Source: Phycisphaerales bacterium (GTDB lineage Bacteria; Planctomycetota; Phycisphaerae; Phycisphaerales; SM1A02). From it: 64,000 nucleotides of DNA. The position numbers were made by a program, and so were the translations under genes. Where the stretch lies: positions 1 to 64,000 of the forward strand of contig JAKVBU010000009.1 of the NCBI GenBank assembly GCA_022446885.1. The letters run 5' to 3'. A model generated the notes under the pieces. That model ran no database searches. It was not told the origin of the DNA and saw only the letters and a program-made list of their open reading frames with translations. Within the stretch, counting starts at the first letter, position 1. Each line of letters starts with the position of its first letter. Below are positions 1 to 64,000 of this stretch, in pieces.

Positions 1-403
<403 letters not shown>

Positions 404-606
404 GATTTCCTTAGGCCTGGATGTCGGTGTATCTCGTCAGTCATTTCGGCTGACCTAACCAACACCGTCGCAGAGCGATCTGCACCAGGTTGTCAGGACA
501 ACCTCGTCCGCTTCGGCGGATAGCACTGTCGCAAGGCAGTGCAAATGGCTGAAATTGACCGTCCACTTGCCAGTGAGCGACACTGGATGCAGTTTGATCT
601 TTACTG

Positions 607-642
607 CCATCGAGCGTCTTAGGGCGCTCGATGGTTCGTTTT
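607..642 (+). terminator. Rho-independent terminator of the 16S transcript
   Basis: A perfect 10-bp stem (CCATCGAGCG at 607-616, CGCTCGATGG at 625-634) with an 8-base loop is followed by TTCGTTTT. It lies 210 bases after the 16S tail, in the same direction, so it would end the rRNA transcript before any 23S gene. This supports a stand-alone 16S transcription unit. Confidence 0.8.
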
Positions 643-650
643 GGGTCAGA

Positions 651-710
651 TGTTCGTTTGGCCCTGCTGTTCGTAGCGGACCTGTTGTTCGTATCGGCCC
701 CAGATGTTCG
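651..710. repeat. Four TGTTCG hexamers at about 18-bp spacing
   Basis: TGTTCG occurs at 651, 669, 686 and 705 (spacing 18, 17 and 19) inside degenerate units that also share GGCC-like ends. The array sits between the rRNA terminator and the start of the secreted nuclease-family gene. It could be a set of binding sites upstream of that gene or a decayed tandem repeat. Function unknown. Confidence 0.4.
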
Positions 711-832
711 AAATGGCCATTGCCGCTCTGGGAGCGGCGTGCACATGGCCGCCGATCGACCTGCCAACACTTGCCAGTATCGGCTTTGATGGTTGCGAAT
801 CGGGCCTATGCTGGGAAGGTAGAGGAGAACAC

Positions 833-2632
833 GTGGCGCGATCGCTTCGTCTGTTGTTGACCGTCTGTGCGGTGCTTGGCCCCCTGGGGCTGGCTCAGTT
901 TGCCAGTGCGCAGATTCGAGTGGCCACTTGGAATGTCGCGGGCTTTCGAGGTCAAGCTGCTTCGATCTTCGCAGTCATCAACGAGATTTCTCTCGACAAC
1001 CACGCGGTGCCGGCCGCCGATCTGTCGGTGATCGTGCTTCAGGAGGTGCGGTCCGACGATTACCAAGCCCTGCTCGATGGCTTGGGCGCGCAGTGGTCCT
1101 CTGCCACCTACACCAACACCAATGAGGACAACTACGGCGGCGCTCAGGCATGCTTCTATCGGGCTGACCAGCTCATTGAGGTGCCTTCAGGCCACGATGA
1201 TCTCTATACCGGCGCAGGTCGCCGGTGTGATCGTTGGCAGTTTCGGTTGGTCGCCCATGCAGACCCCATCGTTGACTTCTATCTCTACTCCGCCCACCTC
1301 AAGGCGGGGACCGGCTCCAGCAACGAGGGCGAACGTCTGACGGGGGCGAACCGAATTGTTGAGGATCTGGAGAAACTCCCCCCTGGGACGGCTGCGATCG
1401 TCTGCGGCGACTTCAATCTCTACGACAATGGTGAACCGGCATACATCGCCTTGTCGGATGTGCTTCATGATGCGTTGGGCACTGGTAGTTGGGGCGGTTC
1501 GGGCAACGCCATCAAGCACACCCAGTCACCGCGCACAATCAGCGCCGATGGGCTGGCCAGTGGCGGCATGGATGATCGCTTCGACTTTGTGCTCGTGATG
1601 CCGACGCTGGCCGAGAACGATGGGCTGTCAGTCATCGAGGAGTCCATGCGGGCCATGGGAAACGACGGCCAGCACTACAACGATGCCATCAACGACGGCA
1701 ACAACTTCTACTACCCCGGTGAGCTGGCAAGATCCAATGCCCTTGCTGATCACCTGCATGACGCCTCGGACCATGTGCCGGTGCTGGTTGATCTGCTGCT
1801 TCCAGCCCGATTGCAGGTCGAGGCGGAGCAGAGTTTGGGCAGCATCATCCTCGGTGCCGACATCGAAGTGACCTGCTCAGTTTCCAACGCGGCAACGGGG
1901 GCAGCTGCTGATCTTGACTGGCTGGTTCCTGCAACCGGCGACGGAGGTGTGCTGTCTCCGGGAGCCACCGTCGATCTGGCACTGGAACTCGACATCGAGG
2001 CCGTCGGCGCCTTCGAGCAGACGTTGGTGTTCGATGCCACCGGTGACTTCGTGCAACATGCACCAACCACCGTCACCTTCACCGGTGACGTACTCACCTC
2101 CGCTAGGCCTTCGTTGGCTGGTGACTCCCAACTCACGAGCCAGCTCATCCCGATCACGCTGACTGCGGGCACCGGTGTGCAGACCCACACGGTGATGGTC
2201 TGGAATCATGACTGGTCATCAGCGCAGGCACGGTTAGATATCGACGCCGTTACCGGCGGCATTGAGGGGCTGATCGATGGCCCCGACGAATTGCCCACGG
2301 GGATGTCCGGGTTTGCAACAGGGCTCGACTTCACCTTCGACACCGACCTCATGAACCCTGGCAATCAGTTTGCCGGGTTCAGCATTGAGACCAGTGACGA
2401 AGACCTGCCCGGCGAGCAGACACACGGCTTGAGCGTGACCTTCTCCATCACGGTCGAAGATCAGTCAGGAGACTGTGAGGGTGACGTAGACGGCGACGGC
2501 GATGTGAATGTCGAAGACTTGCTGGCGCTCATCAGCGAGTGGGGCACGAGTGATCCCGATGCCGACCTGAACGGATCAGGTTCGGTAGACATCGAAGACC
2601 TGCTGATGGTGCTGGCAGACTGGGGCTGCTGA
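833..2632 (+). CDS. Secreted endonuclease/exonuclease/phosphatase-family protein with dockerin-like tail
   Basis: A 599-residue exported protein. The GTG start at 833 is chosen because AGAGGAG lies just upstream and the translation then opens with a signal peptide (about residues 1-23, ending FASAQ). The metal-dependent EEP fold follows: ATWNVAGFRG, VIVLQEVRS, CGDFNLYD and SDHVPVLVDL supply the usual Asn, Glu, Asp-x-Asn and Ser-Asp-His residues, so it may cleave a nucleic acid or a phosphodiester. An Ig-like/CARDB-type linker precedes two dockerin-like repeats (about 550-571 and 577-598) with Asp-rich Ca-binding loops and DLL...WG ends, a frequent C-terminus of Phycisphaerae secreted proteins. 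The substrate cannot be told from sequence. Confidence 0.85.
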   Translation: MARSLRLLLTVCAVLGPLGLAQFASAQIRVATWNVAGFRGQAASIFAVINEISLDNHAVPAADLSVIVLQEVRSDDYQALLDGLGAQWSSATYTNTNEDNYGGAQACFYRADQLIEVPSGHDDLYTGAGRRCDRWQFRLVAHADPIVDFYLYSAHLKAGTGSSNEGERLTGANRIVEDLEKLPPGTAAIVCGDFNLYDNGEPAYIALSDVLHDALGTGSWGGSGNAIKHTQSPRTISADGLASGGMDDRFDFVLVMPTLAENDGLSVIEESMRAMGNDGQHYNDAINDGNNFYYPGELARSNALADHLHDASDHVPVLVDLLLPARLQVEAEQSLGSIILGADIEVTCSVSNAATGAAADLDWLVPATGDGGVLSPGATVDLALELDIEAVGAFEQTLVFDATGDFVQHAPTTVTFTGDVLTSARPSLAGDSQLTSQLIPITLTAGTGVQTHTVMVWNHDWSSAQARLDIDAVTGGIEGLIDGPDELPTGMSGFATGLDFTFDTDLMNPGNQFAGFSIETSDEDLPGEQTHGLSVTFSITVEDQSGDCEGDVDGDGDVNVEDLLALISEWGTSDPDADLNGSGSVDIEDLLMVLADWGC

Positions 2633-2650
2633 GCGATCGAACTGTGCCGA

Positions 2651-3532
2651 TCAGGCGGCCGAAGCCGGCTGTTGACCTGCCAGTGTCATGCCAGACCTGT
2701 GTGTCCAGTCGTCTGGGCCTCCAACGACCTCAGCGGCATCCCTGGGAACCCACCCGTTCTGGCCGTCAGGCAACTCGATGTGCAGCCAATTGGGGCGCGA
2801 CTCCAGCACTCGGAATTCCACGCCTTGATGGATCGGTGTCTCGAACTGTGGTTCGAATGCGGTGCTGTCTCCCTTGCGCACAATCACGTCATCCTGCACA
2901 AGTACGCCTGCGGCCTGTTCACCGGCGAGCATCGGCCAGAGCAGACTCACACCAAGCACAACCGAGGCCAGCGCACTGAGTGAGGCCGTCGTGCGCAGTC
3001 CCGGCACGCGACGCCAGCAAGCCATGATTAAAACTCCCCAGAGTGTGCACCATGCGATCGTGAACAGCACCAGCCGGGTGGTTGCCGACCAGTCGTGCCA
3101 GAAGACAAGCCGATCGACCAGTGCATCACCACCATCTGATGCAACGCGGGTTCGCACGAGTGATCGGGCATGCGCCAGGTTCTCTGCGATACGTCCATCG
3201 CCGGGCATCAGCCGATCAGCCTTGAGATAGGTGGCAATTGCTGCGCCCAGCGAGCCAGCCTGCACTTGTGCGTTGGCAAGGTTGTACAGCAGGCTGCCCG
3301 TGGCATGGCCGTCGTCAATCAGCACCATGAAGCGATCCACTGACCGCTCAAAGGCATCCATGGCAGCCGCCGGGTCGCTGGCCCGGAGAGACAGACCTCG
3401 GGTATAGGCGTCTTGCGCTTCATCCAGCACCGTCTGAAGCTGGGCTTCGCTCAAGGCCTGCGCGTGGACATCACCGACGAGTGCCGCGCTCAAGAGGGCA
3501 GCCAGCAGCATGATCGAGCGGGCGAGATTCAC
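2651..3532 (-). CDS. batE: BatE-like TPR and SH3-type membrane protein
   Basis: A 293-residue protein with a signal peptide (about 1-24, ending VHAQA), TPR-like helices (about 30-120, with LLYNLANAQVQAG typical of BatE), two membrane helices (about 150-205) and a C-terminal SH3-like domain (about 220-275, with WLHIELPDGQNGWVP). It is the last gene of the Bat operon; its ATG overlaps the batD stop by four bases. Bat proteins are thought to work with MoxR ATPases in envelope stress resistance or complex assembly, but the biochemical role is not settled. It converges on the EEP gene with 18 bases between stops. Confidence 0.85.
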   Translation of the reverse strand: MNLARSIMLLAALLSAALVGDVHAQALSEAQLQTVLDEAQDAYTRGLSLRASDPAAAMDAFERSVDRFMVLIDDGHATGSLLYNLANAQVQAGSLGAAIATYLKADRLMPGDGRIAENLAHARSLVRTRVASDGGDALVDRLVFWHDWSATTRLVLFTIAWCTLWGVLIMACWRRVPGLRTTASLSALASVVLGVSLLWPMLAGEQAAGVLVQDDVIVRKGDSTAFEPQFETPIHQGVEFRVLESRPNWLHIELPDGQNGWVPRDAAEVVGGPDDWTHRSGMTLAGQQPASAA

Positions 3533-5340
3533 CGGGTCACCTCCGTGATGCGGTCCATCAATGACTCTACCTGCTTGCGGGTTTGCTCATCAATTGACGC
3601 AGAGGCGCCACCGAACGTCAACCCCTCGAGCGTGCTGAGCATCGACTGGAGTTGGTCGGCTGTTTCAGACTGCTTCGCCCGCAGAGCGACCGTCAATTCA
3701 CCGATCGAACTGCCTCGTGGCAGATCCAGGCGGTCGATGACCAGCGTTCTCAGCGCGCCGGCGACGGCGTCTGGTCGGTTGCCGGCTTCACCCAGGGCTT
3801 CAGTTGCCCGCCGGAGCGCCTTTCGTGCTCGGCCTCGGGCTGGATCGCTTGCCGCCCGCCGGGCTACGTGGCGACTCGATGCGGCTCCAATGAAGATCAC
3901 GGGTGGCACCAGCAGGGCGGCGAAGAACCAGGCTGGTGAAGGTTCTGCGGGCGTACCCAGCAGGAGGTCGGGATCAGAGATGTTCGCAAGCAGCCCGCCG
4001 TGCATCGCCTTGAGCGATCCTCCATCCAAGTCGTCCACGCTGGGCATGCCTGGCAAGTCCGCTGCTCCAACAGTGCGGCCAGCGTGCACATCGAGCGGAA
4101 TGGGCCCCGCGAAGACCGTCTCCCAAGTTCCGCTGGTGGGGTCGAAGAAGGAGAAGGGCACCGGCGGAATGAGGTCGATGTCATCACGCATGGGTCGAAT
4201 CGACTGCGTGAACGTCTTTGAGCGACCGGAGACGATGCCGCCGGGTCGATCATCAGGCACCTTGAAGTCGGCGGTGAGTTCCGAGACGTCTTCGAGGGCC
4301 GGGGCGGCCAATGTCTGCATGTCGGTTGGACGCTCGGAGACGTCACGCACGGTCATGCGAAGTGTGACTGGCTCGCCCACATCGACAGAAGCTGGTGTGG
4401 CGGAGAGGTCAAACTCGAATCGACCAACGGCCCCCGTCCATCCCGGCGGTCGCCCCTCAGCGGGAGGGGTGTTTACCTGAATCAACATTGGCTCGGGCCG
4501 AGCCGTGACGGGGCGCGACTGAACAATTCGCAGCCCACCTCTTCCCATCAGATCATCCAGAGGGTTGCGGCTGCGACCCACTTCCAATGGGTAGTCGATG
4601 CCAATCGTGACATCGGCGACGTCCACGGGCCCCGCCCGGTCGGGCCGCATGGTCGAGGGCACATCGAAGATGTACCAGATCACTTCGCCTGCATCGTCTC
4701 GGATGCTCGATACCGGCGGCATTCGCCGCTGTTGAGAGAGGTGTTCAACCGTCGATGCATAGGGGCCCCAGTCGCTCGTGCCCTGGGCAATCAGACGCCA
4801 GGTATCGGCCGCCGACAGCCGGCCCGAAGGCAGGGCGGAGTGCTGGAACGGACGAACGCGAACACGGAGCGTTGAGTCGAGGACGTCGCCCAGCCAGGTT
4901 CCTTGAGCATCAGCTTCGACCGATGCCTGCAATAAGGCGTCGTCGTCGGAAGGAAGGAACTGCAGGGTGAGCGGCTCGGTTCTGAAGCGCTGTTCATCGG
5001 CAATCAGATCGAAGGCGGGGATTGTGAAACTGCCTGCGCGATCAGCAGTGATGGCTACGGGCCAGGTCGTCTCCGATCGCTCGACACGCTGGCCGAAACT
5101 CAACGTGATCTGGCTGCTCGTGTTGGCCGGGTGAATCTGATACTGCAGACCATCCACTGGCGGAAGCTCCGGTGGCAGCGGCGACTCGACGTTGCTGTAG
5201 ATGTACTGCACGATCAGGGGTCGACCAACCCAGCTTGTACGTTGCCGGGCTGACTGAAACACCTCTTGCGCCGATGCCGTGCTCACCAGCGTGCCGGCGA
5301 CCAACGCCCACTTGATGCAGTGTGTCATCACGCCTGCCAT
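3529..5340 (-). CDS. batD: BatD-like exported membrane protein
   Basis: About 603 residues: signal peptide (first 25, ending STASAQ), tandem beta-sandwich BatD repeats, one membrane helix near residues 465-483 (WFFAALLVPPVIFIG) and a cytoplasmic helical tail. The periplasmic part probably works with the VWA proteins BatA and BatB. The ATG at 5340 is preferred because AGGA lies six bases upstream; a GTG directly before it (5343) is the alternative and would give the 4-base overlap with batC seen elsewhere in the operon. It overlaps batE by four bases. Confidence 0.88.
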   Translation of the reverse strand: MAGVMTHCIKWALVAGTLVSTASAQEVFQSARQRTSWVGRPLIVQYIYSNVESPLPPELPPVDGLQYQIHPANTSSQITLSFGQRVERSETTWPVAITADRAGSFTIPAFDLIADEQRFRTEPLTLQFLPSDDDALLQASVEADAQGTWLGDVLDSTLRVRVRPFQHSALPSGRLSAADTWRLIAQGTSDWGPYASTVEHLSQQRRMPPVSSIRDDAGEVIWYIFDVPSTMRPDRAGPVDVADVTIGIDYPLEVGRSRNPLDDLMGRGGLRIVQSRPVTARPEPMLIQVNTPPAEGRPPGWTGAVGRFEFDLSATPASVDVGEPVTLRMTVRDVSERPTDMQTLAAPALEDVSELTADFKVPDDRPGGIVSGRSKTFTQSIRPMRDDIDLIPPVPFSFFDPTSGTWETVFAGPIPLDVHAGRTVGAADLPGMPSVDDLDGGSLKAMHGGLLANISDPDLLLGTPAEPSPAWFFAALLVPPVIFIGAASSRHVARRAASDPARGRARKALRRATEALGEAGNRPDAVAGALRTLVIDRLDLPRGSSIGELTVALRAKQSETADQLQSMLSTLEGLTFGGASASIDEQTRKQVESLMDRITEVTR

Positions 5341-6440
5341 CACCAGTCCTTTCCTGTGGATGGGCGGCCCGGACGTTCCTGGGCGTCCTTCTCAGCCTGC
5401 GCCTTGGCTCGATCTCGCACCCGCTGCAAGAGCCGCATGGCCTCCTGGGGGCTCATGGGCCTGGCCTCGCCCTGCGGTTGGCCTGCAGCCTGTTGCTGAC
5501 TGTCAGCCTGCGACTGGGCCGCCTCATTGGGAGGTTGCTGGGCCTGTTCCTGCTGTGAGGGTTCACCTTGTTGGGGCTGCTGCTGATCTTGCTTTCCAGG
5601 CTCGTTCTGCTGCTGCTGCTGCTGTTGATCTTGCGGCTGTGACTCGTCCTGTTGGGGCGACTCAGACTGATCCTGCTGCTCGCCCTCATCAGAGGCGTCT
5701 TCTTGCTGCTGCTGATCTTGCTGCTGCTCGCCCTGATCAGCGTCATCCTGACCTTGTTCTTGTTCCTGCGACTGGTCTTGGTTTTGCTCCGCCTGATCCT
5801 GCTCACCTTGATCAGCGTCATCCTGGCTTTGCGATTGATCTTGTTGCTGATCTTGGTCCTGCGCTTGTTCCTGCTGCTGTTGCTGCTCAAGCAACTGCTG
5901 CAGCCGCTCCCACGTGAGCTGCGCATTGGCCCGAGCATCAAGCGCGTCAGGCGTTCGAGCGATGGCCTCGCGGTAATGACCAAGGGCTTCTCTGAGCCCG
6001 TCGATTGCGGCCTGCTGGTCAGCACGAGCGTCGGGCGTGGGGTGCAACTGGTTGGATGAGTTGCCCAAGTTGTAGGCCGCGTCAGCGCTCAGGCCAGGAT
6101 CGCTCGACCGCTCCAGGGCGATCGAAAAAGCCTCGGCGGCCTGTTCCCATTGTTGGGCCTTGGCCCAAGCCACACCTTCGTCATAGGCCAGCACAGCCGG
6201 CGGATCGTCCAATCGCTGCCGCGCTGCCTGCAGCCGGTGAGCGGCATCCGTCCAACGCCCTTTGCTCAGATCGTCGCCCGCCAGATCGATGAGCGACTGG
6301 GCCGAAGCTCCGTCTGCAATGACCGGTGCGATCACAGCCTGCTCTGGCAGCCCTTCAAGCACCTGCGCCGAGGCATCGGTGGGGGCGACGGGCTGGAGCG
6401 GTGTGCTCAAGAGCGTGAGGATGAGCGTCGTTGTGATCAT
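5340..6440 (-). CDS. batC: BatC-like TPR protein with a long Gln/Asp/Glu-rich segment
   Basis: About 366 residues. The ATG at 6440 overlaps the batB stop (ATGA) and opens a signal peptide/anchor (MITTTLILTLL...). TPR helices follow (about 50-170, with AAYNLGNS). Then a low-complexity segment (about 183-310) is built almost only of Gln, Asp, Glu and Ser in QDQ/EQQ/DQSQ steps, mostly CAG and CAA codons. The C-terminal PMSPQEAMRLLQRVRDRAKA matches the usual end of BatC proteins. The Q-rich part is probably disordered; it is far longer than the short linker normal for the family. An upstream in-frame start at 6500 is unlikely because it would lie inside batB. Confidence 0.85.
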   Translation of the reverse strand: MITTTLILTLLSTPLQPVAPTDASAQVLEGLPEQAVIAPVIADGASAQSLIDLAGDDLSKGRWTDAAHRLQAARQRLDDPPAVLAYDEGVAWAKAQQWEQAAEAFSIALERSSDPGLSADAAYNLGNSSNQLHPTPDARADQQAAIDGLREALGHYREAIARTPDALDARANAQLTWERLQQLLEQQQQQEQAQDQDQQQDQSQSQDDADQGEQDQAEQNQDQSQEQEQGQDDADQGEQQQDQQQQEDASDEGEQQDQSESPQQDESQPQDQQQQQQQNEPGKQDQQQPQQGEPSQQEQAQQPPNEAAQSQADSQQQAAGQPQGEARPMSPQEAMRLLQRVRDRAKAQAEKDAQERPGRPSTGKDW

Positions 6441-7468
6441 GCCGGCACCTCCCGCGCGGCTGAGGGGGCGGGCCTGGTCCAGCATCGACCAAGCAACCAC
6501 TCGAGCACCAGCAGGAACAGGGCACCGGTGACGAACCAGGTGTACCGCGGCACCATCTGTTCGACCATGGCACTGGCAGTTCGGCGTCCCGACCCGGGCG
6601 CGATCACTTGCTCATAAATGTCGGCCAGATCGATGTTGTTCGTTCCGGCGGGAATGAATGCGCCGTCACCGGCCAGCGCAATCTGCTCAAGCAATTCGCG
6701 GTGCATCTTCACCCACACCTCTTCGCCCGCGTGCGTGAAGAACAGCCGTTCGCCATTGACTTCTATCGGAATGCGCGAGCCCGTCTCGGCATCACCAAGA
6801 CCCACGGTCCACACTCGAATGCCGGCCTCCTTGGCGGCCGCAGCTGCTTCGATAGGCCATGACTCCATGTCATCACCGTCACTGAGCACGATGATCGCCT
6901 TTGCTCCCTGGCCGTCGCCGGTGAACGACTCCGCGGCGAGCCGAATGGCATCGCCCAGCAGAGAACCGCCGGCGCCGCCGGTACGGGGGCCAATGGTCTC
7001 GAGTGCAAGTCCAATGGCTGTGGAGTCACGCGTCAGCGGTACTTCAAGCGAGGCTTGCCCGGCGAATGTCACCAACCCCATTCGATCGCCCGCGGCAGCT
7101 TCCAAGACGTCGTCGATCCAACTGGCGGCACGCTCGAGGCGACTGGGCGACAAGTCATCTGCCAGCATCGATCTGGAGGCGTCGAGCACGAACATCACGT
7201 CGATATTGCGCTGAGCCACCGACTCATATCGCACGCCCCATCGCGGGTCGAGGAGGGCGACAACGAGCAGCAACATGGCAACGACCATCATCGAGCCACG
7301 CAGCAGGTGGCGGGTGAGCCCGGCCGAGGCCTGCAGACGCTCACGCATGTCTGCGGTGGCGAGCTTCGCCATGGCACGACGTCTTGCCGAGATACCCACG
7401 GCGACGAGTACGCCCGCACCGATGATGGTCCAAGCCCAGAACAGCGAGTCCAGATGAAGAAACGACAT
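6437..7468 (-). CDS. batB: BatB-like VWA-domain membrane protein
   Basis: A 343-residue inner-membrane protein: two N-terminal membrane helices (about 8-25 and 58-75), a von Willebrand factor A domain (about 88-285) and a C-terminal membrane helix (about 308-330). The metal-ion-dependent adhesion site is intact (DASRS near residue 95, then a conserved Thr and LSDGDD). VWA domains bind protein partners through the metal. It starts two bases after batA and overlaps batC by four bases, so it is translationally coupled within the operon. Confidence 0.9.
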   Translation of the reverse strand: MSFLHLDSLFWAWTIIGAGVLVAVGISARRRAMAKLATADMRERLQASAGLTRHLLRGSMMVVAMLLLVVALLDPRWGVRYESVAQRNIDVMFVLDASRSMLADDLSPSRLERAASWIDDVLEAAAGDRMGLVTFAGQASLEVPLTRDSTAIGLALETIGPRTGGAGGSLLGDAIRLAAESFTGDGQGAKAIIVLSDGDDMESWPIEAAAAAKEAGIRVWTVGLGDAETGSRIPIEVNGERLFFTHAGEEVWVKMHRELLEQIALAGDGAFIPAGTNNIDLADIYEQVIAPGSGRRTASAMVEQMVPRYTWFVTGALFLLVLEWLLGRCWTRPAPSAAREVPA

Positions 7469-7470
7469 GA

Positions 7471-8559
7471 TCAGGGCACCGTGCGCCAGCGAGTCGCCGA
7501 CGCGATCATCTCCAGAAGAACAAGGGCGATGGGAATCAACAGCAGGGGAGGCAGCAGCCAGCCCGCGACTCGAACGCGGTCTACGGCCAGATCAGTCACA
7601 TGCAGGAAGGACTGCTGGGCGATGGTGGTTCGCTCCAGTTTGTCGATCGCTTCATAGACATCTCGAAGCCCGTGTGCATCAGAGGCCTGAAAGAAGGCGC
7701 CGCCGGTTTGATCGGCAATGGCCTGCAAGGTCTGTGTGTCAACATTCACCGGGCGATAGTCGAGCACATCCCGGCCGAAGGGGTCGACCACCGGCACCGG
7801 CACAAGGCCACCGCCGGGCTGACCCACGGCGATCGTGTACACCTTGATGCCGAACGCCGCAGCCAATTCGGCCGCCTTGAGCGGTGGGATCTCACTGTCA
7901 GTGTCTTCGCCGTCGGTGAGCAAGATGACGACGCGCGATGCGATGTCGTCGGTTTCCAGATCGGGGCGATCTTCGAGATCGGCCAGCCGGGCGACGGCGA
8001 GCGCAAGCGCATCACCTATGGCGGTTCCGGCACCCTCCTGATCTGTCGCGATCCGAGTTCGGCCAATCGCTTCGCCGAGAAACTCGTAGTCGTAGGTCAG
8101 CGGTGAGGCCACGCGTGGTACAGAAGCGAACGAGATCAGCCCGACCAGATCATGCTCGCGTCCCTTGAGATCACCTTCGCCCAATACGAAGTCTTCTGCC
8201 ACGACCCGAGCGACATGCAGTCGATCGGCCGACAGGCGGTCGGGATCCATGTCCAGAGCTCGCATCGAGCCTGAGCGGTCGATCAACAACTGGATGGCGA
8301 CGCCATCGGCGTGGTGTGAAATTTCCTGATCGCCGCGAATTGGGCGGGCCAGCAGCACGATCAGCGCCACCACGGCACCGGTGCGCAGCGCCGGAATCAC
8401 CCAGCGTGTGCGAGTGGCCCATGTCGGCTTCACCAACTTCGCGATTCGGATCGACGACCAAGTCAGTGCCGGGCGAGTGGGCCGCCGCCATGCCCACCAG
8501 ATCAGCGGCACCAGCCCAATCATGAGCAGCAACCACCAGGGAGATGCCAGAGTCGTCAC
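7471..8559 (-). CDS. batA: BatA-like VWA-domain membrane protein
   Basis: A 362-residue protein with two N-terminal membrane helices (WWLLLMIGLVPLIWWAW, then about 56-72), a VWA domain (about 88-310) with MIDAS residues DRSGSM, and a C-terminal membrane helix (about 335-352). ILLTDGEDTDSEIPP is the usual second metal-binding strand. It is the paralogue and likely partner of BatB next to it. Its ATG overlaps the preceding lipoprotein gene by four bases (ATGA). Confidence 0.9.
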   Translation of the reverse strand: MTTLASPWWLLLMIGLVPLIWWAWRRPTRPALTWSSIRIAKLVKPTWATRTRWVIPALRTGAVVALIVLLARPIRGDQEISHHADGVAIQLLIDRSGSMRALDMDPDRLSADRLHVARVVAEDFVLGEGDLKGREHDLVGLISFASVPRVASPLTYDYEFLGEAIGRTRIATDQEGAGTAIGDALALAVARLADLEDRPDLETDDIASRVVILLTDGEDTDSEIPPLKAAELAAAFGIKVYTIAVGQPGGGLVPVPVVDPFGRDVLDYRPVNVDTQTLQAIADQTGGAFFQASDAHGLRDVYEAIDKLERTTIAQQSFLHVTDLAVDRVRVAGWLLPPLLLIPIALVLLEMIASATRWRTVP

Positions 8560-9557
8560 GTAGCACCTCCCAAGGCTGAGTGTTCAGCCGGGCCGTGCTC
8601 AGTTTCGATCAGATCCGTCTCGTCCACGAATGATCGAGCTGTCTGCATGGCTTGCGTGCCGGCGTTGAGATCGGGTGTGTGACGGGCGAACTTGACCAGA
8701 TCTGCCAGCGTCAGCAGCCGATGCAGGCTGGCACGGTGATCCTGTTGCAGGGCGCTGCTGCGCTGCGCTTCCTCCAAGAACTCACGGGTAGTTGCCCGAG
8801 GGGCTCGCAAACCCATGCCGTCCTCGAGATACCGCCTCACGATGTCAGCTACGCGAGCGAAGTATGCCTCGGAGTTGCCCACATCAAGCAGCCCCTCACG
8901 TTCCAGATGTTCCAGATCGCGGCGGGCACGCTGGGCAGGCGTGAGCGGCACCATCGCTGCCGCTGACCCGCGGCGCATCCACCACATGGTCGTGGTGAGC
9001 AAAAGGATGGAGAGGGGCAATGCCATCCACCACCATGGCGAAACACCGCTGACTGGCAGCGGGCGCTCATCACGCATGGCTCGCAATTGACGCTCGCCAT
9101 CAGCCAGTGCGCTCGTCACGGCGAGGTCCAACGCGGGCAACTGCACCCAGCCATCAACAGCCGGCGTGCCACGGTTGTCGGTGTACTCCACTCGAAGTTG
9201 GGGCAGTGATACATCGCCGGTCTCGTATGTGTCGAGCACAAGTGTCTGCATCCAGCGGCGGCGCCCGTCTTCCAATGGCAGATCAGGCGTCTGGTCAGAC
9301 TGCAGCACGTTGAACGAGCCGATGGCGTCGTCTTCGATCGTCAGCAGCGGCGTGCGAACCTGCACATCGGCGCTGGCCTCCACGGTCACAACGAGAGAGA
9401 TCCGCTCGCCCGCCATGGGCTGAGCCGGAGCGATCGTGGCCTGTGCGCTGACCGGGCCTCGCGCAGCCTCTACCTGACGCGACTGGGCGTCGGTCGTCTG
9501 AGCGACTTCGCTGCAGGCGCCAGCCAGCAGCGTGCCGGACAGGAGGATCACTCTCAT
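8556..9557 (-). CDS. BatD/DUF4381-like lipoprotein of the MoxR operon
   Basis: A 333-residue protein. The N-terminus has a lipobox (LLAGAC, Cys about 15), so the mature protein is probably membrane-anchored at its start. A beta-sandwich region follows (about 35-165, resembling the N-terminal BatD repeat), then one membrane helix (WWWMALPLSILLLTTTMWW, about 175-195) and a cytoplasmic helical domain with RRDLEHLEREGLLD and YFARVADIVRRYLED, as in DUF4381-type proteins of MoxR operons. It overlaps its neighbours by four bases on both sides. It is likely a membrane partner linking the DUF58/MoxR pair to BatA. Confidence 0.75.
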   Translation of the reverse strand: MRVILLSGTLLAGACSEVAQTTDAQSRQVEAARGPVSAQATIAPAQPMAGERISLVVTVEASADVQVRTPLLTIEDDAIGSFNVLQSDQTPDLPLEDGRRRWMQTLVLDTYETGDVSLPQLRVEYTDNRGTPAVDGWVQLPALDLAVTSALADGERQLRAMRDERPLPVSGVSPWWWMALPLSILLLTTTMWWMRRGSAAAMVPLTPAQRARRDLEHLEREGLLDVGNSEAYFARVADIVRRYLEDGMGLRAPRATTREFLEEAQRSSALQQDHRASLHRLLTLADLVKFARHTPDLNAGTQAMQTARSFVDETDLIETEHGPAEHSALGGAT

Positions 9558-10438
9558 CGGGCAAGCCTCGCTTCACGCTGTTTGAAGAATCGGCGCAGTT
9601 CATCGATGAAGTCATCGCCCGTGCCGAGCGAGAGTCGGTCAATTCGATGCCGTCGAAATGTGCTGACCCGCTCATCTTCCAACTGCTGAGCCATCTGAGC
9701 CCAGCCCGCTCGGACAGTAGCGCTCGAACTGTCCACTACGGCGATCTCTCCGGTTTCAGCATCTGTGATTTCGAGCATTCCCACGTCTGGCAGAGCTTCT
9801 TCACGCAGATCATGCACGTCGATGGCCACCAGATCGTGTCGTCGCCGCACAGGAGCGATGGCTCGCGGCCAGGTGCCACCGTCGATGAAGTCACTTACCA
9901 GGAACGCGGTGCAGCGCCGCCGCTGAATTTTCTGGAAGTGTTCCAAAGCCATGGTCAAGTCGGTTCCATTGCCACGAGGCTCGTGTACGAGCAGTTCTCG
10001 AATGACGCGCAACACATGCTGCGTGCCCTTGCGAGGTGGAACGAAACGCTCGATACGGTCGGAGAAGAGCAGCAGGCCAACCTTGTCGTTATTGCCGATG
10101 GCCGAGAATGCGAGTGTGGCACAGGCTTCGGTGACAAGTTCACGTTTGGTCTGGCTGCGAGTGCCGAACCCAAGCGATGCGGATACGTCAACGAGCAACA
10201 TCACAGTGAGTTCGCGTTCTTCGCGGAACACCTTCACGTGTGGGTCGCCAACGCGGGCCGTCACATTCCAGTCGATGCTCCGTACGTCATCGCCGAACTG
10301 ATATGCCCGTACTTCCTCGAATTCAATGCCACGGCCCTTGAACACACTGTGGTATTGGCCCGCGAGCATGTCACTTGCGGCACGCGACGTGCGGATCTGG
10401 ATTCGCCGTATCTTTTGAAGCAGCTCTGTCGGAATCAC
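9554..10438 (-). CDS. DUF58 (VWA-like) protein
   Basis: A 294-residue cytoplasmic protein of the DUF58 family. GRGIEFEEVRAYQFGDDVR and SIDWNVTAR (about 36-62) are the family signature, and MLLVDVSASLGFG (about 80-92) is the degenerate MIDAS-like strand of the VWA fold. DUF58 proteins are almost always encoded just after a MoxR ATPase and are its presumed adaptor. It starts 15 bases after moxR and overlaps the lipoprotein gene by four bases. Confidence 0.92.
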   Translation of the reverse strand: MIPTELLQKIRRIQIRTSRAASDMLAGQYHSVFKGRGIEFEEVRAYQFGDDVRSIDWNVTARVGDPHVKVFREERELTVMLLVDVSASLGFGTRSQTKRELVTEACATLAFSAIGNNDKVGLLLFSDRIERFVPPRKGTQHVLRVIRELLVHEPRGNGTDLTMALEHFQKIQRRRCTAFLVSDFIDGGTWPRAIAPVRRRHDLVAIDVHDLREEALPDVGMLEITDAETGEIAVVDSSSATVRAGWAQMAQQLEDERVSTFRRHRIDRLSLGTGDDFIDELRRFFKQREARLAR

Positions 10439-10453
10439 GATCGAAACTCCGGA

Positions 10454-11452
10454 TCAGGGCACCGGGACATGGTCGAGAATCGTCCGCACAATGTCGTCGC
10501 TCGTGCGATCTTCGGCCTCAGCCTCATAACTGGTTGCCACTCGGTGTCGCAACACGTCCAGCGCGATGTCCTTGACATCCTGCGGAACCACATAGGCGCG
10601 ACCCTCGATGAACGCATTGGCACGGGCGCACAGCGTCAGCGCCAGCGTCGCACGTGGGGAGGCGCCGAATTCGACAAGCGGTGCCAGGTCGGGGTCAATG
10701 CGGTGGGGCTCTCGGGTGGCGGTGACTAGATCGACGATGTAGCCGGCGACGCGGTCATCGACATAAATCTGGTCGATCACACCGCGGGCTTTGAGGATCG
10801 CTGACGGGTCGATGACTGAAGCGACATCGGTGACGGCGTCCGTGCGTCCCATGCGTTTGAGGATCTCAAGTTCTTCCTCGCGTTGGGGGTAGGTGACGAT
10901 CACCTTCATCAGGAACCGATCCACCTGTGCCTCGGGCAGGGGATAGGTGCCCTCCTGTTCGACGGGGTTCTGGGTCGCCAACACCATGAACGGGGCCGGT
11001 AGCGTATGGGTCTCTCGACCAATGGTGACCTGCCGCTCCTGCATGCACTCGAGCAAGGCACTCTGCACCTTGGCGGGGGCCCGGTTGATCTCATCCGCCA
11101 GGACGACGTTGGCGAAGATGGGTCCTTCATGAACGATGAAGTCGCCCGACTGCGGTCGATAGACCAGCGTGCCCACGACGTCGGCGGGAAGCAGATCGGG
11201 CGTGAACTGAATGCGTTGGAAACTGGCGTTGAGCCCCTTCGCCAGCGTGGAGACGGCCAGCGTCTTGGCAAGGCCCGGCACACCTTCAATGAGCAGGTGC
11301 CCATCGGCCAGCATGGCGGTGAGCATTCGCCGGATCAGTTGATCCTGACCGACAACCACCTGATGAATGGTAGAGACCAGATTCGTGAAGGGGGCCGACG
11401 CCTCACGGACTCGATCCGTGACGGCTTCAAGCGACTTCTCGGTTGCTGACAT
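10454..11452 (-). CDS. moxR: MoxR-family AAA+ ATPase
   Basis: About 332 residues from the ATG at 11452, chosen because GGAG lies six to ten bases upstream and the length then fits the family; in-frame starts at 11524 (also after GGAGG) and 11563 would add 24-37 residues without domain character. Walker A EGVPGLAKT, Walker B VVLADEINRAP, sensor 1 ATQNPVEQEGTYPLPEAQ and the C-terminal lid are all present. MoxR ATPases act as chaperone-like remodelling enzymes with VWA proteins. First gene of the eight-gene operon, so its upstream region (11453-11650) should hold the operon promoter. Confidence 0.92.
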   Translation of the reverse strand: MSATEKSLEAVTDRVREASAPFTNLVSTIHQVVVGQDQLIRRMLTAMLADGHLLIEGVPGLAKTLAVSTLAKGLNASFQRIQFTPDLLPADVVGTLVYRPQSGDFIVHEGPIFANVVLADEINRAPAKVQSALLECMQERQVTIGRETHTLPAPFMVLATQNPVEQEGTYPLPEAQVDRFLMKVIVTYPQREEELEILKRMGRTDAVTDVASVIDPSAILKARGVIDQIYVDDRVAGYIVDLVTATREPHRIDPDLAPLVEFGASPRATLALTLCARANAFIEGRAYVVPQDVKDIALDVLRHRVATSYEAEAEDRTSDDIVRTILDHVPVP

Positions 11453-11660
11453 CGACGACTCCGGGTGCTGCGCGGCGCTTGTCGTTCCGTTTGGGCAGAC
11501 CACCGCGTCTGGGGAAGGTGTCATGGCTTGCAGGTCCTCCGGTTGGGCCTGGGGGATTCCCAAGGCTGGGCTTGTGCCCTACGAAGGCCTCTCGGGCCGG
11601 GTTCGGAGAGAATGGTATCGAAACTGACGACGGGCCCCTTGGGCCCTGCTGGAGGTCAAC

Positions 11661-12422
11661 GTGTCAGGTCTGCACCCATTTCGAGCTCATCACAGGCGGA
11701 AGTTGCTGGCGTCGCCCATGCCGACCCCCTGGCTGGACATCATCGCCCGCGACGTGCCGTTGGTGGAAGCACTGCGGGGCGAGCCCAGGGCCCGTGTTCT
11801 GGACACCATGCGGGTACTGATCGACGAAAAGTATTGGGAAGGCGGCGGAGGGTTCGAGGTATCGGACCGGGTTCGAGTGGTGATCGCCGCTCAAGTCGCC
11901 TTTCAATTGCAGGGGCTCAGTCTGGACCTTTTGGCGGGCGCGAGGTCGTTCATCATCTACGAGGGCGCCTATGTGCAAAGTCAGAAGCGCATCGGCCCGG
12001 GAGGTGTGGTGCACACGGGATCTCAGAATCTCGGTGAGGCCTGGGTGAATGGCCCAGTCGTGTTCTCCTGGGCAGATGCGCTCGACGCAGCCATGCATCC
12101 TGGGACGGGCCTGAATGTCGTCTTTCATGAGATCGCTCATGTGCTGGATGCTGCCACCGGCATGCTGGACGGCACCCCGGGGTTACCCACTGTTGAGGCC
12201 CGAGGGCATTGGGCCAGCATCATGGCCCGGACATTCGAGCAGGTGGCGGAGCATCATCGAACGGGGCGCGGTGATGTCATTCGTCCCTACGCACTGACAA
12301 ACGTCGCCGAGTTCTTCGCCGTCACATCGGAGCTCTTCTTTGATGCGCCTCAGATACTGCGGAACGCCCACCCGCAGGTGCACGCGTGTTTCGAGGCATG
12401 GGTTGCCGGCCCAAGTGAGTGA
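11661..12422 (+). CDS. mtfA: MtfA-like zinc-dependent peptidase
   Basis: A 253-residue protein. The GTG start at 11661 has GGAGG five bases upstream. FHEIAHVLD (near residue 156) gives the HExxH zinc motif and NVAEFFAVTSELFF gives the downstream Glu, together the MtfA/M90 active site. RSFIIYEGAYV and TGSQNLGEAWVNGPVVFSW match family blocks. In E. coli MtfA acts on the Mlc repressor that controls glucose uptake; that partner is not visible here, so the target in this organism is unknown. It is divergent from moxR and converges on tyrA, with 15 bases between stops. Confidence 0.9.
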   Translation: MSGLHPFRAHHRRKLLASPMPTPWLDIIARDVPLVEALRGEPRARVLDTMRVLIDEKYWEGGGGFEVSDRVRVVIAAQVAFQLQGLSLDLLAGARSFIIYEGAYVQSQKRIGPGGVVHTGSQNLGEAWVNGPVVFSWADALDAAMHPGTGLNVVFHEIAHVLDAATGMLDGTPGLPTVEARGHWASIMARTFEQVAEHHRTGRGDVIRPYALTNVAEFFAVTSELFFDAPQILRNAHPQVHACFEAWVAGPSE

Positions 12423-12437
12423 GTGGGCTCGTTGAAC

Positions 12438-13613
12438 TCAGTCCATCTCGACCAGCCGCTCGATCAATGCGCTTGATTGCTCCAACGCGACCGGCGCGAA
12501 CTCGCCGAAGAAGTCGGTCACTTGCGTGAACATCGATCTGAACTCTTCGACGTCACCGCTGGCAAGCACGGTTGAGAACTCTTCAGCGCTGGAGCGGACA
12601 GCTTCGGTGACAGCCTCACAGTTTGGGTTGCCGGCTTCAATCGCCCGATAGAGGTCGGCATCCTGGGCAAAGTGGCGGGCGGTCATGAGCAACTCCATGC
12701 GGTAGACCGGGCTGGTGAACCTGAGTGTCTCCTCAACGGGTACGCCCAGGCGCAGCATGGCTCGACCCATGACTTCGGTTGCATGGTGCGTGAGCACCTG
12801 CACGACGCTCATGATGCGATCGTGGGTGTCGGCTTGCGTGTCGAGCAGCGTCAGGCCAAGCGACTGATATGTGGTGCGTAGCCACTTGGTCCAGTGGCCA
12901 TCGACATCGCGTGCGGGGACGAATGCCAGCCTTTGGTTCTGAAGTGATCTCACTGAGGGTCCGAACAGCGGGTGGGTGCCGATGACCGAACCACTGAAGT
13001 GTTCCATCATGGCGCTCGTCGGGCCGGCCTTGACCGAGGTGATGTCGGTGAGCAACGCATCAGGCCCCATGGCAGGGGCGACCTGTTTGATGACAGTTTC
13101 TGTCACATCGATGGGAACGGCGACCAAGACGACGTCAGCCTCGGCCGCGGCATCTGTTGAGCTCAGGGTGGTATCCAGATCAACAGCCAGCACCTCGTGC
13201 CCGACCGTCTCCATGAGTCGAGTCCACAATTGCCCCATGCCGCCGCCGGCACCGATGATCGCCACTGTGCAGAGGCGCAGATCCTCTGGAACTGCGGCCC
13301 GAAGGCTGGCCTGACGGTCTCGGCTTGAGCGAAGGAGTAGCCTGAACAGGCCTTCGACCATGTCTGGTGAGAGCCCGTCCACGGTCGCCTGAGAGCGCCG
13401 CGCTTCCAGCAGGCTCGCTTCACGGCCCGGATCTTTGATGGGCACGCCGGTGGTTCGCTTTACGGCCGCAACTTCGGCGATCAGGGCATGGCGCTTTGCC
13501 AGCAGATCGACAATGGAGCGATCGACCTCGTCTATGCCGTCACGAAGGCGCTGCAGAGCCGGGGGAATGAGGGGGGAATCGGGGTTGGGGGCAGGGGGCT
13601 CGTCGCGCGGCAT
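12438..13613 (-). CDS. tyrA: Chorismate mutase / prephenate dehydrogenase (T-protein)
   Basis: About 391 residues from the ATG at 13613 (a TTG at 13652 would add 13). The N-terminal AroQ chorismate mutase domain (about 20-95, LRDGIDEVDRSIVDLLAKR) converts chorismate to prephenate. The C-terminal dehydrogenase (about 110-385) has a Rossmann loop VAIIGAGGGMGQLW and the block GTHPLFGPS, and makes 4-hydroxyphenylpyruvate for tyrosine. The fused layout is that of enterobacterial TyrA. The N-terminal tail is Pro-rich and its DNA carries a G-tract array on the opposite strand. Divergent from gdhA. Confidence 0.92.
   Translation of the reverse strand: MPRDEPPAPNPDSPLIPPALQRLRDGIDEVDRSIVDLLAKRHALIAEVAAVKRTTGVPIKDPGREASLLEARRSQATVDGLSPDMVEGLFRLLLRSSRDRQASLRAAVPEDLRLCTVAIIGAGGGMGQLWTRLMETVGHEVLAVDLDTTLSSTDAAAEADVVLVAVPIDVTETVIKQVAPAMGPDALLTDITSVKAGPTSAMMEHFSGSVIGTHPLFGPSVRSLQNQRLAFVPARDVDGHWTKWLRTTYQSLGLTLLDTQADTHDRIMSVVQVLTHHATEVMGRAMLRLGVPVEETLRFTSPVYRMELLMTARHFAQDADLYRAIEAGNPNCEAVTEAVRSSAEEFSTVLASGDVEEFRSMFTQVTDFFGEFAPVALEQSSALIERLVEMD
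13561..13598 (+). other. G-quadruplex-type G-tract array over the tyrA start region
   Basis: Five runs of 4-6 G separated by 2-5 bases on the plus strand (13561-13565, 13571-13576, 13581-13584, 13587-13591, 13594-13598). This is the template strand of the tyrA 5' coding end, so a folded structure would lie in the path of RNA polymerase. The run also reflects Pro codons on the minus strand. Structure formation is inference. Confidence 0.4.
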
Positions 13614-13799
13614 GGGGCACGCATGGTGCCCGATGGCACTACAATCCGGCAACCCCGGGCCCAGACGGGCCGGCCCTTTTCACAATCTTCCTTTGGCGAA
13701 TCTGCTGTTCCAGCCCCGGCTTGGGCTCCGGCACACTTCAGCCTTCATTGACCCCAGTCGCCCACCAAGGTGGGGACGCCTTCAGACAGGACCGATTCC

Positions 13800-15179
13800 A
13801 TGGCCGATGTTGCCACAGAGCATTCAGCCGTCAGTGATGTCCGAGACACGCTCGAGCGACGGGACCCGGATCAGCCGGAGTTTCATCAAGCAGTCATCGA
13901 GGTGATCGACAGCCTGACTCCGGTGTTTGATCGCCATCAAGAATACGTGCGGGCCAACATGATCAAGCGGATCCTCGAGCCTGAGCGGGCGCTCCAATTC
14001 CGAGTGCCTTGGCAGGACGACGAAGGCGCTGTGCACGTCAACCGCGGCTTTCGAGTCGAATTCAATTCGGCGCTGGGCCCATACAAGGGCGGGCTGCGGT
14101 TTCACCCCTCGGTGAATCTGAGCATTCTGAAGTTCCTGGCCTTTGAGCAGGTGTTCAAGAACTCGCTGACCGGGCTTCCTATCGGTGGCGGCAAGGGTGG
14201 CAGCGACTTCGATCCTCGTGGCAAGTCCGCCTCCGAGGTGATGCGGTTTTGTCAGTCGTTCATGACAGAGTTGTATCGACACATCGGCCCAGACACCGAC
14301 GTGCCTGCTGGTGACATTGGTGTGGGTGGTCGAGAGATCGGCTATCTGTTCGGGCAGTACAAACGAATCACCAACACCTTCACCGGCGTGCTCACTGGCC
14401 GCGGCCCCGACTGGGGCGGTAGCGAGATGCGCCCGGAGGCCACCGGCTATGGGGCGGTCTACTTCGCAGCCGCAATGCTCGCCGAGTCAGGCGCTTCATT
14501 GGAAGGCATGGACTGTCTTGTCTCGGGATCGGGAAATGTGGCGCAATTCACCTGCCGCAAGTTGATCGAATTGGGCGCTCGTCCAATCACGCTCTCGGAC
14601 TCGGGCGGGTGGATTCACGATCCCGAGGGCATTACTGAGGAGAAGTTGCGCTTCGTGATGGATCTGAAGAATGTCCGGCGAGGTCGCATCGCCGAGTACT
14701 GCGAACACTTCACCGACGCCACTTGGTCGCCCGCTCCCGAGGCTGGAGCGGCCAACGGCTTGTGGGCCGTGCCAGCGCAGGGGGCGTTCCCATCGGCTAC
14801 ACAGAATGAGATCAACGGCGAAGATGCCTCAGCGATGGTCGCAGGCGGCATCAGGGTGGTCAGCGAGGGCGCCAACATGCCCACCACGCCACAGGCTCAA
14901 GAGACGCTCGTCGGAGAGGGCGTGTTGCTGGGCCCGGCCAAGGCAGCCAACGCCGGTGGTGTGGCCGTGTCAGCTCTTGAGATGGCGCAGGCCTCCCAGC
15001 GTGTGCCATGGTCGGCTGAGCAGGTGGACACGCATCTCAAGGCGATCATGAAGCGAATTCACGACAACTGCCTGAGCGCTGCTCGCGAATACGGGTTCGG
15101 CAACGACTACCGGCATGGTGCCAACATTGCCGGCTTCCGCAAGGTGGCCGATGCCATGCTTGATCATGGGCTGGTCTGA
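13800..15179 (+). CDS. gdhA: Glutamate dehydrogenase, NADP type
   Basis: About 459 residues from the ATG at 13800; a GTG at 13770 would add ten. The enzyme interconverts 2-oxoglutarate plus ammonium and glutamate. Family blocks are clear: GPYKGGLRFHPSVN, PIGGGKGGSDFDPRGKS with the catalytic Lys, PAGDIGVGGREIGYLFGQYK and VSGSGNVAQF for nucleotide binding. The length matches the hexameric NADP-dependent class. It stands alone, divergent from tyrA, with a 186-base spacer between start codons. No riboswitch-like element is evident. Confidence 0.95.
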   Translation: MADVATEHSAVSDVRDTLERRDPDQPEFHQAVIEVIDSLTPVFDRHQEYVRANMIKRILEPERALQFRVPWQDDEGAVHVNRGFRVEFNSALGPYKGGLRFHPSVNLSILKFLAFEQVFKNSLTGLPIGGGKGGSDFDPRGKSASEVMRFCQSFMTELYRHIGPDTDVPAGDIGVGGREIGYLFGQYKRITNTFTGVLTGRGPDWGGSEMRPEATGYGAVYFAAAMLAESGASLEGMDCLVSGSGNVAQFTCRKLIELGARPITLSDSGGWIHDPEGITEEKLRFVMDLKNVRRGRIAEYCEHFTDATWSPAPEAGAANGLWAVPAQGAFPSATQNEINGEDASAMVAGGIRVVSEGANMPTTPQAQETLVGEGVLLGPAKAANAGGVAVSALEMAQASQRVPWSAEQVDTHLKAIMKRIHDNCLSAAREYGFGNDYRHGANIAGFRKVADAMLDHGLV

Positions 15180-15275
15180 CTTGATGGGAGCGTGCTGGAT
15201 CACAGTCAGGTCTGTGGTAGGATTGCGGGTGGCCCGCCGGGGCTGGAACCGGGCCCATGTCATGGAAGTGATCAA

Positions 15276-15905
15276 GTGAGCGAGACCTCATCGGCCTCTG
15301 AAGCGCCATTTGCATTCGGTGATCGACTTCGCCATCGGGACAAGCCCGAGTGGGGCGTCGGTACCGTGACCCGCGCTGAGGCAATCGTGGCCAATGGTGA
15401 TCCGACATGGCGTGTTGGCGTGCGGTTTCCCAATGCCGGGCTCAAGACGCTCGTGGCTTCGGCCGCCCCGTTGGAGCGTGTTGAAGACGACGAGCCCACA
15501 GGGGCGCCGGGCGCCTCTGCGATGGCCGACGCGCAGCGCCATGCCGACGACGAACTGCTGGGCCCCATGGCTCAGAAGAAGTTGCGTGATGCCATGGCCG
15601 TTCTGCCTGAGCGTTGCACCGACCCATTCAAGACCATCGAACAGCGAGTCGAGCTGACGCTCGAGCTGTATCGCTTCGAGGCGTCGGGTGGTTCCCTGAT
15701 TGATTGGGCGGTTGCCCAGACCGGGCTTGATGATCCTCTGTCGCACTTCAATCGTCACGAGCTCGAGGAGTTCTTCGAGCGATGGGCGTTGGAGCGTGAT
15801 CGGCAACTGGTGCGGCTGCTCAAGGAAAGTCACGGCAACGGCCGCGACGTTTCGAGACTGATCCCGCCGCCGATTGCCCAGCGGCTCAAGCGGGTGCGGA
15901 TCTAG
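15276..15905 (+). CDS. DUF3553-domain protein
   Basis: A 209-residue cytoplasmic protein. The GTG at 15276 is preferred because GGAAG lies seven bases upstream; a further in-frame start at 15192 adds unconvincing sequence. FGDRLRHRDKPEWGVGTVTR (about 14-33) matches DUF3553, a small beta-barrel domain often found near nucleotide-handling proteins. The rest is helical with no recognised domain. A six-codon frame (MEVIK, 15262-15279) overlaps the start and could couple translation, though this may be chance. Function unknown. Confidence 0.7.
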   Translation: MSETSSASEAPFAFGDRLRHRDKPEWGVGTVTRAEAIVANGDPTWRVGVRFPNAGLKTLVASAAPLERVEDDEPTGAPGASAMADAQRHADDELLGPMAQKKLRDAMAVLPERCTDPFKTIEQRVELTLELYRFEASGGSLIDWAVAQTGLDDPLSHFNRHELEEFFERWALERDRQLVRLLKESHGNGRDVSRLIPPPIAQRLKRVRI

Positions 15906-16060
15906 ATTCGATAGTCGAGGGGCGTTGGAGTCAATTCCGGCGCCCTGTTTTCGATGCCTGCATCACGTAGCCCGCACAGACCCACCTAGTGACGGGTCTT
16001 GTGCCGATTCCGCCTCTCCAGTGCTGGATTCGAGTCGCTCCGGTGGCAGGATGGTCACTG

Positions 16061-16087
16061 GATGCCCTTCTCTGGGCGTTCGTTTTT
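16061..16087 (+). terminator. Weak terminator-like hairpin
   Basis: GCCC at 16064-16067 pairs with GGGC at 16074-16077, extended by wobble pairs, and TTTTT follows at 16083-16087. It could end the DUF3553 transcript before the next gene. The stem is short, so confidence is low. Confidence 0.3.
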
Positions 16088-16119
16088 CAGATCGATAGAG
16101 AAGAGACGGAGAAGGAATC

Positions 16120-16395
16120 ATGGATGAGAGGACCTTCTACAGGCAATTGGGTTCGCTGCTCGATGCGCTCGAGCAGTTGCCCGAGGCAGCCCGGGCGGCA
16201 CTGGCTCGGCGAATGGGTGTAGATGGAGATTCGCCCGAACGCATCAACCACGCACTTGGACAGACCACAGATGCGCTTCGACTGGCTGTGGCGTATCAGG
16301 CATTCGATCTGGAGGCGACCCGGCGGGAGAATCGATATTTGCGCCGGATCATCGAGGAGCAAGCGCGTGCCCGGAGTGAAGACGACGAGGATTGA
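16120..16395 (+). CDS. Small helical protein, unknown function
   Basis: A 91-residue, highly charged protein. The ATG follows GGAGAAGG at a good distance. The predicted structure is two or three helices: RQLGSLLDALEQLPEAARAA (about 8-27), then a long C-terminal helix rich in Arg/Glu (AFDLEATRRENRYLRRIIEEQ) that could form a coiled coil, and an acidic tail. No signal peptide or membrane segment. I do not recognise a family. It may be a small DNA- or protein-binding factor. Confidence 0.6.
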   Translation: MDERTFYRQLGSLLDALEQLPEAARAALARRMGVDGDSPERINHALGQTTDALRLAVAYQAFDLEATRRENRYLRRIIEEQARARSEDDED

Positions 16396-16500
16396 GGATC
16401 CTGCTGATCGGTGACAATCGGCAGCGCTGACAGATCCCTCAGATCCCGCATGTAGTCGCGCAGGTCGTGTGCGTTCAGCCTCAACGAGTAGGGTGGAGCC

Positions 16501-16884
16501 ATGTGTGGTCGATTTCTGCTCACGTCGCCGGGCAATCTGGTGCAGGTGCTCTTTCGACTGGATGAAGTGCCTGACCTGTCGCCGCGATACAACATCGCTC
16601 CAACGCAGGAGGTGGCGGGGGTGGTGCTGGTGCGCCAGCGGCCGCATACGGCCAGAGGGATGACCTTCATGACGTTGGAAGACGAAACGGGAACGGCGAA
16701 TATCGTGGTTACCCCGAAGGTCTATGAGGCGTTTCGGTCGCTGGTTCGGGGAGCGTCGGTGCTGCTGGTGTGGGGTTGGGTGCAGCGATCTGCCGGAGGG
16801 GCGGTGGTGCATCTGCGGGCGAGTCAATTGGCGTCAATTGATGATCGAGTGCGGGTGGACAACCCGGTCTACGAATGGACCTAA
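16501..16884 (+). CDS. Chimeric ORF: SRAP (YedK/HMCES) N-terminus joined to DnaE2 C-terminal OB fold
   Basis: A 127-residue frame with two unrelated halves. Residues 1-38 are the start of a SRAP domain: MCGRF with Cys2, the residue that crosslinks abasic sites after Met removal, and PRYNIAPTQ. From about residue 38 (VAGVVLVRQRP, GMTFMTLEDETGTANIVV) it is the C-terminal OB-fold of error-prone polymerase DnaE2. The SRAP Glu and His catalytic positions, normally after residue 100, are lost, as is the whole polymerase. The join near 16609-16630 is in frame; both parents carry a similar EVA-V segment there, so a deletion or recombination scar is likely. It may be a pseudogene, or an expressed small hybrid. 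GGTGGAG lies just before the ATG. Confidence 0.7.
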   Translation: MCGRFLLTSPGNLVQVLFRLDEVPDLSPRYNIAPTQEVAGVVLVRQRPHTARGMTFMTLEDETGTANIVVTPKVYEAFRSLVRGASVLLVWGWVQRSAGGAVVHLRASQLASIDDRVRVDNPVYEWT

Positions 16885-16897
16885 CCAACCAATCAGA

Positions 16898-16995
16898 GAC
16901 CCGTCGGGTCATTTATCTCGTGCAGTATCAAGGCCTTACGCCAGGGCATCGTTGTAAGTGCCTGTAGACACTAAAGTTAAATGACCCGACGGGTC
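16898..16995. repeat. 98-bp inverted-repeat element with two 13-bp palindromes
   Basis: An 18-bp perfect inverted repeat: 16898-16915 against 16978-16995. Each arm is itself a 13-bp palindrome with one central base (GACCCGTCGGGTC at 16898-16910, GACCCGACGGGTC at 16983-16995), with AT-rich ATTTA/TAAAT facing inward. The palindrome centres are 85 bp apart, about eight helical turns. The interior holds AAGGCCTT (16930-16937) and a CTTAC/GTAAG pair. It lies between the convergent stops of the chimeric ORF and the zinc-ribbon gene. It could be a paired operator, a small non-autonomous mobile element, or a structured terminator region. Confidence 0.65.
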
Positions 16996-17006
16996 GATAG
17001 ATGGGC

Positions 17007-17264
17007 TTAGAGGGCAAAGAACAGCACAAAGCCCACCAACACCAGCACCACCACAACCACCGTCAGCCGCCGCTGCAGATCATGCTCCACCTTTGGCCGC
17101 CCCAGCACCCGGCCCCCAATCTGCCCCCCGCAGGTCTGGCAAAACTCCGCCTGATCCCAGACCTCGGCACCACAATCCGGGCAGAAGCCACCGGCGTTGT
17201 CGTCATCTCCAAATCGATCCAGATCAGCCTCGGACGGCCCCTCGTCGGGATCGCTCCAGGTCAC
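17007..17264 (-). CDS. Small zinc-ribbon membrane protein
   Basis: An 85-residue protein from a GTG at 17264 that overlaps the upstream stop (GTGA). A longer frame from 17381 would run inside the upstream gene and is unlikely. CPDC (about 28-31) and CQTC (about 42-45) form a zinc ribbon, and the C-terminus is one membrane helix (LTVVVVVLVLVGFVLFFAL), so the ribbon faces the cytoplasm on a tail anchor. It is the last gene of the OmpA-mlaE-transglutaminase-like operon. Function unknown. Confidence 0.75.
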   Translation of the reverse strand: MTWSDPDEGPSEADLDRFGDDDNAGGFCPDCGAEVWDQAEFCQTCGGQIGGRVLGRPKVEHDLQRRLTVVVVVLVLVGFVLFFAL

Positions 17265-18472
17265 GGCGCCGCCCGCCAGGGAGACGGGCCGGTGGACTGC
17301 AGTGGCCCTTTGGACCAACGCCGAACCGACACATTCGAACCCGGCATGGTCCGCGATGTCGCGACCACCTGATTGCCCCACTCGATCGCTGAGGTCTTGA
17401 TCGGACGGGGGAACTCATCGTCGGGTAACAGCCGAGTCCACGACCACACTGCCCACGCCTCGTAGGCATGGCGGCCGTCATCAGGCGCGAAGGTCCAAGC
17501 GAGCGGAATGATCTCGTCCAGATCGCGAAACGTGCCCAAGCCAGCCCAAGGATCGGTGACCCGCTTTGTCCCCACGCCGAGCCGCTTCAACTCACTGGCG
17601 TCAAAGGGCACCCAACCTGCCTCGGGCAAGAAGAACTCGCCACGCACGATCAGGCCGTCGTCCCGAGACCTCGAGTCAGACCCCACCGCAATCACTGGTC
17701 GAGCCGGAATCCCGGCAGCCCGTAGGAGCGCCACGCACACGCAAGTCAAGTCGGCCCGCGAGCCGCCACCATTGAGCAGCGTCCACTCAGCGCCTCGAAC
17801 ATTGATGCCGCGAATTGTCTTGCCCGGTCCATGGAACAGATGCTGGCCATCTTGATTCAGACTGGTGCAGGCTGCCTGGATCAGTCGTTTGGCCACAGCC
17901 AAGGGCGGCCCCCAGTCGCTGGGCTTCTCGCCGACGGTAGATTCCATCGCAGCCTTGACTACGGTCGAGTCAGTCTCGATCAACGGCTCAGCCCCCAACT
18001 CTTCTTTGACTGGAGCGGGCCAGGCGGCGGGCCACGGAATCTGCCCTGCGACAGACTCATCGAACTCGCTTGAGTATCCGATCACATCCGCATCCACAGT
18101 TACGACCAACGGAAGGAGAGGCTCCGAGGTCATCGGCGCCTTGAGCATCAGGGACCCCAGTGCGTCAGGTTTGGCGAGCGCTTCTCCAAACACGTCTGCG
18201 ATCGGCTTGCTGCCCGCAAACACTCTGACCCGCAGTGTCTCTGGGTCTACCACGCTCCAAGGGCCATCCACGATAAATGGCATTTTGAATGGGCGCTTCG
18301 TACCAGACTGGGGTAACTGCCCAATCGAAACTTGGAACTGCAGCACCTGATGCCGGGCGCCACTGCGAACGAGCGGCCCCTCGGGATCGATGATCTGAGC
18401 ACTCGCGAGTTGCAGGCAGCACAGTGCACTCGTGATCCCAAACACCAAGGAGATAAGGCCAGATCTGTTCAC
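17261..18472 (-). CDS. Transglutaminase-fold protein, probably non-catalytic
   Basis: A 403-residue exported protein. The GTG at 18472 overlaps the mlaE stop (GTGA) and gives a signal peptide ending LASAQ (about 26). A beta-sandwich N-terminal half (about 30-150) precedes a transglutaminase-like core (about 190-300) with VALLRAAGIPARPVIAVG and GEFFLPEAGWVPFDASE. The usual G-x-C before the ALLRA helix reads GSRADL here, and the HxWxE His before the GW strand reads IVRGE, so the nucleophile and its His both seem missing. Two Cys further along the helix (TCVC) do not align with the catalytic one. Probably a binding or scaffold protein in the envelope. Confidence 0.7.
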   Translation of the reverse strand: MNRSGLISLVFGITSALCCLQLASAQIIDPEGPLVRSGARHQVLQFQVSIGQLPQSGTKRPFKMPFIVDGPWSVVDPETLRVRVFAGSKPIADVFGEALAKPDALGSLMLKAPMTSEPLLPLVVTVDADVIGYSSEFDESVAGQIPWPAAWPAPVKEELGAEPLIETDSTVVKAAMESTVGEKPSDWGPPLAVAKRLIQAACTSLNQDGQHLFHGPGKTIRGINVRGAEWTLLNGGGSRADLTCVCVALLRAAGIPARPVIAVGSDSRSRDDGLIVRGEFFLPEAGWVPFDASELKRLGVGTKRVTDPWAGLGTFRDLDEIIPLAWTFAPDDGRHAYEAWAVWSWTRLLPDDEFPRPIKTSAIEWGNQVVATSRTMPGSNVSVRRWSKGPLQSTGPSPWRAAP

Positions 18473-19320
18473 AGTGGGCTCTTTACTGATGCCCCCAACA
18501 CGACACGCTCGAAAGTGTTGAGGAAGTCTGCCAGGAAGAAGTTCAAAACAATGATCGCCATGAACGCCGCCACGAAGGCTCGGGTCGTCGCGCGGCCCAC
18601 ACCGGCGGCACCGCCTCGACAGGTGTACCCCTTGTAACAGGCGATCAGCCCGATTGCGAATCCAAATGCCGTGGCCTTGATCAAGCCCATGGTCGGTGCC
18701 CACCAGCCGACAAACCACTCGGTATTCGCCCAATAGGCATCGCTGGAGGCGCCCTGCAGCACCACCGTGAAGAAGTACCCCCCGGCCACACCGGTGACAT
18801 CGCTGATGATCGTCAACACCGGCGTCATGATGGTGCACGCGACAACACGTGGCACAACCAGCACTGTCACCGGATCAACCCCCAGCGCCCGCATGGCGTC
18901 AATCTGCTCGGTGACCCGCATCGATCCGAGCTCAGCGGCCAAGGCGCAGCCCACTCGTCCGGCCACCATCAGGGCCGCCAGCACCGGGCCGATCTGCCGA
19001 ACCACCGAGACGTTGATGATCATCCCGAGCCGGTCTTCCATGCCCACCGCAGCGAACTGTTCCCAGGTTTCGAGCGCCAAGATCATGCCGATGAAGGCGC
19101 CAATCAGCACGATCACCGGAATGGACCGAGTCCCCACATCCACCAGCACAGGGGCAAGGCGGTTCCATCTTCCCCATTGAGAAGCCGCCGCCACGGTCGA
19201 ATGGACCACGGCGGCGGTGAATCTCGTGAATCGTCCTGCGCCTTGCAGCCCCGCGTGGATCCACCGGCCCAGAGCCGCCAGAGGATTCAACGCCGGATGC
19301 AGGTCAGAAGCACCCGGCAC
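18469..19320 (-). CDS. mlaE: MlaE-type ABC permease (lipid transport)
   Basis: A 283-residue inner-membrane permease of the MlaE/YrbE family with five to six membrane helices. SIPVIVLIGAFIGMILALE, GRVGCALAAELGSMRVTEQI, DAMRALGVDP and the C-terminal TCRGGAAGVGRATTRAFV are family signatures. MlaE moves phospholipid between inner and outer membrane with MlaF and MlaD, which lie 16 kb away in this window. The start is a GTG at 19320 with a weak ribosome site, four bases after the OmpA stop. It overlaps the next gene by four bases. A diderm envelope is implied. Confidence 0.92.
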   Translation of the reverse strand: MPGASDLHPALNPLAALGRWIHAGLQGAGRFTRFTAAVVHSTVAAASQWGRWNRLAPVLVDVGTRSIPVIVLIGAFIGMILALETWEQFAAVGMEDRLGMIINVSVVRQIGPVLAALMVAGRVGCALAAELGSMRVTEQIDAMRALGVDPVTVLVVPRVVACTIMTPVLTIISDVTGVAGGYFFTVVLQGASSDAYWANTEWFVGWWAPTMGLIKATAFGFAIGLIACYKGYTCRGGAAGVGRATTRAFVAAFMAIIVLNFFLADFLNTFERVVLGASVKSPL

Positions 19321-19323
19321 AGA

Positions 19324-20163
19324 TCACTGCCCGACTGGATTGCCAGTCGTGTTGGTGTCAACGGTCGCTGTCGCAGCCGGTGTATCTTCGGTGGTCGTGC
19401 CATTGCGAGCGACGAGGAAGATCTCCACGCGCCGGTTGGCTTCGGTGCCGCCTTCAGCGTTTTCGGTAATCGGGTTGTTCGGGCCATCGCCAGCAATGCG
19501 GATGCGATCAGCGTTCATGCCCGAGTCAACCATTGCGTTGCGTACGGAGTTCGCTCGGTAGGCCGACAGCATCAGGTTGGTGCCGTACTTGGGCTTGGAG
19601 CGGGCCAGCGGGACGTCATCTGTATGGCCAATCACCAGCACCTGGTAGTTGCCAAGATCAGCATCATTGAGGAGTGTCGAGAGCTCGCCGATCACCTCGC
19701 CGGCATTCGTCTTCAACTCATGCGAGCCGGATCCAAACGTCAGGTCGGACGACAGCCGGATCATGCCGGTTTCTTCGTCGAAAGTGAGCATTTCCGGATA
19801 CTTGGCGGCCAGCGCTGTCATGCCCCGCTCAATGTCGGCGGGCAAAGCCGTGGGCTGCATGGTGGCCAGGCGGGTGGCCAGCGCCTCGTTGCTCTGGTTC
19901 AGGCTCTCGATTCGACCACCCAGTGCGGAGTACTCACCCTGCAATCGGCGAATCTCACTGGCAGCCTGCGACAACTGTGCGTCGCGGCTCTTGATCTGGG
20001 CCATGAGCGTCGATCGCTCTTCATTGACCGTGGTCAGTTGCTCAACCATTGATCGGTTGGCCTGCAGGAGTGAGTCGTACTTCTCCTGTGGGACGCAACC
20101 GGTCAGGGCCAGAGTCGAGACCGCAAGGGCCCCTGCACACACTGCTGAAAATGTCCGGGTCAT
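19324..20163 (-). CDS. OmpA-family peptidoglycan-binding lipoprotein
   Basis: A 279-residue protein from the ATG at 20163; GGAGGA sits ten bases upstream, while the ATG at 20172 would leave only one base. The lipobox is LALTGC (Cys about 22). A coiled coil follows (about 30-100, with AQIKSRDAQLSQAASEIRRL). The OmpA-like domain (about 130-255) has VLVIGHTDDVPL and the C-terminal NRRVEIFLVA block that contacts diaminopimelate. It anchors outer membrane or periplasmic complexes to the wall. First gene of the mlaE operon. Confidence 0.88.
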   Translation of the reverse strand: MTRTFSAVCAGALAVSTLALTGCVPQEKYDSLLQANRSMVEQLTTVNEERSTLMAQIKSRDAQLSQAASEIRRLQGEYSALGGRIESLNQSNEALATRLATMQPTALPADIERGMTALAAKYPEMLTFDEETGMIRLSSDLTFGSGSHELKTNAGEVIGELSTLLNDADLGNYQVLVIGHTDDVPLARSKPKYGTNLMLSAYRANSVRNAMVDSGMNADRIRIAGDGPNNPITENAEGGTEANRRVEIFLVARNGTTTEDTPAATATVDTNTTGNPVGQ

Positions 20164-20294
20164 AAGTGCCATTCCTCCTCTGGCTCTTCCTCTGGCTCCG
20201 TCGCCGCGACTGGGGTCGTCACCAAGACGATCACCCGCAGCCATCGACAGCCCGCAACGTGCCGGGCGCGAGGATAGTGTAGGAATGTTCCGTC

Positions 20295-21548
20295 ATGGGT
20301 GTTTTCACCGATCAGTACACGGCTTGGGACCAAGCCCCGACAGGCCGCACACTCCTCATCGCTGCCGCCGCGGTGGATGCAATGGGGACAACTGCCGTCC
20401 CCGGCGCCGTTCTTGTGGACAACTCCCGGATTGAAGCGTCAGGAACGCCTCAGTCAATTGGGCCAGTTGAGGGGGCACACATCATCACGCTGCCGGACGA
20501 CTGTTTGCTGCCAGGGCTGGTAAATGCCCACACTCACCTGGACCTCAGCGGCCGAGGCCCAATGCCGCCCGAACCAGACTTTCGCCACTGGTTGGCCAAG
20601 GTTCGGGCGATGAGGGCCCAGGCGACGGACACGACCATCACCGCCGCAGTGCGCCGAGGCATCGACTTGGCGCGGGCGGGGGGAACGGTTGCCGTCGGTG
20701 ACATCGTCGCGCATCCATCCGCTCCCACAATTGCCGCGCTGGGACAGAGCAACCTGCGCGGTGTGGCATTCATTGAGCAATTCGGCCTGGGCGCCCGGCA
20801 GCAATGCGCGATCGACACATTCAATGCCCTCCAGCACCAACGTGCACCCTCAAACCGAATGCAACTGGGCTGCTCGCCTCATGCACCCTACTCTTGCACG
20901 AAGCGCGTGTTTGAAGCGGCGGCTCGCACGGGCCTGCCTGTTGCCACCCATCTGGCCGAGTCGCAGGGCGAACTCGAGTGCCTTGAGCACGGCACCGGAC
21001 CGACACGTGCGCTGCTTCTGGAAGACGTCGGCCTTCCGGAGTCAGCCCTGCCTCTGCTGCATGCACACCCGGTGCCCGCGCTCATCGAGCACTTGCGAGG
21101 CGCCCTGTGTGTGCATCTGAACTGCATCGACTCGAGCCATGCAGCGCTTCTGCGCGATGCAGGCGCCATCGCCTGCTTGTGCCCGCGGGCAACCGCCTAC
21201 TTTGCTCGTGAAGTTCCGGGCCCACTGGACATCTTGCGCAGCGCCGGCGTGCCCATTGTGCTTGGCACTGACTCACTCTTGTGCCTCGACACGCCCGATC
21301 GCATCTGCATGCTCGACGAACTGCGCCAGTTGCAACCTCATGCTGATGCATTCGATCTGCTCGCCATGGTGACGACACAGGCCGCTGCTGCATTGCGCAT
21401 GGACCCCGCGCTTGTCGATCTGCGTCCGGGGCCCACGGCCGGGATCATCTCGGTGCCATTGCGGCAGGCTCCAGCAACTGCCCGAGCGGCCCTCGACGAC
21501 GTCCTCACATCAGCAGCCGGCCCACGGTGGGCGATCGACGCGCCATGA
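20295..21548 (+). CDS. Metal-dependent amidohydrolase (possible aminofutalosine deaminase)
   Basis: A 417-residue TRZ/ATZ-type amidohydrolase. LPGLVNAHTHLDLS gives the HxH metal site, then SPHAPYSC, ATHLAESQGE (metal His) and VLGTDSLLC (metal Asp). This subfamily deaminates purine-like substrates; NAHTHL-[DE]-LS is common in the 6-aminodeoxyfutalosine deaminases of the futalosine menaquinone route. That assignment is inference and the other futalosine genes are not in the window. Its stop overlaps the start of the glycosylase gene (ATGA), so the two are coupled. Confidence 0.7.
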   Translation: MGVFTDQYTAWDQAPTGRTLLIAAAAVDAMGTTAVPGAVLVDNSRIEASGTPQSIGPVEGAHIITLPDDCLLPGLVNAHTHLDLSGRGPMPPEPDFRHWLAKVRAMRAQATDTTITAAVRRGIDLARAGGTVAVGDIVAHPSAPTIAALGQSNLRGVAFIEQFGLGARQQCAIDTFNALQHQRAPSNRMQLGCSPHAPYSCTKRVFEAAARTGLPVATHLAESQGELECLEHGTGPTRALLLEDVGLPESALPLLHAHPVPALIEHLRGALCVHLNCIDSSHAALLRDAGAIACLCPRATAYFAREVPGPLDILRSAGVPIVLGTDSLLCLDTPDRICMLDELRQLQPHADAFDLLAMVTTQAAAALRMDPALVDLRPGPTAGIISVPLRQAPATARAALDDVLTSAAGPRWAIDAP

Positions 21549-22141
21549 GGCGTCTAGCCTTCTCGCGTGGGGCTCGCTCTCTGGCCCGATCACTGCTGGG
21601 GGACACGCTCGTCGTGCAATTGGGAGCAACCCGCTGCAGCGGACGGATCATCGAGACCGAGGCCTATCTGGGGCCACATGATGCGGCCAGTCACAGCAAA
21701 CGAGGCTCGGCCTCAGCAGCGGCAACCATGTTTGCGGGCGGGGGGCATCTGTATGTCTACCGTATCTACGGTGTGCATCATTGCTTGAATGTGGTGGCGG
21801 GCGATCATGGATCCGGCGCGGCCGTTCTCATTCGTGCCATTGAACCCATCGACGGTCTGGGGCTCATGCGCCGGCGGCGTCGCTGCCCTGAGGGAGACCT
21901 CTGCCGAGGGCCGGGCCGACTCTGCGCTGCACTTGGCGTGCACAAGGCACATGACGGGATCGATCTGCGCACCAGCTCATCCATCTGGATCGAGCCGGGC
22001 AAGTCGCCCAAGCATGTCGTCACCAGCCAGCGCATCGGGCTCGGCCGCAGCGTTGCGGGCCAGTGGCGAACGGCGACGCTTCGATTTTGCGATGCCTCTG
22101 CCAAGGGACTCTCTCGTCCAGCATCCCAACAAGGCACTTGA
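21545..22141 (+). CDS. 3-methyladenine DNA glycosylase (AAG/MPG family)
   Basis: A 198-residue protein of the mammalian-type alkyladenine glycosylase family (AlkA is unrelated). ARSLLGDTLVV, GRIIETEAYLGPHDAASHS with the catalytic Glu, MFAGGGHLYVYRIYGVHHC, and CRGPGRLCAALGV are the usual blocks. It removes alkylated purines in base excision repair. The ATG at 21545 overlaps the amidohydrolase stop; an earlier in-frame start at 21527 is less likely. Length is normal for bacterial members. Confidence 0.93.
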   Translation: MRRLAFSRGARSLARSLLGDTLVVQLGATRCSGRIIETEAYLGPHDAASHSKRGSASAAATMFAGGGHLYVYRIYGVHHCLNVVAGDHGSGAAVLIRAIEPIDGLGLMRRRRRCPEGDLCRGPGRLCAALGVHKAHDGIDLRTSSSIWIEPGKSPKHVVTSQRIGLGRSVAGQWRTATLRFCDASAKGLSRPASQQGT

Positions 22142-22224
22142 ATCGCCGATTTTGGTGCTTCCACAGGGTCTTCATGTTGCCAGCGCGGGAAGACCGATAT
22201 CATGCAGGTGGAGCACGTCGATCC

Positions 22225-22641
22225 GTGAACGAGCAAGAACAGGTCGAACAACGAAGAACCTTCCTCCGCAAGGCCGGCCCGTGGCCTATGGAGGCATATG
22301 ACTTCGTGCAGCGAGGCCTTGCTGAAACCGCCCACAAGATTCACGAACACGCAGACTCCTTTGGCGAGCAGGATCGCCACGTCACCGGACAGGAGCTCTG
22401 CCTTGGGCTGCGTGACTTCGCGATCGACCAATATGGCCTGCTCGCTCCGATGGTGCTTGAGTTGTGGCACATCCGCCGCACCGAGGATTTCGGCAAGATG
22501 GTCTTCGCCATGATCGATCTGGGGCTGATGCAACGTCGGCCCGAAGATTCGATGGACGATTTCCGGGCCGTCTATGACTTCCGCGAGGCCTTTGATCAGC
22601 AGAGCCTGCGTGAGCGCATCGGCGAACCCCAGCCGGGCTGA
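22225..22641 (+). CDS. Minf_1886-family protein
   Basis: A 138-residue cytoplasmic protein starting at a GTG; GGAG lies upstream. AYDFVQRGL, RHVTGQELCLGLRDFAIDQ, TEDFGKMVFAMIDLGLM and DFRAVYDFREAF match the Minf_1886 family, a conserved protein of Planctomycetes, Verrucomicrobia and relatives. No catalytic residues are known and the function is not established. It follows the glycosylase gene by 83 bases and precedes the AI-2E transporter by nine bases. Confidence 0.8.
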   Translation: MNEQEQVEQRRTFLRKAGPWPMEAYDFVQRGLAETAHKIHEHADSFGEQDRHVTGQELCLGLRDFAIDQYGLLAPMVLELWHIRRTEDFGKMVFAMIDLGLMQRRPEDSMDDFRAVYDFREAFDQQSLRERIGEPQPG

Positions 22642-22650
22642 TCCCTCTTC

Positions 22651-23964
22651 ATGAGTAGCGAACCAGACCCCGCAGGTGGCAGTGACGGCCAGGAAGGCCC
22701 AAGCGACCAACGCCCACTGGCCGATCGACACCTCTGGGAGATTCGACCACTACGCGACATCATGATCGTGCTGATCGTGGCGATCGTCTTGTGGTTGGGA
22801 TATGCCTTCCGCGATGTAACCGTGCCGCTTCTCGTGGCACTGCTGTTGGCCTACCTGTTCGAGCCGGTCATCGCCTGGATGACCAGAGCCAGGTGGATTC
22901 CATTTGGGCGAACTGGCGCCGTTTCGGTGCTGCTCACCACAATCGTGATCGGCATGCTGGCCGGCCTCGCCCTCGTCGTGCCGCAGGTCATCGAACAGAC
23001 GGTGAGCGTGGTGGAGTCGGTCGAAGACGGCACAGCTCGTCGCAAACTGACTGCGCTGACCGAGTCGTGGGTGCCCCAGCACTTGCAGCCGGACATTCTG
23101 GATCTGGTAGACGAGTTGCCATCAGGTGAAGACGAACAGCGTGATGCACGTGGTGGCGATCAAGCTGCTGCGGGATCTACCTCGACACCCTCAGACCCTT
23201 CGACCGAGCCATTCAGAGAGGGCCAGGAACACCGGTCACTCTCCGATCGACTTGCTGCCCAATCTGGCGATCTCGACCTGTGGGGGTTGGCTGGCCGAAC
23301 CAGCCGAATCGCAATGTCGGTGGTACACAACTCCATCACGGTGGGACTGCTGGTCTTCCTGATCCCGTTCTACTTCTTCTTCTTCAGTCTCTGGTACCCC
23401 CGAGTGGCCAGGTTTGTGGACTCGATGATTCCGGATCGAAGCCGCCCAACGGTCGAGCCGCTCCTGCACAAATTCGACCGAGCAGTGGCGGGGTTCGTAC
23501 GCGGGCGGCTGTTCATCGCATTCATCATGGGCCTGCTCTTTGCACTGGGGTGGGGGCTCATCGGTGTGCCCTACGCCATCTTGCTGTCAGTCGTTACGGC
23601 CGTGCTGTGCCTCGTGCCGTTCGTGAGCATCATCACCCTACCCATTGCCATCGGTCTGCTCGCCGCCGCGGAACTCGACCTGCCCGAAGCGCAGCGCATG
23701 TCCTGGCTGGGCATCCTGATCTGGCCGAGCCTCGTCTTCACGGTCATTCAACTGCTGGACGGGTGGGTGCTGCAGCCGATCATTTACGGCAAGACAACCG
23801 ATCTCGACCCCGTCACCATCTTCGTGGCAATTCTCGCCGGCGGCAGTGTGCTGGGCATTTACGGCATGCTCATCGCCATTCCTGTGGCGGCATGCGTGAA
23901 GATCCTGCTTGTCGATCTGGTCATTCCCAAATTGCGTGAATTGGCTGCCCGGCCAGCGGGCTGA
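22651..23964 (+). CDS. AI-2E/PerM-family membrane transporter
   Basis: A 437-residue integral membrane protein. After a 34-residue polar leader it has paired N-terminal helices (about 37-80), DVTVPLLVALLLAYLFEPV as the family opener, a cytoplasmic/periplasmic insert, then five to six helices (about 225-425), with the PerM block LLDGWVLQPIIYGK. An insert of about 60 residues rich in Ser, Glu and Asp (about 155-215) is longer than usual. Members export small molecules or ions; the AI-2 label does not show substrate. It converges with ffh, 11 bases between stops. Confidence 0.88.
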   Translation: MSSEPDPAGGSDGQEGPSDQRPLADRHLWEIRPLRDIMIVLIVAIVLWLGYAFRDVTVPLLVALLLAYLFEPVIAWMTRARWIPFGRTGAVSVLLTTIVIGMLAGLALVVPQVIEQTVSVVESVEDGTARRKLTALTESWVPQHLQPDILDLVDELPSGEDEQRDARGGDQAAAGSTSTPSDPSTEPFREGQEHRSLSDRLAAQSGDLDLWGLAGRTSRIAMSVVHNSITVGLLVFLIPFYFFFFSLWYPRVARFVDSMIPDRSRPTVEPLLHKFDRAVAGFVRGRLFIAFIMGLLFALGWGLIGVPYAILLSVVTAVLCLVPFVSIITLPIAIGLLAAAELDLPEAQRMSWLGILIWPSLVFTVIQLLDGWVLQPIIYGKTTDLDPVTIFVAILAGGSVLGIYGMLIAIPVAACVKILLVDLVIPKLRELAARPAG

Positions 23965-23975
23965 CCGAGGTCGGT

Positions 23976-25442
23976 TCAACGCCGCTTGCGCTTCTTGAAC
24001 TTCGACTTCACGCCGCTGGTCTTCGTCGAACCACGAGAGGGGAGGCCCATGCCCGGCATGCCTCCGCCGGCCATCTGACGCGCCATCTGCATGCGGCCCT
24101 TCATGCCGCCGCCTGCCATCTGTTGGCTCATCTTCTTCACCATGTCGAACTGCTTGAGAAGGCGATTGACGTCCTGCTGGCCGGATCCCGAGCCCCGGGC
24201 GACGCGACGCACGCGAGACTTGTTCATCACCGACACGTCGGCCCGCTCGGCCTTGGTCATCGACTTGGCGACGTTCTCGACCGAGTCGAGCGCCCCTTCG
24301 TCTACATCCATGCCCTTGAGCATCGAGCCCACGCCCGGCAGCATGCCCAGCAGCGACTTCATCGACCCCATACGCCGCAATGAGCGGATCTGCTTGAGGA
24401 AGTCGTCCATGGTGAAGCGACCTTCGGCCATCTTCTTGGCCAAGGCCTCGGCCTCTTCTTCGTCAACCTCTTCCTGGGCCTTCTCGACGAGTGAAACCAC
24501 ATCACCCATGCCGAGGATGCGGCCGGCCATGCGGTCAGGATGGAAGGCCTCGAGGTCGTCATACTTTTCGCCTGTGCCGATGAAGCGAATCGGCGCCCCG
24601 GTGACAGACTTGACCGACAGCGCAGCACCGCCACGGGTGTCACTGTCGAGTTTGGTCAGGATGACGCCGTCTACCTCAAGTTGCTTGTGGAATGTCGCTG
24701 CTGCATTGACCGCATCCTGCCCGGCCATGGCATCAACCACCAGCAGAATGGAGTGCGGGTTCACGGCCCGCTGCACACCTCGCAACTCACCCATGAGTGC
24801 TTCGTCGATGTGCAGGCGTCCGGCTGTGTCAATCAGCAGTACGTCCCATCGCTCGCTGCGAGCCCGCTTCATGGCGTTCATGCACACGGTGACCGCCTCA
24901 CCAACGGCCTCACCGTAGGCGGCACACCGCTCCGGCTCGCCGTGGAAGCCAACCTTCGCATCGCCACGGGCGTGTTCAGCCACGCCCTCAGTGGTCAGTC
25001 GCAATTGCTCTACGGCAGCGGGTCGCTGCAGGTCGGCTGCCGCAACGAGCACACTCTTGCCGTTGCGCTTCATCCATGCGGCCAGCTTGCCGCAGGTTGT
25101 GGTCTTTCCGGTTCCCTGCAGACCGCACACCATCACGACGGTCGGCCCGGGGTCTACGAACGGAATATGGCTCTCCACCGGCCCCATGAGCTCGACCAGC
25201 TTGGTGTGGACGACATGCACCATCTGCTCGCCCGGACGCAGTGACTGCAGCACCTTCTCCCCGAGGGCTTCCTCGGTCACAGAGGCGCAGAATTCTTCAA
25301 CGACCGGCAGGCTGACGTCGGCTTCTATCAGCCCACGTCGCACGTCAGCCATGGCGTCACGAACATTGCGTTCGGTGATCCGGCCCTGGCCCGAAAGCGA
25401 CTTGACCGCCGCGCCCAGTCGTTGTGAAAGCCCTTCCAGCAT
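23976..25442 (-). CDS. ffh: Signal recognition particle protein Ffh (SRP54)
   Basis: About 488 residues: N domain (about 1-85), GTPase G domain (about 95-295) with Walker A GLQGTGKTTTCGKLA, LIDTAGRLHIDE, VILTKLDSDTRGGAALS, and a Met-rich M domain (about 325-470) that binds signal sequences and SRP RNA. The C-terminus is basic (KSKFKKRKRR). The ATG at 25442 is preferred; a GTG two codons earlier is possible. It is nine to ten bases downstream of polX. No SRP RNA gene is visible nearby. Confidence 0.96.
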   Translation of the reverse strand: MLEGLSQRLGAAVKSLSGQGRITERNVRDAMADVRRGLIEADVSLPVVEEFCASVTEEALGEKVLQSLRPGEQMVHVVHTKLVELMGPVESHIPFVDPGPTVVMVCGLQGTGKTTTCGKLAAWMKRNGKSVLVAAADLQRPAAVEQLRLTTEGVAEHARGDAKVGFHGEPERCAAYGEAVGEAVTVCMNAMKRARSERWDVLLIDTAGRLHIDEALMGELRGVQRAVNPHSILLVVDAMAGQDAVNAAATFHKQLEVDGVILTKLDSDTRGGAALSVKSVTGAPIRFIGTGEKYDDLEAFHPDRMAGRILGMGDVVSLVEKAQEEVDEEEAEALAKKMAEGRFTMDDFLKQIRSLRRMGSMKSLLGMLPGVGSMLKGMDVDEGALDSVENVAKSMTKAERADVSVMNKSRVRRVARGSGSGQQDVNRLLKQFDMVKKMSQQMAGGGMKGRMQMARQMAGGGMPGMGLPSRGSTKTSGVKSKFKKRKRR

Positions 25443-25451
25443 CGCCACAGT

Positions 25452-27209
25452 TTAGTGACCCTGCCCCAATGACCGCTTGTCGGCAAGCCACGATTGCAGG
25501 GCGGCGTGGTCCAGACAATTGACGCACTGGCTGCTCGTCAATCGGCCACGCCGGGCCGTGAGCACGCCGTAGCGTCTGAAGTCCAGATGCTCGGCCACGT
25601 GGGCATCGGTGTTGATCGCGATCAGGCAGCCAGCGGCCACAGCCGTGCGGACGTGGGCATCGCGTAGATCCAACCGCCTTGGATTGGCGTTGATCTCAAG
25701 CGCGGTTCCAGTAGCGGCCGCTGCCTTCGTGAGGGCAAGCATGTCCGGCTCAAGGCCAGGCCGGCGGCCGATCATGCGACCCGTCGGGTGGCCGATGATG
25801 TGTACCAAGGGGTGCTCGATCGCCGCGAGCAGGCGTTCCGTGGCGGCGGTGGCGTCTTGCTTCAAGGCGACGTGTGGTGAGGCCACGACAATGTCCAGTT
25901 GGGCCAGCACGTCGTCGGGGTAGTCGAGCGTTCCATCAGTGCGAATGTCGACTTCGCTTCCAGCCAGTACCAGCATGTCTTCGTGTCGATCGCGTGCCTC
26001 GTGCACGGCCTTGATTTGGTCCAGCAACCGGTCGATAGACAGGCCGTTCGCCTGGACGCTCGAGACACTGTGATCGGTGATCGCGATGGCCTTCAAACCG
26101 CGGGCCCTGGCGGCGTCGATCAACTCATCGATCTGGAGATGGCCGTCGCTGGCGACGGTGTGGGCATGCAGATCGCTCAGAATGTCGGATGACTCGATCA
26201 GGTCGGGGGGATCGCAAGTGGGATCGTCGAGCGACTCACGCAACTGGGGCGGCTGCATTGGCAGGTCGAGCGCGGCGTAAATGTCCGCTTCAGTCGCGGC
26301 CGCGACAGGTTCGACACCACGCTGCTGCGGCGGCGTCTCATCGCCGTCATCGGGGAAGAGGCCGTACTCATTCAGCCGCATCTGCATGGAGCGGGCTCGC
26401 TCACGCAGCTTGACGTTGTGCTCCTTTGAACCGGTGAAGTACATCAGCGTTGCGCCATGAACAGCCGCGTCAACGATGCGCAGATCCACCTGCACGCCTT
26501 GGGCCAGTCGGACGGATGCCTTGGTCTCGCCGGCAGCCAGCACCTTTTCGACGTCTTCGCGGTTGGTGAAGGCTTCGACGAGCCCTTTGGGGTCGTCCGT
26601 CACGGCGATGAGATCAATGTCACCAATCGTCTCGCAGCCTCGACGCAGCGAACCGGCCCAGTCGAGTTTGCGTACGCCGCTGCACGCACTGAGCTGGTCC
26701 ACCAGCATCTCGGCCAGCACCATGGCCTTGCCCAGGGGCGTACGGTCGGCAGCACGCTGGGCGAAATCCAATGAGTCGGCGATGTTCTGGATCGTTTTTG
26801 CGCCCATGCGCGGCAGGGCAGCAAGGGCGCCGCTGTCAATCGCTTCCTTGAGCGTCGCTCGGTCGATCACGCCGGCTTCTCGCCACACTCGCCCGACCGT
26901 CTTGGGGCCCATCCCGGAGATATCCAGCAGTGAGGTCAGCCCCTGAGGCAACTCGGCCCGCATGGCTTCGAGGTCATCAATCGTGCCCTGCTGGAGATAC
27001 TGCTCGATCCGCTTGGCAGTTCCCTTGCCTATGCCGTCGAGGTCGGTCAACTTGCCCGCGGCTGCGATGTCGGAGATGTCTCGATCAAGGTCTTCCAGCA
27101 GCCGGGCCACTTTTCGATTGGCGGACACCTTGAAGGCGTTTTCACCCTTGATCTCCATCAGTGATGCGATCTGTTCGAAACAGGCGGCCAGTGAGCGATT
27201 GACGGACAT
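25452..27209 (-). CDS. polX: Family X DNA polymerase with PHP domain
   Basis: A 585-residue repair polymerase. The N-terminal helix-hairpin-helix 8-kDa domain (about 1-100, with LDGIGKGTAKRI and ISGMGPKTVG), the polymerase palm with WAGSLRRGCETIGDIDLIAV (catalytic Asp pair) and VQVDLRIVD, and a C-terminal PHP phosphoesterase (about 340-570) with LHAHTVASDG, ITDHS, GSEVDI, GHPTGRMIG and INTDAH are all intact. This is the bacterial PolX layout with 3'-5' exonuclease or AP endonuclease potential. It sits between recG and ffh on the same strand, with 24 bases from the recG stop. Confidence 0.95.
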   Translation of the reverse strand: MSVNRSLAACFEQIASLMEIKGENAFKVSANRKVARLLEDLDRDISDIAAAGKLTDLDGIGKGTAKRIEQYLQQGTIDDLEAMRAELPQGLTSLLDISGMGPKTVGRVWREAGVIDRATLKEAIDSGALAALPRMGAKTIQNIADSLDFAQRAADRTPLGKAMVLAEMLVDQLSACSGVRKLDWAGSLRRGCETIGDIDLIAVTDDPKGLVEAFTNREDVEKVLAAGETKASVRLAQGVQVDLRIVDAAVHGATLMYFTGSKEHNVKLRERARSMQMRLNEYGLFPDDGDETPPQQRGVEPVAAATEADIYAALDLPMQPPQLRESLDDPTCDPPDLIESSDILSDLHAHTVASDGHLQIDELIDAARARGLKAIAITDHSVSSVQANGLSIDRLLDQIKAVHEARDRHEDMLVLAGSEVDIRTDGTLDYPDDVLAQLDIVVASPHVALKQDATAATERLLAAIEHPLVHIIGHPTGRMIGRRPGLEPDMLALTKAAAATGTALEINANPRRLDLRDAHVRTAVAAGCLIAINTDAHVAEHLDFRRYGVLTARRGRLTSSQCVNCLDHAALQSWLADKRSLGQGH

Positions 27210-27233
27210 GAGAAGAGCCTACACGCCGGCCCA

Positions 27234-29357
27234 TCACCCCACGTCGCCCAGCCCCATCCACTGGCCGTGGGCCTTGAAGAGCCGCCGCCGCAACAGTGCG
27301 TGGGCCTGATCTTCGAGTTCGGGGTCTGCTTCGATGAGTTCGAAGGCATCGGTGCGGGCCATGCGGAGCAGCTCACGGTCGCGTTGGAGATCCGCCACCA
27401 GAAATGGTGGCATCCCGCTCTGGCGGATACCAAAGAGCTCGCCCGGCCCGCGAATGGCCAGATCACGTTCAGCGATGCGGAAACCGTCGTCGGTCTCAAC
27501 CATGGCCTCCAGCCGGGCCCGCCCTTCCTCCGTCGTTGGATCAGACACCAGTACGCAGAGCCCTGGTTTGTCGCCCCGCCCGACTCGACCTCGCAACTGG
27601 TGCAACTGCGCCAGGCCAAACCGGTCGGCATCCTCGATCACGATCATGGTGGCGCCGGGCACATCGACACCGACCTCGATGACGGTCGTGCACACCAGCA
27701 CATCCAATTCACCTTGGCGAAACCGATCCATGATCTCGTCTCGTTGAGCGGCCTTGAGACGCCCGTGCATGGCCTCCACTCGCAACCCGGCCAGCGGTCC
27801 ACTGGCAAGGGCATCCAGATGGGCCCTGAGGCTGGTCAGTTCTGCGGCGCCTTCGTCGATCACTGGAACCACTACCCAGCCCTGCTGCCCCTGTCGGGCG
27901 AGGCCGGCCATGTGCTCATACACGCGGTCACGTTCTTCCACCCCGACGTGTCGGGTGGTGATCGGGCGCCTTCCTGGGGGGCGTTCGTCGATGATCGACA
28001 CCTCCAGATCACCGAAAATGGAGAGCGACATCGTTCGAGGGATAGGCGTTGCCGTCATGACAAGTTGGTGCGGTCGGCCATCAGGATCAGCTGCGGCATC
28101 ATGCAGAACAGCCCGCTGGTGCACGCCGAATCTGTGCTGCTCATCTATCACTGCAAGCGCGAGGTTGGAGAAGATCACACCTTCTCCAAAGAGGGCGTGG
28201 GTGCCTACGAGAATGTCGATGTCGCCTTCACGCAATCGCTCCAACAACACCCGACGAGTGGCGGGGGCGGTTGACCCGGTCAGTAGTTCGAACTGCACGC
28301 TGGAGTCGTCGAGCATCGTCCGGATAGTGCCCATGTGCTGCTCGGCCAGCAGTTCGGTGGGCGCCACAAGCACGGCCTGCGCATTCCTGGCAACGGCAAG
28401 CAGCATCGCTGCGACCGCGACCGCAGTCTTGCCCGACCCGACGTCTCCCTGAAGGAGCCGATGCATCGGCACCGACTCGGACAAGTCAGCGGCAATCTCT
28501 CCCAGCACTCGGCGCTGGGCTTGTGTGAGGTCGAAGGGCAACCGTGACTCGATCCGTTGCACGATCTCGTCAGTCACGGGAAGAGGCGGCGCATGCAGGG
28601 TGGTGTGGCGGCGGTGCCGCCGCATGGCCACGCCCGTCTGCAAAAGAAGCAGTTCGTCGTACGCAAGCCGCCGGCGGGCCCCGGGGACATCATCTAGATG
28701 CTCCGGTCGATGCATGGTTCGCCAAGCATCGGCCAATTGGGGCAGATTCCGCTCGACTCGGAAGTCATCGCTCAGATGATCCTCCACCAGCGCCACGGCG
28801 TCGTCGAGCACATTGCCGATGAGCGAAGCGATGACGGAAGATGAGACTGCCTCGCTCGCCGGGTAGATCGGCCGCAACTCCAAAGACCGCTCGGCGGGTG
28901 CACCGAGCAGTGGTGACTGAGGCGCGGGTGGCCCCACGTTGGGGTTGGTCATCTGGATCTGGCCTCGATGCAATCTGGGCTCACCACGCACCAGCACCCG
29001 ACTACCGGCCACCAACTTTCGGGCCATCCACGGCTGGTTGAAGAAGGTCAGTGTCAAGACCCCGGTGCCGTCATCCAGTCGAGCCTCAGTCGGGGTGCGG
29101 CGGCGAAACCCCGGGCGAACGGACACAATCTCGCCCTCAATCTCAATCGTCTCTTTCGGCAGGGTGCCCTGATCGATCTGCGCCGTGAGGTCAGCAATTG
29201 ATCTGTCGAAGCGCAGTCGCTCATGCCGCAGGGGCAGGTGCAGCAGCAGGTCAGCCACACAACGAAGCCCAAGGGCATTCAGGCCACGGGCCACATGGAC
29301 ATCGACGCCGGGAAGATCATCGACGAGGGTGGTCAGTTCCAGAGAATCGGTGGCCAT
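27234..29357 (-). CDS. recG: ATP-dependent DNA helicase RecG
   Basis: About 707 residues. The ATG at 29357 is chosen; one 13 codons earlier would reach across the xseA start. An N-terminal helical part, the wedge OB domain (about 70-150, with IEIEGEIVSVRPGFRR), helicase motifs GDVGSGKTAVA, AVIDEQHRFGV (DEQH), MTATPIPRT and QLRGRVGRGDKPG, and the RecG C-terminal block are present. It reverses stalled forks and processes branched DNA. It starts 23 bp from the divergent xseA start. Confidence 0.95.
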   Translation of the reverse strand: MATDSLELTTLVDDLPGVDVHVARGLNALGLRCVADLLLHLPLRHERLRFDRSIADLTAQIDQGTLPKETIEIEGEIVSVRPGFRRRTPTEARLDDGTGVLTLTFFNQPWMARKLVAGSRVLVRGEPRLHRGQIQMTNPNVGPPAPQSPLLGAPAERSLELRPIYPASEAVSSSVIASLIGNVLDDAVALVEDHLSDDFRVERNLPQLADAWRTMHRPEHLDDVPGARRRLAYDELLLLQTGVAMRRHRRHTTLHAPPLPVTDEIVQRIESRLPFDLTQAQRRVLGEIAADLSESVPMHRLLQGDVGSGKTAVAVAAMLLAVARNAQAVLVAPTELLAEQHMGTIRTMLDDSSVQFELLTGSTAPATRRVLLERLREGDIDILVGTHALFGEGVIFSNLALAVIDEQHRFGVHQRAVLHDAAADPDGRPHQLVMTATPIPRTMSLSIFGDLEVSIIDERPPGRRPITTRHVGVEERDRVYEHMAGLARQGQQGWVVVPVIDEGAAELTSLRAHLDALASGPLAGLRVEAMHGRLKAAQRDEIMDRFRQGELDVLVCTTVIEVGVDVPGATMIVIEDADRFGLAQLHQLRGRVGRGDKPGLCVLVSDPTTEEGRARLEAMVETDDGFRIAERDLAIRGPGELFGIRQSGMPPFLVADLQRDRELLRMARTDAFELIEADPELEDQAHALLRRRLFKAHGQWMGLGDVG

Positions 29358-29380
29358 CGACGGCACCGTATCATCGAGCG

Positions 29381-30739
29381 GTGACCTCACTGCCATCCGA
29401 CTACGGCTTGACGCCCGACGCCGAAGCGATCGGGGTGTCGGAACTCTCTCGACGCATTGAAGCGGCCCTGTCGAGTGGGCTGCCTTCCAAGATCAGGGTC
29501 GAAGGCGAGATTGCCAATGCCAGTGAGCGAAATGGCCACAGGTATTTTTCCCTACGCGAGCCAGATGCGTCGATCGGCTGCGTCATGTGGGCATCCGATG
29601 CCCGTCGCAGCAACGTGGTGCCCGTCGACGGCGATCGCGTCATCGCCACCGGGCAAGTCGTGCACTGGGCGCCTGGTGGTCGAACGCAGTTGCGAGTGCG
29701 GTCAATTGAGCCGGTGGGAGAGGGGGCCTTGCTGGCCACCTTTCGTGCCCGCTGCGAACAGTTGCGTGATGCGGGCTGGTTCGATCCGGAGCACAAGGCT
29801 CCGCTGCCGGCATGCCCCAGGTGCATCGCCGTACTCACATCGGCTTCGGGCGCAGCGATCACGGATGTCGTCCGAACAGCCAGTGATCGCTTTCCGGCGT
29901 GCAAGCTTGTGCTGATCGATGTGCCGGTGCAGGGCGCAACGGCGGCCCCTCGGATCGCCCGTGCCATTGCCGGTGTGGACAAGGCCGCAGCGTCGATGGG
30001 CATCGACGCGATTGTGCTGACTCGAGGCGGTGGATCGCTCGAAGACCTCTGGGCATTCAACGAGATGTCCGTGGCCCAGGCCATTCACGCCTGCCACATT
30101 CCACTTGTGGCGGCCATTGGACATGAGTCCGACGTCACGATCGCCGAACTCGTCGCAGATGCACGAGCCTCCACGCCTACGCGGGCTGCCGTCATGCTCG
30201 TTCCAGATCGAGTCGAGGCCGCCCAGCGTCTGGACATGACCAACAGAGCCCTTCTTCGGGCCATGCACACCACGTTGATGCACTGCCAAGATGCGGCAGC
30301 TCAGGCAGCGGGTGAGATGGTTCGGGTGGTTGCCGCGGATATCGACGGGCGACGGCAGTTGCTGGGGCAATGCCAGCAGCGGCTGGAGCGGGCCCGTCCG
30401 GATCTGGTGCTCGCACGTAGGCAACAGGCGCTGGCATCGCTGGGGCGAAGGCTCGCTGTGGGAGCTCGCCGGCAGTTGGATGGGGCCCGAGGGCGCCTTG
30501 GCCCGCTCCAACTCACACGCCTCGTTCGGCAGTACGTGGAGCGGGCGCAGGCCTCGGCGAGCCTGCTGGATCGGGCATTGGCGGCGGTAGATCCCGCTGC
30601 GGTTCTTGAACGAGGCTTCAGCCTGACAACCTCAGAGACGGGTGACATTCTGCGTCATCCGGATCAGGTCGATTCCGGGGCCCTGCTCCAGACACGGCTC
30701 GCCGGAGGCACCATTCGATCGCGAGTCGAGCGGGACTGA
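29381..30739 (+). CDS. xseA: Exodeoxyribonuclease VII large subunit
   Basis: A 452-residue protein, close to the usual 450. The GTG at 29381 lies 23 bp from the divergent recG start. An N-terminal OB fold (about 20-110, IRVEGEIANAS and GHRYFSL) binds single-stranded DNA. The catalytic core has TSASGAAITDV, VLTRGGGSLEDLWAFN and AAIGHESDVTIAELVADARA (His-Glu-Asp). A coiled-coil C-terminus carries the small subunit. Followed 22 bases later by xseB. Confidence 0.95.
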   Translation: MTSLPSDYGLTPDAEAIGVSELSRRIEAALSSGLPSKIRVEGEIANASERNGHRYFSLREPDASIGCVMWASDARRSNVVPVDGDRVIATGQVVHWAPGGRTQLRVRSIEPVGEGALLATFRARCEQLRDAGWFDPEHKAPLPACPRCIAVLTSASGAAITDVVRTASDRFPACKLVLIDVPVQGATAAPRIARAIAGVDKAAASMGIDAIVLTRGGGSLEDLWAFNEMSVAQAIHACHIPLVAAIGHESDVTIAELVADARASTPTRAAVMLVPDRVEAAQRLDMTNRALLRAMHTTLMHCQDAAAQAAGEMVRVVAADIDGRRQLLGQCQQRLERARPDLVLARRQQALASLGRRLAVGARRQLDGARGRLGPLQLTRLVRQYVERAQASASLLDRALAAVDPAAVLERGFSLTTSETGDILRHPDQVDSGALLQTRLAGGTIRSRVERD

Positions 30740-30761
30740 CGTTGGTGGGTACCATCACGCC

Positions 30762-31016
30762 ATGACCGAGGCGAATCCACCTGCGGACGGGACTCAGACG
30801 CCCGTGGCCGATCTCTCCTTTGAAGATGCGGCGAGCGAACTGGAGTCAATCGTTGATCAGATCGAGTCGGGTGAGTTGACGCTGGAGGCGTCGATGAACC
30901 GACACCGACGAGGCCGAGCCTTGTTGACACATTGTCGGTCGCTGCTCGATGCTGCCCAGCAGGAACTTGAGCAGGTTGCCCTTGAGGATCTGCCCGAGGG
31001 CGAGGCTGAGCACTGA
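30762..31016 (+). CDS. xseB: Exodeoxyribonuclease VII small subunit
   Basis: An 84-residue helical protein. LSFEDAASELESIVDQIESG and LEASMNRHRRG are the XseB signature: two helices that bind along the XseA coiled coil. A 17-residue Pro-rich leader precedes the fold. The ATG at 30762 is 22 bases after the xseA stop, and its stop nearly abuts the prepilin peptidase start (one base between). Confidence 0.93.
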   Translation: MTEANPPADGTQTPVADLSFEDAASELESIVDQIESGELTLEASMNRHRRGRALLTHCRSLLDAAQQELEQVALEDLPEGEAEH

Positions 31017-31017
31017 C

Positions 31018-32367
31018 ATGGGCTTGCTCGCGGCCACGGATGGCCTCGTCATGGTGCTGGGGCACGGCCCGTGGCTGCTCTTCACGCTCTGTCTGGGCGC
31101 GAGTGTCGGATCATTCGTCAATGTGATCGTGTATCGATTGCCGCTGGGCATGTCGCTGGTGAGCCCGCCCAGTCGCTGCCCGACCTGTGGGGGCAGGCTG
31201 CGATTCTTTCGGGAGAATCTGCCGGTGCTGGGGTGGCTTGTCCTCAAAGGTCGTTGCCGCTTTTGCAAGAGCCGCATCTCGCCGGTCTACCCCATCGTCG
31301 AACTTGCGATGGGCCTGCTGTTCATGGGTCTGTATGTCGTATTGTTCATGAGTCAGCCGGACTGGTCCTGGTGGTGGGAGGTGTCCGGAACGTGGTGGAA
31401 CCGTCACGGATTTGCATTGGCTTGGCCGGGCTATCTGGCAATCGCCTTCATGCTGGCGGGGCTCTGGGCAATGACCGTGATCGACGCCAGGACCTTCCTG
31501 ATTCCGATTCAGATACCGACGTTCATGGCTGTGTCCGCCATGGTGTTGTGGTTGCTTCAGGGGCTCATCGCACACCAGTGGGGGCCGTCATGGGCCATTC
31601 CCGCAACCGGCTGGGCATGGTCGCTGGCATCAATTTGCGCTCTTGGCGGCGCGTTGATCAGCACGGGCTTGACTGCTGCGGGCCTCTGGCGACACAGTTT
31701 CGCCGATTACGAAGCGTACGTGCCCGAAGGCGAGACCCTTGCCGACTACCCCCATGCCCGTCGAGAGATGGGCATTGAACTACGCTTCGTGGGCCCCATT
31801 CTGGTGGGATTCGCCCTCGGGTGGTGGTGGGGCGGCTCGCTGGAGGGCACGCCGCCGATCTGGCTGCAGGCCCTTGGTGGCTCGGTGACCGGTTGGCTGG
31901 CAGGCGGCGCGGCAATCTGGGCGGTGCGAATTCTCGGCACGCTGGGCTTTGGCCGCGAGGCGATGGGCATGGGCGATGTTCATCTGCTGGCAGCAGTGGG
32001 GGCCGCTCTGGGTTGGTTCCTGCCGCTGGTGGCCTTCTTCGTGGCTCCATTCCTTGGGCTGGCGTGGGCTGCTGCTGCGGCGCTGTTGAGCCGGATGGAT
32101 GGGCGGCGACGAGAGTTGCCCTACGGCCCACATCTGGCGGTGGCGGTTGTGGCGGTCTTTTGCTGCCGAGGGCTGGTGATGGATGCGTGGCATCTGCTGG
32201 TGCCGCGGGTCGATCCGCCGGCGCGGTCACTGGTTCTGCCCGATTCTCATTCGGGCCCCTCGGCCCACTGGACACCCGTGCCCGAGAGTGGTTCAATGCT
32301 TCCGGCCCGGGATGGAGATCGGGCAGCGATACAGATGCCTGGAAGGAGACTCAGCAGATGGCTCTGA
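31018..32367 (+). CDS. Prepilin peptidase (A24, PilD-type), elongated
   Basis: A 449-residue polytopic enzyme; most are near 260-290. VGSFVNVIVYRLPLGMSLV, CPTCGGRLRF and CRFCKSRISPVYPIVE form the N-terminal methyltransferase part with two zinc CxxC pairs. The two catalytic Asp lie in MTVIDARTFLIP and the later GMGDVHLLAAVGA. A 110-residue insert between them (SFADYEAYVPEGETLADYPH) is unusual, and about 70 residues of soluble tail follow. It cleaves and methylates type IV prepilins or pseudopilins. No pilin gene is in the window. Its end overlaps the next gene by ten bases. Confidence 0.88.
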   Translation: MGLLAATDGLVMVLGHGPWLLFTLCLGASVGSFVNVIVYRLPLGMSLVSPPSRCPTCGGRLRFFRENLPVLGWLVLKGRCRFCKSRISPVYPIVELAMGLLFMGLYVVLFMSQPDWSWWWEVSGTWWNRHGFALAWPGYLAIAFMLAGLWAMTVIDARTFLIPIQIPTFMAVSAMVLWLLQGLIAHQWGPSWAIPATGWAWSLASICALGGALISTGLTAAGLWRHSFADYEAYVPEGETLADYPHARREMGIELRFVGPILVGFALGWWWGGSLEGTPPIWLQALGGSVTGWLAGGAAIWAVRILGTLGFGREAMGMGDVHLLAAVGAALGWFLPLVAFFVAPFLGLAWAAAAALLSRMDGRRRELPYGPHLAVAVVAVFCCRGLVMDAWHLLVPRVDPPARSLVLPDSHSGPSAHWTPVPESGSMLPARDGDRAAIQMPGRRLSRWL

Positions 32368-32999
32368 AGCGGACGATGTTGATGGTGTTTGGGTGCGGCG
32401 TGCTTGCCCTTGGGGCCGGTTGCAGTTCCTCGACTGAGGACGAACTCGCACTCTTGAAGAGTGAAAACACCGAACTTCGCGGGCAACTCGACGATCGCGA
32501 CAAGGCGCTCGAGGCGGCCAATGACGAACTCCGTCGGGCCAATCGCGACCTGCGTGATCAGCAGGAGGCCTTTGCCACCGAACGCGACACGTGGACAGCG
32601 ACAAGTGCCGATGCCTTTGAGGGTATTGAGGGCGTTGAAGCGACCTACGGCCCCAACGACGTGACAGTGACCGTCGAGGGAGACGTGCTCTTTGCTTCGG
32701 GCAAGGCATCGCTTCGATCCGCTGCCAAGCAAGCCCTCGATCGCGTGGCCAAGGTGCTGCGAAGCGACTTTGGCGGTAAGTCAATCGTGATCGCCGGGCA
32801 TACCGACAGCGATCCGATCAAGAAGAGCGGGCACCAGAGCAACCACCACCTGGGCTTCGAGCGTGGATGGGCGGTACGCGACTATCTGGCCAGCAAGGGT
32901 GTGGACGAAGACACCATGGCCATCATCAGCTACGGCCCCGACCGGCCTCGAGGCTCGGCAACCAAGAGTCGCCGAGTGGAGATCGTCGTCGCCGACTGA
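32358..32999 (+). CDS. OmpA-family lipoprotein
   Basis: A 213-residue protein; GGAAGGAGA lies just upstream of the ATG. The lipobox is ALGAGC (Cys about 22). A Glu/Asp/Arg-rich coiled coil (about 28-75) leads to an OmpA-like domain (about 95-210) with VVIAGHTDSDPI-type wall-binding loop and SRRVEIVVAD end. It resembles the OmpA lipoprotein in front of mlaE but is a separate, shorter paralogue. It follows the prepilin peptidase by overlap. Confidence 0.88.
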   Translation: MALKRTMLMVFGCGVLALGAGCSSSTEDELALLKSENTELRGQLDDRDKALEAANDELRRANRDLRDQQEAFATERDTWTATSADAFEGIEGVEATYGPNDVTVTVEGDVLFASGKASLRSAAKQALDRVAKVLRSDFGGKSIVIAGHTDSDPIKKSGHQSNHHLGFERGWAVRDYLASKGVDEDTMAIISYGPDRPRGSATKSRRVEIVVAD

Positions 33000-33053
33000 C
33001 CCGCGCAGGGTGCGCCCCCTGAGGCCACCGCCATGCGCCGAGGATGAGTCCAC

Positions 33054-34964
33054 ATGGCGTGGCGTGTGGAGGGTTCCAAAGGACTGATGCCCGAACAGGC
33101 GGCGCTATCGCTCGCCGCGTTGGGCATCGTCTTTGGTGATATCGGCACGTCGCCGCTGTACGCGCTGCAGGTGGCATTCGGAACCGAGGGGCTTGCGATC
33201 ACCGAGGACCATGTCCGCGGCGTGCTCTCGCTGGTTTTCTGGTCGCTGCTGCTGATTGTCGGCATCAAGTACGTCGTGCTCGTGATGCGGGCCGATCACG
33301 GTGGTGAGGGCGGGGTGATGGCCCTGCTCGCTCAGGCGCTGGACTCTGATGCCGGCGGGCCTCGCCGCCGAGCCACACCCTGGCTCATCGCGCTGGCGGT
33401 GATCGGGGCAACGCTGCTCTACGGGGACGGTGTGATCACGCCGGCTATCAGCGTGCTCTCGGCAGTGGAGGGGGTGGCTGTCTATGCCCCCGAGGCCAAA
33501 GATGCCGTCTTGCCCATTGCGCTGGGGGTTGTGACGATCGTGTTCATTCTGCAGCGGTTTGGAACGGGCATGCTCGGCGTAGTACTAGGGCCGGTCATGC
33601 TGCTGTGGTTCCTGGCCATTGCGGCCATCGGTGTACATCAGATCATTCACAATCCGTCGGTTCTGCGTTCTCTCTCGCCGGTGTGGGCCTTCAGGCTTTG
33701 GGGGGAGGACCCGGTGCAGGCCTTCGTGCTCATGGGCGCGATCGTGCTGTGCATCACCGGAACCGAGGCGATGTTTGCCGACATGGGGCACTTTGGTCGG
33801 CGGGCCATCGCGCGGGCGTGGTGGTGGATCGTGCTGCCCTCGCTGCTGCTGAACTATCTCGGTCAGGGAGCCGCCGTGTTGGCGGCTGGCTCGCATGACA
33901 TGGTGGAGATGGCCGGCCACCCGTTCTATGCCTCGGTGCCCTCGGCGCTGCTCATGCCGGTGACAATTTTGGCCACCATTGCCGCGGTGATCGCAGCGCA
34001 GGCTGTCATCACTGGCGCTTTCTCATTGACTCGGCAGATCATTCAGCAACGTCTGTTCCCGCCAGTTCGCGTGAAGCACACATCGCACCATGTGGAAGGG
34101 CAGGTGTATCTGCCCGCCGTGAACCGCCTGATGTTCATTGGCTGCATCGCCATCATGGTCGGCTTTCAGACCAGCGAGGCCCTTGCCGATGCCTATGGTC
34201 TGGCGGTGTCAGGCATGTTCATCGTGACCTCCATCCTGCTCACGGTGATTCTGCGACGGCGATTCCGCTGGAGTTGGTGGGCGCTGATCCCGGTGATGGG
34301 CTTCTTTCTGCTGGTGGATGTGGTGTTCCTGAGTTCCAACGCCAACAAGTTCCTGACCGGCGGTTGGCTGCCGCTGTCGATCGCGGCGGTGATCATCGTG
34401 GTCATCTGGACCTGGAGAAGGGGCAACGCGGCCCTTCAGCGAGGCCGCCTCGAAGACGGGTTGAGCATCGACAAGTTCATCGAGTTGCTGTCTCAGTCGG
34501 AGACGACGTGGGCCCACGGCACAGCTGTGTTCCTGTCAGGTGATCCGGGTATGACACCAACGTCTCTGCGCAAGCTGCACCGGCACATGCCGGTGCTGCC
34601 GGACACGATCGTGCTCATGCATGTACGTGTGTTGGCCGTGCCCTATGTACCCGAAGCATCGCAGGTGAGTGTGCAACAACTCGACGAGCACATCTGGCGG
34701 TTGATCTGTCGCATCGGGTGGCGCGATGACATCTCGATTCCTGATCTTGTTCGTCGGGCCGGGGAACACGATCTGCCCGTGGACGCCCGAGCGACGACCT
34801 ACTGGACAAGACGTGAGGGTGTGGGCGGTTCGCGTCAGGCGGGCCTGCCGCTGTGGCAGCGTTCGCTGCTTCAATTCCTGCTGCAGACGTCGCCTTCTTC
34901 GGCAGACCTGTTCAATCTCCCTCCACGCCGCACGATGGAGATCGTGGTGCGTGGTCGGGCCTGA
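33054..34964 (+). CDS. kup: Kup-type potassium uptake protein
   Basis: A 636-residue potassium:proton symporter. Twelve membrane helices in the first 430 residues with GIVFGDIGTSPLYAL, LLYGDGVITPAISVLSAVEG and TGTEAMFADMGHF-type family blocks, then a cytoplasmic C-terminal domain (about 450-636) with TAVFLSGDPGMTP. GAGG lies about ten bases before the ATG. No c-di-AMP riboswitch is evident in the 54-base upstream spacer. Its stop codon begins a tandem repeat. Confidence 0.95.
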   Translation: MAWRVEGSKGLMPEQAALSLAALGIVFGDIGTSPLYALQVAFGTEGLAITEDHVRGVLSLVFWSLLLIVGIKYVVLVMRADHGGEGGVMALLAQALDSDAGGPRRRATPWLIALAVIGATLLYGDGVITPAISVLSAVEGVAVYAPEAKDAVLPIALGVVTIVFILQRFGTGMLGVVLGPVMLLWFLAIAAIGVHQIIHNPSVLRSLSPVWAFRLWGEDPVQAFVLMGAIVLCITGTEAMFADMGHFGRRAIARAWWWIVLPSLLLNYLGQGAAVLAAGSHDMVEMAGHPFYASVPSALLMPVTILATIAAVIAAQAVITGAFSLTRQIIQQRLFPPVRVKHTSHHVEGQVYLPAVNRLMFIGCIAIMVGFQTSEALADAYGLAVSGMFIVTSILLTVILRRRFRWSWWALIPVMGFFLLVDVVFLSSNANKFLTGGWLPLSIAAVIIVVIWTWRRGNAALQRGRLEDGLSIDKFIELLSQSETTWAHGTAVFLSGDPGMTPTSLRKLHRHMPVLPDTIVLMHVRVLAVPYVPEASQVSVQQLDEHIWRLICRIGWRDDISIPDLVRRAGEHDLPVDARATTYWTRREGVGGSRQAGLPLWQRSLLQFLLQTSPSSADLFNLPPRRTMEIVVRGRA

Positions 34965-35038
34965 ACTCGTCAGGACTTGAACTCGTCAGGACTTGAACTC
35001 GTCAGGACTTGAACTCGTCAGGCCTCAACTCATCAGGC
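34962..35038. repeat. 16-bp tandem repeat after the kup stop codon
   Basis: Four near-perfect units of TGAACTCGTCAGGACT start at 34962, 34978, 34994 and 35010 (the fourth ends GGCCT), then a degenerate fifth (CAACTCATCAGGCT). The first unit contains the kup stop codon. Each unit holds CTGA/TCAG-type inverted bases, so RNA hairpins are possible. It fills most of the 99-base gap between convergent kup and mlaD and may act as a terminator or mRNA stabiliser. It is too regular and short for a CRISPR. Confidence 0.8.
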
Positions 35039-35063
35039 TTGCACTTGAGTCGTGTCGATCAAC

Positions 35064-35939
35064 TCAGGGGGCAAAGAGCGAACTGGCGCCTTCTTCACGA
35101 ATCTGGTCAATCAGTAGTCGCAGGGAACGAGCCATACGGTCGAGCTCCTTGGCGGTGGACTCCAGCGCGTTGTAGGCGTCGGGATTGGTTGCCAACTGCC
35201 CCAATGTGCCATCGCCTGACCTGATCGACGAGATCAACCGGGTGGTCTGATCAAGCGTGGTGGTGAGCTCTCTCGCAGCCGCGAGGGCTTCATCACCTAC
35301 CGCGCCGGCTTGAGTCTCAAGGCTGGCAGCCAGTGACCCGAACCGCTCCATGGCCTCGACCGTGCCCTCGAGCGACGCAATCGCCAAGTGCAGCAGATCG
35401 CGGCTGTCTCGCTGCAATTGGGGATCATCCAACCAGCCTTGCATGGTCCCCCCAAGGGTGGTCCAGGTAGTGCCCAATTCTGTCATTGTTGCCAGCACCG
35501 GGCCCAGTCGCTCATCGAGGGCCTGCATGGTTGATGACTTCAGCGGGCCCTGCAGCAGAGCGGATCCGTCTGTCGGGAGCACTCCGGAACCTCCGGGCGT
35601 CGTGTCGAGACTCAGCCCCGCGTTTCCGCCAATGAGTCGAGCGGCGATCGTGGCCTGCACCGTGTTGGAAACGGTGACAGATTCGTCGATGGCGGCTGTG
35701 ATTCGAACCTGCCAGGGACCTTCGTTGATCGTCTGCACATCGGTCACTGCACCCACGGGCACACCGTTAAGGCGAACGGGGCTGCCCACGCCCAGCCCGC
35801 CGGTGTTGGGGGCTTCCAGTTTCAGCGTCCAGCGAGCGGAAAAGTCCAACTCGCCAAAGAGCAGCATCATCGCCCCCAGGGCAATGGCGGCCAGCACGGC
35901 GGTGAGTCCGATGAGGGCGTCGCGTGCGTGCGGGTTCAT
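35064..35939 (-). CDS. mlaD: MlaD-like MCE-domain lipid-transfer protein
   Basis: A 291-residue protein: one N-terminal membrane helix (about 8-28), an MCE domain (about 38-115, with GGLGVGSPVRLNGVPVG) and a long helical C-terminus (about 130-290). MCE proteins form hexameric rings that carry lipid between membranes. It overlaps mlaF by four bases. The mlaE permease is at 18.5-19.3 kb, so the system is split. It converges on kup. Confidence 0.9.
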   Translation of the reverse strand: MNPHARDALIGLTAVLAAIALGAMMLLFGELDFSARWTLKLEAPNTGGLGVGSPVRLNGVPVGAVTDVQTINEGPWQVRITAAIDESVTVSNTVQATIAARLIGGNAGLSLDTTPGGSGVLPTDGSALLQGPLKSSTMQALDERLGPVLATMTELGTTWTTLGGTMQGWLDDPQLQRDSRDLLHLAIASLEGTVEAMERFGSLAASLETQAGAVGDEALAAARELTTTLDQTTRLISSIRSGDGTLGQLATNPDAYNALESTAKELDRMARSLRLLIDQIREEGASSLFAP

Positions 35940-36715
35940 GCCTGCTCCAACTCGTGGGGGTCGCTGGTTCCGGCGAGGAACTGAGAGATGGTGGGGTCGC
36001 TGCTGTTGAGGACGGTATCCCGATCTCCCACGAGATGCACGCGCCCCTCGTGCAGAAACACGAGACGATCAGCCACCTTCTTGGCCAACGCGATGTCGTG
36101 GGTGACCACCACGCCGGTCAACCCAAGCGTCTCCTGCAGGCGGCGGATGATCCGGGCCACGACGTCGCTCCGGACGGGGTCAAGCCCGGCGGTGGGTTCG
36201 TCGTAGAGCAGCAGCGTGGGTTCCAGCACGATGCTCCGGGCCAGAGCGATACGCCGCCTTTGCCCGCCTGAGAGGTCTGCGGGCATGAGATCCGCACCCC
36301 CTTCCATGCCGACAAGTGACAGCACCTGGGCCACGCGATCGCGGCAGGTGGCCTCGTCTGCTCGAAGGTGCTCTCTGATGGGAAAGGCCACGTTGTCAAA
36401 AACGCTCATCGAGTCGAACAGCCCGCCCAGTTGGAACAGGAAGCCAATCTCACGTCGAATCGGGACCAGTGCCCGTTCACTCAGTGTGTCGATGCGGCGG
36501 CCCCGGAATACGACACTGCCCCGGTTGAGATCGAGCAGCCCCACGATGCACTTGAGCAACACGCTCTTGCCCGCACCACTGGGGCCCAGCACCACAAGCG
36601 TCTCGCCCGCGTGCAGATCCAAATCGACATCACGCAGCACCTGCAGGTCGCCAAAGAGCTTGCACAGCCCACGCAGTTGCAGAAGGGGTTCGGTGTCGTT
36701 CATGACCGGGCGCAT
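35936..36715 (-). CDS. mlaF: MlaF-type ABC transporter ATPase
   Basis: A 259-residue ATPase with Walker A LGPSGAGKSVLLK, signature ADLSGGQRRRIALAR, Walker B LLLYDEPTAGLDP and a switch His. GLLDLNRGSVVFRGRRID and FQLGGLFDSMSVFDNV are typical of MlaF/Ttg2A. It should power lipid transport with MlaE (elsewhere) and MlaD (next gene). The ATG at 36703 is a reasonable alternative start. Divergent from the Nudix gene by 27 bases. Confidence 0.93.
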   Translation of the reverse strand: MRPVMNDTEPLLQLRGLCKLFGDLQVLRDVDLDLHAGETLVVLGPSGAGKSVLLKCIVGLLDLNRGSVVFRGRRIDTLSERALVPIRREIGFLFQLGGLFDSMSVFDNVAFPIREHLRADEATCRDRVAQVLSLVGMEGGADLMPADLSGGQRRRIALARSIVLEPTLLLYDEPTAGLDPVRSDVVARIIRRLQETLGLTGVVVTHDIALAKKVADRLVFLHEGRVHLVGDRDTVLNSSDPTISQFLAGTSDPHELEQA

Positions 36716-36742
36716 TGCAGGACCGTATCATCACGGCTCGAG

Positions 36743-37270
36743 ATGAACCGTCCCATTGAATCTGAACACGTGCTCTCCGGAGGCATCTTCGACGTTGAGC
36801 GATGTCGCTGGACGACCTCCTCAGGCGATCGGGTCGATCGAATGGTGATTCGCCACCCCGGCGCCGTGACCATCGTGCCAGTTTGCGGCGATGGCTCCAT
36901 TGTGCTGGTGGGCAACGCTCGAATTGCGGTGGGGGACCGACTGTGGGAACTGCCTGCTGGCAAACTCGAGCCCGGCGAGCCGCCGCGAGAGACGGCGTTG
37001 CGTGAGTTGTCGGAGGAGACGGGCTATCGGGCCAGTTCGATCACCGACCTGGGTTGGTTCTTCACCTCACCGGGCTTCTGCGATGAACGCATGCATTGCT
37101 TTCTGGCCGAGGGCCTCACGAGCGGCGTCGCCCATCCCGAGCCGGGGGAGGATCTTGAGGTGGGCTGCTTCGATCAGGAGACAATCTGGCGGATGATCGA
37201 TGAGGGCGAAATCGTGGATGGAAAGTCTTTGGCAGCGCTCCTGCTGTGGCAGCGTCGAGGCGTGGCCTGA
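36743..37270 (+). CDS. Nudix hydrolase (ADP-ribose pyrophosphatase-like)
   Basis: A 175-residue protein. The Nudix box is complete (GKLEPGEPPRETALRELSEE followed by TGY). The flanks (VVIRHPGAV-type strand, FFTSPGFCDERMHCFLAEGL) fit ADP-ribose/NDP-sugar pyrophosphatases of the NudF group. It hydrolyses nucleoside-diphosphate linkages with Mg. Its stop overlaps the rhomboid ATG (TGATG), so they are coupled. Confidence 0.88.
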   Translation: MNRPIESEHVLSGGIFDVERCRWTTSSGDRVDRMVIRHPGAVTIVPVCGDGSIVLVGNARIAVGDRLWELPAGKLEPGEPPRETALRELSEETGYRASSITDLGWFFTSPGFCDERMHCFLAEGLTSGVAHPEPGEDLEVGCFDQETIWRMIDEGEIVDGKSLAALLLWQRRGVA

Positions 37271-38475
37271 TGGGCGTGTGGGATAGAGACTACGCCCGAG
37301 CCGATGCTCGCCGTGGCTTTGGAGGACCTTCAAGGGGAGGGATGCCGCCAGGTGGCTTCATGCGCAAGCCCTGGATTCGCACTGTCAACGCGTGGCTCAT
37401 CATTCTGTGTGTCGCCGTCTTCATCGTGGATGGCTTCATGGCCGGACCAAATGGGCGAGGCACAGCGACGCTCGAAACAGGTACCTACTGGGTGCCTGTG
37501 CACACTGGTGATCTGGATGGGCCCTGGAAGCAACTCACCGGTACGCCTTTTTTTGGCACCTCCATTCGCCCCGACTCGACGAGAGTTGACCCAACCCAAG
37601 TGCATCGAAGCGTGGAACTACTCGGTGCGGATGGAAAGCGCACAAGTCGATCGATCAGAGGGCTTCCGATTTACGATCGGGCGTCAGGCACACTGATCGG
37701 GATCGCAGAGGGCACGTCGGTGACGGCATTGCACAAGGCGATGCACTTTTCCACCAAACGAGTGATCGGCGGGGCAGAGTTGTGGCGGCTGATCACGTTC
37801 CAGTTCGTGCACGCCGATGAATACCACCTCCTGTTCAACATGCTGGCGCTCTACTTCTTCGGTGTACTCATCGAGAATGTGCTGGGGGCCAAGCGATATC
37901 TCGCCTTCTATCTGATCTGCGGTGTCTCCGGCGGCCTGCTCTACCTGCTGCTCAATTTGGGGGGCTACCTCTGGGTGGAGCAAGCCGGGCTACAAGAGAT
38001 TCCCGGGCTGCTCTTCAATGCAACTGGCAGTTCGCTCATCGGCGCATCGGCAGGCGTGTTTGGCGTTCTCATCGGCGGTGCCTATCTGGCGCCACAGGCC
38101 AAGGTGCTGCTCTTCTTTGTGATTCCCATGCGGCTGGCGACGCTGGCGTGGGTCTTGATCGCCATCTCGATTGGAACACTCATCATCGGTTGGGAAAATG
38201 CCGGGGGCGAAGCTGCCCACCTTGGCGGCGCGATCGCCGGCTGGGCCCTCATTCGGCATCCCCAGCGACTGCACCGCTTCTTTGACTGGCTGGGGCGATT
38301 TGACCCAACGTCGAGGCAGTTTCGCAGTGGTGGTGGAACGGCGAAGCGTCGGGTCCAGCCCAACACCGAAGAGATCGATCGCATTCTGGCCAAGATCTCA
38401 AGAGAGGGGCTCCAGAGCTTGACCAAAGCCGAAAAGCGGGCGCTGCAGAAGGCCTCCGAGGGTGACGGTTCGTGA
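37270..38475 (+). CDS. Rhomboid-family intramembrane serine protease
   Basis: A 401-residue protein from the ATG overlapping the Nudix stop. One helix near 40-58 precedes an unusual soluble insert of about 100 residues (about 60-165), then the six-helix rhomboid core with HADEYHLLFNMLALYFFG, Ser nucleophile in GASAGVFGVLIGGAYLAP and His in GGEAAHLGGAIAGWAL. The C-terminal 85 residues are basic and soluble. Both catalytic residues are in place. It overlaps the tgt GTG start by four bases (GTGA). Confidence 0.92.
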   Translation: MGVWDRDYARADARRGFGGPSRGGMPPGGFMRKPWIRTVNAWLIILCVAVFIVDGFMAGPNGRGTATLETGTYWVPVHTGDLDGPWKQLTGTPFFGTSIRPDSTRVDPTQVHRSVELLGADGKRTSRSIRGLPIYDRASGTLIGIAEGTSVTALHKAMHFSTKRVIGGAELWRLITFQFVHADEYHLLFNMLALYFFGVLIENVLGAKRYLAFYLICGVSGGLLYLLLNLGGYLWVEQAGLQEIPGLLFNATGSSLIGASAGVFGVLIGGAYLAPQAKVLLFFVIPMRLATLAWVLIAISIGTLIIGWENAGGEAAHLGGAIAGWALIRHPQRLHRFFDWLGRFDPTSRQFRSGGGTAKRRVQPNTEEIDRILAKISREGLQSLTKAEKRALQKASEGDGS

Positions 38476-39674
38476 GCGAGGCGATTGGGTTCACGGTGCA
38501 CGCCTCATGCGCTTCCACCCGAGGGCGACTGGGCACGGTGCAGACGCCGCATGGTTCGTTCTCCACACCGGCCTTCATGCCTGTTGGAACGCGGGCAACG
38601 ATCAAGGGGCTGCTGCCGACTCAGGTCAGAGAGACCGGCAGTGAGATCATTCTGAACAACGCGTATCACCTCATGCTGCGACCGGGCGACGAGGCCGTTC
38701 GTAATCGCGGCGGGGTGCATGCCTTCATGCGTTGGGAGGGCCCCATTCTGACTGACTCAGGCGGTTATCAGGCATGGTCGATGGCTGACATCAATGACCT
38801 GACCGAGGAGGGCGTCACCTTCAAGTCGATCATCGACGGCAGTCGCATCGCCTTGTCGCCTGAGCGGGCCATTGAGGTGCAGAACAATCTCGGTCCCGAC
38901 ATCATCATGGCGCTCGACGATTGCCCACCATCAACGGCTGGCCCCAGTGACCATGTAGAAGCCCGTCGCCCGAAACTTGCCCGTGCCTTGAGAAAGCAGG
39001 ACCACGTCGGTCGGCTCGAGGCGGCTGTGGATCGAACGGCCCGTTGGCTGGAGCGGTGTGTACTGGCGCATCGGCGGCCTCATGATCAAGGGCTCTTTGG
39101 CATCGTGCAGGGGGGAGGCAATTCAGATCTGCGAAAGCGCTCGGCTGAACAGGTCACCCAGCATGATCTGCCCGGATACGCCATCGGGGGGGTGGCCGGG
39201 GGGGAGGACCACAGCCAGATCGCTGAGACGGTGGAGTTGACTACCGAGTTTCTGCCTGAGGATCGCCCCCGCTATCTCATGGGCGTGGGATATGAGCGAG
39301 ATCTGGTGGCGGCGGTGCGTTCAGGGGTGGACATGTTCGACTGCGTCTTGCCCACCAGGAATGGTCGAAATGCCGGGGCCTTTACCCGTCATGGCCGACT
39401 GCAACTGCGAAACGCCCGATTCAAGGACGACGATGGCCCCATCGAGGCCGGTTGCGACTGCGTGGCGTGTGAGGGCGGGTTTTCCCGGGCCTATCTGCGG
39501 CACCTGTTTCAGGCCGGTGAGATGCTGGGCCCCCAGTTGGTGAGTCTCCACAACCTGAGGCACTTCCAGCGCCTCATGTTGGACATTCGGGCGGCAATTC
39601 GGGATGATGCGTGGTCTGTCTTCGCCCGGGCCTGGCCCGTGGCGGAATTGACCACCACCCCGAGCGGGGCCTGA
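38472..39674 (+). CDS. tgt: Queuine tRNA-ribosyltransferase (bacterial TGT)
   Basis: A 400-residue enzyme that swaps guanine 34 for preQ1 in tRNAs of the GUN group. LTDSGGYQAWSM holds the active Asp and stacking Tyr, GIVQGGGNSDLRKRSAE and VAGGEDHSQI the base pocket, DMFDCVLPTRNGRNAG the nucleophilic Asp, and CDCVAC...HNLRH the zinc site. The rest of the queuosine route is not in the window. It starts a tgt-yajC-secDF cluster, a common bacterial arrangement. Confidence 0.96.
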   Translation: MSEAIGFTVHASCASTRGRLGTVQTPHGSFSTPAFMPVGTRATIKGLLPTQVRETGSEIILNNAYHLMLRPGDEAVRNRGGVHAFMRWEGPILTDSGGYQAWSMADINDLTEEGVTFKSIIDGSRIALSPERAIEVQNNLGPDIIMALDDCPPSTAGPSDHVEARRPKLARALRKQDHVGRLEAAVDRTARWLERCVLAHRRPHDQGLFGIVQGGGNSDLRKRSAEQVTQHDLPGYAIGGVAGGEDHSQIAETVELTTEFLPEDRPRYLMGVGYERDLVAAVRSGVDMFDCVLPTRNGRNAGAFTRHGRLQLRNARFKDDDGPIEAGCDCVACEGGFSRAYLRHLFQAGEMLGPQLVSLHNLRHFQRLMLDIRAAIRDDAWSVFARAWPVAELTTTPSGA

Positions 39675-39745
39675 GCCCATAGGGCCCGCCCGACCACGAA
39701 TCGAGCCTTCTTTGGGCTCAATCCACCTTTGCGAGACCCATCTCC

Positions 39746-40246
39746 ATGATCGAGCCCCAGCTCGTGCAACTCGCCCTGACGCAGGGCTCCGCATCTTCGC
39801 CCACCGCTCTTTCACCGAGCGAGGGGGAGGCCAGTTCTGGAGCGACCACGACTGATCCTTCCGGTGGTGGGTCAGCCGGGCAGCCCGGGGCGCCGGGGGC
39901 CTTTGGCGGCGATTTCATGATGATCCTGATGCTGGTCATCGTGGCGATGATCCTGTTCTCGTTCATGTCTCAACGAAAGCAGAAGAAGCGGCAGCAGGCG
40001 ATGCTCGCAGCCGTCGGAAAGCGGGCCATGGTGCAGACCATCGGCGGGATCGTCGGTACGGTCGCTGATGTGCAGGGAGATCGAGTGGTGTTGGTGGTTC
40101 ATGAAGGCACAAACAGCCGATTGACAATTGCCCGCTCAGCCATTCAGCAGGTGCTGGAGCCGCAGGACCAGGCTCAAGACGCCCACGAAGATGAGCCATC
40201 GCAGGATGATCTTCCCGAGCGGGAAGATTCCACAGAGGGCAACTGA
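39746..40246 (+). CDS. yajC: Preprotein translocase accessory subunit YajC
   Basis: A 166-residue protein with one membrane helix (about 56-75, MMILMLVIVAMILFSFM) and the YajC cytoplasmic block SQRKQKKRQQAMLAAV followed by QTIGGIVGTVADVQGDRV. Both the Gly/Ser/Thr-rich N-terminal 50 residues and the acidic C-terminal tail are longer than usual. It binds SecDF, encoded 26 bases downstream. Confidence 0.93.
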   Translation: MIEPQLVQLALTQGSASSPTALSPSEGEASSGATTTDPSGGGSAGQPGAPGAFGGDFMMILMLVIVAMILFSFMSQRKQKKRQQAMLAAVGKRAMVQTIGGIVGTVADVQGDRVVLVVHEGTNSRLTIARSAIQQVLEPQDQAQDAHEDEPSQDDLPEREDSTEGN

Positions 40247-40272
40247 CGACCACCGCGTCGCAAGGACACGAT

Positions 40273-43200
40273 ATGCACAACGCATTCTGGAGACTGGTCA
40301 TCATCATCGCCGTCGTCGGCGGCTGCCTCTGGGCGATGATCCCCCCGTCTGAGACGATTCGCCTCGGCCGTGACCTCAGTGGTGGCGTGAGCCTGGTGTA
40401 TTCGGTGCGGATGCCCGAAGACGCCAACCGTCGCGACGTACTTGAACAGACGATCGCCGTGCTCAATGACCGGGTGAACCCGCAAGGTGTGCTCGACATC
40501 GCAATGACGCCGCTGGGCACCGATCGCATCGAGATCGTGATGCCCTTGCCCAATGAAGAGGTCAAGGCGTTGCAGACCGCGTTCCGGACAGACCTGGACG
40601 CACTGGTCAAAGAGGCTGAGGTTCGACCCGCCGACCTTGATCGGGCGCTGGCCGATGGCACAGCAGTGACTCGTTTTGGCGGCGGCGGCGAACGTGCCGC
40701 TCTGGTCGGGCAACTCCAGCAGGCATGGACGCAGGTGCAGGAGGCCCGCTCCAGTGTCGAAGCCGCGGGCGCTGAAGGGGGCGATGCCCTCTCGCGGGCT
40801 CGACAGAAACTGGCCGATGCCCGCATCTCGGAGGAGGATCTCCGCAATGAGGTGCTGGCGCTGAGTCTGGATCGCAGCCGAGTGCTGCGTGTGCTTGATC
40901 TGTCGGATGAGCCCGAGCAAAAGAAGGGGCCGGACGGAACATTTGAGGTCGACGCCGACGGCAAGCCGGTGATGATTCCCTCACCACGCAAGCGAGCGTT
41001 GGAGCAACTCGAATTGGAGTTTCCCGCTGCAGCCGAGCAGTTGCAGAAGACTGAAGCCGCATGGGCCGCCTATCAAGCCCGCCGCACCGGCCTTGATGAT
41101 CCGGAAGACCTCAAGCGGCTGCTCAAGGGCGCCGGCGTGCTCGAGTATCACATCGCGGTCCAGAGCGATTCGGCTACCGGCGTCGATGTGGATGACATGC
41201 GAAGGCAGCTGGCCGAGCGCGGGCCGGCCAACACCGACTCGCCCATCGCGGCTTGGTACAAGGTGTTCGATCTCAATCAATGGGCGGACACACCCGCGCA
41301 GATTGCTGCCGCAGAAGCGGACCCCGCTTCGTTCTTCGGCTCGCTGCGCCAACCTCTGATTGCGGCGGAGCGGGATGGCTCGATCTACCTCCTGCTGTAC
41401 ACCGATCAGCAGCGGAGCATGACGCACAACCGGGGTACCCCCTGGTCGCTGGAATCAACCGGTCGTACGACCGACGAGTTGGGGCGGCCGGCGGTGAGTT
41501 TCCGGTTGGATACCAATGGCGGCAAGTTGATGGGGCGTTTGACCAATGCCAACGTCAACCGTCCGATGGCCATTGTGCTCGACGGGCAGGTGTACTCCTC
41601 ACCGAACATTCAGAGCACGATCAGTACCAGCGGCATCATTTCGGGCCAGTACACCAACGAAGATCTGGTCTATCTCATGCGGGTGCTGGCCGCGGGCTCT
41701 CTCGAAGCTCGCCTGTCTCCTGAACCAATCGCGATGAGCACGCTGGGCCCCTCGATCGGTGCCGACAACCTCACTCGCGGCCTCGATGCGTTCCTCTGGG
41801 CCGTCATCGTGGTGGGCGTCTTCATGGTGGTCTGGTACTTCTTTGCCGGGCTCGTTGCTGATATGGCCCTGCTCTTCAACGGGCTGATCATCTTCGGTGT
41901 GATGGCCATGATGCAGGGCACGTTCACCCTGCCGGGTCTGGCCGGTGTCGTGCTGACCATGGGTATGGCGGTAGATGCAAATGTGCTGATCTACGAGCGC
42001 ATTCGGGAAGAGATTGAGAGTGGGGCCCGTGATCTGCGTGAAGCGGTGAGGAATGGCTACGGCAGGGTGTTTGCCACCATCGTCGATGCCAACGTCACGA
42101 ACTTGATCGTGTGCATGGTGCTGTTGCTCATGGAGCCCACTACCGAGGTCAAGGGGTTCGCCCTGACGCTCACCATCGGCATCGTGGCCACCTTGTTCAC
42201 GGCGCTGTACTGCACGCGATACGTGTTCGACTTCTATGTGTACATTCTCAAGGGTCGCCGCCTGAGCATGGCGCCACTGGCCATTCCAGCCATCGGGCGA
42301 GCACTGCGGCCCACGATCGACTGGGTCGGGCTGCGGCCGATCTTCTGGTCGATGAGCGCCATCGCGATCATCGCCTCAATCGTGCTGTTCCAGTCGCGTG
42401 GTGCCGACATGTTCGACACCGAGTTCCGCGGCGGTGTGTCAGTGACCATGCAGACGGCTCGGAACGACGAGGGCACGGCGCTGCTTTTGCCCCAATCGGG
42501 TACCGGATCAGTTGAAGACCGCGTCGCTTCGATCGGCGCAAATGCCGGCGATGGCGAGGATCTCGATGCTCGCGTTCGTCGCGAGTTCGCCAATGCCCGC
42601 GTCTTGACCGTGGGTGATCAGATCGTGGATGCATCGGGCCGAACCAGCGCCGATGCCTTTCAGGTGAAGGTGGCTGCACCTGCCGGGCTCGATCGGAACG
42701 TCGCGATTCAGGACATCGTGCAGGCGGCCCTTCTGGAGGAGTTCGGTGATCAACTTGATGTGTCGCCTGCTCGTCACTTCGAGGGCGCAGGGGGCAGTGA
42801 TTGGGCCACCTTCACTCAGCCCATCGATGTTCAAACCTTGGGCGAGGCATTGCCCTCCACCAACGCGGCGGGCAGCCTCAAGGATTTCCAAGGCGGCGTT
42901 CTCTTGCGAGTGGTCGGCATTGACCCACCGATTGAGCTCGACGAGGTGCATTCCCGCATCGACCGCATTCGTCAGGATCCCGACTACGCCGACACGGTGG
43001 GTCGAGATGTGCAGGTGTTCGGTCTGGAGCAGGCGGCAGGCGGCAAATGGTCTGATGTGGCCGTGGCGGTGTTGTCGCCAGACATGAATTACCTGGGCAA
43101 TGAAGCCTCGATGGTGGACGAGCGTGTCGCTGCACGTGAGTGGGGGCTGCTCAACGCGGCGCTCACTCGCCAGAGCAGTTTCGAGCAGGTGTCCAGTTTC

Positions 43201-43806
43201 GCACCCTCAGTCGCGGCGACGCGAACGGCCAATGCGATTGGCGCAGTCGTACTGTCGCTTGCTGGCATTCTGTTCTACATCTGGCTGCGATTCGGTTCGT
43301 TCCGATACTCGCTGGCCGCCATCGCCGCGCTTTGTCACGACGTGATCATCGTGCTGGGGGCGCTCGCGTTGACCGGCGTCATCGCTGGCCGCGAGACCAT
43401 TTGGGAAGGCATGCTCATTGAGGCGTTCCAGATTGACACGGGCATCGTGGCGGCGCTCTTGACGGTGATCGGCTACTCGCTGAATGACACGATCGTCATC
43501 CTCGACCGTATTCGTGAGAATCGTGGGCGACGGCCGATTCCATCTCGTGAGATTGTCAATCGTTCGATCAACCAGACGTTCAGTCGAACGCTGCTCACCT
43601 CCGTGACCACGCTGATTGCGGTGTTGATCATCTACATCTTTGGTGGCACGGGTATTCGTGGGTTCGCATTCGCACTGGTGATCGGTGTGGCTGTGGGTAC
43701 CTACTCATCGATCGCTATTGCCTCGCCTCTGGTGTTCCGTCGAGAACCCAAGCCTGAGGATCCTGTGCCCTCCGACGAGCCATCAGTTCTGCCAGCAGCC
43801 TCTTGA
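40273..43806 (+). CDS. secDF: Fused SecD-SecF preprotein translocase subunit
   Basis: A 1177-residue proton-driven translocation motor. AAGGA lies about six bases before the ATG. The SecD half (about 1-640) has DLSGGVSLVY, a large periplasmic domain and six helices with MGMAVDANVLIYERIREE. The SecF half (about 650-1165) has DTEFRGGVSVTMQ and YSLNDTIVILDRIRENRG. An insert of about 170 residues (110-280) in the first periplasmic domain is Ala/Glu/Arg-rich and predicted helical; it is not part of standard SecD. The C-terminus is short and acidic. Confidence 0.95.
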   Translation: MHNAFWRLVIIIAVVGGCLWAMIPPSETIRLGRDLSGGVSLVYSVRMPEDANRRDVLEQTIAVLNDRVNPQGVLDIAMTPLGTDRIEIVMPLPNEEVKALQTAFRTDLDALVKEAEVRPADLDRALADGTAVTRFGGGGERAALVGQLQQAWTQVQEARSSVEAAGAEGGDALSRARQKLADARISEEDLRNEVLALSLDRSRVLRVLDLSDEPEQKKGPDGTFEVDADGKPVMIPSPRKRALEQLELEFPAAAEQLQKTEAAWAAYQARRTGLDDPEDLKRLLKGAGVLEYHIAVQSDSATGVDVDDMRRQLAERGPANTDSPIAAWYKVFDLNQWADTPAQIAAAEADPASFFGSLRQPLIAAERDGSIYLLLYTDQQRSMTHNRGTPWSLESTGRTTDELGRPAVSFRLDTNGGKLMGRLTNANVNRPMAIVLDGQVYSSPNIQSTISTSGIISGQYTNEDLVYLMRVLAAGSLEARLSPEPIAMSTLGPSIGADNLTRGLDAFLWAVIVVGVFMVVWYFFAGLVADMALLFNGLIIFGVMAMMQGTFTLPGLAGVVLTMGMAVDANVLIYERIREEIESGARDLREAVRNGYGRVFATIVDANVTNLIVCMVLLLMEPTTEVKGFALTLTIGIVATLFTALYCTRYVFDFYVYILKGRRLSMAPLAIPAIGRALRPTIDWVGLRPIFWSMSAIAIIASIVLFQSRGADMFDTEFRGGVSVTMQTARNDEGTALLLPQSGTGSVEDRVASIGANAGDGEDLDARVRREFANARVLTVGDQIVDASGRTSADAFQVKVAAPAGLDRNVAIQDIVQAALLEEFGDQLDVSPARHFEGAGGSDWATFTQPIDVQTLGEALPSTNAAGSLKDFQGGVLLRVVGIDPPIELDEVHSRIDRIRQDPDYADTVGRDVQVFGLEQAAGGKWSDVAVAVLSPDMNYLGNEASMVDERVAAREWGLLNAALTRQSSFEQVSSFAPSVAATRTANAIGAVVLSLAGILFYIWLRFGSFRYSLAAIAALCHDVIIVLGALALTGVIAGRETIWEGMLIEAFQIDTGIVAALLTVIGYSLNDTIVILDRIRENRGRRPIPSREIVNRSINQTFSRTLLTSVTTLIAVLIIYIFGGTGIRGFAFALVIGVAVGTYSSIAIASPLVFRREPKPEDPVPSDEPSVLPAAS

Positions 43807-43843
43807 GGGGGATTGAAGGGGGGCTGAGGGGGGCTGAGGGGGG
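43807..43843 (+). other. G-quadruplex-type motif after the secDF stop
   Basis: Four G runs (5, 6, 6 and 6 bases at 43807, 43818, 43828 and 43838) with loops of 6, 4 and 4 bases; the last three form a perfect 10-bp tandem repeat GGGGGGCTGA. The first G follows the TGA stop directly. On the coding strand it would be in the secDF mRNA trailer, 75 bases before the LysM gene. Confidence 0.6.
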
Positions 43844-43917
43844 CACTGGACAGACATGGCGTGATGGGCCGAAGATGATGGAGGGCCCGCTGGCCAGCGG
43901 GTCGGGAGAATGGTGTC

Positions 43918-44610
43918 ATGACTGCGGCCATGCGGCTGGGCATTCTTGCGGTGACGGTCGGCATATTGCTGATCGTGGTGATCGTGGGATCGTCGATGGC
44001 GCCTGCACCGAGCACGCCTGCCAAGGAGGATGCTGCTGCCGCTGTGGAAGTGCATGCTGCAGGCCAGTCATCTCCGGCATCGCGGTCCTCGAAGGTGTCT
44101 GGCAGTGGTGTCCCCGACGTTGTCATGGGCGCGCCTTTGCCTGCTTCCATGGCGCCGCCTCGGCCCACGCCCTTGCCAGTTACTCGACGAGGTTTGGTGG
44201 CGCGGGCGCCTGGCCCAGTTGACAACTCCAAGTTGCTTGATCGATGGACTGTTGGTCCGCAGGACACGCTGACGGAGATTGCAGCCAAGGCGTTGGGGGC
44301 TTCTTCACGATGGCGGGAAATCGTCGCCATCAATCCGGGGCTGGATCCGAACCGACTCAGGCCCGGGCAGGTCATCAAACTGCCAACGGGTGCATCGGCT
44401 ACGGCTTCTGCCGCATCGAGTTCAACTGCAAACAGCAGTGCGTCCAAGACCTATGTTGTGCGATCGGGTGACACGCTCAGTTCAATTGCCCAACGACTGA
44501 TGGGCAGCCCCAATGACTGGCGGGCGCTCTTTGACGCCAACAAGCGTGTCATGCGTGGCGACCCCGATCGGCTGGCGGTCGGCATGACCCTGGTCATCCC
44601 TGGCCGCTGA
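43918..44610 (+). CDS. Membrane-anchored protein with two LysM domains
   Basis: A 230-residue protein: one N-terminal membrane helix (about 6-26), a disordered Ala/Pro/Ser linker (about 28-95) and two LysM repeats, WTVGPQDTLTEIAAKALG with LRPGQVIKLP (about 109-155) and YVVRSGDTLSSIAQRLMG with LAVGMTLVIP (about 179-229). LysM binds N-acetylglucosamine polymers, so it probably holds to peptidoglycan. No enzyme domain. GGGAG lies nine bases before the ATG. Its 3' end overlaps the convergent reductase gene by 17 bases. Confidence 0.9.
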   Translation: MTAAMRLGILAVTVGILLIVVIVGSSMAPAPSTPAKEDAAAAVEVHAAGQSSPASRSSKVSGSGVPDVVMGAPLPASMAPPRPTPLPVTRRGLVARAPGPVDNSKLLDRWTVGPQDTLTEIAAKALGASSRWREIVAINPGLDPNRLRPGQVIKLPTGASATASAASSSTANSSASKTYVVRSGDTLSSIAQRLMGSPNDWRALFDANKRVMRGDPDRLAVGMTLVIPGR

Positions 44611-45370
44611 GCACGCTCCCGTTGGCTTGCATCCGGGTTGGGTTGACGCTGCCCACAACGACTGAGGCAATCGCATCTTCTACAGGGCTCTCATGCCAAC
44701 ACCAACGCAGGGCGCTATCACCATCGAGGTGCCCGCTATTGAGTGCCTTTTTTACCAATACACCCACGTCAGCCTGCTGCGCTTCTTGAACAAGTGGTTC
44801 GTGTGACCGATCTGTCAGGCTCATCGGCACCATCAAGACGTCTGACCACTCGATCGCTTTGCGGTGACCCTCAACAGTCTTTCCTGAGAAGCCGATGGCC
44901 CGAGTGAGGCCTTCGTCACGCAGGCGCTGGAGTGACTCGATGTAGTCATCGCGCTGGTTATTGAGATCGTCGCCGTCGCTGTGCACGAGTAGGACATCCA
45001 CATGGTCACTTTGGAGGGCCTGCAGGCTCGCCTCCAATTGGGATCTCGCAGATGGCCCGTCAAATGCGTGGTTGCTTTGTCCCGTCTGGATGTCGAAGGT
45101 CTCCCCGACCTTGGACACCAATACGATGTCATCGCGGCGTGAGCCCATCGCCAACCCAAGTCGCGATTGGGCAAGTCCATAGGCCGGCGCCGTATCGATG
45201 AGCGTGATGCCCAGATCGAGCATGGCATGCACGATGGCGAGGGCATCTGCTTCGGTGGGAAGAGAGAAGGCCTCCGGGTACTTCACGCCCTGATCACGGC
45301 CGAGTTTCACCGTGCCCCAGCCCATCCGCGATACCTGCAGATTGGTGCGGCCTAGTCGTCTGTGTTCCAC
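44594..45370 (-). CDS. Aldo/keto reductase
   Basis: A 258-residue (alpha/beta)8 oxidoreductase. A GTG at 45370 with GGGAG upstream is chosen; a TTG at 45388 is possible. The catalytic tetrad is visible: Asp and Tyr in DTAPAYGLAQS, Lys in VLVSKVGE and His in VDVLLVHSDGDD. RRLGRTNLQVSRMGWGT is the family N-terminus. NADPH-dependent reduction of carbonyls is expected; the substrate is unknown. It overlaps the FAD oxidoreductase stop by 19 bases. Confidence 0.9.
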   Translation of the reverse strand: MEHRRLGRTNLQVSRMGWGTVKLGRDQGVKYPEAFSLPTEADALAIVHAMLDLGITLIDTAPAYGLAQSRLGLAMGSRRDDIVLVSKVGETFDIQTGQSNHAFDGPSARSQLEASLQALQSDHVDVLLVHSDGDDLNNQRDDYIESLQRLRDEGLTRAIGFSGKTVEGHRKAIEWSDVLMVPMSLTDRSHEPLVQEAQQADVGVLVKKALNSGHLDGDSALRWCWHESPVEDAIASVVVGSVNPTRMQANGSVLSGQG

Positions 45371-46527
45371 GTGTCGGGCATCTCCCAAGGGCCTTTGGCG
45401 GGGGCTGGTCGAGGCAGTTTTTCAGGCACCGGGTGTCCTTCACGTCGAGCTGAAGGCAGATGCTTGGCGAGCGTATCGGCCAGCAGCGGTGCCAGGGCCA
45501 ATTTGGTCGGCCATGCAGTCAAAACAGGGCCGTCTTCCAGCACGGTGGGCGTGCCAGGTCGAGCCCCTTTGGGTGTCTTGCCCTCGGCACGCGGGGCCGC
45601 ATAGGTGCCCATCTCAAGTTGGTCCACATCGAGGCCGGGCAGGGCACGGCGTAGATGTGCGCGAGCCAACTCGATCGTCTCGCTCGGGGTCAGTGTGGCA
45701 CCTTGTTCGGCGACGTCACCGCCGATCTGCCAGACTCGGCGGCCCTGCATGTCTTGCGTTGTGGTGATGGTCAGCCATGGCGATGTTCCCTTGATGACAT
45801 GTCCATTGAGTTGGGGCAGATCTCCGCGAGCGACCACCATGCGGAGTGGGCGAATCTGCATTGCGTGGGCATCCAGCCCCAGTTGGGCTCGAAGGAGTTC
45901 GTTGCCCGAGCCCGCTGCAAGCACGAGGCGATCAGCGTGGATCACAAGAGACTCCCCGTTGCACTCAATCCGGGCCTCGACACCATCTGGGGTGGAAGAG
46001 AGGGTCAGTGCTTCTGGGCCATTGCAGGCCAGCAGGGCCTCGTGATTGAGCGTGGCCAGCACGCTGAGCAGCGAGGCTGGTTCAAGGACGGGCTCTGGCA
46101 CCTCAAGGATCGGCCGGGGCGCTCCCTTGAGTATTGCGGGAGGATCTTCAACAACACGGGGCGTCGCTCGAAGGCCCATTCGGGCACCGGCCAGGCCGAG
46201 CCGACCCAGCCCTCCGGTGGACCACAAGAGACAAGTGTCGCTCCGCATGGCGACGGCCGACAGTCTTGTGTCCAGCGCATCTCGCCAGCGAGCAGGCATG
46301 TCGGCAATGGCGTTCGAGGCAGCTGTCGCCTTCCCACCAAGGGCGTACTTGAGCCCTCCATGAATGATGCCCTGCGATTGGATGGTCTGCCCAGCGCCCA
46401 GTGCGTGGGCATCGACCAGCCAGACGCTGTGGCCCATCTGGCGAAGTTGGTCAAGTGTCCACATACCGGCGACGCCTCCGCCGATGATGAGTGCGTCGAG
46501 GTGGATGCCAGCAGCCATGGCTGGCAT
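45352..46527 (-). CDS. FAD-dependent oxidoreductase (DAO family, GlpA-like N-terminus)
   Basis: About 391 residues. ALIIGGGVAGMWTLDQLRQ (about 11-29) is the FAD Rossmann motif, and SQGIIHGGLKYALGG resembles the flavin loop of glycerol-3-phosphate dehydrogenases. LVLAAGSGNELLRAQLG and the C-terminal block complete the D-amino-acid-oxidase fold. The substrate is not clear; a hydroxyacid or amine dehydrogenase is likely. Starts at 46518 and 46539 are alternatives. Divergent from the IDH-like gene and coupled to the aldo/keto reductase. Confidence 0.82.
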   Translation of the reverse strand: MPAMAAGIHLDALIIGGGVAGMWTLDQLRQMGHSVWLVDAHALGAGQTIQSQGIIHGGLKYALGGKATAASNAIADMPARWRDALDTRLSAVAMRSDTCLLWSTGGLGRLGLAGARMGLRATPRVVEDPPAILKGAPRPILEVPEPVLEPASLLSVLATLNHEALLACNGPEALTLSSTPDGVEARIECNGESLVIHADRLVLAAGSGNELLRAQLGLDAHAMQIRPLRMVVARGDLPQLNGHVIKGTSPWLTITTTQDMQGRRVWQIGGDVAEQGATLTPSETIELARAHLRRALPGLDVDQLEMGTYAAPRAEGKTPKGARPGTPTVLEDGPVLTAWPTKLALAPLLADTLAKHLPSARREGHPVPEKLPRPAPAKGPWEMPDTWNTDD

Positions 46528-46579
46528 GGTCCCAAGCACAGCGCATCACCGTCAAGGTCTGCCGGGTATTGTCTGCCCC

Positions 46580-47614
46580 GTGGAACACACAGTAGTACTC
46601 ATTCCCGGAGACGGCATCGGGCCCGAGGTGGCCCAGGCCGCAGTGCTTGTTGTTGAGGCCTCTGGTGCTCAGGTCAATTGGCTGCCTCGACAGGCCGGCC
46701 TCGCCGCAATCGAGGCGGGGGAGTCGCAGGTGCTCCCGGAGGCAACCCTCGAAGCCATCAGAACGCATCAGGTCGCCCTCAAGGGGCCATGCACGACTCC
46801 AGTGGGGGAGGGGTTCACATCGGTGAACGTGGCCTTGCGCAAGCATCTGGGGCTGTTTGGAGCCGTCCGCCCAGTTCGAACGATGCCTGGCGTGACGACT
46901 CGATACAGCGATGCGCAGGTTGATCTGGTGATCGTGCGGGAGAACACCGAGGGGCTCTATGCGGGCATCGAGAATCAGATTTCAGAGGGCGTGGTGACCT
47001 CACTGAAGGTCGTTACTGAGAGCGCCAGCCGCCGAATTGCGAGATTCGCCTTCGAGTATGCGCACAGTCGCCAGCGGCGGAAAGTCACCGTGCTGCACAA
47101 GGCCAACATCATGAAGATGGGTGACGGCTTGTTCCTGCAGTGTGCTCGCGAAGAGGCCAAGGCTTGGGAAGGCAAGGTGGAATTCGAGTCGCGGATCATC
47201 GATGCCGGATGCATGCAATTGGTGCAGTCTCCTCAGGCCTTCGATGTACTCCTGTGTGAGAATCTCTACGGCGATGTCATGAGCGATCTATGCGCTGGCT
47301 TCGTCGGTGGGTTGGGGGTCACGCCGGGGGCGAATTTCGGTGACGAGGGTCGAGCTGTATTTGAGGCTGTCCACGGTTCGGCGCCCGACATTGCCGGGCA
47401 GGACCGGGCGAACCCATTGGCGCTCATCATGAGCGCTGTCATGCTCCTCAGGCATCTGGCCGAGACCACACAGGATGTCACCTGCACCACCTGCGCCGAT
47501 CGAATCCGAGATGCGTACAACGCCTGCCTGCTCGCTGGAGAGACGACTGCTGATCTAGGTGGGTCGCTGGGCACGATGGCATTCGCCGATGCAATCTGCA
47601 AGAGGCTCTCTTAG
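46580..47614 (+). CDS. NAD-type isocitrate dehydrogenase family enzyme
   Basis: A 344-residue beta-decarboxylating dehydrogenase. The GTG at 46580 begins VEHTVVLIPGDGIGPEV, the family opener. KGPCTTPVGEGFTSVNVALR, VRENTEGLYAGIEN, the catalytic Lys in HKANIMKMGDGLFL and HGSAPDIAGQDRANP are present. The T-T-P-x-G and S-V-N-V-A-L-R substrate loop fits NAD-dependent isocitrate dehydrogenase better than isopropylmalate dehydrogenase; homoisocitrate is less likely. Probably the TCA-cycle enzyme, but the split from LeuB is by motif only. Confidence 0.85.
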   Translation: MEHTVVLIPGDGIGPEVAQAAVLVVEASGAQVNWLPRQAGLAAIEAGESQVLPEATLEAIRTHQVALKGPCTTPVGEGFTSVNVALRKHLGLFGAVRPVRTMPGVTTRYSDAQVDLVIVRENTEGLYAGIENQISEGVVTSLKVVTESASRRIARFAFEYAHSRQRRKVTVLHKANIMKMGDGLFLQCAREEAKAWEGKVEFESRIIDAGCMQLVQSPQAFDVLLCENLYGDVMSDLCAGFVGGLGVTPGANFGDEGRAVFEAVHGSAPDIAGQDRANPLALIMSAVMLLRHLAETTQDVTCTTCADRIRDAYNACLLAGETTADLGGSLGTMAFADAICKRLS

Positions 47615-47642
47615 ACATCGCATGACCAACAGGACAGACCAG

Positions 47643-48488
47643 ATGAGCGACTGGACGCTGCCCGGTGCCGGCGGGGCATCAATCCACGGCACGACCCACC
47701 TGGCCGAGGGCGACGGGGAAGGCGTGGTTGTGCTGGTGCACGGTTTCAAGGGGTACAAGGACTACGGCATGTTTCCGCATCTGGCTGGAGCAGTGTGCCG
47801 TGCAGGGTGGATTGTGCATCGTGTATCGCTGTCACACTCCGGGATGGGGCACGGGCATGGCCCATTTGACGAGGCGAGATTCGAGAAGGACACATGGAAT
47901 CGCGGTGTCGAAGATCTGCAGGCGATCTGCGGTGCGATCGACTCAGGTGTACTGGCAGGGCAGGGGGCTGGCGTCGTTCTTGCGGGCCACTCGCGGGGCG
48001 GATCGCTCGTGCTTACGGCTGCAGGTCGACATGGAACAGATGGAAGCCTGGGTGGCGTCCGTGGCGTCGTGTCTCTGAGCGCACCGGCACAGCTCAACGG
48101 TCTGAAAGAGGAAGATCAAGCACGCCTGCTCAAAGAGGGGAGGCTGCAATCACCATCGGCTCGAACCGGGCAGATGTTGCACGTAGGGCGTGGTTGGTTG
48201 CAGGAGCAACTCGATGATCCTCCGGGGCATGATCTCCATGGTCTCGTCGCCCGGATCAAGGCACCGATTCTGCTGGTGCATGGCACAGATGATGAGGCTG
48301 TTCCCGCGTCGGCAGCGCCCCGTATCGCTCAGGCAGCGCCAGGCAACGTGCAGGTGGAGCTCCTTGAGGGTGCAAATCACGTGTTCAACACGCCCAACCC
48401 CTTCGATGGCGAATCGCCCTCGCAGCAGTTGCGTGACATGGAGGCGGCGGTCGTACGTTTTCTCTCAGGCTGCAGCCGGCAACTCTGA
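47643..48488 (+). CDS. Alpha/beta hydrolase
   Basis: About 281 residues from the ATG at 47643 (47622 is the other choice). VVVLVHGFKGYKDYGMFPHL forms the oxyanion strand, GHSRGGSLVL holds the Ser nucleophile, HGTDDEAVP the Asp and LEGANHVFNT the His, so the triad is complete. SHSGMGHGHGPFDE-type loops resemble family serine aminopeptidase-like S33 esterases. It begins 28 bases after the IDH-like stop and converges on smc. Substrate unknown. Confidence 0.88.
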   Translation: MSDWTLPGAGGASIHGTTHLAEGDGEGVVVLVHGFKGYKDYGMFPHLAGAVCRAGWIVHRVSLSHSGMGHGHGPFDEARFEKDTWNRGVEDLQAICGAIDSGVLAGQGAGVVLAGHSRGGSLVLTAAGRHGTDGSLGGVRGVVSLSAPAQLNGLKEEDQARLLKEGRLQSPSARTGQMLHVGRGWLQEQLDDPPGHDLHGLVARIKAPILLVHGTDDEAVPASAAPRIAQAAPGNVQVELLEGANHVFNTPNPFDGESPSQQLRDMEAAVVRFLSGCSRQL

Positions 48489-48553
48489 ACGGCCAGCAGG
48501 GCGCAGGCCGGGGGCGGAAGTGGCAGGCTGCCCCCGGGGGAGGGAAGGCCGGA

Positions 48554-48583
48554 GGGGAAGGCCGGGGGGGGAGGCCAGGGGGG
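48554..48583 (+). other. G-quadruplex-type motif between convergent hydrolase and smc
   Basis: Runs of 4, 8 and 6 G (48554-48557, 48564-48571, 48578-48583); the eight-base run can supply two tracts. They sit at the end of a 95-base G-rich spacer with repeated GGAAGGCCGG units (48530-48583) and end at the smc stop codon. On the plus strand it would be in the hydrolase mRNA trailer. Confidence 0.45.
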
Positions 48584-51500
48584 TCAGGCCGGCACCGAAG
48601 CAGCGGCACCTTCAGCCCGAGCAGCTGCGCTCCGAGCAATCTTCCCACCCTCATCAACTTCATCCACCCGAACCGTGACCTGCCGCGAGACGCCACGCTG
48701 TGGTTGCGTCACTCCGTAGAGGCGGTCGCATGAGAGCATCGTCTGCTTGGAGTGCGTGATGATGATGAAGTGGCTTCGGTCGAGGAACTGCTCCAGGCAG
48801 GTGCAGAAGCGGCCGATGTTCGCATCGTCCAGTGGTGCGTCCACTTCGTCGAGCACGCAGAACGGCGAGGGGCGAGACCGGAAGATCGCGAGTACCAGGG
48901 CAACAGCAGTCATGGCCTTCTCGCCGCCGGAGAGTTGCGAGATGACTCGTGGTTCCTTGCCCGGTGGCTTGGCTTTGATCTCGATGCCCGACTCGAGCAT
49001 GTCGATGTTGCCCTCTTCATCTGGAAGCATGTAGATGTCGGCGCTGCCGCCGCCAAAGAGCTGCCGGAACAGGCCGCTGCGGCCGGCAAAGTGCTCACGG
49101 ATCGCCTCGAAGGTGGTTTCGAAGCGTTCGCGTGTAGCCGTCTCCAACTCTTCGATCAGTGACTTGAGTGAGATGGCCGCCTCGTCGATGTCTGCCACCT
49201 GAGCGATGAGGGCCTCGTTGCGGTCTTCAAGGTGCCTTTCTTCTTCGATCGCGTCGAGATTGACGTTGCCAAGCGCCTTGATCTCATCACGCAGCCGGGT
49301 CACTTCGGCCAGTATCGCCTCGCGATCTTCAATTGAATCCTCGTGTTCACGCCCCAGCCACTGTTCGTATGCGGCGCCCAGATCGAGTTCCATTTCCTCG
49401 AGCATTCGATCCTCGAGGTTCTCTCGATTGACCTCTGCCTCGCGTCGACTCAACTCCAGCGCCTGATGATCACGGTTGAGAATCGAAGCCTGGCTGCGGC
49501 CCGCCTCCAGCGCATCGATCGCCGACTGCAGCGTAATCTTGGCATTGGTAGCGGCCTCATCGAGACCTTCCAGATCACGCGTTGCGGCCTCGAAGCCTGC
49601 CTTGGCTCGATCAATGTCGGACCGGGCCGTGTCAATGGCGGCCTCGAGTTGCTCATCGCGTGCTGCATGGCGGGCCAGGCGTTCATTCGTCTCACGCCGT
49701 CGATCCTGTGCGTCTTCGAGCGCCGCTTGGACCCGAGTCAATTCCCGTCGGAATGCCTGCTGAGACTCACCCAGCCGCTTGGCTTCAGCGGATGCTTCAG
49801 TGGCCGCCTGTTCACAGGCGTGGGCTCGCTCCTTGAATCCGTCGGCCTTCTCTTCGGCTTCCGAGACTGACTGCTGAGCCGATTGCAGCAGGCCTACGAC
49901 CGTGTGCCGTTGTTGCTGCAGGTTCGACTCTTCATCTTCCAGTTGGCCACGACGTTGGCGGGCTGTCTCGATCTGGGCGTCCAGTTCGTCGGCGTATCGG
50001 CGTCTGCGCTCGACGCGGTCGCGGGCGGTCTGCAGGGCGTACTCCACATCCACGGCTCTGCCAGTTGCCTCCTGCAGGGCATCGCCAGTACGGGTGCGTT
50101 GGGCGGCGGCATCTTCCGATTCAGCCTGCAGGGTCGCGAGGTTCGCTTCGGCCTGATGGCGTTGGTTTGCCAACTCGGCAGTGCGGTCATGCAGGTGTTC
50201 AAGCTCAACCCGGCGGGAAATCCAGCCTGCAACACCGGGGCGTCCGAGGCGAACGCGGCCGTCCGGTTCAACGAGTTCGCCTGATCGAGTGGCCAGTCGC
50301 CAGCCTTCAAGTGGGCCCTGAGCGAGTTCGAGGGCCCTGTCGAGGGTGGCTACCACTGCGGTGCGGGCGAACATCCGTTGCACGACTTGTGCTGCAGATG
50401 GGTCGACTTGCACACGATCAATGAGATGGTCCACGCCCTCGATCGCACTGGGGAGTGGGCAGGGAATGACACAGGTGTCCGTGCCGGCGATCGCCAGGGC
50501 GGCTGAGAGTTGCCGCTGATGGCACCACTGCGTCACGGCGTGCAGCGATGCCTGGTCACGCAGCAACACGATCTCCATGTCACGCCCGAGGACCGTCTCG
50601 ATGAGTTCGGCGTCGCCCTCGCGTGGTGTGATGCAGTCTCCGAGCAAGCCGAAGATGCCATCGGGGCGATCAACGGAGTTGAGGAGTTCCTTGACGTCTT
50701 CGCCAAGGCCCTCACGTGTCTGCTTCATCTCTTCCAGAAGGTGCAGACGAGATCCGGTCGAGGCTTCCTCACGACGCAGCGTGGCAAGCGATTCGGCAGC
50801 CTGCATGTGCGCTTCGTCCAGTTGGGCGGCTGCGGCCCCGTCAGCAGTGAGTTTGGCTTCGAGTTCGTCGATCGTCGCACGTACTCGCCCCAACTCCTGC
50901 GTGTGGGTCTCCACCTGAGCGGCTGCCTCGGTTCGTTCGTCCTCAACGCCTCCACGTTGGGTCTGGAGTTTGTCCAACTCCTCATCGGTGGATTGACGGC
51001 GTGCTGCGAGCCGTTCGGATGAGGCTTGCAAGGCACTGCGGCGAGCGACGGCCTGCTCACAGGCCTGCCGGAATCGTTGCAGATCCGCCGTGGCCTGAGC
51101 CGCTTCCTTGCGGACGTGCGCGGCTTCGGACGTGCTGTCGTCGGCCCGGGCCTCGGCCTCTTGGAGCGATTGGGCGGCTTGGGAAACCGACTGCTCCAAG
51201 CGTTCCTTGTCGGCCGTACGGGCTGCCAGTTGTGGCTCAATGTCGCGAAGTGTGTTTCGGTCGGTCTGCTCCTGCTCCGCGTTTGCGGTGCGCTGCCGAG
51301 TGAACATCTCCAGCCGCTGAGCGGCGTGTGTTTCGCTTGACTCGAGATCCTGCTGGCGTTGAGTCAGGGCGTCGCGGCGGCGCGTCACGTCATGTCGAGC
51401 CAACTCCGCATCCTGACGATCGGATTCCAGTGTGGCGATCTGTTCCATGAGCGACTCACGCTGCCGAGACAGATCTGCGAGACGACTGGTGAGCCCCACG

Positions 51501-52240
51501 AGCCGTTGCTGCAACTCATGAAACTGGTCCCATGCGACAGCTTCACGCAGTGAGCGATACCGCTCGTCGAGCGTGCGGAATGTGCGGGCCTTTTGAGCCT
51601 GCCCCTTGACCAGTCGAAGCCGCCTCTCTGTTGAGGCCAGTTGCTCACGCACACGAACGAGATTGACCTCTGTCTTCTCTAGTTTGCGCACCGCTTCGGT
51701 TCGACGGGCCCGGAACTTGGAAACGCCGGCCGCCTCTTCGAGAATCGTGCGTCGCTCGACAGGGCTGGCGTCGAGCATGGCTGCCACCCGCCCCTGTTCG
51801 ATGATGCAGTAGGCGGCGTTACCCAAGCCAGTGTCGAGAAAGGCGTCCTTGACATCCTTGAGACGCACCTTGCGATCGTTGATGAGGTACTCACTGCGGC
51901 CGTCGCGATAGAGCCGGCGGCCAATGTGTACTTCGTCAGTATCAATTGGGAGGGCTCTGGCACCCTTGGGCCCGGTCACGGGGTTCTCGAATGTGAGCGT
52001 GACTGAGGCCATGCCCAGTGGCTTTCGCCCAGCTGATCCTGCGAAGATCACATCGAGCATGGCGCCGCCGCGAAGGCTCTTTGCGGATCGTTCGCCGAGC
52101 ACCCATTTGATGGCGTCCACCACGTTTGACTTGCCGCACCCATTGGGGCCGACGACCCCGACTCGTGGCTCGTCGAAAACGAATTCGACGGGGTCCGCGA
52201 ATGACTTGAATCCAGAGAGGGTGACCTTTGCCAGGCGCAT
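48584..52240 (-). CDS. smc: Chromosome segregation protein SMC
   Basis: A 1218-residue condensin ATPase. The ATG at 52240 with GGAGG upstream begins [20 protein letters not shown]. Walker [21 protein letters not shown], two long coiled coils (about 170-500 and 680-1010), a hinge near 510-670 and the C-terminal head with signature [19 protein letters not shown] and Walker [20 protein letters not shown] are all present. It organises chromosomes, usually with ScpA/ScpB, which are not in this window. The C-terminal tail is Ala-rich. Confidence 0.97.
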
Positions 52241-52374
52241 GCGGGAGGACCTCCTGTCCGTCCGTCGGGCCCATCCTGGACCCCGGTGGGTGGTTCCGAG
52301 AAGTGTATCGACTGGACCCCGCTCCACGTGCCCCAATGGGGGGTTTTGGTGCTGTTCGAGCCCCCGCTGCCCCG

Positions 52375-54198
52375 TCAGGAATCGTCGCTGGCGGCCTCGC
52401 CGATGTCCGGTCGGGGCTCGTAGTCGCTGAGCGTGCCCCAGCGCTGCAATTCTGCCAGTACGCGGTCTTGTTCAGCCTTGAAGTCGCAAGCGAGATAGCC
52501 GGCCTTCCACACATCGTGGAGTACACCGACAGTCTGCCCGTAGGACAGGTTCAGCCCGGGCGGATCGCCTGGCTGCCGCGGTCGCCAGGCCAGAGCCCGG
52601 ACGAGTTCCGACACGCTGGCTCGGCAATTGATGGTCAGTGCCTCGGCGCCGCCATCAGGCCTGAAGCGAAGTGACAGCCCGCCATTGACCGGATCCTCGC
52701 GGATCATCAGTTGCTCCCCCAGCGTGGAGCAGGCCATGGGGCGATCAATGGGGAGGTCACCACCGAGCACCGCGATGCCAGGCCGCCGACTCTGCGTGAC
52801 GTAGATCGTCTTGTAGGACGAGGGCGCAATGTCCAGATTGAACTTGCCCTCCAAGGGGAGCGTCTGCAGCAACTCACTGGCCCGATCTCGGAGTGCCTCG
52901 TATGAGCGCAGTCTCACCTCGAGGTCGTCATCTTCGAGCATCTCGCCCAAGGCGACATCGGTTCGCGGATCCAGCGGCAGTTCCTTCATCAGGGCTGCGG
53001 CCTCGAGACGTGCTCCGAGGGTGCCCTCGGTGCCCATCGACCGCAGGGGCTCGCCCACAATCGGATCTGCCAGTGCTGCGCCCGCCCGCAGTGAAACAAG
53101 GCGCGGCGCCTCTTCGGGGTGGTCATAGAGTTCGCGAATGAAGGGCAGTGCCCGTTGGCCCAGAGCGACCCAGCGCCAGTATGCCTCCGAGGCGAGGCTC
53201 GGATCTGCAAGCAACTGGCGCCGAGTGTTGTTGGCGATCAACTCGGCGCGAGATTGCGCCAGCGTCGTTCGCATCACGGTATTCACGAAGGTATCGGTGT
53301 CGTCACGCATCGACGGCGGCACTGTGAGTGCAATCGTGGTGTCGTTTTCGCCCTTGGCGGTGTCCTGCCCCTGACCGGGCTCGAAGGGGAAGCGGCGGTT
53401 GATCGCATCCTGAATCAGCCTGGCTCTGGTGTGACTGGGGTTGCTCAGCATGAGCTTCAACGGGAGGTCCTTGGTGACCTGACCACCGTTGAGTACCCGT
53501 CCGGATCGAAGCGTGACGTCGGTGGATCCTTCAGCGGCGCCGTTCACAAACGGATTGATGAAGATCGGTCCGCCGCCTTCGGCAATGATGCCCGCCTGTC
53601 TCGACCCGGCCATGAGTGCGCCAGGCCTCAGGTCAGTGGTGTACAGATGGCCGCCCTCGAGGCTCGTTGTACTGGTGCGTTGATCGGCCGAGACCAGAAT
53701 GTCGAATGTCGTGCCAGGCATGATCTCGGGCTTGCGGCCCGCGATGGGTGGCGTGCGTTTTCGACCTACCGCACCCTGTGGCACGATGCCCTCGACAATC
53801 ACCACTGCCGTATCGGGTGAGTCGAGCAGCTCTTCGCCCTTGAGATGGGCCCAGCCGCTGGCATGCTGGCCAATGCCCATGCGGGCCATGTGTTGCAGCA
53901 TGTGGGCTCGAACATCGGGAGGGATGTCGCCCGACCCGGTGCCCTGAAGGCCCACGACCAGTCCGTATCCACGAACGACAGTGGGGACATGTGATGGGGA
54001 TGATCGATCGTCCCATCCGAGGATGATGCACTCGGATCCAACGGTGCCCCTTGTGATGGCCGGGGCACCGCCACCAGGGTCGATGCGGTGCGTCGAGTTA
54101 CCACCGCGTGCCCGCGGCGCGGCATCCTCGATCGTGTTGCAGCTCGCCAGAAGTGCGGCCGCCAGCATGCTCGTCAGTAGCAAACGAGGTGGGGTCAT
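52375..54198 (-). CDS. FlgI (P-ring)-like lipoprotein, non-flagellar context
   Basis: A 607-residue lipoprotein; the ATG at 54198 starts a signal with lipobox ALLASC (Cys about 20). Residues about 50-300 resemble the flagellar P-ring protein Flg[32 protein letters not shown], and [20 protein letters not shown] helical HEAT-like part follows (about 340-480) with an additional C-terminal beta domain. No other flagellar gene is in the window. FlgI forms a periplasmic ring; this protein may form a similar ring in another envelope machine. It lies just downstream of the EssC/FtsK-like gene on the same strand. Confidence 0.7.
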
Positions 54199-54227
54199 GG
54201 ACCCCGAAGTGTACCCCCCTGATCGCC

Positions 54228-54398
54228 TCAGGCGGCAGGGCGAACCCGCTGTTCGTGGGTTCGCTGCCATGTGACGGCATCAATGCGGTCGGAGAATCGA
54301 GCCAGAATGATCGGAACGGCTGTTCGAGTGCAAACGGCCCAGCCGGCACCAATCTTCAGCAGCATCGTTGAGTTCCCAGTAGTCGAGTCAGCGGTCAT
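54228..54398 (-). CDS. Possible 56-residue small protein
   Basis: A short frame in the 337-base gap between the FtsK-like and FlgI-like genes. AGGAG lies about nine bases before the ATG at 54398. Residues 12-27 (MLLKIGAGWAVCTRTA) are moderately hydrophobic and the end is basic. No family recognised. The placement in a same-strand gap and the ribosome site support it; lack of homology evidence keeps confidence low. Confidence 0.35.
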   Translation of the reverse strand: MTADSTTGNSTMLLKIGAGWAVCTRTAVPIILARFSDRIDAVTWQRTHEQRVRPAA

Positions 54399-54535
54399 GA
54401 GAGGGGGCTCCTGTTGTCCTCTTGTGCAGGAACGGCGATCGGGGGCTCCAGAGCCACCGGCCTGCACAAGGGTGTCATTGGGAAAACACGCTCACCAATT
54501 GAGCCCATTCGCAAACATCAGGGTGATCAGTGGGA

Positions 54536-57500
54536 TCAGTGGGGGTCGGGGGCCGCATTCTCGGACCCCCAGAGCCTCTTGATGGTCGCAGCCGCCTGTT
54601 CCAGCCATTGTGGATCGGGAAGGGCCCAGGGCCGAAACTTCTCCAGCGTGCCCGTGTCTTCCACGTAGAGCAGCCCACGGTGCAGGCCCAGATCAGAGGC
54701 GGCGGTGGAGTCGATGAGCTGTCCTGAGTCGTTGGCGCTCATTTGGAAAAGTACCTTCTGCTCAAACTCACGCTGCGCATTGCGATCGAGTGTTCGACTC
54801 AGATTGGCTGCTGCATCGAACCACAGCAAAGCGTGCATGCCCACCGACGGGCCCTCTCGCAACACGTCGGCGAGCACCTTGTCGGGGCGTGGGCCCCTGT
54901 CGTCATCATCGTCCATGGAGAAACTGAAGTCGTCTTCATGTGCACGCAGGTCGCGAATGCGATGCACGTCGACGCCCACGATCAGCACGGTTGCCCTGCC
55001 TTCACGCCGGCCGTCGGCGCGGTTCGAAAGGGTGTCGGCGAGCGCCTGCATGGCGGGCTCAACATTTCGGGCCGTGACTCGGGTGACCTGATGCGGAAGT
55101 GCCGCGGCAAACGAAGCCAGTCGGCCTGCGAGCATCGCATCGGGTGACTGGCCGTCGATCAACCAGATCTGCAAACCCGGATCATTGAGGCTTGGAGCTG
55201 GGGCCAACCGTAGCGCCGCCTGCAGCATGGCGCCGGTCAAGACTGCCGTAGCGGCTTCAGGGTGCTGGCCCACGAGCAGGGCGTTGCCACCAGCCTGCGG
55301 CCTGAGCGTGAGGTCGGTTGACTCCCGAATGGCTACGGGCTCACCCAGTCTCAGCGGCAACAGACCGCCATCGGGAAGTGGCGGCGCTTGTCCTGCAAGG
55401 GCGTCGCGAACCAGTCGGTCATCAGGAAGAGAAGCGGGCACGTGCCCCTTGAACACGAACTGCTCTCGCCGAGTGCCACCATCACGCTGGAGGGCATCTG
55501 CGAGGATGCCGTCACGTCGGGCGTCGTCGAGCCAGACGATCTGGAATGGGGTGTTTCCTTCAATGCGGCCGCCGGCGTCGTTGTAAATGGCCTCGCCGGG
55601 GCGGCCAAGCAGGCGGGCGGCGGGATTGTCGTCGCTCAGGATCAGGTATGAGTCGCCCTCACTGCACTGTAGAGCGATACGAACACCCATCTGACCGAGC
55701 GTACTTCGGGCCAGCGAATAGGCCCCATCGAGTGTCTGTGATCCGAGGATGGCGTGCATGCCGAAGGCTCGGCCTTGCCGAACCAGACGATCGAGCAGCA
55801 GAGATGCTTCTTGAGCAACTGGATCGTCGTCAACGAAGAATTCTTGGAACTCATCGATGATCAACAGAACGCGTGGCATTGGCTCGTCGGAGATCTCACG
55901 GAACCCTGCGATGTCCTGAACGCCCAGGTCTCGGAACTTCTCGCCACGGGTGCGCAACTCGACATCCAGCCTGCGCAACACACTCAGCCCGAACTCACGA
56001 TCGCTCTCGATGGCGATGACTCGGGCATGAGGCAGATCGCGGTTTGAATAGGCCTGAAACTCCACGCCCTTCTTGAAGTCCACGAGATAGAACTCGACTT
56101 CATCGGGCGAGCACCACTGCGATAGATTGGTGATCAGAACATGCAGCAGCGTGGACTTTCCCGAGCCGGTCTTGCCTGCGACGAGGGCGTGCTGCATGGT
56201 TCCCCGGCCCAGCCGCAATTCGAGCCGCCTCGTAGCGCCACTCTGGCCGATGGGCACTCGCAACTCGTTGGCGGTGGAGCGGCTCCAAACTTCCTCGGGG
56301 GAAGGCGCAACAAAGTCGAACGAAACCTCTACTCGGCGGCTGCCGGCTGCCGCCTCACCAACACGCTCGACGATCATCGTCAGGCAGTCATCATCTGGAG
56401 GCGGTTCAACCGACACGGGCATGGGTGGCAGTTGCGGATGCTGCAGCGACCATGTGCCTTGGGCGCACTGCAACCTCAGTGCGCCAGTATTCAGGGCGGT
56501 CTCCGACAAGCCCTCTGGTAGGGGGCGGGCGGTGTCTCGCAGGATCATCGTGAAGACGCCGCAGCGGCGGCCACTGGCGATGATGCTCTCCAGTCGGTGC
56601 ACGCTGCGTTCACTGAGCCCTTCGGGAAAGTCGGCCAGCACCAGCAGGCGATAGGGCTCTGCAATCTCACCGGCCTGCGCGTTGTACTCCTCGATCGAGT
56701 CGTACTCGTTACGCAGGTAGGTCTGGATGACGTTCTCCATGTGTTCCGTGAGATCGGTCAGCCGTTGCTCGATGTGAGCGGCTTCGGTCCAGATCCGGTC
56801 GAGTACATCGGCTTCTTCATGGTCCGCCAGATGCATGAATCCAGCGAACTCCTGCCCCAGTCCAACCGGATCGCAGAGCACAAGCCGCAGTCTGCCAGGC
56901 GGAATCGTGGTCACGGTTCGAAGCAGAATGCTTCGGAGGGTTTCAAGCGCGTGGGTGCGGCTGGCCGCGTCATGTTCGATGCGAAGGGCGCCCAAATCAC
57001 CGAAGTTCAGGCTCAGCGGTAGATCGATCGTGCTGGGGCCCGTCCACGCAAGGGACGCGTCGTCGGGCAGGCCGCCTCCGACCGCAGGGGCATCGAACTG
57101 CATCGTGGCCACCCGAACATCACCATCGAACGTCTCGGCCATGGGGCGGTCCGACCACGCCGGATCACTCCAGAGGGGACCGCAGGTTTCGTCCATCGCC
57201 TCGATCGATGATTGCAACTCGGCGAGCGAGGCCTGCCCGGAACTCCAGTGGGAATGCAATCCATCCAATCCTTGTCGCAGCGTCTCGTTCGCCTGATCGG
57301 TGCCTTTCCTGTGGTGGGTGTGTGATGCTTGGAGACACTCGGCTTTGGTCTGCTTACTCGATGTTCGGGCTGACTCGATGATCCGAGCCGACTCTGTCTG
57401 AGCGGACTCGAGTTCATCCTTGGCAGTTGTCTGAACTTGCGTTCGACGGGACTCGAGTTTCTCTAGACGGCGGTCCATGCGCGGGCCTGACCGCTCCACT

Positions 57501-58429
57501 TGATCAGCAAGGAATTTTCGGGCACCAGCTTGTTCATCCTCTCTCTTCTGCCGTGCCGCCCGCTCGGCCGACTTGAGCCGCTGCGAGAGCACGTCTCGTC
57601 TTCGCATGGCCAACACGTCAGCGCGGCGAGCCATTCGTTGGGATCGAAGCAAGCGAGAGCGGCTCTTGCGCATCTGCAGGATCCAGAGCGACGTCAAAAG
57701 AACCGCGGCGACACCCACGCCGCCACCGATGGCCGGAATCTGATCCAGTTTCTCAATCAGGGCGAGTACGACGCCGACCGCGACGGGCACGACGACTGCG
57801 GTGCCACGAGCGATCCACCGATAGACCTTCGTTGAGACACTTCCCAACTCGAGGTCGACGAGCGACTGGGCGTCATTGAGCAGCGTGTCGATCAGGCCCG
57901 GATCGGGCAATTCCGGCCCTGGGTTCGACTCGGGCTCCGCGTCCAGTTTTGGCGCAACTTGTCGAATACGGCCCAGAAGTGTTGAGCTGCGCCGCTGGGC
58001 GTCGGTGAGCTCTGCTTCAGCGTGCCGGAGCGCCTTCTCCGGTTCGGTCAGGGCTGCCTCGTACATGCTCTCTGCGAGCCATTTGGCCTCGTCGGCCTGT
58101 TTGGCGGCATGAGTACGGATGGACTCAGACTCATCCATGATCTCCTGCCGGCGACTGCCGTACTCGCTCTCGAGGCGATCCAGTGTGGCGGAAGTCTTGG
58201 CCTGCGTTGTCTGCAGCAAGAGGGCGCTGTCGGCCTGAGCCTGTTCCATGGCTACCACGGCTTCTGATTCAGCCCGGCGGGTGGACTCAGCATGCTCTTG
58301 ATTCAGCGTTTCAATCGACTCGGCGTGCGTCGAGTGTAGTGCTTCCAGACCAGCTCTCGTGCTTGCAATCAGCTCGATCGCATCGGTGACGTACGAAACG
58401 ACAGCAGGTTGGAGGCGTTGATCGCTCAC
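54536..58429 (-). CDS. EssC/FtsK-SpoIIIE-type ATPase of a putative type VII-like secretion system
   Basis: A 1297-residue protein from a GTG at 58429 (an earlier in-frame start at 58591 would overlap the previous gene). Layout: coiled coil (about 20-165); two membrane helices (about 206-226, 234-252) in a hairpin; a second coiled coil (about 255-400); a degenerate FtsK domain (about 470-690); an intact one with Walker A GKTGSGKSTLLH (about 750) and Walker B PRVLLIIDEFQEFF (about 851); and a third degenerate domain (about 1040-1280) ending with an FtsK-like GQLIDSTAASDLG block. Two membrane helices and several FtsK domains are the EssC/EccC layout. Two WXG100-like genes lie just upstream. Confidence 0.85.
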   Translation of the reverse strand: MSDQRLQPAVVSYVTDAIELIASTRAGLEALHSTHAESIETLNQEHAESTRRAESEAVVAMEQAQADSALLLQTTQAKTSATLDRLESEYGSRRQEIMDESESIRTHAAKQADEAKWLAESMYEAALTEPEKALRHAEAELTDAQRRSSTLLGRIRQVAPKLDAEPESNPGPELPDPGLIDTLLNDAQSLVDLELGSVSTKVYRWIARGTAVVVPVAVGVVLALIEKLDQIPAIGGGVGVAAVLLTSLWILQMRKSRSRLLRSQRMARRADVLAMRRRDVLSQRLKSAERAARQKREDEQAGARKFLADQVERSGPRMDRRLEKLESRRTQVQTTAKDELESAQTESARIIESARTSSKQTKAECLQASHTHHRKGTDQANETLRQGLDGLHSHWSSGQASLAELQSSIEAMDETCGPLWSDPAWSDRPMAETFDGDVRVATMQFDAPAVGGGLPDDASLAWTGPSTIDLPLSLNFGDLGALRIEHDAASRTHALETLRSILLRTVTTIPPGRLRLVLCDPVGLGQEFAGFMHLADHEEADVLDRIWTEAAHIEQRLTDLTEHMENVIQTYLRNEYDSIEEYNAQAGEIAEPYRLLVLADFPEGLSERSVHRLESIIASGRRCGVFTMILRDTARPLPEGLSETALNTGALRLQCAQGTWSLQHPQLPPMPVSVEPPPDDDCLTMIVERVGEAAAGSRRVEVSFDFVAPSPEEVWSRSTANELRVPIGQSGATRRLELRLGRGTMQHALVAGKTGSGKSTLLHVLITNLSQWCSPDEVEFYLVDFKKGVEFQAYSNRDLPHARVIAIESDREFGLSVLRRLDVELRTRGEKFRDLGVQDIAGFREISDEPMPRVLLIIDEFQEFFVDDDPVAQEASLLLDRLVRQGRAFGMHAILGSQTLDGAYSLARSTLGQMGVRIALQCSEGDSYLILSDDNPAARLLGRPGEAIYNDAGGRIEGNTPFQIVWLDDARRDGILADALQRDGGTRREQFVFKGHVPASLPDDRLVRDALAGQAPPLPDGGLLPLRLGEPVAIRESTDLTLRPQAGGNALLVGQHPEAATAVLTGAMLQAALRLAPAPSLNDPGLQIWLIDGQSPDAMLAGRLASFAAALPHQVTRVTARNVEPAMQALADTLSNRADGRREGRATVLIVGVDVHRIRDLRAHEDDFSFSMDDDDDRGPRPDKVLADVLREGPSVGMHALLWFDAAANLSRTLDRNAQREFEQKVLFQMSANDSGQLIDSTAASDLGLHRGLLYVEDTGTLEKFRPWALPDPQWLEQAAATIKRLWGSENAAPDPH

Positions 58430-58466
58430 GTGTTCAGTGTAGGGCGGCGGCCCCCTCCATCTGGAC

Positions 58467-58679
58467 TCACTGACAGTCTCGCTCGGCACGTTGCAGGAGT
58501 ACCTGCACCTCGTCGAGGGCGCTGGCGGCGTTTCGCACTGATCGTTCAAGCGGATCCAGCCAACGCGAGCCGAATCGCTCATGCTGAACATCGCGCCAGC
58601 CTTCGCCGGCTCGTTCCCAGGCGACCTTCAGCATTTTGGTGGTCTCCTGCATCGCCTTGGCCCGATGGGGCATGCTCAT
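58467..58679 (-). CDS. WXG100-like small helical-hairpin protein (second copy)
   Basis: A 70-residue protein predicted as two helices joined by a turn at GWRDVQHERF (Trp28-Arg-Asp30). The turn motif W-R-D-x-x-H-x-R-F is shared with the 90-residue protein at 59267-59539. No signal peptide, no Cys-rich part except one near the end. The ATG overlaps the upstream stop by four bases (ATGA), and the ATPase gene starts 37 bases downstream. A candidate substrate or co-factor of the secretion ATPase. Confidence 0.7.
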   Translation of the reverse strand: MSMPHRAKAMQETTKMLKVAWERAGEGWRDVQHERFGSRWLDPLERSVRNAASALDEVQVLLQRAERDCQ

Positions 58680-59260
58680 TGCTCGGGCTCCTTGGGGTCG
58701 TTTACGACTTCGCCACTTCGGGCTCGAGAAGCAGTTGGCGTGGCGGCATCAGCATCTTCGAGGGCATCAGGCATGACCGGGGCTTCAGCCACGTAGCCCT
58801 GCAGGTGCTGCTCCAACTGGCCCAGCCAACGCACAGCAGCGGGCAACTCGGCATCAGCCATGGCGGACACTGGTCTCAGCCCAGCGCGGAGGAGGAGGGC
58901 CTGACGTTCCAACTCGACGCCCCATCGCTTGCAGGCACGTGATTTTGCTTGCGCCTCTTCCAGTGCAGCCTTCGTACGGCGGAGCGCTCGAATCTGGTCG
59001 GTGAACGATCTGGGGTCAGCATCGGGCCGGGCGATCTTGGCCCGCTCCAGATCGGATCGAGCAGTTTGCAGCTTCTGGTCGCGCTTACGAAGTTCCGACT
59101 TCCAATGCGATGCTCGATCACGGGTGACCCAGTCGACGAATCGACGCATTGTCGAGTTGCAGTCGTCAACAAGCCTCGCGAGTGTCTCGGCAGACTCGAC
59201 GACGCGGCCACGCAGTTCGCCGACCGCCTTGACTTCCCGGATGTCTGCCTGACGAGCCAT
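58676..59260 (-). CDS. Helical partner protein of the WXG100/FtsK cluster
   Basis: A 194-residue, mostly helical, soluble protein rich in Arg, Ala, Glu and Leu. Long helices lie at about 10-45, 50-80 (DWVTRDRASHWKSELRKRD), 85-125 (DQIRALRRTKAALEEAQAKS) and 130-165; the last 30 residues are acidic and disordered. The start resembles the helical bundle of WXG/LXG-type proteins in length and spacing but lacks a clear WXG. It starts six bases after the first WXG100-like stop and overlaps the second by four bases. Possibly a substrate, chaperone or adaptor. Confidence 0.65.
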   Translation of the reverse strand: MARQADIREVKAVGELRGRVVESAETLARLVDDCNSTMRRFVDWVTRDRASHWKSELRKRDQKLQTARSDLERAKIARPDADPRSFTDQIRALRRTKAALEEAQAKSRACKRWGVELERQALLLRAGLRPVSAMADAELPAAVRWLGQLEQHLQGYVAEAPVMPDALEDADAATPTASRARSGEVVNDPKEPEQ

Positions 59261-59266
59261 GTGCGA

Positions 59267-59539
59267 TCAACGCTGGTTGAGATAGTCTTCCGCCCGCTGG
59301 GCCTTGCGTACCAGAAAGGGGACATGCTCAGCGGTCAGATCTCGAAATCGCGAAATCTGCCGCATGCACTGTTCAAACTCCTCAGTGAATCGTTTGTGCT
59401 CTTGATCTCGCCAGGTCTGGGCCAGATTGCGGTGCCGGGCATTGAGTTTGCTCATTTGGTCCTGCAGCCCCTCAGTGAACCGTTTGAGGTCCTGAGCGAA
59501 TCTGCGCACTTCAGCGGGATCGACAACTGCTTTGGCCAT
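59267..59539 (-). CDS. WXG100-like small helical-hairpin protein (first copy)
   Basis: A 90-residue protein. Helix 1 (about 8-38), a turn at TWRDQEHKRF (Trp43-Arg-Asp45) and helix 2 (about 47-88) match the ESAT-6/WXG100 shape and length. The WXG Gly is replaced by Asp, as in divergent members. GGAG lies eight bases before the ATG. It is followed six bases later by the 194-residue partner. WXG100 proteins are the exported substrates or export partners of type VII systems. Confidence 0.75.
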   Translation of the reverse strand: MAKAVVDPAEVRRFAQDLKRFTEGLQDQMSKLNARHRNLAQTWRDQEHKRFTEEFEQCMRQISRFRDLTAEHVPFLVRKAQRAEDYLNQR

Positions 59540-59584
59540 GGGGGCACTCCGACTCGGGCCATGATCAGGCCCCGTTCCTCAAGT

Positions 59585-60076
59585 CTACGTCCCAGAGTCA
59601 GATTTGGGATCGCCATACAGGCGTTCCGCGCTGCCTTTGACCTCACCGGAGACCTGCCCTCGCAGGGTGACGTGGCGAGCGACGTCCAGCGTCAAGTCAC
59701 CCGTAATCAGGCACCCAGGGGCCAGATCGAGACTGTCTCCCAGAAAGGCGACGTCGCCCTCTATGCGGCCATGAAGTTCGGCGTCGCCACCATAGATAGC
59801 CAATGATGCGTGGCTTCCTTCCGGGAGCGTCACCGACTCGGCGTAGATGAGCAGTGGCTTCTGGGGAGGGGGCTCAACTGAGATGGTGCGCCCGTCCAAC
59901 TCGGTGTATCCCTGATCGAGAAAGCGCTGGCGAAAGTCGCGAAGCACGCCGTCTACTTGCAGTCCAGCGGCGATCATCAGGCCCAGCATCGCAACCGCGA
60001 CCGCCCCCAATGACAGGGCGACCAGTCGGTTGGCTCGGCGGGCGTGGGCGTCGTCTTGTGGATCCACCTCGGTCAC
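59585..60076 (-). CDS. Membrane-anchored bactofilin-like (beta-helix) protein
   Basis: A 163-residue protein from a GTG at 60076 (another at 60067). One membrane helix (about 17-40) is followed by a short linker and a run of short beta-strands (about 75-150: SLAIYGGDAELHGRIEGDV, LAPGCLITGDLTLD, VTLRGQVSGEVKG) as in polymer-forming bactofilins. The N-terminus is cytoplasmic by charge, so the beta-helix may be periplasmic. It lies between the oxidase-biogenesis genes and the WXG100-like genes and could belong to either. Confidence 0.65.
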   Translation of the reverse strand: MTEVDPQDDAHARRANRLVALSLGAVAVAMLGLMIAAGLQVDGVLRDFRQRFLDQGYTELDGRTISVEPPPQKPLLIYAESVTLPEGSHASLAIYGGDAELHGRIEGDVAFLGDSLDLAPGCLITGDLTLDVARHVTLRGQVSGEVKGSAERLYGDPKSDSGT

Positions 60077-60085
60077 GGGGGCACC

Positions 60086-60559
60086 CTACTTGATGCGGGC
60101 CAGAGCGACGAGGCCGAGCACAAGCGGCACAGGTAGAAACCATGGCCAGATGGCAGCCAGTGGCGGAAGTGCATCAGCCACGTCCATGGTGAACTCGACA
60201 TGAGCGTTTGACTGGCTCGCCTCGGCCGTGACTCGGACACGCCACTTGCCTGATTGAGGCAGTTCAATCTTGGCAGCCTGCATGAAACTCGTCGTTGCGT
60301 CGTCTCGAGTCAGTTGAATCTGAAGTGCGTCGCCGTCAGGGCCGGTGAGTGTTGCTTGAACGTGCCCCTCAGTGACGACCTCGCCGTTCACTTGCAGCAG
60401 GACGGACACATCGACCGGCCCGACCCGTGGGGGCGTGGGCTCGGTGAACACAGTCATCTGCAGCCCGTCAGATGCTGTCTGGCCGCGAACGAGGCCGGCA
60501 TCACCGTTGGCGACTGCGGTCAGAGTCAGGACAAGGAACAAGCCCAGCAAGCGGGTCAT
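60086..60559 (-). CDS. FixH/YtkA-like oxidase-biogenesis protein
   Basis: A 157-residue protein. The ATG at 60559 overlaps the CtaG-CcoG stop (ATGA), and a signal peptide or anchor follows (MTRLLGLFLVLTLTAVANG). The beta-sandwich middle (about 30-125) with VGPVDVSVLLQVNGEVV and GKWRVRVTAEAS resembles YtkA/FixH domains; a membrane helix ends the protein (about 133-155). FixH proteins help copper or oxidase assembly, which suits the neighbours. Confidence 0.7.
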   Translation of the reverse strand: MTRLLGLFLVLTLTAVANGDAGLVRGQTASDGLQMTVFTEPTPPRVGPVDVSVLLQVNGEVVTEGHVQATLTGPDGDALQIQLTRDDATTSFMQAAKIELPQSGKWRVRVTAEASQSNAHVEFTMDVADALPPLAAIWPWFLPVPLVLGLVALARIK

Positions 60560-62883
60560 GGCAGCAGTGTTCCTCGCATCTGCATGGGCTGCAGCACGAT
60601 CCACACACCCAGGGCCCAGAGAGAGACGGCCAGGAGTGACCAGATCAAGGTGACGGCCCATTGGCGAGCGCCTCTGGCAATCTGCCCAGCGGCCCGGTGC
60701 AGCACCAAGAGTGACACGATGAGGCCGGCATCGAGCAAAAGGACTTCCAATGGCACCAGCCAGTCGGGCACCGACAGGCAGCACCCCAGCACCCAGTCGG
60801 GGTGACCAATCGACAGACCGACGTCGCCCATGGCTCGTTGCGTCACCGGCACGATTGTGCCCAGCGACGTGAGCAGGTGAAAGAGCATGTGCACCAGCCA
60901 CATGGCGAACCCCAATGGCGCCAAGGCCATGGCCAGACGGCCGGCTCCGCTTCGAGCGGGCAAGCCACGCCCGCCAATGCGCACGCCTACTAGGCCGATC
61001 AGGGGGAGCAACATGGCCGGCAGCAGCACACTCAACGCAAGCACCACGATGGTTGCTGGGAGGATGTGTGTGGACAACCCCCAATGCGCCTGTAATGCAT
61101 CTTCCATCGCCAGCACAGGGCCGGTCATTCCGATTGCGTTTGCAAATGCGCCGAAGGTCAATACGCCCACAAGGGCGATGATGTCCGGGCGATCAAGGGC
61201 TCGTCCGACACCTCCACGCCAACCATGATGGACCAGATCATCGCCAAGCGGTCGCGGCAAGAGTCCGATGTTGTCGTGTGGGCAAGTCTTGACACACTGC
61301 ATGCACCAGGTGCAATCCAGCCCTCCTCGCTTGGCAGGAAGGTACAGGCCAGTTTCACAACCGGGAGACTCGTCATTTCCACGAATGCACTCGTGCGTGG
61401 TGCATGTGCGGCACACTGATTCATCGCGAACTGCGACTTCACGGGGCGAGCACATCGACTCGACAAAGTGGAACTGCCCGATCGGACAGACCCACTTGCA
61501 GAATGAAGCGCCCCTGAAGAAGCAGTCGATCGCGAACACCGCGACGAAGTAGCCGATGATGATCCACGCCGTCCACCATGGGCTGTCCCACAGCGCGAGC
61601 GCTTCGTAACTCCAAAGAAACACCACCAGCAGCCCCACCGCGAGCCACTTGGATCGCAGCATCTGGGGCCAGGTGAGCCGGTCCAGACGCAGTCGTTTGG
61701 CAAGCGCTCGAGGCAACATGAACGGACAGGACCAGCAGAATAGATTGCCCGCAAGCAGCAGTGCCAGCACCACGAAGCCTCGCCAATGGGTCCACGGCAA
61801 GACGCCGGCGAGGTTCATTGGGCTCAGTCGAGGTCCCAGCAGGCCATCGACGACAATGGCCAGAGCCAACAGAAGTAGCACCCACTGCACGCATCTGCGA
61901 GCTCGCCCAGATGCAAGGAGCCGCCCGATTAGCGGCGTGTCGAACAGATCTCCCGTTCGTCGCCTTCGAGTCGGCGCTGGGCCACCGCCTTCGTGCGCTA
62001 GCGGCAGATGGATGATCGTCTCGGCTCGAGGCAGGTTCGCCAGTTGAGGTGTGCGATTGAGGCGAGCCAGTCGGGGCGATAGCAGCTGGACCAGAATCCA
62101 CCCCACAGGCAACAGGAATGCCGCCGAGCCCGCCACCCACATCAGGGCACCGGCTGCCGACTGATCGCTCAGTGGGGTGAAGCCGAGCAACATGGGCCCA
62201 CCGGCGTAGAGGTCGTAGATGGGTGTCGTCCAGAACGTGAATGCCGCCGAGAAGACGGTGTTCTGGATGTCAGCTGCCAGCAGGTAGGGGATCAGCATCC
62301 ACCGAGGCCAACGCGCCGTGCTGGGCCAGGGCTGGATCACCGGCCACCAGAAGAGCACACTGACGAACAGGAATATGCCGTGCTCAATCTCGTGCCAACC
62401 GCTCTGAAGCAGGGCCAATTCGTAGAGCGCGGGCAGATGCCAGACCCAGGTTGCAATGACAAACAATGTGAATGCGACCAGTGGGTGCACGAAGAAGTCA
62501 ACGACAGCGCGAAATGGGCGAGCCCCGATCAACGGTCCAACCCAGCCGCTGCGGATGCGCCAGGGTAGGCCACGCAGCAGTGGCGGGCCCGGCCAGCCAC
62601 AGAGCAGCAGCGGTGGGGCAACCATCATCAGCAGCACGTGCTGGGCCATGTGGGCACTCAGCAGGAGTCCCCCCATGGGATCCAGAGGGGAACACAGTGC
62701 GACGAAGATCGTCAGCAGCCCTGCCATGAAGCAGGCCAGACGACCAGCCCCGTATCGCTCGGGCATGCTTCGACGCAGAACGAGCCAGCCGCGCAGGTAC
62801 ACGGCGGCTGTACACACGAGTGCGAGCGTCAGGAAGGGGTCAACCGTCCAGGAGGTCAGCAGTGTTGCCGCAGATTCGGGCAT
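60556..62883 (-). CDS. CtaG-type copper chaperone fused to CcoG/NapH-type 4Fe-4S membrane protein
   Basis: A 775-residue fusion. Residues about 1-275 are a seven-helix caa3 CtaG domain (HMAQHVLLMMVAPPLLLCGW), which helps insert copper into oxidase. Residues about 330-775 resemble the polyferredoxin NapH/CcoG: CWSCPFMLPR, FCKWVCPIGQFHF, CRTCTTHEC, and CTWCMQCVKTCPHDNIG form Fe-S cysteine sets, within further membrane helices. The linker (about 290-325) is Pro/Arg-rich. Fusing these two maturation functions is unusual. It follows the cytochrome bc gene and is coupled to the FixH-like gene. Confidence 0.88.
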   Translation of the reverse strand: MPESAATLLTSWTVDPFLTLALVCTAAVYLRGWLVLRRSMPERYGAGRLACFMAGLLTIFVALCSPLDPMGGLLLSAHMAQHVLLMMVAPPLLLCGWPGPPLLRGLPWRIRSGWVGPLIGARPFRAVVDFFVHPLVAFTLFVIATWVWHLPALYELALLQSGWHEIEHGIFLFVSVLFWWPVIQPWPSTARWPRWMLIPYLLAADIQNTVFSAAFTFWTTPIYDLYAGGPMLLGFTPLSDQSAAGALMWVAGSAAFLLPVGWILVQLLSPRLARLNRTPQLANLPRAETIIHLPLAHEGGGPAPTRRRRTGDLFDTPLIGRLLASGRARRCVQWVLLLLALAIVVDGLLGPRLSPMNLAGVLPWTHWRGFVVLALLLAGNLFCWSCPFMLPRALAKRLRLDRLTWPQMLRSKWLAVGLLVVFLWSYEALALWDSPWWTAWIIIGYFVAVFAIDCFFRGASFCKWVCPIGQFHFVESMCSPREVAVRDESVCRTCTTHECIRGNDESPGCETGLYLPAKRGGLDCTWCMQCVKTCPHDNIGLLPRPLGDDLVHHGWRGGVGRALDRPDIIALVGVLTFGAFANAIGMTGPVLAMEDALQAHWGLSTHILPATIVVLALSVLLPAMLLPLIGLVGVRIGGRGLPARSGAGRLAMALAPLGFAMWLVHMLFHLLTSLGTIVPVTQRAMGDVGLSIGHPDWVLGCCLSVPDWLVPLEVLLLDAGLIVSLLVLHRAAGQIARGARQWAVTLIWSLLAVSLWALGVWIVLQPMQMRGTLLP

Positions 62884-62912
62884 GGGCTCGTCAGCCTACC
62901 CGGCGCGCTCGC

Positions 62913-64000
62913 TCAATAGGCGTCGATCCGTTCGGGGAAGAACGGAGGTACGTCCTGCTGGGTGGGGCGTGGTGTCATGCTGAATCCAGATGCCTCTTCG
63001 TGCATGTTCTGACCGTGCAGCGTCATGAGGAAGGCTGTAACAGCCGTGGTTTCCGACGGGGTCAGGTGCTTGCCATAGGCGGGCATGTTCCCTCCGCCCT
63101 GGATCACCTGACGAATGATCTGATCTGCATTGAGGCGGGTTGCGACGTCGTCGAGTGCTGGGCCGCGATGCCCGCCTCGTCCGTCCAGCGCGTGGCAGTT
63201 TCGGCACTGCTTGTTCTGCACGACCATGGCACCCTGCAGTTCCAGCGGGCTTCGACCCTGCACATACTGCACCGGTGTGGGAATCCCGCTCCACGCCTGC
63301 ATGACTGGTGACCAGGGCGCTTTGTAGGCCAGATAGGTGAGGCCACCGAGGCAGACCATCAGGAACACCACGAACAGCACGGAGATTGGTCGCCGCCGCC
63401 AGTGTTTCTCGCCGTCGCCTGAAAGGAACGGCAGCATGATGAGCACGCCCGCCGCCAGCACCGGGAAGCCGATGATCAGGAATGTCTCCATGTAGGGCGG
63501 GAGCAGGGCCAACACGGCGAAGATCGACTGGAACCAAAAGTCTGGCCGCGGCGCCGTGTGGATCAACATCGGATCCGGCTTTCCGTTTGGTCCGGCCGGG
63601 CCAAAGAGCATGGCACAGGTGAAGAGCAGGCCCAGCACGAGGCCGCAGGCAATCATGTCGCGCCCCGCAGCATTGGGGAAGAAGGGCATGCCCCGCTTGT
63701 GCACTTCGCGCTCGTACGTCTCGCGATACGTCTTCTTGTCCACGAGTACGCCAGGGGTGGGTGTCTCGTTGATGCCGCACTTGATGACGAGCAGCAGGTG
63801 TACGCCAATGAGGGCGATCAGCGATCCGGGAAGCACGAAGACATGCAGCGCGAAGAAGCGAGACAGCGATTCACCGCCGATGATCGGGCCACCCAACACG
63901 AACTGCACCAGCCCGGGGCCGATGAATGGAACGCGGCCGGCCATGGCCATGCCCACGCCCATGCCCCAATACGCATCCTGGTCCCACCGCAGCACCTGAC
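62913..64000 (-). CDS. Cytochrome b C-terminal part fused to cytochrome c (5' end outside window)
   Basis: The visible 362 residues run off the window at its right edge, where the frame is still open. RWDQDAYWG starts helix C/D; RFFALHVFVLPGSLIALIGV then His gives two heme His with 14 residues between, as in cytochrome b6. PDFWFQSIFAVL replaces the usual PEWY motif at the quinol site. Three more helices (to about 230) lead to a cytochrome c domain with CRNCH (about 270) and a Met ligand in NMPAYG (about 315). A quinol:cytochrome c oxidoreductase subunit that carries its own heme c. Confidence 0.9.
   Translation of the reverse strand, partial: QVLRWDQDAYWGMGVGMAMAGRVPFIGPGLVQFVLGGPIIGGESLSRFFALHVFVLPGSLIALIGVHLLLVIKCGINETPTPGVLVDKKTYRETYEREVHKRGMPFFPNAAGRDMIACGLVLGLLFTCAMLFGPAGPNGKPDPMLIHTAPRPDFWFQSIFAVLALLPPYMETFLIIGFPVLAAGVLIMLPFLSGDGEKHWRRRPISVLFVVFLMVCLGGLTYLAYKAPWSPVMQAWSGIPTPVQYVQGRSPLELQGAMVVQNKQCRNCHALDGRGGHRGPALDDVATRLNADQIIRQVIQGGGNMPAYGKHLTPSETTAVTAFLMTLHGQNMHEEASGFSMTPRPTQQDVPPFFPERIDAY

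Follow-up and report, generated by a model that had tools for sequence, protein, structure and literature searches.

Whether a few tightly packed genes in a bacterium with two membranes encode a type VII-like protein exporter, and which of these genes belong to it, is the question raised by this locus. The window (the whole stretch of DNA analysed, 64,000 nucleotides) contains the genes Z, A, B, C and an ATPase gene in this order, all on the minus strand (Table 1). Gaps of 45, 6 and 37 bp separate Z from A, A from B, and C from the ATPase gene, respectively, while B and C overlap by 4 bp. These coordinates confirm the close packing of five genes on a single strand that had been described in an earlier note, which read them as a type VII-like secretion cluster of a diderm planctomycete. 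The diderm host was corroborated by an Omp85/BamA protein encoded in the same genome (147 bits). Immediately downstream of the ATPase gene (window 52375-54270) lies a gene for a FlgI-like (P-ring) domain protein with an extra C-terminal part.

Table 1. Genes and protein domains of the locus in window coordinates; residue 1 of the ATPase is the first residue after the start codon.
Feature	Coordinates	Strand	Basis
Neighbour Z, one-TM bactofilin-like protein	59585..60076	-	sub-threshold PF04519 match
Gene A, 90-aa WXG100-family protein	59267..59539	-	Pfam PF06013
Gene B, 194-aa long two-helix hairpin and disordered tail	58676..59260	-	AlphaFold2
Gene C, 70-aa short WXG-like hairpin	58467..58679	-	profile alignment with A
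ATPase gene, GTG start at 58429, 1297 aa	54536..58429	-	
ATPase, two predicted transmembrane segments, residues ~204-251	57674..57817	-	hydropathy scan
ATPase, degenerate DUF-like domain, residues ~416-696	56339..57181	-	structural alignment
ATPase, active FtsK/EccC-type motor domain, residues ~698-980	55487..56335	-	PF01580, structural and sequence alignment
ATPase, Walker A motif GKTGSGKST, residues 751-759	56150..56176	-	alignment
ATPase, degenerate D3-like domain, residues ~990-1272	54611..55459	-	structural alignment

Membership of the unit was assessed across Planctomycetota, Verrucomicrobiota and Lentisphaerota, in a set of 91 loci free of duplicates. Of the 58 loci whose sequence reached 1.9 kb or more upstream of the ATPase gene, 50 had A, B, C and the ATPase gene in this order on one strand. 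The conservation of gene order, which the earlier note had proposed to check across Phycisphaerae, thus extends over three phyla, and the unit is not restricted to one planctomycete. For seven of the eight exceptions (all but L079), a whole-genome search recovered one clear A elsewhere in each genome; in two of these seven, A, B and C were grouped together away from the ATPase gene. No further conserved gene recurs beside the PVC units. The earlier note had also counted a beta-helix gene, Z, as a cluster member. Z encodes a protein with a single TM segment that matches the bactofilin family (PF04519) at 20.4 bits, under the cut-off of 27.9, and its profile found matches in only 4 of the 91 loci, all of them close relatives. 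We therefore rejected Z as a component; it adjoins the unit but probably lies outside it.

The four remaining genes are inherited together. Among 61 genomes, one of them the window's own and the others from 60 relatives, the ATPase was detected in 40 (partial in G012), A in 38, B in 39 and C in 39, and the two incomplete four-gene sets come from fragmentary genomes. A, B and C were absent from every one of the 21 genomes lacking the ATPase, although phylogenetic relatedness makes these counts non-independent. Each part is present in a single copy per genome, barring weak cross-matches of the C profile to A, and A was found in 53 of 294 genomes of the phylum, always as one copy. In one family, 35 of 37 genomes have the unit, which is thus nearly fixed there; within the order, its losses are frequent. 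The Lentisphaerota genome of locus L090 (G337) also carries an adjacent pair of additional genes (C428:8971-9477) that weakly match the A-like WXG100 type and possibly represent a second system.

The ATPase consists of a coiled coil, two TM segments, a second coiled coil, a DUF-like domain, an active motor and a D3-like domain, where the coiled coils were read from sequence and composition and the TM segments were called from hydropathy. It matched the Pfam family FtsK_SpoIIIE (PF01580) at 101 bits. Every one of the 92 aligned relatives has a Walker A motif of the form GKTGSGKS[TNS] or GRTGSGKST in its middle domain. None was seen in the other domains of the window's protein, which has one catalytic motor between two degenerate RecA-like domains. 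The two membrane segments predicted in the earlier note were thus retained, whereas its three FtsK-like domains were reduced to one active motor and two degenerate domains. By the same hydropathy measure, a long hydrophobic TM span was present in 80 of the 85 PVC ATPases with a complete N-terminus. Searched against the PDB, the ATPase family profile scored 150 bits with EccC, 121 with EccC5 and 107 with YukB, but only 46 with FtsK, in agreement with the earlier view that the protein is EccC/EssC-like rather than FtsK-like. Foldseek aligned the whole AlphaFold model (a single-chain prediction, like all structure predictions used here) with EccC of T. curvata (4nh0; E 3e-32, 957 columns), compared with approximately 350 columns for FtsK. 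Residues 1-281 of the model aligned with the DUF of B. subtilis YukB (9qks, Z 15.1) and also fitted those of EccC5 (7b9f, Z 15.1) and EccC3 (6umm, Z 14.7), while residues ~575-857 aligned with EccCb1 (6j17, Z 20.6) and with D3 of EssC (6tv1, Z 17.7). The domain set is shorter than that of EccC/EssC by one ATPase-type domain.

The motor domain, in contrast, fits the FtsK motor best of all (Z 26.8, versus 23.4 for D2 of EccCb1), as would be expected if the protein were an FtsK/SpoIIIE-type DNA translocase. By sequence, this domain is closest to D1 of EccC/YukB. We regard such a function as very improbable. The FtsK of this genome is encoded by a separate gene, which scored 423 bits with the FtsK equivalog model against 29 for the unit ATPase, and it aligned with the unit ATPase family over only 189 columns, all in the motor region. 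Pfam gave no match to a gamma domain in the unit ATPase, and the DUF and D3-like domains and the WXG100 partners are foreign to FtsK. An FtsK identity was rejected on these scores and on the 46-bit profile match. The motor fold by itself cannot tell FtsK from EccC, a distinction that rests on the domains to either side of it, on the partner proteins and on the profile of the full-length protein. The score with the NCBIfam EccCa model (110 bits) was given no weight as evidence by itself, since the separate FtsK of this genome reached almost the same value (104 bits).

Gene A matched the Pfam WXG100 family (PF06013) at 39.9 bits (cut-off 27.3; E 5e-10), as did 37 of 38 relatives, so the 90-residue hairpin is the WXG100 protein that it had been proposed to be. 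Its turn reads W-R-D in place of W-X-G; W-[RKQE]-D occurs at this position in 61 of 62 relatives and W-x-G in none, and the C-terminal end is conserved as ...KAxRxEDYLxQR. The best PDB match of the gene A profile was H. pylori HP0062 (5e-9), followed by B. anthracis EsxB (3e-5). The single sequence of gene C had no match in Pfam, and 6 of 40 relatives matched PF06013 weakly. Its turn reads W-x-D. Its profile, however, aligned with that of gene A (E 4e-6, probability 87%), which upholds the assignment of this 70-residue hairpin as a WXG-like small protein. A near-invariant Cys lies close to the C-terminus of gene C proteins, within the last 12 residues in 67 of 71 sequences. The YxxxD/E signal of the C-terminal tail was present in 0 of 62 gene A and 1 of 71 gene C sequences; many EsxA proteins of Bacillota likewise lack it.

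The 194-residue protein encoded by gene B is helical, as noted earlier, and was modelled by AlphaFold2 (pLDDT 88.7 overall, ~98 in the helices) as two helices of approximately 70 residues each (7-77 and 83-159). Its profile gave no significant match in the PDB, and Foldseek returned no solved fold at E<=0.001; VIA matches with Z up to 11.7 were dismissed, this being the level expected of any long helical hairpin. No toxin domain was detected in the window's B (Pfam), and neither this protein nor 11 long B proteins gave a nuclease match. These long relatives (336-357 aa) carry an Imm33-like domain (PF24719) as a tail in 10 of 11 cases. Such tails follow the hairpin in some Planctomycetota, mostly Phycisphaerae (L045, L051, L055, L057, L058, L067, L071, L099, L101 and others).

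Taken together, what was found is a partner of the WXG100 family, an EccC/EssC-like ATPase and neighbours that are conserved together, and nothing that the earlier note had named as speaking against it. We consider it probable, with appreciable room for doubt, that the unit is a minimal membrane-anchored type VII-like exporter of diderm bacteria, in which A and C are exported and B is cargo or scaffold. In favour of this reading, A is a WXG100 protein, C is related to it, and the outer domains of the ATPase match the DUF and D3 of type VII systems; the lack of the YxxxD/E signal in A and C counts against it, as do the searches described below, which found neither EssB nor YukD above cut-off in the genome, no outer-membrane partner linked to the unit and no family of substrates. 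In such an exporter, the ATPase would be anchored in the inner membrane through its two helices and, like its FtsK/EccC relatives, would probably form a hexamer. By analogy with EsxA/EsxB, A may pair with C, and the single active motor would be driven by ATP and by the binding of this helical-hairpin pair. The product of gene B, encoded between A and C, would most likely be the cargo or a scaffold that delivers it. The exporter proposed in the earlier note thus stands as far as the WXG100 partner, the type of ATPase and the gene order are concerned; export itself is inferred, and the tail signal is absent.

Like T7SSb (EssC/YukB, EsxA) and T7SSa (EccC, EsxA/B), the PVC unit has a WXG100 partner and an FtsK-type ATPase that is anchored in the membrane and includes DUF and D3-like domains. 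Unlike in both, this ATPase has one active motor and one ATPase-type domain fewer, no FHA domains were detected, the tail signal is missing and the host is diderm. Judged by a broad definition of type VII systems, the locus thus has a WXG100 hairpin encoded with the ATPase (PF06013, conserved linkage) and an EccC/EssC-type membrane ATPase with DUF and tandem ATPase domains, one domain short. EssB and YukD, which belong to T7SSb, were not found in the genome: only two sub-threshold matches to EssB (YukC) were obtained (16.2 and 12.1 bits, cut-off 27.4), as the earlier note had anticipated, and a search for YukD (EsaB) found none, while the B. subtilis control was found. EsaA and EssA are not encoded adjacent to the unit within the window. 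The genome search for EccB gave no match, as was also the case in the control genomes.

Several of these observations would also suit a non-secretory complex of the inner membrane that maintains the envelope or senses stress, with A, B and C as permanent subunits or adaptors. The single copy of every part and the near fixation in one family agree with it, as do the window's B, which lacks a toxin domain, the failure to find extra WXG100 or B-like proteins as a substrate family in the genomes searched, and the lack of a linked outer-membrane partner among the PVC loci. We nevertheless judge it unlikely, since the WXG100/EccC pairs studied so far are exporters (PMC4010439, PMC11217815), toxin and immunity genes accompany relatives of the unit, and the frequent losses within the order are unlike an essential envelope function.

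These linked genes are found among the relatives outside PVC bacteria, for which the submitters' titles are used as taxon names. The unit ATPase is homologous end to end with the ATPases of the Caballeronia plasmid pSBC2-5 (L115; 803 columns, E 1e-75) and of a cat Helicobacter plasmid (706 columns, E 3e-44), and each of these has a linked A relative (8e-20 and 3e-14, respectively). In Helicobacter sp. NHP19-012 (plasmid pNHP190012_1, L114), the genes from the A-like WXG100 gene through the ATPase gene stand in a row at 4758-9160. Between these two lie genes for a helical WHH-nuclease protein, a SUKH immunity-family protein and a 77-aa protein, and the first two are likely to form an effector-immunity pair beside this ATPase family. 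Plasmid-borne relatives thus have, in the position that B takes in the PVC unit, a fusion of a helical protein and a nuclease domain. The presence of toxin and immunity genes beside relatives supports an export role for the ATPase family. In contrast to the WHH/HNH nuclease and SUKH-family genes in B's region on the Helicobacter plasmid, the window's B has no detectable toxin domain, which suggests a different cargo or task, and no sequence match between B and the helical part of the plasmid toxins was strong enough for a common origin. Six ATPase relatives from plasmids or phage collections lack the long hydrophobic span by hydropathy, which counts against the exporter reading, because the ATPase family need not act as a membrane exporter. 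A human gut scaffold (MT836827.1, L119; 584-7371) carries a ThiF-like gene, a 1423-aa ATPase relative and a 349-aa protein that begins with a W-N-D hairpin and has an HELGH metallopeptidase-like motif; it is filed as phage, and its phage origin is putative.

Relatives of this kind also bring up a role in conflict. WXG100/EssC-like operons extend CoCoNuT loci, with ATPases in which only the middle domain is active and TM helices are absent, and with a coiled-coil protein that carries a D-ExK nuclease (PMC11090510). The PVC unit shares with the CoCoNuT-linked operons and pSBC2-5 an N-terminal coiled coil, two WXG100-type proteins and a coiled-coil protein between them, and with the CoCoNuT-linked operons also three ATPase-type domains of which the middle one alone is active. 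It could accordingly be a domesticated chromosomal relative, devoid of a toxin, of the mobile WXG100/FtsK operons linked to TerY-P/CoCoNuT anti-phage loci, serving defence or antagonism. The shared ATPase type, the genes for VWA, PP2C, kinase and Card1-like CARF nuclease proteins beside the Caballeronia unit, the TerD genes near a Rhodococcus relative and the Imm33-like domain of long B proteins are consistent with this origin. The PVC ATPases, however, have a TM span, and no nuclease was found in the PVC B. No TerY-P, McrBC or other defence or Ter genes recur beside the PVC units, a pattern scan of 2.9 million viral contigs found no relative, and the PADLOC matches of the unit ATPase reflect the motor fold only. 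Together with the ATPase tree, these results make a conflict module a distinctly unlikely explanation, more so than a non-secretory complex.

In this tree, built by a quick method, the Verrucomicrobiota formed a single clade, to which the Lentisphaerota were adjacent. Branching along phylum boundaries, rather than a scattered pattern, suggests that the PVC unit descended mainly vertically, with repeated loss. Locus L027, assigned to an alphaproteobacterial host, grouped with planctomycete sequences and probably belongs to a misnamed bin. We also entertain, as a tentative possibility, a more specific form of the exporter reading: a complete, membrane-anchored four-gene type VII branch, ancient in the PVC bacteria and vertically inherited, that functions in cells with two membranes, dispenses with EssB, EsaA and YukD, and serves a conserved physiological task rather than toxin delivery.

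The kind of system is already known from a 2012 report and from work on HP0062. Zhang et al. 2012 (PMC3482391) describe, in footnote 6 of Table 1, a solo WXG protein with a YueA-like ATPase in which only the middle one of three FtsK/HerA domains is active. They name planctomycetes and verrucomicrobia, among other groups, and label such sets mobile versions of T7SS. The combination of a WXG100 protein with an ATPase in a planctomycete, put forward in the earlier note, is therefore present but had been recorded there. The PVC unit resembles those sets in its WXG100 protein and its three-domain ATPase with a sole, central active domain. Unlike the sets labelled mobile, its tree follows the phyla, and relative to that footnote, B, C, the membrane anchors and the inheritance are defined only here. 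In H. pylori, HP0062/HP0066 form a WXG100 secretion-type cluster with an FtsK-type gene (PMC3397514, PMC4978471), and HP0062, like gene A, has WRD at the turn and an FtsK-type ATPase partner. A recent classification of type VII systems covers Gram-positive phyla only, with subtypes T7SSa to T7SSj (PMC11217815). Our search of the open literature found no experimental study of the PVC version. What the present analysis adds is the definition of the unit as four genes, its membrane anchors, the joint inheritance of its parts and a mainly vertical history.

For H. pylori HP0062, which has long been puzzling, the PVC unit supplies partners (B and C) and a comparative frame. A version with only four genes, retained by nearly all members of a diderm family, would indicate the minimal size that a type VII machine can have, and one would have to ask by which route its products pass the outer membrane. 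As the unit has few parts and these are inherited together, both the minimal size and the passage across the outer membrane are directly testable by deletion.
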